From assembly GCA_017431405.1 (NCBI GenBank), contig JAFRLB010000031.1, positions 1-33,057 on the forward strand: 33,057 nt of DNA. The letters are read 5' to 3'. Each line of letters opens with the position of its first letter. Position 1 is the stretch's first letter. The notes beneath the pieces were generated by a model. That model saw only the letters and a program-made list of their open reading frames with translations, searched no databases and was not told the DNA's origin. Positions 1-33,057 of this stretch are shown in pieces. Both the position numbers and the translations under genes were made by a program. The DNA comes from Erysipelotrichaceae bacterium. GTDB taxonomy: Bacteria > Bacillota_I > Bacilli_A > Erysipelotrichales > Erysipelotrichaceae.

Positions 1-206
1 ATGTTGCCATGGTCATACTGGGCAATGTGCATGTCACGGATAAAAGCTTCGTTACCAACGAAGTCAATGTATGCATCCTTGAACTGTACATGACCCTTAC
101 GGACACTCTTGATCTCAGTTCCGGTCAGAGCGATGCCTGCTTCATAGAACTCTTCAAGAAAGTATTCGTGTCTGGCCTTGCGGTTAACGGCAATAACTTT
201 CTCCAT
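1..206 (-). CDS. smpB: SsrA-binding protein SmpB (5' part, cut by window edge)
   Basis: Reading the minus strand from the ATG at 206-204 gives a protein beginning MEKVIAVNRKARHEYFLEEF, then a segment with GIALTGTEIKSVRKG and RDMHIAQYDHGN. This is the characteristic SmpB N-terminus: the oligonucleotide-binding beta barrel with the T-G-T-E-I-K-S-R/V-R-x-G motif. SmpB binds the tRNA-like part of tmRNA and brings it to ribosomes stalled on broken messages. About 68 residues are visible, and the rest, including the C-terminal tail, lies left of the window. A good ribosome-binding site (AAAGGAG) precedes the ATG. It lies 42 bases after secG with a terminator-like hairpin between them. Its RNA partner ssrA is in the same window at 20805. 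Confidence 0.95.
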   Translation of the reverse strand, partial: MEKVIAVNRKARHEYFLEEFYEAGIALTGTEIKSVRKGHVQFKDAYIDFVGNEAFIRDMHIAQYDHGN

Positions 207-219
207 ATTTCTCCTTTGT

Positions 220-247
220 TAAAAAAAAGACCTTTGCGGTCTCTTTT
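220..247 (-). terminator. Rho-independent terminator or attenuator between secG and smpB
   Basis: On the minus strand the 42-base secG-smpB gap folds as AAAAAGAGACC, loop GCAAA, GGTCTTTTTTTT: an 11-base-pair stem with one G-T pair, followed by a run of T. This is a textbook intrinsic terminator. It starts directly after the secG stop codon, and the smpB ribosome-binding site follows within about 10 bases, so smpB has no room for its own promoter downstream of it. Confidence 0.8.
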
Positions 248-248
248 T

Positions 249-476
249 CTAGCCTACTATTAGTTTGATAATTACTAGTATAAAGAATAAGATACCAGCA
301 ACTAGGGTAGCCATGGCGATTACCTTTTCAGGTCCTCTTTCCTTAGTGTTACTGAAAAGATTCAATCCTCCGTTACCACCAGCGAAAGCACTGCTGACAC
401 CAGCTGATTTACCAGACTGTAACAATGTCAGGATAATAATTGCTATTGAGTCGACCAGAATTAGTACATCTAACAT
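249..476 (-). CDS. secG: Preprotein translocase subunit SecG
   Basis: A protein of 75 residues with the SecG layout: a first membrane helix (LDVLILVDSIAIIILTLLQS), the conserved G-K-S-A-G-V-S-S-A-F-A-G-G loop, an L-F-S-N-T-K-E-R-G-P-E-K segment, and a second helix (ATLVAGILFFILVIIKLIVG). SecG is the small stimulatory subunit of the SecYEG channel. The start at 476 is preferred over an upstream in-frame ATG at 518 because AAAGGAG lies directly ahead of it and the -10 box would otherwise fall inside the gene. In Bacillus secG, rnr and smpB are neighbours; here secG is followed directly by smpB, with no rnr between. Confidence 0.93.
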   Translation of the reverse strand: MLDVLILVDSIAIIILTLLQSGKSAGVSSAFAGGNGGLNLFSNTKERGPEKVIAMATLVAGILFFILVIIKLIVG

Positions 477-503
477 AATACGGCTCCTTTCTGATGCCAA
501 TAC

Positions 504-532
504 ATTATAACAAACCATTATACGTAATTCAA
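504..532 (-). promoter_or_regulatory. secG promoter
   Basis: On the minus strand TTGAAT (532-527), a 17-base spacer and TATAAT (509-504) form a near-consensus vegetative promoter. TG stands one base before the -10, so it is also of the extended type. The expected start is about 25 bases upstream of the secG ATG. Confidence 0.8.
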
Positions 533-565
533 ATAGTTTTTACCGCCTAAATTCCTTACGGAAAT

Positions 566-591
566 GAAAAATCGTCTGAAATCAGACGATT
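566..591 (-). terminator. Terminator of the ECF S-component gene
   Basis: On the minus strand AATCGTCTG, loop ATTT, CAGACGATT forms a perfect 9-base-pair stem followed by TTTTC. The left arm overlaps the stop codon of the upstream gene, so translation ends inside the hairpin. Confidence 0.85.
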
Positions 592-1114
592 AGTCAATGT
601 TAATCAACTTTCCCCTTACTAATGCGGTAACTAAGATAGGAATGACGATCAGCTGAATGATGATGCCAGGTAATGCTGTTGTAAAGGCAGCTGCCAGCCA
701 GGCCTGTAATGAATATGAGCCGGCTCTTAATACCAGGGCGTTCAATAAGCCATAACCGATACGGCCGCATAACATGCTTAAGATGAGTACGCAGTAGATC
801 TTGGCCATTAAAGGCTTTACCTTGATCAGTTTTGTGAACAGACCGCTCATCAGTCCGTATAATGCTAATTCAAATAACATGCTTGGTAATACAGGTGCTG
901 GAGGCATACCGAAGATAAGATGAGACAGCGCAGGTGTCAGAATACCGCAGATAAGTCCAAATACAGGGCCTACAGCGAAACCTGATAACAATACTGGAAT
1001 ATGCATAGGCAGGAAAATACTGCCGGCATTTGGAATGGCGTGGAAAGCCTGTGGCAATACAACGCCGATAGCTACTAACATAGCCGTTAATACGTACTTT
1101 CTAGTGTTGTTCAT
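590..1114 (-). CDS. ECF transporter S component (substrate-binding membrane protein)
   Basis: A 174-residue protein of about six membrane helices, with the pattern of the small S components of energy-coupling factor vitamin transporters. The first helix (YVLTAMLVAIGVVLP) carries the AxxxA motif (A11, A15) that S components use to dock on EcfT. The segments LPMHIPVLLSGFAVGPVFGLICG and MPPAPVLPSMLFELALYG fit the folate/pantothenate-type branch in general, but I cannot name the substrate. No EcfA or EcfT gene is adjacent, which is usual for group II systems where many S proteins share one module. The ATG at 1114 has AAAGGAG upstream. A strong promoter and a hairpin-rich leader precede it, suggesting control by the transported compound. 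It ends at its own terminator. Confidence 0.82.
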   Translation of the reverse strand: MNNTRKYVLTAMLVAIGVVLPQAFHAIPNAGSIFLPMHIPVLLSGFAVGPVFGLICGILTPALSHLIFGMPPAPVLPSMLFELALYGLMSGLFTKLIKVKPLMAKIYCVLILSMLCGRIGYGLLNALVLRAGSYSLQAWLAAAFTTALPGIIIQLIVIPILVTALVRGKLINID

Positions 1115-1130
1115 GGAATTCTCCTTTCAT

Positions 1131-1176
1131 AAAAACAGCCATAAAGGCACTTGAAAAAGTATCTGGCCTTCATGGC
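1131..1176 (-). promoter_or_regulatory. Hairpin with U-run in the leader of the S-component gene (candidate riboswitch expression platform)
   Basis: In the minus-strand leader GCCATGAAGGC (1176-1166) pairs perfectly over 11 bases with GCCTTTATGGC (1148-1138, one G-U pair). An inner ACTT/AAGT pairing is possible, and TGTTTTT follows. This looks like an intrinsic terminator placed about 20 bases before the start codon. Two smaller hairpins, GTCA...TGAC and TTCTT...AAGAA, can form upstream between about 1215 and 1180. I could not match the leader to the THF, preQ1 or TPP consensus by eye. Confidence 0.55.
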
Positions 1177-1220
1177 ATATTTCTTAAAAAGAAGTGTCAG
1201 CTTCATGCTTGACGATTTAA

Positions 1221-1249
1221 ATTTTAAAGGGTTTTCTGATTTATGTCAA
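1221..1249 (-). promoter_or_regulatory. Promoter of the S-component gene
   Basis: On the minus strand TTGACA (1249-1244), exactly 17 bases, then TAAAAT (1226-1221): a near-perfect vegetative promoter. The predicted start near 1214 gives a leader of about 100 bases ahead of the ATG at 1114. Confidence 0.85.
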
Positions 1250-1291
1250 TTAACAAGCCTAGTTATGGTAATATCTAAGTAAGGGCAGGTG

Positions 1292-2836
1292 ATGCCAGTG
1301 TTTACGGTAAATAATCTGTGCATATCGACTTTAAAGGGCAGGTTCCTTTTAAAGGATTTCAGTTTTACCTTGAATCAGAACGACAAAATCGCACTTATCG
1401 GGGAAGAGGGCAATGGCAAAAGTACGCTGTTGAAGATTTTGTGCGGCATTGACGTCAGCGACTATGTTACTTTTACCGGTTCGGTGAATACTGATGAGAA
1501 ATGCGGTTACCTGCCGCAGAAGATCGATGATGACTGGCTTGAGGTGTCTGTCTTTGACTATCTGGTAAAAGAGCAAGTAAATTCAGAAATAGATGTTGAG
1601 CATTACGGTAACTACAGTCAGATATATTCAATTCTTAAGACAGTAAATCTGGATTCCTCAATACTTGATGAGGAAAGACCGATTAAGAGCTTCAGTGGTG
1701 GAGAGAAAGTAAAAATCGCCATGGCCAAGGTTCTTTATCATGAGCCGGACATACTGTTTCTTGATGAACCAACCAATGACCTTGATTTAGAGACTCTTAT
1801 CTGGCTGGAATCATTCATTAACGGCATCAGTTTACCAATGGTTTTCATATCACATGATGAAGCCTTGTTGGAAAATTGCAGTAACGGCATATTACATCTG
1901 GAACAGCTGAAAAGAAAACAGGAAGCTAAGATAACCTACAGTCATGTTGGCTATAAGGAATATGTTGGAGAAAGACTACATTTCATTGAGCGCAATAACA
2001 TGATTGCGGCAAAGGAGAAATCTGAATACCAGAAACAGATGGAAAAATACCGTCAGATCTATCAGAAAGTAGATTACCAGCAGGCAACCATATCAAGGCA
2101 GGATCCTCATGGAGGACAGCTGTTAAAGAAAAAGATGCATGCGGTAAAGGCCTTAGGCAGAAAGATGGAAGAGAAGAGGGAAAATCTTACTGAGAAGTTT
2201 GAACCGGAAGAAGCCATCAACATTTTCTTTGATAAGACTGTCATTAACCCTAATAAGGTAATTCTGGATTATCATTTGGATGAGTTAGAGGTTGATGGAA
2301 AGAAACTGTCTCATGACATTGAACTATATGTAAAAGGTTCAGATAAGGTCTGCATCATCGGCAGAAACGGTTCTGGTAAGACAACATTACTTAAGAAGAT
2401 ACTGGAAGAATTGAAGAATACGGGAAACGTTACCGTTGGCTACATGCCGCAGAATTACTATGAAGTAATGGACTATTCCATTTCACCGGTAGAATATCTT
2501 TCAGTTGAAGGTACCAGGGAAGAAACGGGAAGAATAAGAACCTATCTTGGGGCCCTGAAGTTTACTACCGAAGAAATGACCCATAGCATTTCAGATCTTT
2601 CTGAAGGGCAGAAGTGTAAAATTCTGTTATTAAATCTGATATTGAAGAAATGTGATGTGCTGGTATTAGATGAACCAACCAGAAACCTTTCACCATTATC
2701 CAACCCGCAGGTCAGAAAGATGCTGATAGACTTTGGCGGCTGCATCATTTCCGTAAGCCATGACCGTAAGTACATTGAGAATGTCTGTAACAAAATCTGT
2801 CAGCTTGATGAAAACGGTCTGAGGGAAATGGTATAA
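1292..2836 (+). CDS. ABC-F family ATP-binding protein
   Basis: A 514-residue protein with two ATPase domains and no membrane part, as in ABC-F ribosome-associated ATPases. Domain 1 has Walker A GEEGNGKST (residues 37-45), signature FSGGEK and Walker B ILFLDEPTND. A charged linker rich in K, E and Q follows (about 205-300), where ABC-F proteins contact P-site tRNA. Domain 2 has Walker A GRNGSGKTT, an unusual signature LSEGQ, Walker B VLVLDEPTRN with the odd continuation LSPLSNP, and the SHD switch. ABC-F members act in translation or in protection from ribosome-targeting antibiotics; which applies here cannot be told. The start is ambiguous: GTG at 1289 is directly followed by ATG at 1292, and I chose the ATG. 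It is divergent from the S-component gene. Confidence 0.88.
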   Translation: MPVFTVNNLCISTLKGRFLLKDFSFTLNQNDKIALIGEEGNGKSTLLKILCGIDVSDYVTFTGSVNTDEKCGYLPQKIDDDWLEVSVFDYLVKEQVNSEIDVEHYGNYSQIYSILKTVNLDSSILDEERPIKSFSGGEKVKIAMAKVLYHEPDILFLDEPTNDLDLETLIWLESFINGISLPMVFISHDEALLENCSNGILHLEQLKRKQEAKITYSHVGYKEYVGERLHFIERNNMIAAKEKSEYQKQMEKYRQIYQKVDYQQATISRQDPHGGQLLKKKMHAVKALGRKMEEKRENLTEKFEPEEAINIFFDKTVINPNKVILDYHLDELEVDGKKLSHDIELYVKGSDKVCIIGRNGSGKTTLLKKILEELKNTGNVTVGYMPQNYYEVMDYSISPVEYLSVEGTREETGRIRTYLGALKFTTEEMTHSISDLSEGQKCKILLLNLILKKCDVLVLDEPTRNLSPLSNPQVRKMLIDFGGCIISVSHDRKYIENVCNKICQLDENGLREMV

Positions 2837-2837
2837 T
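2829..2837 (+). promoter_or_regulatory. Extended -10 promoter for galM, overlapping the upstream stop codon
   Basis: TGGTATAAT is a perfect extended -10 box (TGn plus TATAAT at 2832-2837). The TAA at 2834-2836 inside it is the stop codon of the ABC-F gene. The start near 2844 leaves a leader of about 19 bases containing the galM ribosome-binding site. No good -35 is visible. Confidence 0.6.
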
Positions 2838-2862
2838 ATTCATGTATTTGGAGGGAATAATA

Positions 2863-3897
2863 ATGAGCAAGTTATATGGAAAGACAGCTGATGGCCAGAC
2901 AGCCTCACTGTATACAATTGAAAGTGAACAGATCAGAGCTGAAATTACTGATTTCGGTGCTGTTTTAGTGGCCTTATGGGTCAAGGATAAAAACGGTAAG
3001 GCAACTGATGTTGTCTTAAGCCATAATTCTCTGGAAGGATACTTTAATAATCCGGAATGTTTCGGTTCAATCATTGCACCTGTGGCAAACCGTACGGAAA
3101 ATGCCTGCTTTACAATTGATGGCACAACCTATCACATGTTGAAAAACGAAGGTGAAAACAACCTGCACTCAGATACAGCTCATGGTGCTCATAAGCGCTT
3201 ATGGAAAGTCGTTAATGAGAAAAAAGATGAACTGACTTTGGAAATAGAAATGGCTGATGGAGACATGGGTTTCCCAGGCAACCGTAAGATTGATGTTACT
3301 TACAGCGTTAAGGAAGGAACCTTAGGCATTGAATACAGAATAGTTTCCGATAAGGCAACGGTATTCAGCCCAACCAACCACAGTTACTTTAACTTAGGCG
3401 GTTATGACAGCGGCAGTGTATTTGACCATTACCTGAAGCTTGACTGTGATTACTATACACCTGTTAAACCTGGTTCAATTCCAACCGGTGAAATCGCTGA
3501 AGTAGCCGGTACCCCAATGGATTTCACTAAGGGCAAGACCATTGGTGAAGACTTTGACTTAAGCTTTGAACAGTTAAAACTGACAAACGGTTACGACCAT
3601 AACTTTGTCATTAATGACTATGACGGTACCTTAAGACATTTCGCAACTTTACGTTCTGAGAAAACCGGAATCATCATGGATGCCTGCACAACAATGCCTG
3701 GTGTTCAGCTCTATACCGGTAACTTCATTGATGTAGAAAACGGCACAAACGGTACCAGATTTACGGCACATGACGGTTTATGTCTGGAAACACAGTTCTT
3801 CCCTAATTCAGCTAATCAGCCTGGTTTTGTTTCTCCACGCATTGATGGCAATAGGGAATACTGTTACCGTACAGAATACAGCTTTAAAACAGAATAG
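2863..3897 (+). CDS. galM: Aldose 1-epimerase (galactose mutarotase)
   Basis: This 344-residue protein interconverts the alpha and beta anomers of aldoses such as galactose, feeding the Leloir pathway. Family hallmarks in order are an early FGAVLVALWVKDKNG segment, the VANRTENACF sugar-binding arginine region, NLHSD, the PTNHSYFNLGG motif with the catalytic-acid histidine, NGYDHNFV, GVQLYTGNF and the late GLCLETQFFPNSANQPGF with the catalytic glutamate. Length is normal. The start at 2863 is chosen over an in-frame ATG at 2842 because GGAGGG (2850-2855) lies 7 bases ahead of it. No other galactose genes are adjacent, so it looks like a stand-alone gene. Confidence 0.95.
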   Translation: MSKLYGKTADGQTASLYTIESEQIRAEITDFGAVLVALWVKDKNGKATDVVLSHNSLEGYFNNPECFGSIIAPVANRTENACFTIDGTTYHMLKNEGENNLHSDTAHGAHKRLWKVVNEKKDELTLEIEMADGDMGFPGNRKIDVTYSVKEGTLGIEYRIVSDKATVFSPTNHSYFNLGGYDSGSVFDHYLKLDCDYYTPVKPGSIPTGEIAEVAGTPMDFTKGKTIGEDFDLSFEQLKLTNGYDHNFVINDYDGTLRHFATLRSEKTGIIMDACTTMPGVQLYTGNFIDVENGTNGTRFTAHDGLCLETQFFPNSANQPGFVSPRIDGNREYCYRTEYSFKTE

Positions 3898-3923
3898 TTT
3901 TATTTGAAAAGAAGGGTAAAACA

Positions 3924-3942
3924 ATATACTATATTAGTATAT
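3924..3942 (+). promoter_or_regulatory. Perfect inverted repeat upstream of the DUF4428 gene (candidate operator)
   Basis: ATATACTA, spacer TAT, TAGTATAT: a perfect 8-3-8 inverted repeat about 40 bases ahead of the next start codon, in an 84-base A/T-rich gap. Size and symmetry fit a dimeric repressor site; the regulator is not identified. It could also form a weak RNA hairpin, but no run of T follows, so it is not a terminator. Confidence 0.5.
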
Positions 3943-3981
3943 AGATAGAAAAAAACATAATAATAAAACAAGGAGGTCAAT

Positions 3982-4755
3982 ATGGGATTTCTTGATGGTA
4001 TTTTTGAAAGAAAAGTATGCGATATCTGCGGACAGAAGTGTGGTATCTTAGGCGGTACGAAATTAAAGGATGGCCGTCTGGACAAGAGCTGTACCGAAAA
4101 GCTCTCGCCTTTAATCGGATATCTGAAGAACTATACAGTTGAAGACATTAAGGAACATCTTGCTTACCGTGAGGAAAACATGGAGCAGATCAGAAACTTC
4201 AATGTTACTCACATGTTAGGCGGTGATGGCAGTAAGCTGTACATTGATATTGATAACCGCAGATTCTTTGTCAGCGGGACTGACAGCTGGCGTTCCATGA
4301 ATCCTGACATTATCAGCTTTGACCAGATCGTTGAAGGTGATCTGAACATCGTTGAGGACAAGAGAGAAATCAAGAAGAAGGATGAAGAAGGCAAGGAAGT
4401 AAGCTACAATCCAAAGCGTTACGAATACAAATATAACTTCAATGTTAAGATCACGGTTAACTCAAAGTGGTTCAATTCAGTAAATGTTAAGGTCAACAGA
4501 TCAACAATTGACGGCTTTGACGGCGATGCTTATGAGGACGCTTATCTTTACAGTGAAGCCATTTGTGAGGTAGTCAATCTGATGAAGGACGGCTCAAATG
4601 AAGAGATCGTTGAAGCCATTGAATACTTCAAGAACAGAATCGCAGCTCCTAGACGTTCATATGATGTAACTTACTACGCTGATACAAAGGCTCTAAGAAA
4701 GGGCATTGAGTATTATAAACAGCGTGACCCACGCAAGGCTCATTACAAATTCTAA
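3982..4755 (+). CDS. DUF4428 zinc-ribbon domain protein
   Basis: A 257-residue predicted cytoplasmic protein without membrane helices. The N-terminus (residues about 10-42) is a short zinc-ribbon of the DUF4428 type: KVCDICGQKCGILGGTKLKDGR followed by KSC, giving C13, C16, C20 and C37 as candidate metal ligands. The rest (about 75-220) is a beta-rich region with a basic/acidic stretch EDKREIKKKDEEGKE in the middle, followed by an acidic helical tail; I recognise no domain there. Its function is unknown. The ribosome-binding site AGGAGG lies 7-8 bases before the ATG. It has its own inverted-repeat operator candidate and a terminator, so it is probably a single-gene unit. Confidence 0.75.
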   Translation: MGFLDGIFERKVCDICGQKCGILGGTKLKDGRLDKSCTEKLSPLIGYLKNYTVEDIKEHLAYREENMEQIRNFNVTHMLGGDGSKLYIDIDNRRFFVSGTDSWRSMNPDIISFDQIVEGDLNIVEDKREIKKKDEEGKEVSYNPKRYEYKYNFNVKITVNSKWFNSVNVKVNRSTIDGFDGDAYEDAYLYSEAICEVVNLMKDGSNEEIVEAIEYFKNRIAAPRRSYDVTYYADTKALRKGIEYYKQRDPRKAHYKF

Positions 4756-4756
4756 G

Positions 4757-4780
4757 AAAAGGCGGCAACGCCTTTTTATT
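4757..4780 (+). terminator. Terminator after the DUF4428 gene
   Basis: AAAAGGCG, loop GCAA, CGCCTTTTTATT: a strong stem with a stable GNRA-type loop and a U-run, starting two bases after the stop codon. Confidence 0.9.
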
Positions 4781-4816
4781 ATGCCGTTTTTTAGTTTATG
4801 CAAATCATTGTAATTG

Positions 4817-4825
4817 TGATAGAAT
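4817..4825 (+). promoter_or_regulatory. Extended -10 promoter upstream of the dxs leader
   Basis: TGATAGAAT (TG 4817-4818, TAGAAT 4820-4825) is an extended -10 box without a convincing -35. Transcription from about 4832 would give a leader of about 135 bases before dxs. The leader contains the inverted repeat AATTCTGGAGAATT (4851-4864) and the short ORF at 4890. Confidence 0.5.
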
Positions 4826-4889
4826 GTTACTGTTAACGGGATACAAATAGAATTCTGGAGAATTGTTGCTGAAGCGGAGGTCGAAATAA

Positions 4890-4958
4890 ATGACAGACAT
4901 AAAGAGCAGCACAACAACATCCAAATACATTTTCATTGAATATTTAACAGGCAGGTAG
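4890..4958 (+). CDS. Short upstream ORF (22 codons) coupled to dxs
   Basis: ATG at 4890 follows a strong ribosome-binding site (GCGGAGG, 4875-4880) at a 9-base distance, and the frame runs 22 codons to TAG at 4956. The peptide starts MTDIKSSTTTSKYIF and ends IEYLTGR. The last codons GGC AGG TAG contain the only ribosome-binding-like sequence ahead of dxs (ATG at 4966), so terminating ribosomes would sit on the dxs initiation region. I recognise no homologue. It may be a regulatory leader peptide, a translational coupler or a small protein. Confidence 0.5.
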   Translation: MTDIKSSTTTSKYIFIEYLTGR

Positions 4959-4965
4959 TTTTATT

Positions 4966-6825
4966 ATGGGATTATTAGACAGTATAAAGAATGCTAACGA
5001 CATTAAGAAGATCCCTGAAAAAGACCTTCCTGTTTTAGCTGAAGAAATAAGAAAAAGATTATTGGAAATTACCAGTCAGAATGGCGGACACTTGGCCAGT
5101 AATCTTGGCGTAGTAGAAATAACAATCGCACTTCACAGATTGCTTGACTTTCCTGAAGACAAGCTGATTTTTGACGTTGGTCATCAGTCATATGTTCATA
5201 AGATGCTGACAGGCAGAAATGAGGCAATGGAAACATTGCGTAAGCTTGATGGCTTAAGTGGCTTTACTGATCCTAACGAAAGTGATTGCGATGCTTCAAT
5301 ATCAGGTCATGCTTCAAATGCCATTTCAATTGCCTTAGGTTACGCTACAGCCAGAGAATTAAAGGGCACATATGAAAAGGTCGTTGCCGTAATCGGTGAC
5401 GGTTCCTTAACAGGTGGCATGAGCAATGAAGCTCTAAATAACGCTGCCAATTTAAAAGGCAATGTAGTAATAATCTTAAACGACAATGAAAGATCAATAA
5501 GTGCCAATGTCGGTGGCCTGGCTAATTATCTGGGTAAGATAAGAACAAGTACAAAGTACATTAATACAAAATCAATCATCAGAAAGGGTCTGGAACACAT
5601 TCCTTTCATTGGTGAACATATCAAGTCAGGCATTCATACTACCAAGGAATCAATCAAGAGACTGCTGGTTGAAGGAATGATGTTTGAAGATCTGGGCATA
5701 ACCTACATCGGACCAATTGACGGTCATGACATTGAACAGATTACTGATGCCTTAAACAGTGCTTTCAGATTTGAAGGACCGGTTCTGATCCATGCCTTAA
5801 CGGTTAAGGGCAAGGGTTATGAATATGCAGAAAAACATCCGGCTCAGTTCCATGGGGTTAATCCATTTGACATTGAGACAGGTGATGAATTAAGCAAGAG
5901 TTCCGGCAAGAGCTATACTTCAGTATTTTCCAGCAAGATGCTTGAACTGGCTGAAAAGGACAAGAGGATCGTGGCAATTACGGCGGCCATGCCTTTTGGT
6001 ACGGGGTTGTATTATTTCCATAAGAAGTATCCGGACAGATTCTTTGATGTCGGCATTGCGGAAGAACACGCAGTTGCCTTTGCGGCAGGCTTGGCTTCTT
6101 CAGGCTTAAGACCGGTTGTGGCCATTTATTCAACATTCCTACAGAGAGCTTATGACCAGATTATTCATGATGTCTGCATGAGCAATCTACCGGTAATCTT
6201 TGCGGTTGACAGAGCCGGTATCGTCGGTAATGACGGTAAGACTCATCAGGGCTTATTTGATGAATCATTCTTAACCTCAATTCCTAATCTGGTGGTAATG
6301 AGTCCTAAAAACGGCAGGGAACTGGAAGAGATGTTTGACTATGCCCTGACGCTTAACTGCCCGGTAGCCATCAGATATCCACGTGGCAAGGTCACAAACG
6401 CTTTGGATGAATATGATGCACCGCTGGAATTAAACAAGGATGAAATCATCAGACATGGTTCTGAAGTATGCTTAATGGCAACCGGTGTAATGGTGGAAAC
6501 AGCTCTTAAGGTAGGGGAAAAATTAAGAGCAGATGGCATTAATGCCACCATCGTTAACGTAAGGTTCCTAAGTCATGTAAATGAAGAACTTGTTGAGCAG
6601 CTTTCTAATAGTCATAAACTGTTTGTGACGATGGAAGAAGTCATAGAACACGGCAGCTATGGCGAACGTCTTAATTCAGCGATTATAAAGAACGGACTAA
6701 ATGTAAAGACATTGAATGTTTCATTACCAAATGTGTTTGTTGAACACGGCACCATAGCTGAGCTTCGTCAGCGTTATGGCCTTGATGAGGAATCAGTATA
6801 CCAGCGCATTAAAAAACAGATGTGA
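4966..6825 (+). CDS. dxs: 1-deoxy-D-xylulose-5-phosphate synthase
   Basis: Joins pyruvate and glyceraldehyde 3-phosphate to DXP using thiamine diphosphate, the first step of the MEP isoprenoid route and a branch to thiamine and pyridoxal. The 619 residues show FDVGHQSYVHKMLTGR, SGHASNAIS, the TPP/Mg motif from GDGSLTGG (144-151) to NDNERSIS (172-179), DGHD, and in the second half DVGIAEEHAVAFAAGLA with the catalytic glutamate and DRAGIVGNDGKTHQG. Most Dxs proteins have NDNEMSISPNVG where this one has NDNERSISANVG. In many Bacillota dxs follows xseB and ispA; here it stands alone behind a short ORF. The ribosome-binding site is weak (GGCAGG), in keeping with coupling to that ORF. Confidence 0.95.
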   Translation: MGLLDSIKNANDIKKIPEKDLPVLAEEIRKRLLEITSQNGGHLASNLGVVEITIALHRLLDFPEDKLIFDVGHQSYVHKMLTGRNEAMETLRKLDGLSGFTDPNESDCDASISGHASNAISIALGYATARELKGTYEKVVAVIGDGSLTGGMSNEALNNAANLKGNVVIILNDNERSISANVGGLANYLGKIRTSTKYINTKSIIRKGLEHIPFIGEHIKSGIHTTKESIKRLLVEGMMFEDLGITYIGPIDGHDIEQITDALNSAFRFEGPVLIHALTVKGKGYEYAEKHPAQFHGVNPFDIETGDELSKSSGKSYTSVFSSKMLELAEKDKRIVAITAAMPFGTGLYYFHKKYPDRFFDVGIAEEHAVAFAAGLASSGLRPVVAIYSTFLQRAYDQIIHDVCMSNLPVIFAVDRAGIVGNDGKTHQGLFDESFLTSIPNLVVMSPKNGRELEEMFDYALTLNCPVAIRYPRGKVTNALDEYDAPLELNKDEIIRHGSEVCLMATGVMVETALKVGEKLRADGINATIVNVRFLSHVNEELVEQLSNSHKLFVTMEEVIEHGSYGERLNSAIIKNGLNVKTLNVSLPNVFVEHGTIAELRQRYGLDEESVYQRIKKQM

Positions 6826-6838
6826 CGTCTCTTTCAGA

Positions 6839-6867
6839 TTGAAACAGGCTGTCATATATGATAAATT
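6839..6867 (+). promoter_or_regulatory. Promoter upstream of the Na+/phosphate symporter gene
   Basis: TTGAAA (6839-6844), 17 bases, TAAATT (6862-6867), with TG one base before the -10. Transcription would start near 6874, giving a leader of about 110 bases that includes the hairpin at 6927. A second weaker candidate uses TTGAAA at 6887-6892. Confidence 0.5.
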
Positions 6868-6926
6868 GTGAGTAGCGGTTAATAAATTGAAATAATTCAT
6901 TTGTGCGTTATCTATTAAAGGTTGTT

Positions 6927-6960
6927 ACAGATACGGCACGTGCTGTATCTGTTTTGTTTT
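6927..6960 (+). terminator. Terminator-like hairpin ahead of the Na+/phosphate symporter gene
   Basis: ACAGATACGGCAC pairs with GTGCTGTATCTGT over 13 bases (one G-T pair; the tip opens into a small loop), followed by TTTGTTTT. It lies about 100 bases after dxs and 25 before the next ATG. It may end dxs transcripts or act as an attenuator for the downstream gene. Confidence 0.75.
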
Positions 6961-6985
6961 CAGGGGAAGAAAACAGGAGGGGAAA

Positions 6986-8737
6986 ATGGATATTTACTCT
7001 TTTTTACAGGTAATTGTCGGACTGGCATTCTTTCTTTACGGCATGTCAGTAATGTCGACATCACTTGAAAAAATGGCAGGTGGCAAGCTGGAAGCTTCCA
7101 TGAAGAAGGTTACTTCCAACAAGCTCTTAAGCTTCTTACTAGGAGCCTTGATTACCATTGCCATTCAGTCTTCAAGCGGTGCCATGGTAATGCTGGTTGG
7201 TTTGGTCAATTCAGGGATAATTGACTGGACTAATACTTTACCAATCATCTTAGGCTCAAACGTCGGTACAACGGTTACCGGCTGGATTCTGACATTAACA
7301 TCTGTTGGCGGTGATGGATTCTCAATAATGTCAATTCTGAATCCTAAGTTCTTCTCACCGATTCTGGCGTTTGTCGGCATCGTGTTAAGAATGACGGCTA
7401 AGAAGGAGTCACAGAAAGACATCGGTACAATGATGATCGGTTTCACCATTCTGATGTATGGCATGAATTTCATGTCAGACTCAATGGGTGCCATTGCCGA
7501 TCAGCCTTGGTTTGCTCAGATGCTGGTAATGTTTACCAATCCATTTGTCGCCTTGATCGTAGCAGCGGTATTTACCGGCTTGATTCAGTCTTCAGCGGCT
7601 ACCATTGGTATTGTTGAAGCCTTTGCCTTATCCGGACAGATGACTTATCAGATGGCTATTCCGTTGGTATTAGGTGCCAATATCGGTACCTGTATTACCG
7701 GTGTGATCGGTGCCATCGGTACAAATAAGAACGCCAAGAGAGTTGCCGTAATGCAGGTACTTGTTAACAGTATCGCAGCCTTTGCGGTTTTGATCATCCA
7801 GGTAGTTCTGAATGTTGTTAATGCTGATGCATTCCTGTTCTTAAAGGCCACAAGCGTTGCGGTTGCCTTAATACATACCGTATTTAACATCTTTAATACA
7901 TTACTTACATTTGTTCTTGAAAAATTCATCATCGGCATTGCCCGTAAGCTGGTTAAGGACGATGGTGACGTCAAGCAGGTACTCATCGACGAAAGATTGC
8001 TTGCCAGACCTTCAATCGCTGTTAATGAGTGTCTGAATAAGACTTTTGAAATGGCCTACATGGCAAAGCGTAACATTGATTTATCATTAAAACTTCTGAC
8101 AGAATATGATGAAACTGAATATCAGACCATTCTGGAAACAGAAAAACTGATTGACTGGTATGAAGATGAACTTGATACCTATCTGGTTCAGTTATCAAAG
8201 GTCGCCTTATCTCAGGATGACAGTAATACCGTAAGTAAGATGCTGCATGTAATTACCGACTATGAAAGAATCGGTGACCATGCCGTCAACATTACAGATA
8301 TTGCCAAGCAGATTCATGAAGAAAAGGGCAAGTTTACTGATGATGCCATGAAGGAAATCAAGAACATGGTCAAGGCAATCAATGAAATCGTTGATTTCTG
8401 TACCCAGGCCTTTGTTGACAATGACTTGGCAAGTGGCGCACAGGTAGAACCTCTGGAAGAAGTAATAGATGTCATTTCCGATACAATGAAGAATTCTCAC
8501 ATCAACAGACTTGTTGAAGGCAAGTGTACGATTGAACAGGGCTTCATTCTATCTGATCTGATCAACAACTGTGAAAGAGTATCTGACCACTGCTCAAACG
8601 TTGCCGTAGCTGTAATTGAAGCAGCTGATGATGAATTCTATACTCATCAGTATCTTCACAATCTGAAGCATGAATCAGAGACTTTCAAGGCTCTGTATGA
8701 CTTCTATTTCCAGAAGTACTGTTCAGATGCCCGCTAA
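6986..8737 (+). CDS. Na+/phosphate symporter with C-terminal PhoU-like domain
   Basis: A 583-residue protein of the NptA/YjbB-type Na/Pi-cotransporter family. The N-terminal half (about 1-320) is membrane-embedded with two inverted repeats, each carrying the family signature: QSSSG at 61-65 with GSNVGTTVTG, and GLIQSSAATIG with GANIGTCITG. The C-terminal part (about 350-583) is soluble, helical and acidic, and resembles PhoU (ITDYERIGDHAVNI and INNCERVSDHCSNV are the paired metal-binding E-R-x-x-D-H motifs). It probably imports inorganic phosphate with sodium, with the PhoU-like part sensing or gating. The ribosome-binding site is AGGAGGGG. The hairpin upstream may regulate it. Confidence 0.92.
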   Translation: MDIYSFLQVIVGLAFFLYGMSVMSTSLEKMAGGKLEASMKKVTSNKLLSFLLGALITIAIQSSSGAMVMLVGLVNSGIIDWTNTLPIILGSNVGTTVTGWILTLTSVGGDGFSIMSILNPKFFSPILAFVGIVLRMTAKKESQKDIGTMMIGFTILMYGMNFMSDSMGAIADQPWFAQMLVMFTNPFVALIVAAVFTGLIQSSAATIGIVEAFALSGQMTYQMAIPLVLGANIGTCITGVIGAIGTNKNAKRVAVMQVLVNSIAAFAVLIIQVVLNVVNADAFLFLKATSVAVALIHTVFNIFNTLLTFVLEKFIIGIARKLVKDDGDVKQVLIDERLLARPSIAVNECLNKTFEMAYMAKRNIDLSLKLLTEYDETEYQTILETEKLIDWYEDELDTYLVQLSKVALSQDDSNTVSKMLHVITDYERIGDHAVNITDIAKQIHEEKGKFTDDAMKEIKNMVKAINEIVDFCTQAFVDNDLASGAQVEPLEEVIDVISDTMKNSHINRLVEGKCTIEQGFILSDLINNCERVSDHCSNVAVAVIEAADDEFYTHQYLHNLKHESETFKALYDFYFQKYCSDAR

Positions 8738-8738
8738 T

Positions 8739-8767
8739 TTGCGTAGAGGTGCTGAAAGAGTTATAAT
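8739..8767 (+). promoter_or_regulatory. lemA promoter
   Basis: TTGCGT (8739-8744), 17 bases, TATAAT (8762-8767), directly after the symporter stop codon. The expected start near 8774 leaves a 20-base leader with GGAGG. Confidence 0.7.
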
Positions 8768-8794
8768 TTTTGTATAAGTTGGAGGTAAAAAGAT

Positions 8795-9343
8795 ATGAAA
8801 GGTATTTTAATTGTTTTACTGGTATTGGTCGTTTTATGTGCTATATACGCAATTTCCACCAATAACAAATTTGTATCTTTGCAGAATAAAATTGAAGAGG
8901 CTTTCTCTACCATGGATGTATATCTGGTAAAAAGAGCTGAATTGATTCCAAATCTTGTCGCTACAGTCAAGGGCTATGCAAAGCATGAAGGAGAAACCTT
9001 GGAAAAGGTTATCGCTGCCAGAAACGCTGCCAAGACAACAGGTGAAAAGATGGCTGCTGAATCAGAAATCACTTCTGCAGTAAGAAGTGTCTTTGCCTTA
9101 GCTGAAGCTTATCCGGAATTAAAGGCTAATACAAACTTCTTAAATCTGCAGGATCAGTTATCATCAATTGAAAATGATGTTGCTACTTCACGCCGTTACT
9201 ACAATGGCGTTGTCAGACAGTACAATACCATGTTACAGTCATTCCCAAGCAATATCATTGCCGGCATGAAAAACCTGGTTAAACAGCCTTTATTTGAAGT
9301 AAGTGACGATTCACAGCGTCAGAATGTAAAAGTTGAGTTCTAA
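8795..9343 (+). CDS. lemA: LemA family protein
   Basis: A 182-residue protein with one N-terminal membrane helix (GILIVLLVLVVLCAIYAI), then the LemA helical bundle: VSLQNKIEEAFSTMDVYLVKRAELIPNLVATVKGYAKHE, ENDVATSRRYYNGVVRQYN and a late FPSNIIAG. The core sits outside or at the membrane face. LemA is widely conserved with no settled biochemical role, and is often found next to a DUF2207 membrane protein, as here. The next gene begins two bases after its stop, so they form one operon. Confidence 0.93.
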   Translation: MKGILIVLLVLVVLCAIYAISTNNKFVSLQNKIEEAFSTMDVYLVKRAELIPNLVATVKGYAKHEGETLEKVIAARNAAKTTGEKMAAESEITSAVRSVFALAEAYPELKANTNFLNLQDQLSSIENDVATSRRYYNGVVRQYNTMLQSFPSNIIAGMKNLVKQPLFEVSDDSQRQNVKVEF

Positions 9344-9345
9344 AA

Positions 9346-11244
9346 ATGCGTAAGATTCTTAATGTACTGTTAGCTGTCTTCATAGCTTTGGGAGTCTGTT
9401 GTCTTAACACTTCTGAAGCCTATGCCAGAGAAGGCTTTGAAATTAATAAACATACAGTAGAAATGGATGTCCATGAGGATGGTACCATTCTGGTTACGGA
9501 AACAATGGATGTTGTTTTTACTTCGTCAACTCTTCATGGCATATACGTTAACATCCCAAAGAAATACAACATGAAATGGGAATTAAACGGACAGACATAC
9601 TATAAGGAATATGTATTCCCGGTACGTAAGGTCAAGGTCTTATCTGATCACAACTATGAAAAGGAAGATTTTGAAGAGGGTGTTCAGATCAAGATAGGTG
9701 ACCCGGATTCTTTCGCAAATACATATGAAACCTATAAGTGGCAGTATGAGATCGTAACCAGAGATCTGGATCTGGAGAATAGACAGATGCTGTTCATGAA
9801 CATTGTTTCAGGCAAATGGGATACGGTAACTCATTCTGTTGATTTCCTAATAAACATGCCAAAGGAATTTAACCGCAGCAAGCTTCTGTTTGACTCACCG
9901 GTTGGCGTAACCAGTGAATCAAAGGATGCTCTGTCAATTGTGGTTACCGGCAAGACGATCAGCGGTTCTTATAACGCTGACTTACAGCCTGGTGATGCAA
10001 TTACGGTTCAGTTATCTCTGGATGATGATTATTTCGAATTCATAAGTAATGATAAGTATGGCTTATCAGCCATGATCATAAGTGGAATCTCCACAATCAT
10101 AATGGCTACCGCATTCTTCTTATTCGGCAAGGATGATCCGTTAGTTGAAAGTGTTGAATTCCATGCTCCTAGCGGCATGACCAGTGCTGAAGTAGGTGTC
10201 ATCATTGATGGCATTGCCAATGACGGTGATGTCGTATCACTGATCCTTGACTGGGGCAGAAGAGGATTAATAAACATCGTTGATGAAGAAGAATCTCTTA
10301 CCTTGGTTAAGAAGGCAGATCTGGAGCCTACAGCCCGTTCATATGAAAGAGTAATGTTTGACAAGCTGTTCAGTAATGGCGATGAAGTCGACATTGAATC
10401 ATTAAGTGAAGTATTCTATACCACGATCCACCGTGTTGAGAAAATGCTGGATAAGCACTTTGATTCAAATAAGCGTCGTCTGTTCACAAGAAGATCAGTT
10501 GCCTTACAGTCCGCAATGACGATTCTCTCATTCATACCAATCGGCGTTGCCTCATTCATGCTGTATTACAACTATTACTATGATCTGCCATTGTCATTCA
10601 TCTGGGTGGCCATTGATGCCATTACGATCGTAGCCTTCAGTTCCATCATGGTATATCTTGACAGCAAGAGATACGTTCACAAGTGGTATACCAAGACACT
10701 GTTATATGTTCTGTCACTGGTATTATTTACCATTCCGGTAATCATTCTGGTATTCATTACCGTAAGAACACATACGAGCATCTGGTTCTCGTTTGTCTGC
10801 ATCTTATTCAATATCGTAGTTATTGTCATAACCCGCTTCATGAAGAAGCGTACTGATTATGGCAACCAGGTATTGGGTCAGGTAATCGGTTTGAGAAACT
10901 TCATCATCGTTGCTGAAGAAGACAGATTACAGGAACTTGTTGATGAAAACCCATATTACTTCTATGACATACTGCCATTTGCCTATGCTTTAGGCTTAAC
11001 GGATGTCTGGAACGATCATTTCAAGAAACTTACCATTCAGCCTTGTGAGTGGTACTCAAGCAGACTGTATGGCAATCCATACTACATGACTAATTCATTG
11101 ACCAGTCAGATGCACGTCATTGAAAGAGCAATGACCAGTGCCCCGGCCCCAGAGTCATCAAGCGGTGGCTTCTCAAGTGGCGGCGGTTCATCAGGAGGCT
11201 TCTCCAGTGGCGGCTTCGGCGGTTCAGGAGGAGGTGGATGGTAA
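9346..11244 (+). CDS. DUF2207 domain membrane protein
   Basis: A 632-residue protein that starts with a signal peptide (ILNVLLAVFIALGVCCLNTSEAYA, residues about 4-27). An extracellular beta-rich DUF2207 domain follows (about 30-225; FEINKHTVEMDVHEDGTILVTETMDVVF). There is a membrane helix near 240-260, a cytoplasmic winged-helix-like stretch, two to four further helices around 385-500, and a C-terminus ending in Gly/Ser-rich repeats (GGFSSGGGSSGG, closing GGGGW). The Gly/Ser tail is typical of the family and is coding, not a DNA repeat element. Its role is unknown; the tight link to lemA suggests joint action at the cell envelope. The ATG at 9346 overlaps no ribosome-binding site of its own beyond the lemA end, so coupling is likely. 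Confidence 0.9.
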   Translation: MRKILNVLLAVFIALGVCCLNTSEAYAREGFEINKHTVEMDVHEDGTILVTETMDVVFTSSTLHGIYVNIPKKYNMKWELNGQTYYKEYVFPVRKVKVLSDHNYEKEDFEEGVQIKIGDPDSFANTYETYKWQYEIVTRDLDLENRQMLFMNIVSGKWDTVTHSVDFLINMPKEFNRSKLLFDSPVGVTSESKDALSIVVTGKTISGSYNADLQPGDAITVQLSLDDDYFEFISNDKYGLSAMIISGISTIIMATAFFLFGKDDPLVESVEFHAPSGMTSAEVGVIIDGIANDGDVVSLILDWGRRGLINIVDEEESLTLVKKADLEPTARSYERVMFDKLFSNGDEVDIESLSEVFYTTIHRVEKMLDKHFDSNKRRLFTRRSVALQSAMTILSFIPIGVASFMLYYNYYYDLPLSFIWVAIDAITIVAFSSIMVYLDSKRYVHKWYTKTLLYVLSLVLFTIPVIILVFITVRTHTSIWFSFVCILFNIVVIVITRFMKKRTDYGNQVLGQVIGLRNFIIVAEEDRLQELVDENPYYFYDILPFAYALGLTDVWNDHFKKLTIQPCEWYSSRLYGNPYYMTNSLTSQMHVIERAMTSAPAPESSSGGFSSGGGSSGGFSSGGFGGSGGGGW

Positions 11245-11245
11245 A

Positions 11246-11332
11246 ATGAAAAAGGTTTTATCGATCCTCGTAATTATGGCGCTGTTGTTGGCTGGCTGCA
11301 GTCCTGATAAGGATGTTGCCCAGGCTTCATAG
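11246..11332 (+). CDS. Tiny lipoprotein (28 residues), possibly interrupted by a stop
   Basis: ATG at 11246 lies one base after the DUF2207 stop, with GGAGGAGGTGG about 7 bases upstream. The peptide MKKVLSILVIMALLLAGC is a complete lipoprotein signal with lipobox LAGC (C18). The mature form would be only CSPDKDVAQAS. After the TAG at 11330 the same frame runs on for 13 codons (GVSRKGFTTHTSW) to a TAA at 11372, just before the terminator. Either the lipopeptide is really this small, or an ancestral 42-residue protein has acquired a TAG (one change from CAG). The larger upstream-extended frame is only the DUF2207 coding sequence read out of frame. I recognise no homologue. Confidence 0.6.
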   Translation: MKKVLSILVIMALLLAGCSPDKDVAQAS

Positions 11333-11372
11333 GGTGTCAGCAGAAAAGGCTTTACAACTCATACATCATGGT

Positions 11373-11396
11373 AAACGGAACAACTGTTCCGTTTTT
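11373..11396 (+). terminator. Terminator of the lemA-DUF2207-lipoprotein operon
   Basis: AAACGGAAC, loop AACT, GTTCCGTTTTT: a perfect 9-base-pair stem with a U-run. It starts right after the second in-frame stop (TAA at 11372) of the small lipoprotein frame. Confidence 0.92.
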
Positions 11397-11418
11397 CAAT
11401 GTAAAAAAGCCTCGTTTG

Positions 11419-11427
11419 TGTTATTAT
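11419..11427 (+). promoter_or_regulatory. Extended -10 promoter for the YitT-family gene
   Basis: TGTTATTAT (TG 11419-11420, TATTAT 11422-11427), 25 bases before the ATG; the -35 is not convincing. Confidence 0.45.
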
Positions 11428-11451
11428 AAAGGTCGGGGGAGAAGAGGAAGT

Positions 11452-12297
11452 ATGAAACAGAAGATAATTGATGTAATTGCGGTATTATTTGGTAATTTTC
11501 TTTTAGCTGTTTCGGTAGCTTACTTTGTTCTTCCGTATGACATCCTTTCCGGTGGGGTAGCGGGAATTTCTGTCATAACCAAGGCGGTATTTAACTGGAG
11601 CCCGACCCTGGTAATTGATGTTCTGGTAGTCGGCCTGTTCATTGTCGGAGCCATTTTCTTTGGTAAGGAATTTGCCTTGAAAACAGCCCTCAGCAGCATA
11701 GCCTATCCGATCTTTGTAGAAATACTTGTAAGATACCCGCTAAACCTGGAAGTAGATGAGTTACTTTCATGTGTCTTTGGCGGTGTCATTGCCGGTATCG
11801 GCATGGGCATTGCCTTCCGTCATAATGCTTCAACAGGCGGAACAGACATTATTTCCTTACTGGCTAACAAGTATCTGGGCATTTCCGTTTCTTCAGGAGT
11901 AATGTTCACTGACGGCATCATTACCTTATTGGGTTTATTGACCTATGGCTTACAGGATGTATTTCTGGGAGTCGTATACATTTACAGCTCATCAATGGCA
12001 ATCAACAGGGTCATGGTACCAAAGACTGATGAAGCCATAGCTGTTTATGTCATTACCAGTGAATTTGACAAGGTGTGTGACTTCATACACTATACCTTGG
12101 AAAGAGGCACGACCATTCTGGATGGCCGTGGCGGCTATACCAATGAAAAGAAGGATATCATCCTGACAGTTGTTTCAAAAAATCAGTATGTCAAACTATC
12201 AAGTTTCATTGATAAGACCGATCCGTATGCCTTTGTCATTGTATCTGATGCCAAGGAAATCAAAGGTGAGGGATTCTCATACGATTTCCGCGTGTAG
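11452..12297 (+). CDS. YitT family membrane protein (DUF161 plus DUF2179)
   Basis: A 281-residue protein. The N-terminal part (about 1-180) has five or six membrane helices with the YitT signatures: a LPYDILSGGVAGIS segment, FGGVIAGIGMGIAFRHNASTGGTDIIS and YKYLGISVSSGVMFTDG-like spacing. The C-terminal DUF2179 domain (about 195-281) is soluble and alpha/beta (YVITSEFDKVCDFIHYTLERGTTILDGRGGYT, DPYAFVIVSDAKEIKGEGF). Function is not established. A YitT-family member (yvjA) also sits near ftsEX in Bacillus, so the linkage is conserved. The start at 11452 follows a purine-rich GGGGGAGAAGAGGAAG. An upstream in-frame ATG would lie inside the previous terminator. Confidence 0.88.
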   Translation: MKQKIIDVIAVLFGNFLLAVSVAYFVLPYDILSGGVAGISVITKAVFNWSPTLVIDVLVVGLFIVGAIFFGKEFALKTALSSIAYPIFVEILVRYPLNLEVDELLSCVFGGVIAGIGMGIAFRHNASTGGTDIISLLANKYLGISVSSGVMFTDGIITLLGLLTYGLQDVFLGVVYIYSSSMAINRVMVPKTDEAIAVYVITSEFDKVCDFIHYTLERGTTILDGRGGYTNEKKDIILTVVSKNQYVKLSSFIDKTDPYAFVIVSDAKEIKGEGFSYDFRV

Positions 12298-12319
12298 GTA
12301 TCATAAGACAGGCCATATG

Positions 12320-12328
12320 TGCTATAAT
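12320..12328 (+). promoter_or_regulatory. Extended -10 promoter of the ftsEX cluster
   Basis: TGCTATAAT is a perfect extended -10 (TG 12320-12321, TATAAT 12323-12328). The start near 12335 is about 25 bases ahead of ftsE. Confidence 0.65.
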
Positions 12329-12359
12329 ATAAGATAGTTTCGTAGTCTGGAGGTATATG

Positions 12360-13046
12360 ATGGTACATTTACAAAATGTATATAAAACATATAAAAACGG
12401 CGTAAATGCCTTAAACGATGTAACTATAGATATCAAGGACGGGGAATTTGTTTACGTAATTGGTGAAACAGGTTCCGGTAAGAGTACATTCATCAAGGTA
12501 CTGGATGGAGAAGAAATACCGACAAGGGGAACCGTTGAGGTCAACGGTGTCAATGTCGGTAAATTGCGTTTCTCAAAGGTACCTCTTTATCGTCGTACTC
12601 TTGGCGTAGTATTCCAGGACTACCGTCTGTTAAAGAAGAAGACAGTGTTTGAAAACATTGCCTTTGCCCTGGAAGTAATCAACAAGCCAAAAAAGGAAAT
12701 CAGACAGAGAGTCAGAGAAGTACTGGAAATCATTGACCTTACTGATAAGGCCAAGAGTTTTCCTGATGAGCTTTCCGGTGGCCAGCAGCAGAGAGTTACC
12801 ATTGGCAGAGCCATTGCCAATAACCCTAAGCTGTTAATTGCCGATGAGCCTACCGGTAACCTTGATCCTGAACGTTCAAACGAAATTCTGGAATTACTGG
12901 AAAAGATCAATGCTTCAGGTACAACTGTAATCATGGTTACTCATGATATTAACCTGGTTAACAAGTATAAGAAGCGTACCATCAAGCTTGAAACAGGACA
13001 TGTAGTTTCTGACAGTAAGGAAGGAGGCTATGTTGCAAATGTTTAG
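12360..13046 (+). CDS. ftsE: Cell division ATP-binding protein FtsE
   Basis: A 228-residue ABC ATPase that powers FtsX at the division septum. Walker A GETGSGKST (35-43), Q-loop VVFQDYRLL, signature LSGGQQQRVTIGRA, Walker B LLIADEPTGNLDP and switch histidine MVTHD are all intact. Two adjacent ATGs exist (12357 and 12360). GGAGG at 12349-12353 is better spaced from the second, so I use it. The C-terminus overlaps the start of ftsX by up to 17 bases, indicating translational coupling. The typical FtsE C-terminal tail is short. Confidence 0.95.
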   Translation: MVHLQNVYKTYKNGVNALNDVTIDIKDGEFVYVIGETGSGKSTFIKVLDGEEIPTRGTVEVNGVNVGKLRFSKVPLYRRTLGVVFQDYRLLKKKTVFENIAFALEVINKPKKEIRQRVREVLEIIDLTDKAKSFPDELSGGQQQRVTIGRAIANNPKLLIADEPTGNLDPERSNEILELLEKINASGTTVIMVTHDINLVNKYKKRTIKLETGHVVSDSKEGGYVANV

Positions 13047-13935
13047 ACTTATAGGCAGACATTTCAAGGAAGCTTTCCAGGGTATCTTCAGACACTTTGC
13101 GATGGCCTTATCAAGCGCAAACGCTGTTACGATTACCCTTGTATTAGTAAGCTTACTGACACTTATCGTCGGTAACGTATCACAGATCACCAAGAATCTG
13201 GAAGAAAGCATTCAGATCTACGTCAAGATTGATAAGGAAATCGATGAGGCTCAGATTCCTGCCTTACAGCGCAGGGTAGAAGCCATTGATGGCGTAGGCA
13301 GTGTTGAATATTCAAATAAGGATCAGGAATTAGACAGATTCATCGCCGGCAAGGGTGAAGGCGGTAAGATCTTCGAAATCTATCGTGATGATAACCCATT
13401 ATCACCAGCGTTCTTAGTAGAAATCAAGTCTGGATATACACTTTCAGGTGTATCAGAGAACCTGAGTAAGATTCAGGGAATCAAGGAAGTTGAATATGGT
13501 GGCGCTACTGCCGATGACTTCTTAAAGGTTCTGACAACGATCCGTACCAGCGGGTACGTCATCATTCTGGCTTTGACATTATTAGCCATATTCCTAATTA
13601 ACAATACCATTAACATTACGATTCATAACCGTAATGAGGAAATTGCCATCATGAGACAGGTTGGTGCCTCAAACAGCTACATTAGACAGCCATTCGTAAT
13701 TGAAGGTGTCTTCATTGGCTTAATGGGTGCTGTTGTTCCTGCATTATTGACAATATTCGGTTATAAGTATGTTTATGAATCATTAAACGGTCAGTTGATC
13801 AGCGGCATGCTGACACTGTTACCAACTAATCCTTTTGCTTATTACGTAGCTGCATTCTTAGCTGTAATCGGCATGGTTGTCGGTTTGATCGGTTCTTTAA
13901 TGTCCGTCAACAAGCAACTCAGATGGAGGAGATAA
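13030..13935 (+). CDS. ftsX: Cell division protein FtsX
   Basis: The membrane partner of FtsE, about 300 residues. It has an N-terminal cytoplasmic amphipathic segment (IGRHFKEAFQGIFRH), then helix 1 (TLVLVSLLTLIVGNVSQI). The extracellular domain (about 60-165, including IYVKIDKEIDEAQI and FLVEIKSGYTLSGVSENLSKIQGIKEVEYGG) contacts the peptidoglycan hydrolase. Three more helices follow with the FtsX/permease motif IRNEEIAIMRQVGASNSYIRQPFVIEG. The start is uncertain: ATG 13030 is only 2 bases from AAGGAGG, TTG 13033 is better placed, and ATG 13039 (MFRLIGRHF) matches the family's usual N-terminus. It overlaps ftsE and is followed within 3 bases by the M23 gene. Confidence 0.93.
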   Translation: MLQMFRLIGRHFKEAFQGIFRHFAMALSSANAVTITLVLVSLLTLIVGNVSQITKNLEESIQIYVKIDKEIDEAQIPALQRRVEAIDGVGSVEYSNKDQELDRFIAGKGEGGKIFEIYRDDNPLSPAFLVEIKSGYTLSGVSENLSKIQGIKEVEYGGATADDFLKVLTTIRTSGYVIILALTLLAIFLINNTINITIHNRNEEIAIMRQVGASNSYIRQPFVIEGVFIGLMGAVVPALLTIFGYKYVYESLNGQLISGMLTLLPTNPFAYYVAAFLAVIGMVVGLIGSLMSVNKQLRWRR

Positions 13936-13938
13936 TTG

Positions 13939-15315
13939 ATGAAGAGAGTTCTTTCTGTTTTACTGGCATTCACCATGATATTAGGCTGCTTCCCGTTCTT
14001 GAACAGGGATGCCTTTAAGGTGCAGGCAGAAGACAATCCATGTGTCATCAGTGATGATATGACTGATGAACAGAAGGATGCCTGTAAGCTTTACCGTCAG
14101 GAACTTGCTCAGCAAATGGAAGATAACCAGGCCTACATCAAGGACATCAATGCTCAGATGAGCGACATGAAGGCTAACATCGCTGCTCAGGGTGAAAAGA
14201 TCAATCAGATAAATGAAAAGATTGAAGACATCGAAGATCAGATCGTTGTCGTTGAAGAAAACATCACCGTTACTGAGAACAACATCGTCGTTGTCGAAAC
14301 AAAGATTGCTGAGCGTGAAGCCAAAATCGAAGAAATGAACAATGCCATTAAGGAACGCATGGCTGCCGAACAGTCAAACGTTGCCTCGAATAACTACATT
14401 AAGTTCATCATGGGTGCTACAAGTTTCGTTGACATGTTCAGAAGAATCAGTGCCCTTAATGAAATAACCAGTTACGATAAGGAAAAGATCGATGAAATGC
14501 AGCGGGAAAAGGAACTGCTGGAAAAGGACAAACTGGAACTTGAAGACCAGAAGGTTCAGCTGGAAAAACAGAGAGCTGACCTTGATAAGACCAAGGAAGA
14601 TCTTGAAACCTTAAAGGCACAGGCTGAAGAGTTAATTGCGGAATACCGCCGTACTCAGGCAGCACTGGCTACTGAATTAGAAAATGTGTACCTGGCAATG
14701 GATGATCTTAAAGCTCAGATTGAAGAACTTGATCAGGCCTTAAGTGATTTCTACGCTTCTAACGGTTTCTATTATCCGTTACACAATAGATTCTACATTT
14801 CATCAGGCTGTTACTACTATGATCCATGGGATTCATACAGTGGCTTCCATCCGGCAGCTGACATGGCCGCTAACTACGGTTCTACAGTTTACGCCGTTGC
14901 CAATGGCGTGGTTGTCGCAACTCATACCGGCTGTCCATACGGTTACTTAGGCAGCTATTGCGGATACGGTTTCGGTAACTATGTATGTTACATCGTTCAG
15001 GTTGGCGATACCGTATACGAAATCATCAATGCCCACTTAAGCAGTGTTGATGTTTCAGTAGGACAACAGGTATGGCAGGGAGATCCTATAGGTCTACTTG
15101 GAAGTTCAGGAAGCTCAACCGGACCGCACCTGCATGTTGAAGTCATCCGAATGGGTACCGGCTACATTGGATCATACATTGAAAGCTATGCCAACGTTGG
15201 TAGAGTATATTATACATTAGGCCGTAACATCTACAGTGCCTGCTCATACAGAGGCGCACCATGTTACGAAAATGCACTGAATATCTTCGGTGTAGAATAC
15301 GGATACAGTTATTAG
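13939..15315 (+). CDS. Secreted coiled-coil M23 peptidase (EnvC/PcsB-like FtsEX partner)
   Basis: A 458-residue exported murein hydrolase. The signal peptide (1 to about 30) ends near KVQA. A long coiled coil (about 40-260, many E/K/Q heptads, interrupted near 150-170 by NNYIKFIMGATSFVDMFRRISA) matches the hydrolase-regulator region bound by FtsX. The LytM/M23 domain (about 270-420) keeps the zinc ligands H304 and D308 in HPAADMA, and H397/H399 in GPHLHVEV, so it should be active. The protein has eight cysteines outside the signal, unusual for an exported Bacillota protein. GGAGG precedes the ATG at 13939 (a TTG at 13936 is also in frame). It follows ftsX directly and ends at a terminator. 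Confidence 0.92.
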   Translation: MKRVLSVLLAFTMILGCFPFLNRDAFKVQAEDNPCVISDDMTDEQKDACKLYRQELAQQMEDNQAYIKDINAQMSDMKANIAAQGEKINQINEKIEDIEDQIVVVEENITVTENNIVVVETKIAEREAKIEEMNNAIKERMAAEQSNVASNNYIKFIMGATSFVDMFRRISALNEITSYDKEKIDEMQREKELLEKDKLELEDQKVQLEKQRADLDKTKEDLETLKAQAEELIAEYRRTQAALATELENVYLAMDDLKAQIEELDQALSDFYASNGFYYPLHNRFYISSGCYYYDPWDSYSGFHPAADMAANYGSTVYAVANGVVVATHTGCPYGYLGSYCGYGFGNYVCYIVQVGDTVYEIINAHLSSVDVSVGQQVWQGDPIGLLGSSGSSTGPHLHVEVIRMGTGYIGSYIESYANVGRVYYTLGRNIYSACSYRGAPCYENALNIFGVEYGYSY

Positions 15316-15316
15316 T

Positions 15317-15341
15317 AAGGACTCGAGAAGAGTCCTTTTCT
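15317..15341 (+). terminator. Terminator after the M23 peptidase gene
   Basis: AAGGACTC, loop GAGAA, GAGTCCTTTTCT: a 6-8 base-pair stem and U-run starting one base after the stop codon. Confidence 0.85.
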
Positions 15342-15362
15342 ATAGGAAAAAAGGTTACGGTG

Positions 15363-15371
15363 TGCTAAAAT
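15363..15371 (+). promoter_or_regulatory. Extended -10 promoter for the S41 peptidase gene
   Basis: TGCTAAAAT (TG 15363-15364, TAAAAT 15366-15371). The start near 15378 would leave a very short leader carrying AGAGG just ahead of the ATG at 15391. Confidence 0.5.
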
Positions 15372-15390
15372 ATTCAACAGAGGTAAAAAC

Positions 15391-16851
15391 ATGCCAGAAG
15401 AAGAAATCTATACAGTCGCAAAACAGCAGAAAAGACAGAGCAGGATCAGATTCGCGGTCGTGCTTTGTGCTCTTCTTTCAATCATATTCTTTGTCTTAGG
15501 ATTAGGCATTGGCAGGGCAACAGGTTCACCTGAAGTCATTTATACCAATGACAGTACCTATTCCAATTTTGATTCAGTCTTAAAGATACTGACATCAAAG
15601 TTTTACTATGGCTCAAGCAGTGAAGAATACCGTGACGAATTGATCAGGGAAGCCATTAAGGGCATGGTCAATTCCCAGGGTGACATTCATACTGAATACA
15701 TGACACCTGAGGAACTGGAAGGTTTCAGCGGTTCACTGGAATCAAGCTTTGTCGGTGTAGGGGTAAGATACAATGAAATTGACGGTAATATCTTTGTCAT
15801 CGATGTAATCTATTCATCACCGGCAGAAAAGGCTGGCATCTTACCGGGCGACTACATTACCGCAGTTAACGGTGTTAAGTGTTCCGAGAATGACATTGAT
15901 GATGTTGTTAAGCTGATTCCTGGTGAAGTAGGAACTTATGTTACCCTGACCATTTTAAGAGGTTCAGAAACATTTGATCTGGAAGTACAGCGTAATATCA
16001 TTGACAGTACCGTTCATTCTGTCATTAATGATGGTATTGGCGTAGTAACAGTCAACTCATTTGGTACAGGTACGGCAGAAGAGCTTGAAACTCACTTACA
16101 GAGATTATGGGATAACGGGGTAAGAAAGCTGATCATTGACTTAAGAGACAATGGCGGCGGTTATGCCAATACCCTGGATAAGATGTGTGCCTTCTTTATG
16201 GATAATGGCCAGGTAGTCATGATCGAAGAAGACCGTGACGGTAATGAAGTAATTGACAAGGTCAGAAATTCCAAGAAGTTTGGCTTTACAGACCTTGTAA
16301 TACTGGTAAATGGCAACAGTGCAAGCTGTTCCGAAGTATTTACCATGGCCTTAAAGGAAAACTGCAATGCCATTACCGTAGGTACAACAACCTATGGCAA
16401 GGGAGTTGCTCAGTTGACCAAGACATTCCCGGACGGCAGTGCTCTTAAGTATACTGATGTCATCTGGAAATCAGGCAATGGTGTGTATATTGGCGGTGAA
16501 GGCATTACTCCTGATTATGAAGTATGGCTGCATGATGCCCTGTACATGTCTACCTTGGAAATGACAGATGATGAAGAATACGGTTATGATTCCGTATCTT
16601 ACCATATTGAATATGCTCAGATGGCTCTTGACTTCCTGGGTTATGAAGTAGACAGAAATGATGGTTACTGTTCACAGATGACAGCGGATGCCATCGCTGC
16701 TTATCAGAAGGACAATGGTTTTGAGGTTACCTCAACAATTAATAAGACTACCTGCATGGGCTTAAACAGCAGTATTAAGTACAACTGGATCACTCAGCGT
16801 GATAAATACGATACCCAGATGCAGAAGGCAATGGAAATTATAAATAAATAG
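15391..16851 (+). CDS. S41 family C-terminal processing peptidase with peptidoglycan-binding domain
   Basis: A 486-residue serine protease of the CtpA/CtpB type. There is a cytoplasmic start, then one membrane helix (about 20-45), then the extracellular part. A PDZ domain follows (about 115-200; [35 protein letters not shown]), and then the protease core with RDNGGG. The catalytic Ser312 lies in NSASCSEV, Lys337 in TYGKG and Gln341 after it. The Ser-Lys-Gln spacing (25 and 4) equals that of B. subtilis CtpB (309/334/338). A peptidoglycan-binding domain (about 405-475; [31 protein letters not shown]) anchors it to the wall. ctpB is also next to ftsEX in Bacillus. Likely substrates are envelope proteins, possibly the M23 hydrolase; that is inference. 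Confidence 0.92.
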
Positions 16852-16852
16852 T

Positions 16853-18829
16853 ATGGATGGTAAATTTGAATTAGTAAGTTCATTTGTTCCTAAGGGTGAT
16901 CAGCCTGAGGCAATCGATCAGCTGGTTGAGGGATTGAATGAAAATAAGAAATGTCAGGTTCTGTTAGGTGCCACCGGTACCGGTAAGACCTTTACAATCG
17001 CAAATGTAATAGCCAAAGTTAATAAACCAACTTTGGTTTTTGTGCATAATAAGACCCTGGCAGGCCAGCTTTATACTGAATTCAAGGAACTGTTCCCAAA
17101 CAATCATGTAGAATACTTCGTTTCAAACTTCGACTACTATCAGCCTGAAGCCTACATTCCAAAGTCAGATACCTACATTGAAAAGAATGCGATGATCAAT
17201 GATGAACTTGACATGTTGCGCTTAGCTGCCTACAATGCCATTCTGGAAAACAGAGACACCATCATTGTTGCTTCTGTTGCCTGCATCTACGCAAGCAGTG
17301 ACCCTAATCAGTACCGTGACATGTTCTTTACCATTAAGGCAGGTCAGAACATTGACCGCAGGGAACTCATCAAGTTATTGGTTGACAGACAGTACAGCCG
17401 TAATGACGTTGATTTAAAGAGAGGAACATTCAGAGTAAGAGGGGATGTCATAGACATTGCTCTTGGTTATACTGATTCCTACATCTTACGTATTGAAATG
17501 TTTGATGATGAAATAGACAGAATAAGTGAAGTAGATCCAATCAACGGTAAGGTCCTTAATTCCTATACCGTATATAACATCTTCCCGGCCAGCGGTTATG
17601 CCAAGGCTCAAAGCGACATTAACAGAGCCTGCGATAACATTGAAATAGAACTGGCAGAAAGATTGAAGTATTTCGAGGATAACAATAAGCCACTGGAAAA
17701 GGAAAGACTGGAAAACAGATGCCGTTATGACTTGGAAGCCTTAAGAGAATTCGGCGTATGTCCTGGCATTGAAAACTATTCCCGTCAGCTGGAATTCAGA
17801 GCTCCGGGCAGCCGTCCGTTTACCTTGTTTGATTATTTCCCGGATGATTATCTTTTAGTCATCGATGAATCACATGTTACCGTACCGCAGGTAAGGGGCA
17901 TGTATAACGGTGACCGTTCCCGTAAGGAAACCCTGGTCGAATTTGGTTTCAGATTACCGAGTGCCCTGGATAACCGTCCGTTAAGATTTGACGAATTTGA
18001 AAGAATGATCAATCAGGTCATCTTTGTTTCGGCTACACCTGGTGACTATGAACTTGAAAAGGTTGACCATAAGGTAATTGAACAGATAATCAGACCTACC
18101 GGTTTGTTGGATCCAAAGATCGAAGTAAGACCAACCAAGGGTCAGATCGATGATCTGATCTATGAAATAACTGAAAGAATCAAGCGTAATGAAAGAACGC
18201 TGATCACTACCCTGACTGTCAGGATGGCTGAAGAGCTTACCAAGTATCTGCAGCAGCAGTCATTCAATGTTGCCTATCTCCATCATGAGACCAAGACACT
18301 TGAAAGAACGGAAATCATAAGAGATTTGCGTAGGGGTAAATATGACATCTTAGTAGGTATCAACCTGTTAAGAGAAGGTCTGGATATCCCGGAAGTATCA
18401 CTCATCGCCATTTTGGACGCTGATAAGGAAGGCTTCTTGAGAAGTGAAAGATCACTTATTCAGACCATAGGCAGAGCGGCCAGAAACGCTGACGGTACCG
18501 TCATCATGTATGGTGATGTGATTACCGATTCAATGCGTAAGGCCATTGATGAAACAAACAGAAGACGTGGCATTCAGGAAGAATACAACAGGGTACATGG
18601 CATTACTCCTACAACCATCAAGAAGGAAATCAGAGAAGCCATCCACTCTAAGGAAACCCATGAAATGGCCATGAAGTACATGTCCAGAAAGGCCAAGAAG
18701 TCCGGACATCAGCAGGAAGAACTGATCAAGAGACTTGAAAAGGAAATGAAGGAAGCTGCCAGAATTCTCGACTTTGAAAGAGCAGCTGAATTACGTGACA
18801 TGATCATAGAAATGAAAGCAGAGGATTAA
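16853..18829 (+). CDS. uvrB: Excinuclease ABC subunit B
   Basis: A 658-residue DNA-damage recognition helicase of nucleotide excision repair. It is loaded by UvrA and recruits UvrC. Motifs include Walker A GATGTGKT (39-46), the beta-hairpin region [21 protein letters not shown] (it inserts between the strands), [17 protein letters not shown], helicase motif V/VI regions [15 protein letters not shown] and QTIGRAARN, and the C-terminal UVR motif (about 625-658; [22 protein letters not shown]). Length is normal. No ribosome-binding site stands before the ATG. It follows the S41 stop by one base, so initiation probably depends on ribosomes finishing that gene. uvrA is not in the window. Confidence 0.96.
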
Positions 18830-18833
18830 TTAT

Positions 18834-19403
18834 ATGAGAGACATAATACTGGCATCAGCATCACCACGACGCAGAGAAATAATGGACAAGCTTAATGTCC
18901 ACTACCGTGTCATCGTCAGTAATGTAAGAGAGCAAATGAAGGATGACTTACCTGTTGAGGAAAAGATCAAGGATCTGGCCTTACAGAAGGCCTTGGCCGT
19001 GTTTAATGAACACCCTGAGGAACTTGTCATAGGAGCAGATACGATCGTTGAGGTGGACGGTAAGATCTTAGGTAAGCCTCATACAATGACTGAGGCCAGA
19101 GACATGCTGAAGCTGTTATCAAACAGAAAGCACAGAGTCATAACAGCTGTTGCCATGATTTCAAAAGATCATCAGTATGTTGATTACGACAGTACTTATG
19201 TTACATTTGAAAACCTCAGTGATACGGAAATAGAGAAGTACATTCAAACCAGAGAACCTTATGACAAGGCTGGAGCATACGCCATACAAGGTTGGGCATC
19301 TGTCTTTATTTCTGCAATAGAGGGGAGTTATTATACTGTAATGGGCTTTCCGCTCCATATGGTATATAAGAAATTAAGAGAATTAGGTTATTATCGGGGA
19401 TAG
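18834..19403 (+). CDS. maf: Maf family nucleotide pyrophosphatase
   Basis: A 189-residue house-cleaning enzyme that hydrolyses non-canonical nucleotides (dTTP/UTP or modified NTPs) to monophosphates. Historically it was named for septum-formation inhibition. The N-terminal ILASASPRRREIM (S-x-S-P-R-R) phosphate-binding motif, the catalytic-aspartate region VIGADTIVEVDGKILGKP, SNRKHRVITAVAM and the C-terminal DKAGAYAIQGWASVFI are all present. The start follows uvrB by 4 bases with GAGG at 9-base spacing, within the same transcription unit. Confidence 0.94.
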   Translation: MRDIILASASPRRREIMDKLNVHYRVIVSNVREQMKDDLPVEEKIKDLALQKALAVFNEHPEELVIGADTIVEVDGKILGKPHTMTEARDMLKLLSNRKHRVITAVAMISKDHQYVDYDSTYVTFENLSDTEIEKYIQTREPYDKAGAYAIQGWASVFISAIEGSYYTVMGFPLHMVYKKLRELGYYRG

Positions 19404-19405
19404 TT

Positions 19406-20758
19406 ATGGAAAATAAAAAAGTTATAGATCTTACTGAAGGTGTCATCTGGAAACAGCTGTTAAAATTCGTTTGGCCAATTACCTTAGCCAATGTATTTCA
19501 GCAACTTTACGGCATGACTAATGCCATGATAGTTGGTAACTACATGGACACTGAAGCCTTATCAGCAGTAAGTTCTACTAACTCTATCTGTAACATCGCA
19601 AATTTCTTCTTTTATGGAATTGCCATGGCATGCGGCATACTGGTTTCAAACTACCGTGGTGCCAAAAATAATGAAGGTTTACGCAGGACCATTCATACAG
19701 GACTTATCCTGTCAGTAATAGTCGGCCTTATCATCACCGTTTTTGGTGAACTGTTTACACCATTATTAATGTCCATGAGCAATATCAGAGAATCCATTTA
19801 TCATAATGCTGAACTGTATTTAAGAGTTTACATGCTTGGTAATGCGGCTGTATTCCTTTATAACATCAGTTTCTTCATCATGAGATCATTAGGCGATTCC
19901 AGAGATCCGTTGTATTACCTCATGTTCTCAAGTATCATGAACGTGATCCTTGGCATCATAATGGTTAAGTACTTACAATTTGGTGTTGTTGGTACGGCAC
20001 TTGCCAGTATCATTTCTCAGTTAATGGTTGATGTTCTGGCCTTAAGAGCATTGTTTAAGATGGATTCAGCCTTCAGGATCGACTTTAAGAATCTCAAGAT
20101 CGATACAGCTCTTATAAAGAGAATGTTACAGCTTGGCATTCCGGCTTCAATTCAGAACATGCTCATTGCCATTTCCAACCTGACCGTACAGTCATATGTC
20201 AACATGTTCCCTAATGAGTTCATCGCCGGGGTAGGTGTTGCGGAAAAGGTAGCCAACTGGACACAGATACCTATGCAGAGCATTTCAACAATCGGTACAA
20301 GTTATGTCGGCCAGAATCTCGGTGCCAAGAAATATGACCGAGTTCAGGAAGGCATCAAGATGTGTAACATAATAGCCACAGTCATCACGGCAATATTTGC
20401 GGTATTCATTTTCATCTTTGCGGAAACATTCGTCGGCTTGTTTGACAGTGATCCGGAAGTAATCAGATACGGCAGTACCATGACAAGATACATGGTATTC
20501 AGCTTCATACCGCTAACCTGGTCACACATATATAACGGCTGTTGCCGTGGGGCAGGGAACATGAAGGTTCCTATGTTCATTGCGGTAATGGGTCAGTGCG
20601 TATTCAAGTACATCTTTGTTACTGTAGGTTTAAGCATTAAATTCGACATGATCTTCATTTATCTTTCAACGGCATTATCGTTCACTCTGGCAGGGGTTAT
20701 GGCAGCCGTTTACTTCCACACCAGCAAGTGGACAAAGGAAGCTCACTTAAGGCCTTAA
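19406..20758 (+). CDS. MATE family efflux transporter (copy 1)
   Basis: A 450-residue protein with twelve predicted membrane helices in two homologous bundles. The N-terminus LTEGVIWKQLLKFVWPITLANVFQQLYGMTNAMIVGNYM is the standard MATE entry segment. Internal NYRGAKNNEGLRRTIH and GQNLGAKKYDRVQEG are the matching cytoplasmic loops of each half. The family exports drugs or metabolites in exchange for Na+ or H+; the substrate cannot be given. It starts two bases after maf and is followed by ssrA with no terminator of its own visible. Confidence 0.92.
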   Translation: MENKKVIDLTEGVIWKQLLKFVWPITLANVFQQLYGMTNAMIVGNYMDTEALSAVSSTNSICNIANFFFYGIAMACGILVSNYRGAKNNEGLRRTIHTGLILSVIVGLIITVFGELFTPLLMSMSNIRESIYHNAELYLRVYMLGNAAVFLYNISFFIMRSLGDSRDPLYYLMFSSIMNVILGIIMVKYLQFGVVGTALASIISQLMVDVLALRALFKMDSAFRIDFKNLKIDTALIKRMLQLGIPASIQNMLIAISNLTVQSYVNMFPNEFIAGVGVAEKVANWTQIPMQSISTIGTSYVGQNLGAKKYDRVQEGIKMCNIIATVITAIFAVFIFIFAETFVGLFDSDPEVIRYGSTMTRYMVFSFIPLTWSHIYNGCCRGAGNMKVPMFIAVMGQCVFKYIFVTVGLSIKFDMIFIYLSTALSFTLAGVMAAVYFHTSKWTKEAHLRP

Positions 20759-20765
20759 TTGATTT

Positions 20766-20795
20766 TTGAGGAATAATCTGTTATTATGATTATCT
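20766..20795 (+). promoter_or_regulatory. ssrA promoter candidate
   Basis: TTGAGG (20766-20771), 18 bases, TTATCT (20790-20795) with TG one base upstream, about 10 bases before the mature 5' end of tmRNA. A moderate match. Confidence 0.45.
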
Positions 20796-20804
20796 AGAAT
20801 TAAC

Positions 20805-21161
20805 GGGGTCGTCTTGGTTTCGACAGGGCGTAGTTGGATTCGGATAGCAGTGGCGTTATTCACCTCACGAATAAAACTTTAAAAATAACTGGCAATAGTC
20901 AATTATCATTCGCTGCTTAATTAACCGACTTTAGGTTTCGCAGCCGTCAACCATTGTTTAGCTTCTGGGCTATGGATTGGTGTCAAAGACAGAAGATAAG
21001 TATTAATGATTTCTAATAAATTAGTAACGAAAACCTATTAGATAAGCAGAAACTACATCTTGTTCATCATGAGGTTTCTGCTAAACGAGATGAACTAAAC
21101 TGTAGAAGTCTGAATGTGGGACACGTTTTGGACAGGGGTTCGATTCCCCTCGGCTCCACCA
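20805..21161 (+). ncRNA. ssrA: Transfer-messenger RNA (tmRNA), CCA encoded
   Basis: Starts GGGGTCGTCTTGGTTTCGAC and ends with the T-arm GGGGTTCGATTCCCC and CGGCTCCACCA. The first seven bases pair with CGGCTCC to form the acceptor stem (one G-U and one U-G pair). The resume site TAACTGGCAA matches the Bacillus subtilis resume context, so the tag frame is GGC AAT AGT CAA TTA TCA TTC GCT GCT TAA (20891-20920). With the tRNA-borne alanine the tag is A-GNSQLSFAA. Length is 357 bases with the CCA encoded. tmRNA with SmpB rescues ribosomes on messages without stop codons and marks the product for proteolysis. smpB lies at the left end of this window. Confidence 0.97.
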
Positions 21162-21170
21162 ATGACAATC

Positions 21171-21199
21171 AACAGGACTGTGAAGTCCTGTTTTTTTTT
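21171..21199 (+). terminator. ssrA terminator
   Basis: AACAGGACT, loop GTGA, AGTCCTGTT followed by seven more T: a perfect 9-base-pair stem, ten bases after the tmRNA CCA. Confidence 0.95.
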
Positions 21200-21316
21200 A
21201 CTGTAAGGTAAATATTTCTTAAAACACGATGTAGTCAGGTCTATCGATTATATTTTTATGAGTACATATTACTTAAAAACAGGAAGAGTATGTTCCATGT
21301 TTCAACACTAATTTAG

Positions 21317-21338
21317 TATAATTAACCTATAGTTAATT
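21317..21338 (+). promoter_or_regulatory. Promoter -10 with overlapping perfect inverted repeat
   Basis: TATAAT at 21317-21322 (weak -35) is followed at once by AATTAAC, spacer CTATA, GTTAATT (21320-21338), a perfect 7-5-7 inverted repeat covering the expected start point near 21329. This is the classic position of a repressor site. The 120 bases between the ssrA terminator and this point show nothing else I can name. Confidence 0.5.
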
Positions 21339-21352
21339 GAGGAAAAAGTTAT

Positions 21353-21715
21353 ATGAAAAAGAAAACAACACCATTAATGTCCATCGTGTTCTTAATAGCC
21401 GTATGCCTTGCCTTTACAGGGCCGTTACTTCATCTGCATAACATGAAGCAGTGGCCAATCGTTCTGGCGGCCGTATGTGTTTTCACCATTGTGTCCACCA
21501 TGCAAATGAACAATGATCTTATCAGCTTAATGGCCGCAAACGGTTATGTCATGGGCTTTTTCATCAGCCTGCTGTTCCAGAAAAGCGGCACTGATGCCGG
21601 CGGTGGGGCAACAAGTAACATGTGGTTCATCTGGACGGTAGTAAATGTAGGCTTCATAATTGCCGGATTTGTGGTTACTTACCTGAAGAAGAAAAAGAGG
21701 GTCACCAGGAAATGA
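21353..21715 (+). CDS. Small integral membrane protein of unknown function
   Basis: A 120-residue protein with four predicted membrane segments: about 8-28, 33-50, 55-78 (less certain; it contains NNDLISLMAANGYVMGFFISLLF) and 90-112. A short Gly-rich loop (GTDAGGGATSN) and a basic tail (KKKKRVTRK) fit a cytoplasmic C-terminus. I do not recognise the family. Its stop overlaps the ATG of the rhodanese lipoprotein by four bases (ATGA), so the two are co-translated. The gene has an operator-like inverted repeat at its promoter. Confidence 0.7.
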   Translation: MKKKTTPLMSIVFLIAVCLAFTGPLLHLHNMKQWPIVLAAVCVFTIVSTMQMNNDLISLMAANGYVMGFFISLLFQKSGTDAGGGATSNMWFIWTVVNVGFIIAGFVVTYLKKKKRVTRK

Positions 21716-22122
21716 AAAGAATAGCCATAGCCATATTATTAGGCTTCATGATACTTACAGGATGTAAGGAAGAACCGGAAAACATGGTTGACGGTCCGGA
21801 CATGGAAAGACAGTATTATCAGATAAGTCAGGAAGAAGCCATGAAAATGATGGAAAATGAAAGTGACTATGTCATCGTTGATGTCAGAACCATGGAAGAA
21901 TATCTTGAAGGTCACATTCCTGATGCCATCTGCATACCGGTTGAAACCATTACCAATCAACAGCCTTCTCAGTTGCCTGATCTTAGTCAGACCATTCTGG
22001 TATATTGCCGTAGTGGAAACCGCAGTAAACAGGCTGCTCAGAAGCTGTTAGAGTTAGGCTATTCAAAAATCTATGAGTTTGGCGGCATCAATACCTGGCC
22101 GGGAGAAATAGTTAAGGATTAA
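21712..22122 (+). CDS. Rhodanese-domain lipoprotein
   Basis: A 136-residue exported lipoprotein. Signal MKRIAIAILLGFMILTGC with lipobox LTGC (C18), then a single rhodanese domain (about 36-134) with DVRTMEEYLEGHIPDAICIP and the active-site loop CRSGNR (C99, six residues, sulfur-type). It likely transfers sulfane sulfur or handles a thiol or persulfide at the outer membrane face. The true start is at 21712, overlapping the previous stop; a longer upstream reading frame is the previous gene out of phase. The adjacent membrane protein is its obvious candidate partner. Confidence 0.9.
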   Translation: MKRIAIAILLGFMILTGCKEEPENMVDGPDMERQYYQISQEEAMKMMENESDYVIVDVRTMEEYLEGHIPDAICIPVETITNQQPSQLPDLSQTILVYCRSGNRSKQAAQKLLELGYSKIYEFGGINTWPGEIVKD

Positions 22123-22123
22123 C

Positions 22124-22642
22124 ATGGAATATCTTGATGTCTATGACAGTAATAACAGACCTTTAGGTTTCAAAAAGGAAAAGGACGCAGTACATGTAGA
22201 TGGCGATTATCATCATACCGTTCACATCTGGTTGCTGAATGAAAAAGATGAACTGTTACTGCAGTTAAGAAGTCATGATAAAAGTAGTTTTCCCGGTTTC
22301 TGGGATATTTCTGCGGCAGGTCATGTACAAAGCGGGGAAACCGAGTTACAGGCCGCAGTCAGAGAATTACATGAAGAGCTGGGCGTAAAAGTCAAAGAAA
22401 GTGACTTAGAGTTTGTGACCATTGTCAGTTATTGCGGTAATCAGAATAATGAATTCGGTTATGTATATCTGCTAAGATGTAAATATGGTATTAATGATTA
22501 TGTATTTGAAGATCACGAAGTTGAAGCTGTTAAGTATGTTCATTATTTGAAACTTAAGAAAATGATAGCCGATAAACAAAAAGATCTGTTGGTACATAAT
22601 AATGAAGAAGAATTATTATTTAAGTATATTGAGGAGAATTAA
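22124..22642 (+). CDS. Nudix hydrolase (isopentenyl-diphosphate-isomerase-like)
   Basis: A 172-residue protein with an intact Nudix box, GHVQSGETELQAAVRELHEELGV (G66 onward; GX5EX7REUXEEXGU). The early part, YDSNNRPLGFKKEKDAVHVDGDYHHTVHIWLLN, resembles the YfcD/IDI-like subgroup (family knowledge), whose members act on diphosphate compounds; the substrate is unknown. It starts one base after the rhodanese stop, so it is in the same operon. Confidence 0.9.
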   Translation: MEYLDVYDSNNRPLGFKKEKDAVHVDGDYHHTVHIWLLNEKDELLLQLRSHDKSSFPGFWDISAAGHVQSGETELQAAVRELHEELGVKVKESDLEFVTIVSYCGNQNNEFGYVYLLRCKYGINDYVFEDHEVEAVKYVHYLKLKKMIADKQKDLLVHNNEEELLFKYIEEN

Positions 22643-22644
22643 GT

Positions 22645-23064
22645 ATGGAATACAGAAGATTTGAAAACGTAATTATTGCCAGAATTGACCGTGGCGAAGA
22701 AATCTTAAGCAAGATCAAGGAAATAGCCTTAAAGGAGGACATCAAGCTGGCTAACATCAATGCCTTAGGTGCAACTGATCACTTTGTCATCGGTGTCTAT
22801 AATGTTGATGAGCAGAAGTATTACTCAAATGAGTTCAAGGGAGCATATGAAATTGTTTCCTTAACAGGCTCAATCAATACAATGAACGGTGAGTTCTATT
22901 CTCACTTACACATGAGTGCCGGTGATGATAAGGGAAGCGTTGTTGGTGGACACCTTAACAGTGCAACAGTCAGCGCTACCTGTGAAATGTTCATTTATCT
23001 GATTGACGGTTGTGTTGACCGCTTCAAGGATGAAGTTACAGGATTAAATCTATTTAAGTTCTAA
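22645..23064 (+). CDS. PPC/DUF296 domain protein
   Basis: A 139-residue stand-alone PPC (DUF296) domain. Features are an early ENVIIARIDRGEEILSKIKEIA, NALGATDHFVIGVYN, EIVSLTGSINT and the conserved histidine pair in FYSHLHMSAGDDKGSVVGGHL. In plants the domain accompanies AT-hooks. Bacterial single-domain forms form trimers and have no agreed role. AGGAG at 22633 and the two-base gap place it in the operon with the Nudix gene. It ends at the terminator at 23074. Confidence 0.9.
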   Translation: MEYRRFENVIIARIDRGEEILSKIKEIALKEDIKLANINALGATDHFVIGVYNVDEQKYYSNEFKGAYEIVSLTGSINTMNGEFYSHLHMSAGDDKGSVVGGHLNSATVSATCEMFIYLIDGCVDRFKDEVTGLNLFKF

Positions 23065-23073
23065 TAGTAAGGT

Positions 23074-23098
23074 AAGGGCATCGGCAGATGCCTTTTCT
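23074..23098 (+). terminator. Terminator after the PPC-domain gene
   Basis: AAGGGCATC, loop GGCA, GATGCCTTTTCTT: a 6 to 9 base-pair stem followed by U-rich sequence. Confidence 0.88.
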
Positions 23099-23135
23099 TA
23101 TGGAAGGAATCAGTTCAGTTGTATATAATAAGGCT

Positions 23136-24293
23136 ATGAAATATGAAATGTTGAAGAAGTGCAGTGTATGTGATATATGTGGCGGCTGCCAGTATCAGGG
23201 AATGCCATATGAAGAGCAGCTTAAGCTGAAGGAAGAAAAGGTCAGAAAGCTGTTAGGCAAGTTCTGTAAAGTCAATGAGATAATTGGCTGTGATGATCCT
23301 TATTATTACCGTAATAAGGTCCAGATAAGCTTTGGTAAGGACTATAAGGGGCGTATCCTGGCTGGTAATTATGTAACAAGCACACACACCATTGTGCCGG
23401 TAAGCGACTGTCAGATAGCTGACAGGGAGGCCAATAAGATATTCAATACGATCAGAAAACTTCTGATCTCTTTCAGACTGTCTGTTTTTGATGAAAGCAG
23501 CATGCAGGGTTTAATGAGACATGTCTTAGTCAGATGCTCAGCAGATCATGAAGAGATAATGGTTGTTCTGGTAACCGGCAGCTTTAACTTTCCAAGAAAA
23601 AATGACTTTGTTAAGGAACTGTTGAAAAGACATCCAAACATTACAACAGTTGTACAGAACATAAATAACCGACACACCAGCATGGTATTGGGTGACAGAG
23701 ACATTGTGCTCTATGGCAAGGGATACATCGTCGATGAATTATGCGGCTATTCCTTCAGACTATCACCGCAATCTTTCTATCAGGTAAACCATGCTCAGAC
23801 TGAAAAAATGTATAAGTATGCCATTGACTGCTTAGGCTTAACAGGCAAGGAGACAGTGTTGGATGCTTATTGTGGCATTGGTACGATCGGCATAATAATG
23901 TCAGAAATGGCTAAGGAAGTAATCAGTGTTGAAATAAACAAGTCAGCCATCAGAGATGCCGTAAAGAATGCCAAAATGAATGAAATAAATAATGTTTCAT
24001 TCTATTGTGATGATGCCGGTAAGTTCATGCAGAAGATAGCCAGTGAAAAAAGAAGGATTGATGTTGCCTTAATGGATCCGCCAAGAGCAGGAGCAGACGA
24101 CAAGTTTTTAAAGTCCCTGGTCAGAATGGATCCGAGAAGAATCGTATACATTTCATGTAATCCGGTAACCCAAAAGGATAACTTAAAGTTCTTATGCAAT
24201 AACGGCTATAAGGTTGATGTAATTCAGCCTGTAGATCTTTTCGCCTTTACTCAGCATGTTGAGTGCATTGCGCTATTGACTAAAACCAAATAG
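23136..24293 (+). CDS. RNA (uracil-5-)-methyltransferase, TrmA/RlmCD (COG2265) type
   Basis: A 385-residue SAM-dependent enzyme that makes 5-methyluridine in rRNA. Four cysteines in CSVCDICGGC (C9, C12, C15, C18) form the [4Fe-4S] site. FRLSPQSFYQVNHAQTE is the family motif, VLDAYCGIGTIG the SAM-binding motif, MDPPRAG and the catalytic cysteine in ISCNPVTQ complete it. No N-terminal TRAM domain is present. The start is uncertain: ATGs at 23088 and 23100 fall in or at the preceding terminator, while 23136 and 23148 have no proper ribosome-binding site. TATAAT at 23124-23129 sits directly ahead of 23136. Confidence 0.9.
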   Translation: MKYEMLKKCSVCDICGGCQYQGMPYEEQLKLKEEKVRKLLGKFCKVNEIIGCDDPYYYRNKVQISFGKDYKGRILAGNYVTSTHTIVPVSDCQIADREANKIFNTIRKLLISFRLSVFDESSMQGLMRHVLVRCSADHEEIMVVLVTGSFNFPRKNDFVKELLKRHPNITTVVQNINNRHTSMVLGDRDIVLYGKGYIVDELCGYSFRLSPQSFYQVNHAQTEKMYKYAIDCLGLTGKETVLDAYCGIGTIGIIMSEMAKEVISVEINKSAIRDAVKNAKMNEINNVSFYCDDAGKFMQKIASEKRRIDVALMDPPRAGADDKFLKSLVRMDPRRIVYISCNPVTQKDNLKFLCNNGYKVDVIQPVDLFAFTQHVECIALLTKTK

Positions 24294-24303
24294 CATATAA
24301 TAA
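24276..24303 (+). promoter_or_regulatory. Possible promoter before the HSL-type esterase gene
   Basis: TTGACT (24276-24281) inside the end of the methyltransferase gene is followed 16 bases later by TAATAA. An overlapping TATAAT (24296-24301) is a better -10, but its distance of 14 bases is short. Confidence 0.35.
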
Positions 24304-24351
24304 AAAATGAAACAGAAAACAGCCTGATAATTCACAACTAATGGAGAAACT

Positions 24352-25152
24352 ATGAAAATACAACTAAGACCGGATGATAATGTAAAAGTGCAGAAGTTGA
24401 GTGTTGGTGGGATACCGACACTCGTTTTGAAACCGGCAAAAATAAAGGAAATCCCGGTAGTGGTTCTGTGGATACATGGTGGCGGGTATATAACCGGCAT
24501 GAAGGAAATGGTGTACATGAGCAGAGCCATGGATCTGGTAAAGAATTATGGAGTAACAGTGCTTTCGCCAGGTTATACTCTTGCCTGGGTTAAGCCATAT
24601 CCGGCAGCTGTTAATGACTGTTATGCAGTCCTTGATTATGTGGCTAAGCATCGTGATGAGTTTAACGCTGAAAAAATCATGGTTGGTGGTGAAAGTGCAG
24701 GCGGCGGTCTGGCAATTGCGGTATGCATGATGGCAAGAGACCGCGGCATTCATGTTGACTATCAGATTCCTTTGTATCCAATGATCAGCAACCTCGATAC
24801 GGCAACCTCAAAGGATAATCATGGCAAGATCTGGAATACACGCCGAAATCATTTTGGCTGGCGTCTGTATTTAAGAAAAGACGCAAAGAAAAATGTTTCA
24901 CCATATGCGGCCCCAGCCCAACAGACCAACTATGCGGGATTACCGCCTTGTTACAGCTTTGTGGGTAATGGTGAGCCATTCTATCAGGAGACTTTGGATT
25001 ATGTCACAGCGCTTAAAGAAGCCGGTATAGAAGCTCAAGTCGATGTATATCCATCTGATTATCATGCCTTTGACATGCTTAAGCCGGATGATGAAGTAAG
25101 TAAACAGGCAATTCGTAAGTTCAATGAACATTTTGAAAATGTTTTAAAATAA
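24352..25152 (+). CDS. Alpha/beta hydrolase, hormone-sensitive-lipase-like esterase
   Basis: A 266-residue cytoplasmic hydrolase of the HSL/acetyl-esterase family. The oxyanion motif HGGGY (42-46), nucleophile Ser115 in GESAGG, YPMISNLDTATS, and the histidine in DYHAFDM are present. The usual acid residue lies in a GxxDxLxD motif; here the matching stretch reads VGNGEPFYQETLDY, with E or D as candidates. It likely cleaves short acyl esters. The start follows ATGGAGAAACT, with GGAG 5-6 bases before ATG. A second alpha/beta hydrolase follows 35 bases later. Confidence 0.88.
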   Translation: MKIQLRPDDNVKVQKLSVGGIPTLVLKPAKIKEIPVVVLWIHGGGYITGMKEMVYMSRAMDLVKNYGVTVLSPGYTLAWVKPYPAAVNDCYAVLDYVAKHRDEFNAEKIMVGGESAGGGLAIAVCMMARDRGIHVDYQIPLYPMISNLDTATSKDNHGKIWNTRRNHFGWRLYLRKDAKKNVSPYAAPAQQTNYAGLPPCYSFVGNGEPFYQETLDYVTALKEAGIEAQVDVYPSDYHAFDMLKPDDEVSKQAIRKFNEHFENVLK

Positions 25153-25186
25153 TACACAAACAGATCTCTGTAGTACAGGAGTAAAC

Positions 25187-25927
25187 ATGAAAATAATCGA
25201 ATATGGCAAACATAATGAAAACATCATAGTGTTGCTGCATGGTGGCGGTCTTTCATGGTGGAATTACCAGGCAGAAGCTGAACTGTTAACTGATAGCTAT
25301 CATGTGGTATTGCCTGTTCTTGACGGTCACGCAGACAGTGACAATGATTTCGTAAGCATCGAAGAAAACGCAAGGCGCATCATTTCCTTCATTGATAAGG
25401 AATATGGTGGCTCAGTATTGCTTATCGGTGGGCTATCATTAGGTGGTCAGGTGTTAGTGGAAATGCTTAGACAAAGGGGAAACATATGCAGGTATGCCAT
25501 CATTGAAAGTGCGTCAGTAATCCCTTCTAAATTGACAAGTGCACTGATCGGCCCGACATTTTCATCGAGCTATGGTTTAGTTCAGAAGAAATGGTTTGCG
25601 AAAATGCAATTCAGCTACTTGCGCATACGTAATGAGCTTTTTGATAAGTATTATGAAGACACTTCAAAAATAACGAAGGAAAACATGATCAGCTTTCTGA
25701 AGGCCAGTACGGAATATGAAATAAAACCTGGCTTACAGAATGTAAAAGCATCCGTAAGGATAATTGTTGGAAGTAAGGAACAGAGAAGCATGTTACACTC
25801 TGCAGAACTATTGCATGATACGATAGCTGGCAGCCGTCTAGAAATAAAGGATGGACTGTATCATGGGGAGTATTCAATTAATCATCCTGAGTTATATGTA
25901 AAAGAGCTTCTTGAAATGATGAACTAA
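25187..25927 (+). CDS. Alpha/beta hydrolase
   Basis: A 246-residue protein of the general alpha/beta hydrolase fold: oxyanion loop VLLHGGGLSWWNYQ, nucleophile elbow GGLSLGG (Ser84), VGSKEQRSM at the acid position (Glu) and the catalytic histidine in YHGEYSINHP. The substrate is unknown. Not closely similar to the preceding esterase. AGGAG lies 6 bases before the ATG. Confidence 0.87.
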   Translation: MKIIEYGKHNENIIVLLHGGGLSWWNYQAEAELLTDSYHVVLPVLDGHADSDNDFVSIEENARRIISFIDKEYGGSVLLIGGLSLGGQVLVEMLRQRGNICRYAIIESASVIPSKLTSALIGPTFSSSYGLVQKKWFAKMQFSYLRIRNELFDKYYEDTSKITKENMISFLKASTEYEIKPGLQNVKASVRIIVGSKEQRSMLHSAELLHDTIAGSRLEIKDGLYHGEYSINHPELYVKELLEMMN

Positions 25928-25950
25928 CAGAAAGCAGGTAAAGTGAAAAA

Positions 25951-26799
25951 ATGAAACTATCAAAGATATTTGAAGAAAAGCCAGAAAGATGGGGTTTCAG
26001 AGGAGACCCGTATTTCTGGGATTACTTAAAAGAACAGGCTGAGAGCATGGAAATCATTTCCCCTGAAGAACTGGAAAAGTGGATAAAGGAGGAATACTTA
26101 TCCTTATCAGGAAAACCTCTGACAGATGAATACATGGATTTTGCGGTAATAGAACAGTTTGCTCATGGCGGCATGAGTTCAGGCGGTGTTGATAACACCT
26201 GGTGGATGGAAGAAGGAATCCCATTATTGAAAAGCAGACTTGTCAAGTTATTACCACCAAAGAACATGCTGGAAACTGAAAGACTCATCTTACGTCCCTG
26301 GCAGGAAACAGATGCAGAAGAATGTTATAAATATGCCAAGGACCCACGAGTTGGCCCAATGACAGGCTGGCCTGTTCACGAAAGTGTAGAAAACAGCCGT
26401 CAGGTCATTCGTAATGCCCTGATGGTTCCGGAAACTTATGCGATCGTATTAAAGGAAACAGGACTGCCAATTGGCTCTATCAGTCTCAAGTTTCATTCCG
26501 ATCTGGCTGAAAAAGATGACGAAGCTGAAATAGGCTACTGGCTGGGAGTTCCATATTGGGGACAGGGAATCATGCCGGAAGCCGCTAAGGAGCTGATACG
26601 TCATGGCTTTGAAGATCTGAAGCTTGCCCGTATCTGGGCCGGTTATTATGAAGGTAATGAAAAATCAAAGCGTGTTCAGGAAAAACTTGGATTTAAATAT
26701 CAGTGGAAAAGCGAGAACTTACCGGTAGTACTGTTAAATGAAACAAGAACAGGGCACGTAAACTTGTTGACAAAAGAGGACTGGCTGGCAAAGAAATAA
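25951..26799 (+). CDS. GNAT acetyltransferase with an extra N-terminal domain
   Basis: A 282-residue protein of two parts. Residues about 1-105 (EKPERWGFRGDPYFWDYLKEQ, a helix, FAHGGMSSGGVDNTWWMEEGIP) form a compact domain that I believe occurs elsewhere as a separate small protein of unknown role. Residues about 108-282 are a RimJ-type GNAT: LETERLILRPWQETDAEECYKYAKD, EAEIGYWLGVPYWGQGIMPEA for acetyl-CoA binding, and SKRVQEKLGFKY. It could acetylate a protein N-terminus or a small molecule. The start at 25951 has AAAGCAGG upstream, weak but acceptable. Confidence 0.82.
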   Translation: MKLSKIFEEKPERWGFRGDPYFWDYLKEQAESMEIISPEELEKWIKEEYLSLSGKPLTDEYMDFAVIEQFAHGGMSSGGVDNTWWMEEGIPLLKSRLVKLLPPKNMLETERLILRPWQETDAEECYKYAKDPRVGPMTGWPVHESVENSRQVIRNALMVPETYAIVLKETGLPIGSISLKFHSDLAEKDDEAEIGYWLGVPYWGQGIMPEAAKELIRHGFEDLKLARIWAGYYEGNEKSKRVQEKLGFKYQWKSENLPVVLLNETRTGHVNLLTKEDWLAKK

Positions 26800-26828
26800 A
26801 AAAGAAACAACTTCCCGGGAGGTGTATT

Positions 26829-27383
26829 ATGCGACTATACCATACAGGCTATTCGGAAATAAGATTTCCGGACATTCATTACGGCAGGAAGAACGCTGAC
26901 TTTGGTCAGGGCTTTTATCTTTCTGATAATGAAGAGTTTTCCAAACGCTGGGCAAAGGAACGTAACGGTGAAAAAACATATCTTAACTGTTACAAACTGT
27001 CTGCCGAAGATTTGAAGATAAAAAGGCTGAAGAAAGATACTGAATGGTTTGACTATATTCTCCAAAACAGGGCCGGTAAACCAGACATTCTGGCTGAATA
27101 TGACATCATCATCGGGCCGATAGCCAATGATACCATCTATAATACAATGGGAATCTTAACCAGCGGCTTGCTTGATAGAAAGACAATTCTGGACATATTA
27201 ATGGTTGGCTCAACATATAAGCAGATCGTCATTAAGACAGAAAAAGCCGTATCTAATTTACATTTCATTTCTTCCAGTGTTCTTACTCATGAAGAAATAG
27301 AAACTTATAGGGATGTTGTTAAACAGGAGGAGACAGTCTTTCAGAAGGCCTTTGCCGAAATAGTAGAAAACAGTTTTAATTAG
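26829..27383 (+). CDS. DUF3990 domain protein (putative ADP-ribosyltransferase-fold)
   Basis: A 184-residue protein whose start, LYHTGYSEIRFPDIHYGRKNADFGQGFYLSDNEEFSKRWAKE, is the DUF3990 signature: LYHxG, a charged turn, DFGxGFY, then a helix with W. From general knowledge the fold is placed near the ADP-ribosyltransferases, with a His, a Tyr and a later acidic residue at the active site, and DUF3990 genes often pair with a small DUF3791 gene like a toxin-antitoxin set. No such partner lies here; the genes on both sides are unrelated. GGGAGG lies 6 bases before the ATG. Confidence 0.78.
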   Translation: MRLYHTGYSEIRFPDIHYGRKNADFGQGFYLSDNEEFSKRWAKERNGEKTYLNCYKLSAEDLKIKRLKKDTEWFDYILQNRAGKPDILAEYDIIIGPIANDTIYNTMGILTSGLLDRKTILDILMVGSTYKQIVIKTEKAVSNLHFISSSVLTHEEIETYRDVVKQEETVFQKAFAEIVENSFN

Positions 27384-27431
27384 AAGAGTCAGCCATAAGA
27401 CTGAAATATGACAATTAGTTATTTTAAAATC

Positions 27432-27499
27432 ATGGCCAATGTGTAAGAATATTCTTCGAGGATCAAATATTGATCCTGATGATGTTAATGTTTGGCCAT
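27432..27499 (+). repeat. Nested inverted repeats upstream of MATE gene 2
   Basis: An outer perfect 8-base repeat ATGGCCAA (27432-27439) and TTGGCCAT (27492-27499) encloses a 12-base palindrome AAGAATATTCTT (27445-27456) and a perfect 7-5-7 repeat AGGATCA/TGATCCT (27459-27477). As RNA this is a closed three-way junction; as DNA it is a set of regulator sites. An extended -10 TGTTAATAT (27515-27522) follows. Confidence 0.6.
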
Positions 27500-27514
27500 T
27501 TATTATGTCAATAT

Positions 27515-27522
27515 GTTAATAT
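27515..27522 (+). promoter_or_regulatory. Extended -10 promoter candidate for MATE gene 2
   Basis: TGTTAATAT (TAATAT 27517-27522) with a poor -35 near 27494. Transcription from about 27529 would leave a 22-base leader with GGAGGG. Confidence 0.4.
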
Positions 27523-27550
27523 CTTAGGGCAGAAGACTGGAGGGAAGTTC

Positions 27551-28891
27551 ATGCGTGATATGACAAATGGAAAACCATTTTCCCATTTATGGCGCTATGC
27601 ACTTCCTTTATTAATGGCTAACTGGTTACAGCTGGCCTATAATGCCATAGATTCAATCATTGCCGGTCGCTTCATCGGTCAGGATGCCTTAGCGGCTGAG
27701 GGCACAGCGGCACCGGTAATGAATCTTGTCATACTATCTATTTCAGGTTTATGTATTGGAGCAGGCATATTGATGAGCGAACACTTTGGCGCCAAAAACA
27801 TGTCAGGATTAAGAAAGACAATCGCCGTTACTCTTAAGACTGGCATAATGATCGCAACATGCGTTGCCTTGGCAGGTTTCATCCTGTCTGACTTGATAGT
27901 TAAGGCAATGGAGGTACCGGAAGACATCAGCAGAATTACTGCCACATATTTACGAATTACCTTTTTAGGAGCACCGTTTACCTTTGCCTACAATGCCTTG
28001 GCAGCGGCCATGAAAAGTGTAGGGGACTCAAAGACACCTTTGCGCTTTCTGGCATTCTGTTCAATACTGAACGCTGTATTAGACCTGATACTATTGGGCA
28101 TATTCCATCTGGGTATCTTTACCAGTGCAATGACTACGCTTGTTGCGGAAGCAGCCAGTGCCTTACTGGCGTTCCACTATCTAATTACCAAAACCAGGGA
28201 ACTGGTTCCTCATGGTGAGGAGTGGAAATATGAACATCAGATTTTCAGTGATCTGGTTCGTTATGGGGCACCAACCGCCTTGCAACAGGCCATTCAGCCA
28301 ATTGGTAAGGTGTTGATTCAGGGTCAGGTAAACATGCTGGGTGTTTCCTCAATGGCGGCTTTCCATGCCGTTACCAGGGCCGACGACTTCGCCTGCATTC
28401 CTGAACAGGGCATATCAAGTGCCATTTCAACTTACATTGCTCAGAACCGTGGTGCTAAGAAGAATGAAAGAATCAGAAAGGGCTTTGCCACAGGAATAGC
28501 AATGGAAGCTGCTTATGGATTAATCATTGCCTTGGTAACCTTTGCCTTAAGAAAACATATCGTGGCACTGTTTGTGACTGGGGAAGCGGCAGAAGATGTC
28601 ATTAGCATAGGCAGTAACTACTTATCAGTAATGGCTTTCCTGTATCTGTTACCTGGAATGACCAATGGCTTCCAGGGTTTCTACAGGGGCATGGGACGAA
28701 TGAAAATGACCATCCTGGGTACAACAGTTCAGATTTCATTCAGAACATTATTCACCATGATCTTAGCTCCTAAGATCGGCATACGCGGCATTGCCTGGGC
28801 CAGTGGCATAGGCTGGAACATCATGTTGTTAATAGAAGTTCCGATAGCGTTATGGTCACTCAGGCATCTGCCTTCTGAATCAACAAAATAA
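27551..28891 (+). CDS. MATE family efflux transporter (copy 2)
   Basis: A 446-residue, twelve-helix transporter. It opens RDMTNGKPFSHLWRYALPLLMANWLQLAYNAIDSIIAGRFIG, and both halves carry the family loops (EHFGAKNMSGLRKTI and AQNRGAKKNERIRKG). It is not a duplicate of the first MATE protein; the two diverge along their length. The start at 27551 follows GGAGGG at 6-7 bases. An in-frame extension to 27470 has no ribosome-binding site and crosses the promoter candidate. Substrate unknown. Confidence 0.92.
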   Translation: MRDMTNGKPFSHLWRYALPLLMANWLQLAYNAIDSIIAGRFIGQDALAAEGTAAPVMNLVILSISGLCIGAGILMSEHFGAKNMSGLRKTIAVTLKTGIMIATCVALAGFILSDLIVKAMEVPEDISRITATYLRITFLGAPFTFAYNALAAAMKSVGDSKTPLRFLAFCSILNAVLDLILLGIFHLGIFTSAMTTLVAEAASALLAFHYLITKTRELVPHGEEWKYEHQIFSDLVRYGAPTALQQAIQPIGKVLIQGQVNMLGVSSMAAFHAVTRADDFACIPEQGISSAISTYIAQNRGAKKNERIRKGFATGIAMEAAYGLIIALVTFALRKHIVALFVTGEAAEDVISIGSNYLSVMAFLYLLPGMTNGFQGFYRGMGRMKMTILGTTVQISFRTLFTMILAPKIGIRGIAWASGIGWNIMLLIEVPIALWSLRHLPSESTK

Positions 28892-28904
28892 CTGGCGGGG
28901 GAAT

Positions 28905-28922
28905 ATGATATAGTGTTATCAT
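28905..28922 (+). promoter_or_regulatory. Extended -10 box inside a perfect inverted repeat
   Basis: TGATATAGT (TATAGT 28909-28914) is an extended -10. It lies within ATGATA, six bases, TATCAT (28905-28922), a perfect 6-6-6 inverted repeat, so a bound dimer would block it. It precedes the gene at 28948. Confidence 0.45.
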
Positions 28923-28947
28923 TGAAATAGATAATGAGGTAACCATC

Positions 28948-29268
28948 TTGTTAGAAACAAAAATATACATTGGTTTAAATGATTCGCAAACTTTAAAACA
29001 GGAACATGATACATCCAAGTATGTCAACATTCTGAAACATGTCTGTTACAGTTATCATGTACCGTTTTCCTTTGCCGTTCAGCAAGGTGGTTATCTGCAT
29101 GAAAATGGTGATTATACCGAAGAGGTTAGTCTGATGCTGACACTGATTGACGTACCTAAGGAAACCATCAATGAAATAGCCGGAGACTTATGTGCATTCT
29201 TTCATCAGGAATCAGTACTCATTACTGAGAGTGAAGTAAAGGCCTACTTTATTAATGAAAAACTATAA
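28948..29268 (+). CDS. Hypothetical protein, TTG start
   Basis: A 106-residue soluble protein beginning LETKIYIGLNDSQTLKQEHDTSKYVNILKHV. The alternating strands and helices (VPFSFAVQQGGYLHENGDYTEEVSLMLTLIDVPKETINEIAGDLCAFFHQESVLITESEVKAYFIN) suggest a small ferredoxin-like alpha/beta fold. DUF3574-type proteins share the TKIYIGL-like start, but I cannot assign the family. It starts with TTG, 8 bases after GAGGT, and its end runs 20 bases upstream of the flavodoxin-fold reductase, so they are likely co-expressed. Confidence 0.6.
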   Translation: MLETKIYIGLNDSQTLKQEHDTSKYVNILKHVCYSYHVPFSFAVQQGGYLHENGDYTEEVSLMLTLIDVPKETINEIAGDLCAFFHQESVLITESEVKAYFINEKL

Positions 29269-29287
29269 TATGGAACAGGAGCATGAT

Positions 29288-29851
29288 ATGGAAATCTTAT
29301 TTGTAAACGCATGTGTCAGAGAAGAGTCAAGAACCAGAGAACTGGCTGAACTGGTATTAAGCAAGTTAGACGGCAACATTACCGAAGTAAACCTGGAGAA
29401 GGAAAATCTTCAGCCTTTAACCAGGGAAACTCTTGATTACCGTTCTAAACTACAGGCCAACAATGACTTTACAGATGAGATGATCAAATATGCATGGCAG
29501 TTTGCCAGGGCTGATGTAATTGTAGTAGCAGCCCCATATTGGGATCTGTCATTTCCAGCTAGCTTAAAGACATATATTGAACATATCAACGTTGTCGGTG
29601 TAACATTCGCCTATAAGGATGATGAACCATATGGCATGTGCAAGGGCAGGAAACTTATTTATGTTACTACAGCAGGTGGGGAAATCTATTCTGATGAATT
29701 AGGTTACGGCTATATTAAGATGCTGTGTGAAAAGTTCTATGGCATTAAGGAAACTGTCTATGTCAAGGCTGAAAAGCTTGACTTATGGGGTGCTGATGTA
29801 GAAGGCATCATGAACAAGTGTAAGGAAGAAATCAGAAAGCTGGAACTGTAA
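29288..29851 (+). CDS. NAD(P)H-dependent flavodoxin-fold oxidoreductase
   Basis: A 187-residue protein of the flavodoxin-2/azoreductase-quinone reductase group. The start MEILFVNACVREESRTRELAE gives the first strand and FMN phosphate loop. VVAAPYWDLSFPASLKTYIEHI is the conserved P-x-W-x-x-x-x-P-A-x-L-K motif, with YVTTAGGEIY contacting the flavin. It likely reduces quinones, azo or nitro compounds with FMN. The start at 29288 is chosen over 29255 because AGGAG lies 7 bases ahead and the longer form would overlap the previous gene. Confidence 0.9.
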   Translation: MEILFVNACVREESRTRELAELVLSKLDGNITEVNLEKENLQPLTRETLDYRSKLQANNDFTDEMIKYAWQFARADVIVVAAPYWDLSFPASLKTYIEHINVVGVTFAYKDDEPYGMCKGRKLIYVTTAGGEIYSDELGYGYIKMLCEKFYGIKETVYVKAEKLDLWGADVEGIMNKCKEEIRKLEL

Positions 29852-30358
29852 ATGCTTTATTTAAAGGCTGCCAATTTTGAAGACAGCGACAAGGAATTCG
29901 AAGCCATTAAAAAAATCCCGTTCTATGAGAACGGCTACATAAACAAATACTGCTTCATGGATAAGCAGACTTTCAAGACCGCTGGTATCCAGAACATGCT
30001 GGACAGTGCCAGAGGTTTTAATTTGGCTGAAGGAGATGTGCCTGAATCATATTATTTTCTTTGGAAAGACAAGGTGATTGTCGGACTGTTTAAGATAAGG
30101 CACTATCTCAATGATGAATTAAGAGAAGGCAGCGGGCACATTGGTTTTGGAATACTGAAGGAATACCGTGGCAATCACTATGGCACGGAGGGATTAAGGC
30201 TTACGCTGGAAATGTGCAGGAAAATAGTAAAAGAAAACGAGGTTTTAATGGCCTGTTATCGAAATAACATGCCTTCTTTAAGAGTTATGTTAAATAATGG
30301 GGCAAAAATTGTGAGATTTGATGATGAAATATATTATACTATGGTGAAAATCAGGTAG
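29852..30358 (+). CDS. GNAT family N-acetyltransferase
   Basis: A 168-residue single GNAT domain. The acetyl-CoA site is GILKEYRGNHYGTEGLRLTLEMCRK, followed by CYRNNMPSLRVMLNNGAKIV, the usual strand-helix end. Target unknown. ATG directly follows the reductase stop (TAAATG), so translation is coupled. Confidence 0.88.
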   Translation: MLYLKAANFEDSDKEFEAIKKIPFYENGYINKYCFMDKQTFKTAGIQNMLDSARGFNLAEGDVPESYYFLWKDKVIVGLFKIRHYLNDELREGSGHIGFGILKEYRGNHYGTEGLRLTLEMCRKIVKENEVLMACYRNNMPSLRVMLNNGAKIVRFDDEIYYTMVKIR

Positions 30359-30362
30359 GGTT

Positions 30363-30839
30363 ATGAAAAAGCAGGAAAAAACTAACGTAATGAGGCTGCT
30401 TGATCAAAAGCAGATCAGTTATAAAGAGCACACTTACGAAACAGATTCAGCATTAAGCGGTAAGGAAGTTGCAGAATTGCTCCATCAGGATCCAGACATG
30501 GTTTTTAAGACATTGGTTACAGTAGGGGCCTCAGGAGAACACTATGTATTTGTGGTTCCGGTAACCAGAGAACTGAATCTGAAAAAGGCTGCCAAGGCTG
30601 TTGGCGAGAAGAACATTGAGATGATCAAGTCAAAGGAACTGTTACCCTTGACCGGATACATTCACGGTGGCTGCTCACCGATAGGAATGAAGAAGTTTTT
30701 CAGAACAACTGTTGATGAGACTGCCATGTTGTTTGAAACCATAATGTTCAGCGGCGGCAAGATCGGTTATCAGGTTGAAATGAATCCGGCAGACTTAAGT
30801 AAGATCATCGATTTTGAGTATGGAGATATTTGTGATTAG
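30363..30839 (+). CDS. ybaK: Cys-tRNA(Pro)/aminoacyl-tRNA deacylase, YbaK/EbsC family
   Basis: A 158-residue editing enzyme that removes cysteine (or alanine) wrongly attached to tRNA(Pro). The family features are an N-terminal NVMRLLDQKQISYKEHTYE, DMVFKTLVTV with the essential lysine, FVVPVTRELNLKKAAKAVGEKNIEM and LTGYIHGGCSPIGMKK (GYxxGxxxPxG). It follows the GNAT gene by four bases and belongs to the same run of genes. Confidence 0.93.
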   Translation: MKKQEKTNVMRLLDQKQISYKEHTYETDSALSGKEVAELLHQDPDMVFKTLVTVGASGEHYVFVVPVTRELNLKKAAKAVGEKNIEMIKSKELLPLTGYIHGGCSPIGMKKFFRTTVDETAMLFETIMFSGGKIGYQVEMNPADLSKIIDFEYGDICD

Positions 30840-30857
30840 GAAGGCGTGTTTTTTAGT

Positions 30858-31667
30858 ATGAGTAAGTTTCGTTTGGTTTTATGTGACAATGACGGTACGC
30901 TTCTCAATGATGACCGTGAATTAACGGAGAGAAGCAGAGAGGCTTTATTAAAGCTGCATGAAAAAGGTTATATGGTTGGTCTGGCAAGCGGCAGAACCGT
31001 TTCTGACCTGATGGAAATGCCTGAAAAGTGGAATTTTGATTTCAAGTTTGATGTGCTTATTGGCGTTAACGGTGCTGAGTTCTATGATGGAATTACTGAC
31101 ACGGTTCATAAGTATAATTATTTAAAACCTGAAATGACAAAGAGAATCATTGAGGCGGTTTCACCGTTTGGTTACACAATGCAGTTCATGCGTGATGAGC
31201 ATTATTATTTTAATAAGATGAATGACTTCATCAGAGCATCAATGTCGCGTAACGCTACTCATAAGATCAGAATGGTAGATGACATTTCAGATTTCTGGAA
31301 GGATGACATTCCAAAGATGTTAATAAGATTACCGGAAGCTGAAATGCCGGCATTTGAAAAGTATTTTGAAGAACATCCAATCAAAGGCATAATCGGTTTT
31401 AAGACTCAGCCATTTGTTTATGAATTCATGGCTGAAGGAACTGACAAGGCGGTTGCCATGAAGAAGTTCTGTGATTTGCATGACATTTCACTTGATGAGG
31501 TAATCAGTTTCGGTGATACAACAAATGACAATGGCATGCTTAAACACAGTTATGGCGTATGTTTGTTAAATGGTTCTGATGATACCAAGGCTGTCAGTAA
31601 GCAGATCACGGAATATGACAACAACCATGACGGATTTGCAAGATATGTAGAAAAATACCTGTTATAA
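30858..31667 (+). CDS. HAD-superfamily Cof-type phosphatase
   Basis: A 269-residue cytoplasmic phosphatase of HAD subfamily IIB. Motif I is CDNDGTLL (nucleophile and acid Asp), motif II region ASGRT, and motif III/IV SFGDTTNDNGML. The C2 cap lies between. Substrates are usually sugar phosphates or phosphorylated cofactors; not assignable here. The start is uncertain: GTG at 30846 is too close to AGGAAGG, so the ATG at 30858 is preferred. The stop codon lies inside the -10 of the next promoter. Confidence 0.92.
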   Translation: MSKFRLVLCDNDGTLLNDDRELTERSREALLKLHEKGYMVGLASGRTVSDLMEMPEKWNFDFKFDVLIGVNGAEFYDGITDTVHKYNYLKPEMTKRIIEAVSPFGYTMQFMRDEHYYFNKMNDFIRASMSRNATHKIRMVDDISDFWKDDIPKMLIRLPEAEMPAFEKYFEEHPIKGIIGFKTQPFVYEFMAEGTDKAVAMKKFCDLHDISLDEVISFGDTTNDNGMLKHSYGVCLLNGSDDTKAVSKQITEYDNNHDGFARYVEKYLL

Positions 31668-31668
31668 T
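31660..31668 (+). promoter_or_regulatory. Extended -10 promoter of the diacylglycerol kinase gene, overlapping a stop codon
   Basis: TGTTATAAT, perfect extended -10 (TATAAT 31663-31668). The TAA at 31665-31667 is the stop of the HAD gene. The start near 31675 leaves about 31 bases with AGGAGAA before the ATG. Confidence 0.6.
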
Positions 31669-31705
31669 AGAAATAGATTAAATTAATAAAATAATAGGAG
31701 AATCC

Positions 31706-32608
31706 ATGAAACACGTATTTATTGTCAACCCTGCAGCGGGAAAACAGAATTCACTTGCGATTATTAAGGAAACAGTCAGTAAGCTTGGTGAGATCGACAG
31801 CTGTATATATGAAACCAAAAGTCCAGGTGATGCAACTGAATACATCAGAAAGCTGTGCCGTGAAAATGAAAGTGAACAGTATACTTTCTATGCCTGTGGT
31901 GGGGATGGAACGATAAATGAAGTAGCCAATGGCGTGTTTGGATATGAAAATGCCAGAATGACGGCCTATCCGGTTGGTAGTGGCAATGACTATGTCAAGT
32001 ATTTTGGCGGCAAGGAGAAGTTCCTTGATCTTGAAAAACTAATAAATGGGGAAGAAATCCTTGTTGATGTTCTCAAGGTAAAGGATCATTATGCCCTCAA
32101 TGCCGTACACTTTGGCTTTGATACGGTAGTGCTGCGCACCATGATCCAGGTCAAAAGAAAACCGATCATCGGCGGTAACAACGCCTACTATACCGGGGTA
32201 ATCAAGGGCTTATTCTCAGGACTTAATAACAAGTGTCTGATAAAGGTTGATGGCGAAGCGATAAATGACGGTAACTTCATGATGTGTACCGTCTGTAACG
32301 GTACCCATGTCGGCGGTTCATTCAAGAGTGCTCCAAGATCAGTGGTTAACGATGGCTTTGCCGAAGTCTGCTGTTTCAAGGTCATTCCTAAGTATAAGAT
32401 ACCTTTCCTGATTGGAAAGTACATGAAGGGAACTCATCTTGAAGATCCTGAATGTCTAAAGTATCTTGTCTACAAGAGAGCAAAAACAGTGGAACTTATT
32501 GCTCCTGAGCCAATGGATATCAGTGTTGATGGCGAGCTTATGACAGACAGTCACTTCATTGTTGAGAACCTGGAAAAAGCCATCAGATTTGTGGCTCCAA
32601 AAGAGTAG
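31706..32608 (+). CDS. Diacylglycerol kinase family lipid kinase
   Basis: A 300-residue protein of the DagK/YegS/LCB5 type, phosphorylating diacylglycerol or a related lipid with ATP at the membrane face. The N-terminal FIVNPAAGKQNS, the nucleotide motif CGGDGTINEVANGV, YPVGSGNDYVKYFG, and a C-terminal beta-sandwich domain with ISVDGELM are all conserved. It recycles diacylglycerol to phosphatidic acid in Bacillota. Own promoter and a downstream terminator make it a single-gene unit. Confidence 0.93.
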   Translation: MKHVFIVNPAAGKQNSLAIIKETVSKLGEIDSCIYETKSPGDATEYIRKLCRENESEQYTFYACGGDGTINEVANGVFGYENARMTAYPVGSGNDYVKYFGGKEKFLDLEKLINGEEILVDVLKVKDHYALNAVHFGFDTVVLRTMIQVKRKPIIGGNNAYYTGVIKGLFSGLNNKCLIKVDGEAINDGNFMMCTVCNGTHVGGSFKSAPRSVVNDGFAEVCCFKVIPKYKIPFLIGKYMKGTHLEDPECLKYLVYKRAKTVELIAPEPMDISVDGELMTDSHFIVENLEKAIRFVAPKE

Positions 32609-32654
32609 AAAAGCCTTTTAACAAAGGTGTTTATCAACTATTGAAAATATTTTC

Positions 32655-32690
32655 AAAAAGAGGTCAAAAAATGTTGACACCTCTTTTTTT
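32655..32690 (+). terminator. Terminator after the diacylglycerol kinase gene
   Basis: AAAAAGAGGT and ACCTCTTTTTTT pair over 10 bases, with an inner GTCAA/TTGAC pairing possible, and the U-run follows. A separate perfect palindrome TTGAAAATATTTTCAA (32641-32656) lies just before it. The right arm contains the -35 of the rpsL promoter. Confidence 0.85.
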
Positions 32691-32705
32691 CTAGGTTAAT
32701 ATAAT
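32674..32705 (+). promoter_or_regulatory. rpsL promoter
   Basis: TTGACA (32674-32679), 17 bases, TAATAT (32697-32702); an overlapping TATAAT stands at 32700-32705. The start would be near 32709. Confidence 0.85.
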
Positions 32706-32708
32706 AGG

Positions 32709-32793
32709 GCTGAATGAGTGGCTCCTTAGGGAGCTATATTAAATTAGCCAAAAAGACGCACCCGGAAATGTGTGCGTAGGAAGGAGAAAAGAA
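32709..32793 (+). promoter_or_regulatory. rpsL leader with two hairpins
   Basis: The leader of about 85 bases holds GGCTCC-TTAG-GGAGCT (32720-32735, extendable) and ACGCAC-loop-GTGCGT (32756-32777), then AAGGAG 7 bases before the ATG. It may bind a ribosomal protein for autoregulation; I cannot match a named leader family. Confidence 0.5.
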
Positions 32794-33057
32794 ATGCCAA
32801 CTATTAACCAATTAGTTCGTAAGGGACGTGACAGCAAACAGTGGAAGAGCAATTCACCTGCTTTAAACCGTGGTTACAATTCTTTGAAGCGTCGTCCTAC
32901 ATCACAGAGCGCTCCTCAGAAACGTGGAGTTTGTACTCGTGTAGGCACCATGACACCAAAGAAGCCTAACTCAGCATTACGTAAGTATGCCCGTGTACGT
33001 TTAAGCAATGGTATGGAAGTTACAGCTTATATCCCTGGTGAAGGACACAACCTGCAG
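32794..33057 (+). CDS. rpsL: 30S ribosomal protein S12 (5' part, cut by window edge)
   Basis: Eighty-eight codons are visible, beginning [15 protein letters not shown] and including [23 protein letters not shown] and [10 protein letters not shown]12 monitors decoding at the A site. The lysine whose change gives streptomycin resistance (the K in [11 protein letters not shown]) is unchanged. rpsG, fusA and tuf normally follow in Bacillota but lie outside the window. The ATG has AAGGAG at the proper distance. Confidence 0.97.

Follow-up and report, generated by a model that had tools for sequence, protein, structure and literature searches.

A probable nonsense allele of a small, genus-conserved lipoprotein gene in the lemA-DUF2207 operon of an Erysipelotrichaceae bacterium

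LemA and DUF2207 genes are reported to adjoin in other bacteria, where LemA has been associated only loosely with membrane restructuring, and a DUF2207 protein with tolerance of stress and the formation of biofilms (PMC12631010). Such a pair is present in the window, by which we mean the whole stretch of 33,057 nucleotides analysed here, where DUF2207 lies 3' of lemA and is followed, one base past its stop codon, by a short frame with lipoprotein features. An earlier note on this DNA had singled out this frame as the third gene of the operon, a position that is confirmed by the Pfam matches of both upstream genes (Table 1). The frame from 11246 to 11374 translates as MKKVLSILVIMALLLAGCSPDKDVAQAS, a stop, GVSRKGFTTHTSW and a second stop. 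The first of these stops, a TAG, closes the frame after 28 residues, 11 of which form the mature part, and 13 further in-frame codons follow, the last one for W, before a TAA at 11372-11374. Translation and folding reproduced every element of the earlier description, from the full lipoprotein signal and the 11-residue mature part through the TAG, the 13 codons and the TAA to the terminator. The first bases of the terminator stem are the last two of this TAA, and the region 11366-11400 folds with -13.4 kcal/mol (z -5.8); the terminator is absent from the output of a consensus terminator scan. The mechanically called yitT ORF begins at 11368, upstream of the stem, and the relatives have in common the later ATG given in Table 1. 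The window also carries a tmRNA gene at 20805-21161, with the tag peptide GNSQLSFAA.

Table 1. Features at the lemA-DUF2207 locus (positions of the window)
Feature	Position	Strand	Evidence
lemA, first gene of the operon	8795..9343	+	Pfam LemA PF04011, E 1.7e-54
DUF2207 membrane protein, Gly-rich tail ending in Trp	9346..11244	+	Pfam PF09972 (DUF2207), E 8.7e-12; PF20990 (DUF2207_C), E 2e-26
Shine-Dalgarno match AGGAGGTG within Gly codons of the DUF2207 tail, 9 nt 5' of the lipoprotein ATG	11229..11236	+	
Truncated lipoprotein frame, 28 codons and TAG; predicted signal 1-17, lipobox LAGC, Cys18	11246..11332	+	
In-frame TAG, found in the window only	11330..11332	+	Codon comparison with 8 relatives
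Segment predicted to be lost through the TAG: 13 codons (conserved G, R, SW) and TAA of the longer frame	11333..11374	+	
Intrinsic terminator, 9-bp stem and five-T run	11373..11396	+	Fold and sequence
YitT/DUF2179 gene, downstream of the terminator	11452..12297	+	Likely start ATG 11452, from comparison with relatives

Bacterial lipoproteins, the substrates of signal peptidase II, combine a positively charged N-terminus and a hydrophobic stretch with a lipobox that ends in Cys. In the window the corresponding features are MKK, a hydrophobic stretch and LAGC, the column of the Cys being invariant in all eight relatives. These relatives are the other sampled members of the genus, all of which are among the 36 of 60 genomes searched (the window's own included) that yielded DUF2207 matches. 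A genus-wide search for DUF2207 gave a match in 9/9 genomes. In each of the eight the DUF2207 stop is followed after 0-1 nt by an uninterrupted frame, 41-42 codons long; the presence of an ORF at this place in orthologous operons, to which the earlier note had looked, was thus borne out in all eight. Lipobox and Ser-Trp end are retained in every intact frame, and an alignment of the eight shows M1, K2, K3, L13, L15, C18, A27, G30, R33, S41 and W42 to be invariant. Judged by this open frame with lipobox and -SW end in 8/8 relatives, the ORF at 11246 is not a product of chance. A whole-length family model gave full-length matches in all nine genus genomes, with an inner stop in that of the window (G000) alone. 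The eight relatives have in common a length of 41-42 aa, a place directly behind DUF2207, and the G, R and C-terminal SW; the window frame ends after codon 28 and lacks the conserved G, R and SW. Because its translation past the TAG matches the whole model in full (E 2.3e-20), the window frame is, on sequence comparison, a truncated copy of this genus-conserved small lipoprotein.

We noted in addition that, in 9/9 genus genomes, the stretch of Gly codons in the tail of DUF2207 contains AGGAGG or AGGAGGTG, 7-9 nt 5' of the lipoprotein start. Given this embedded Shine-Dalgarno sequence, translation of the lipoprotein is likely coupled to that of DUF2207. At a threshold of E<=1 Pfam LPAM_1 is matched by all eight intact relatives, the strongest match having E 4.6e-4; the single member for which cut-offs are given scores below them at 17.6 bits versus 20. 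That member, the first of the eight scanned against Pfam, passes no Pfam cut-off; in NCBIfam, against which two of the eight were scanned, nothing exceeded its cut-off, the best match (E 2.1e-4) lying on the signal. The mature part has no above-cut-off family in the Pfam and NCBIfam scans that were run.

The codon aligned with the TAG of the window is TAT in three relatives, TAC in one, GTC in three and ATA in one. CAG, which the earlier note had suggested looking for in place of the TAG, was found in none of the eight. Nor is base 11330, named there as the one to check, the base that differs: in the sister species, whose DUF2207 is 97% identical, the codon is TAT, so that the change lies at its third base, 11332. 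Of the options in the note the one supported is that a nonsense mutation has recently struck a protein of 42 residues, in that the frame is uninterrupted in 8/8 relatives and the stop occurs in the window alone of nine genus genomes. We therefore regard the ORF, with good though not full confidence, as a nonsense allele of a 41-42 aa lipoprotein gene, third in the lemA-DUF2207 operon of one gut Erysipelotrichaceae genus. In the window's genome translation would then stop at the TAG and the conserved half would not be made; the gene has probably been lost recently, or is polymorphic.

The foremost alternative is a sequencing, assembly or consensus error in one genome whose organism has the intact gene, which we consider unlikely. 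It would take no more than one wrong base in one draft metagenome-assembled genome (105 contigs, 83% complete, 4.8% contaminated), and the TAG call is that of the assembly. Against it stands the comparison with the sister species, in which an inner stop was met in one of 31 window gene frames, that of the lipoprotein. These 31 frames comprise 30 of the 40 ORFs of the window and the lipoprotein frame, four of them aligned below full length; the other ten ORFs, mostly opposite-strand overlaps, were excluded as unlikely genes. Further, the three 1-nt gaps relative to the sister all fall 5' of likely gene starts, two of them for the gene at 29255 and one for yitT, the spacer of which is one base longer in the sister than in the window.

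Between window and sister, the 41 sense codons of the lipoprotein frame differ by 7 synonymous changes and 3 that are non-synonymous (dN/dS 0.11); 9 changes lie in the 84 nt 5' of the TAG versus 1 in the 39 nt 3' of it. With a dS between the two of 0.19 for DUF2207 and 0.29 for the lipoprotein frame, about 3.7 to 5.7 changes would be expected after the TAG if the segment had been unconstrained on one lineage since the split. The chance of at most one change is 0.12 to 0.02 with one lineage free and 0.005 to 0.0002 with both free. This calculation, made after the fact, lends weak support to the stop being a recent event, and the one change after the TAG would fit an assembly error or continued translation equally well. 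Across the genus, synonymous exceeds non-synonymous change in the lipoprotein frame among the measurable pairs. In the mature part dN approaches dS in several pairs (for example 0.49 and 0.53 for the window and G005, and 0.73 and 0.89 for G007 and G002), dS having reached saturation in many other pairs, and hence selection on the mature part between species is, by these estimates, not strong.

Continued translation would imply a read-through or suppression of the TAG that is private to the window's genome and still gives some 42-residue product. Stop read-through was among the options of the earlier note, and the scarcity of changes behind the TAG speaks for it; we consider it very unlikely. 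There is no stop at this codon in any of the eight relatives, and the fold around the TAG shows nothing unusual (z +1.1). RF1 was detected above its cut-off in the window's genome, and TAG is the stop of 11 of 30 window genes and of 41 of 190 ORFs of two relatives. No CUA anticodon was found among 27 tRNA matches (25 loci scanned, covering all 27), an incomplete set from a genome that is 83% complete. The sole PylS match reached 18.9 bits versus a cut-off of 178.15, and in a control 13/14 genomes likewise gave matches, one of them above the cut-off. On these grounds programmed read-through and a reassigned TAG were both rejected; TAG is an ordinary stop in this genome. RF2 was above its cut-off in 9/9 genus genomes. 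A second, weaker match of the RF1 search contained an inner TAG, which we take to reflect over-extension of the match, the RF2 model covering that gene free of stops over positions 14-353. Least probable of all is the option that the 28 residues are a true precursor, be it of a lipopeptide or of an enterococcal-type signal-peptide pheromone. The lipobox and the hydrophobic signal speak for it. Against it stand the 41-42 residues encoded in 8/8 relatives, whose C-terminal half, absent from the 28-residue product, keeps Gly, Arg and Ser-Trp invariant, and the seemingly ordinary signal, the whole-length model matching 242/244 family genomes at E<=1.

Returning to the nonsense allele, and to the intact gene that it implies, we noted a narrow distribution. 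Run against 239 family genomes at E<=0.01, a model of the mature part matched the nine genus members and none of the 230 outside the genus. Among the matches of the whole-length model listed outside the genus, mostly the signal peptide is covered, and five extend to position 36-41, within frames of 312-355 aa. Out of 30 DUF2207 loci, 9 from the genus and 17 from other genera were read, and four from another family (L029-L032) were left out. No lipoprotein ORF of the genus type lies behind DUF2207 in these 17 other-genus loci or in seven further ones (L088-L094), L090 offering only 112 bases behind DUF2207 and the matched protein lacking the usual DUF2207 tail in L022, L023 and L092. In L011, L088, L089 and L091 a gene that is YitT-like by eye follows DUF2207 without a lipoprotein ORF; thus, from gene order, the DUF2207-YitT junction in which the lipoprotein sits occurs without it as well. 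That the genus gained the gene would be a simpler reading than loss elsewhere. No relatives of DUF2207 were confirmed in viral contigs. Three genus members (G005, G006 and G008) have second, diverged DUF2207 copies (L035, L034 and L036, respectively) that end in Trp (SSGW), and no small lipoprotein was found behind them. Locus L014 (G025), from another genus, also has a lipoprotein gene behind DUF2207. It is a longer and different one, comes with a ribosome-binding site of its own, starts 45 nt past the opening base of the DUF2207 stop codon, and by eye does not belong to the family described here.

A Trp as last residue is rare in these genomes. Across 220 kb from two relatives, none of the 190 ORFs with a length of 120 aa or more ends in it; among the 31 of the window one does, namely DUF2207. 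This terminal Trp of DUF2207 recurs in 9/9 genus genomes, in 15 of the 17 other-genus loci and in 6 of the 7 further loci. The lipoprotein frame too ends in Trp in all nine genus genomes, that of the window only beyond the TAG. That adjacent genes, DUF2207 and the lipoprotein, both end in this rare residue suggests a common partner, the tie between the two consisting of position and the common Trp only. A Gly-rich, Trp-ended DUF2207 tail was observed in 6/7 of L088-L094, including a Nitriliruptorales genome (L093); no explanation for such a tail was found in the literature passages at hand.

To judge by signal and lipobox, the intact product would be a peptide that lies outside the membrane and is anchored there by lipid. 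Made by translation coupled to DUF2207, it would be cut by signal peptidase II and its lipid would hold it at the membrane's outer face, where it might serve as a cell-surface accessory of LemA-DUF2207, perhaps by way of the C-terminal Trp that it has in common with DUF2207. As a tentative extension, to which we attach rather low confidence, the LemA-DUF2207 system may have in the intact lipoprotein a third component that was born in this genus, in the stretch from the DUF2207 stop to the terminator. It would use Gly codons of DUF2207 as its ribosome-binding site and be recognised, together with DUF2207, by one partner of both Trp tails; the window would then represent a lineage that is losing it. 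The stop itself is ordinary, be it a nonsense allele or a base error. The value of the locus lies in the intact family, a lipoprotein of 41-42 residues that is short enough to escape annotation and is tied to the LemA-DUF2207 pair, and in the terminal Trp common to both proteins, which is a possible recognition tag and as such testable.

Among tiny lipoproteins, LptM acts in outer-membrane assembly. The genus lipoprotein resembles it in size and in a weak match to NCBIfam NF047847 that is confined to the signal peptide (residues 1-18; E 0.064 and 0.011, with 13.4 and 15.8 bits versus a cut-off of 27.7), and differs in its mature part, which has no match to this family. To the enterococcal sex-pheromone lipoprotein precursors of the cAD1 type (PMC7074142) the likeness is the lipoprotein signal peptide, whereas the intact genus relatives have a conserved mature part. 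In the literature consulted we found no small lipoprotein as third gene of LemA/DUF2207 pairs, and recognised no paper as describing that of the genus. There is also the likeness to the LemA/DUF2207 gene pairs themselves: the window has lemA and then DUF2207, with a Gly-rich DUF2207 tail ending in Trp. It departs from them in the small lipoprotein that stands here as third gene, with a mature part found in this genus only.
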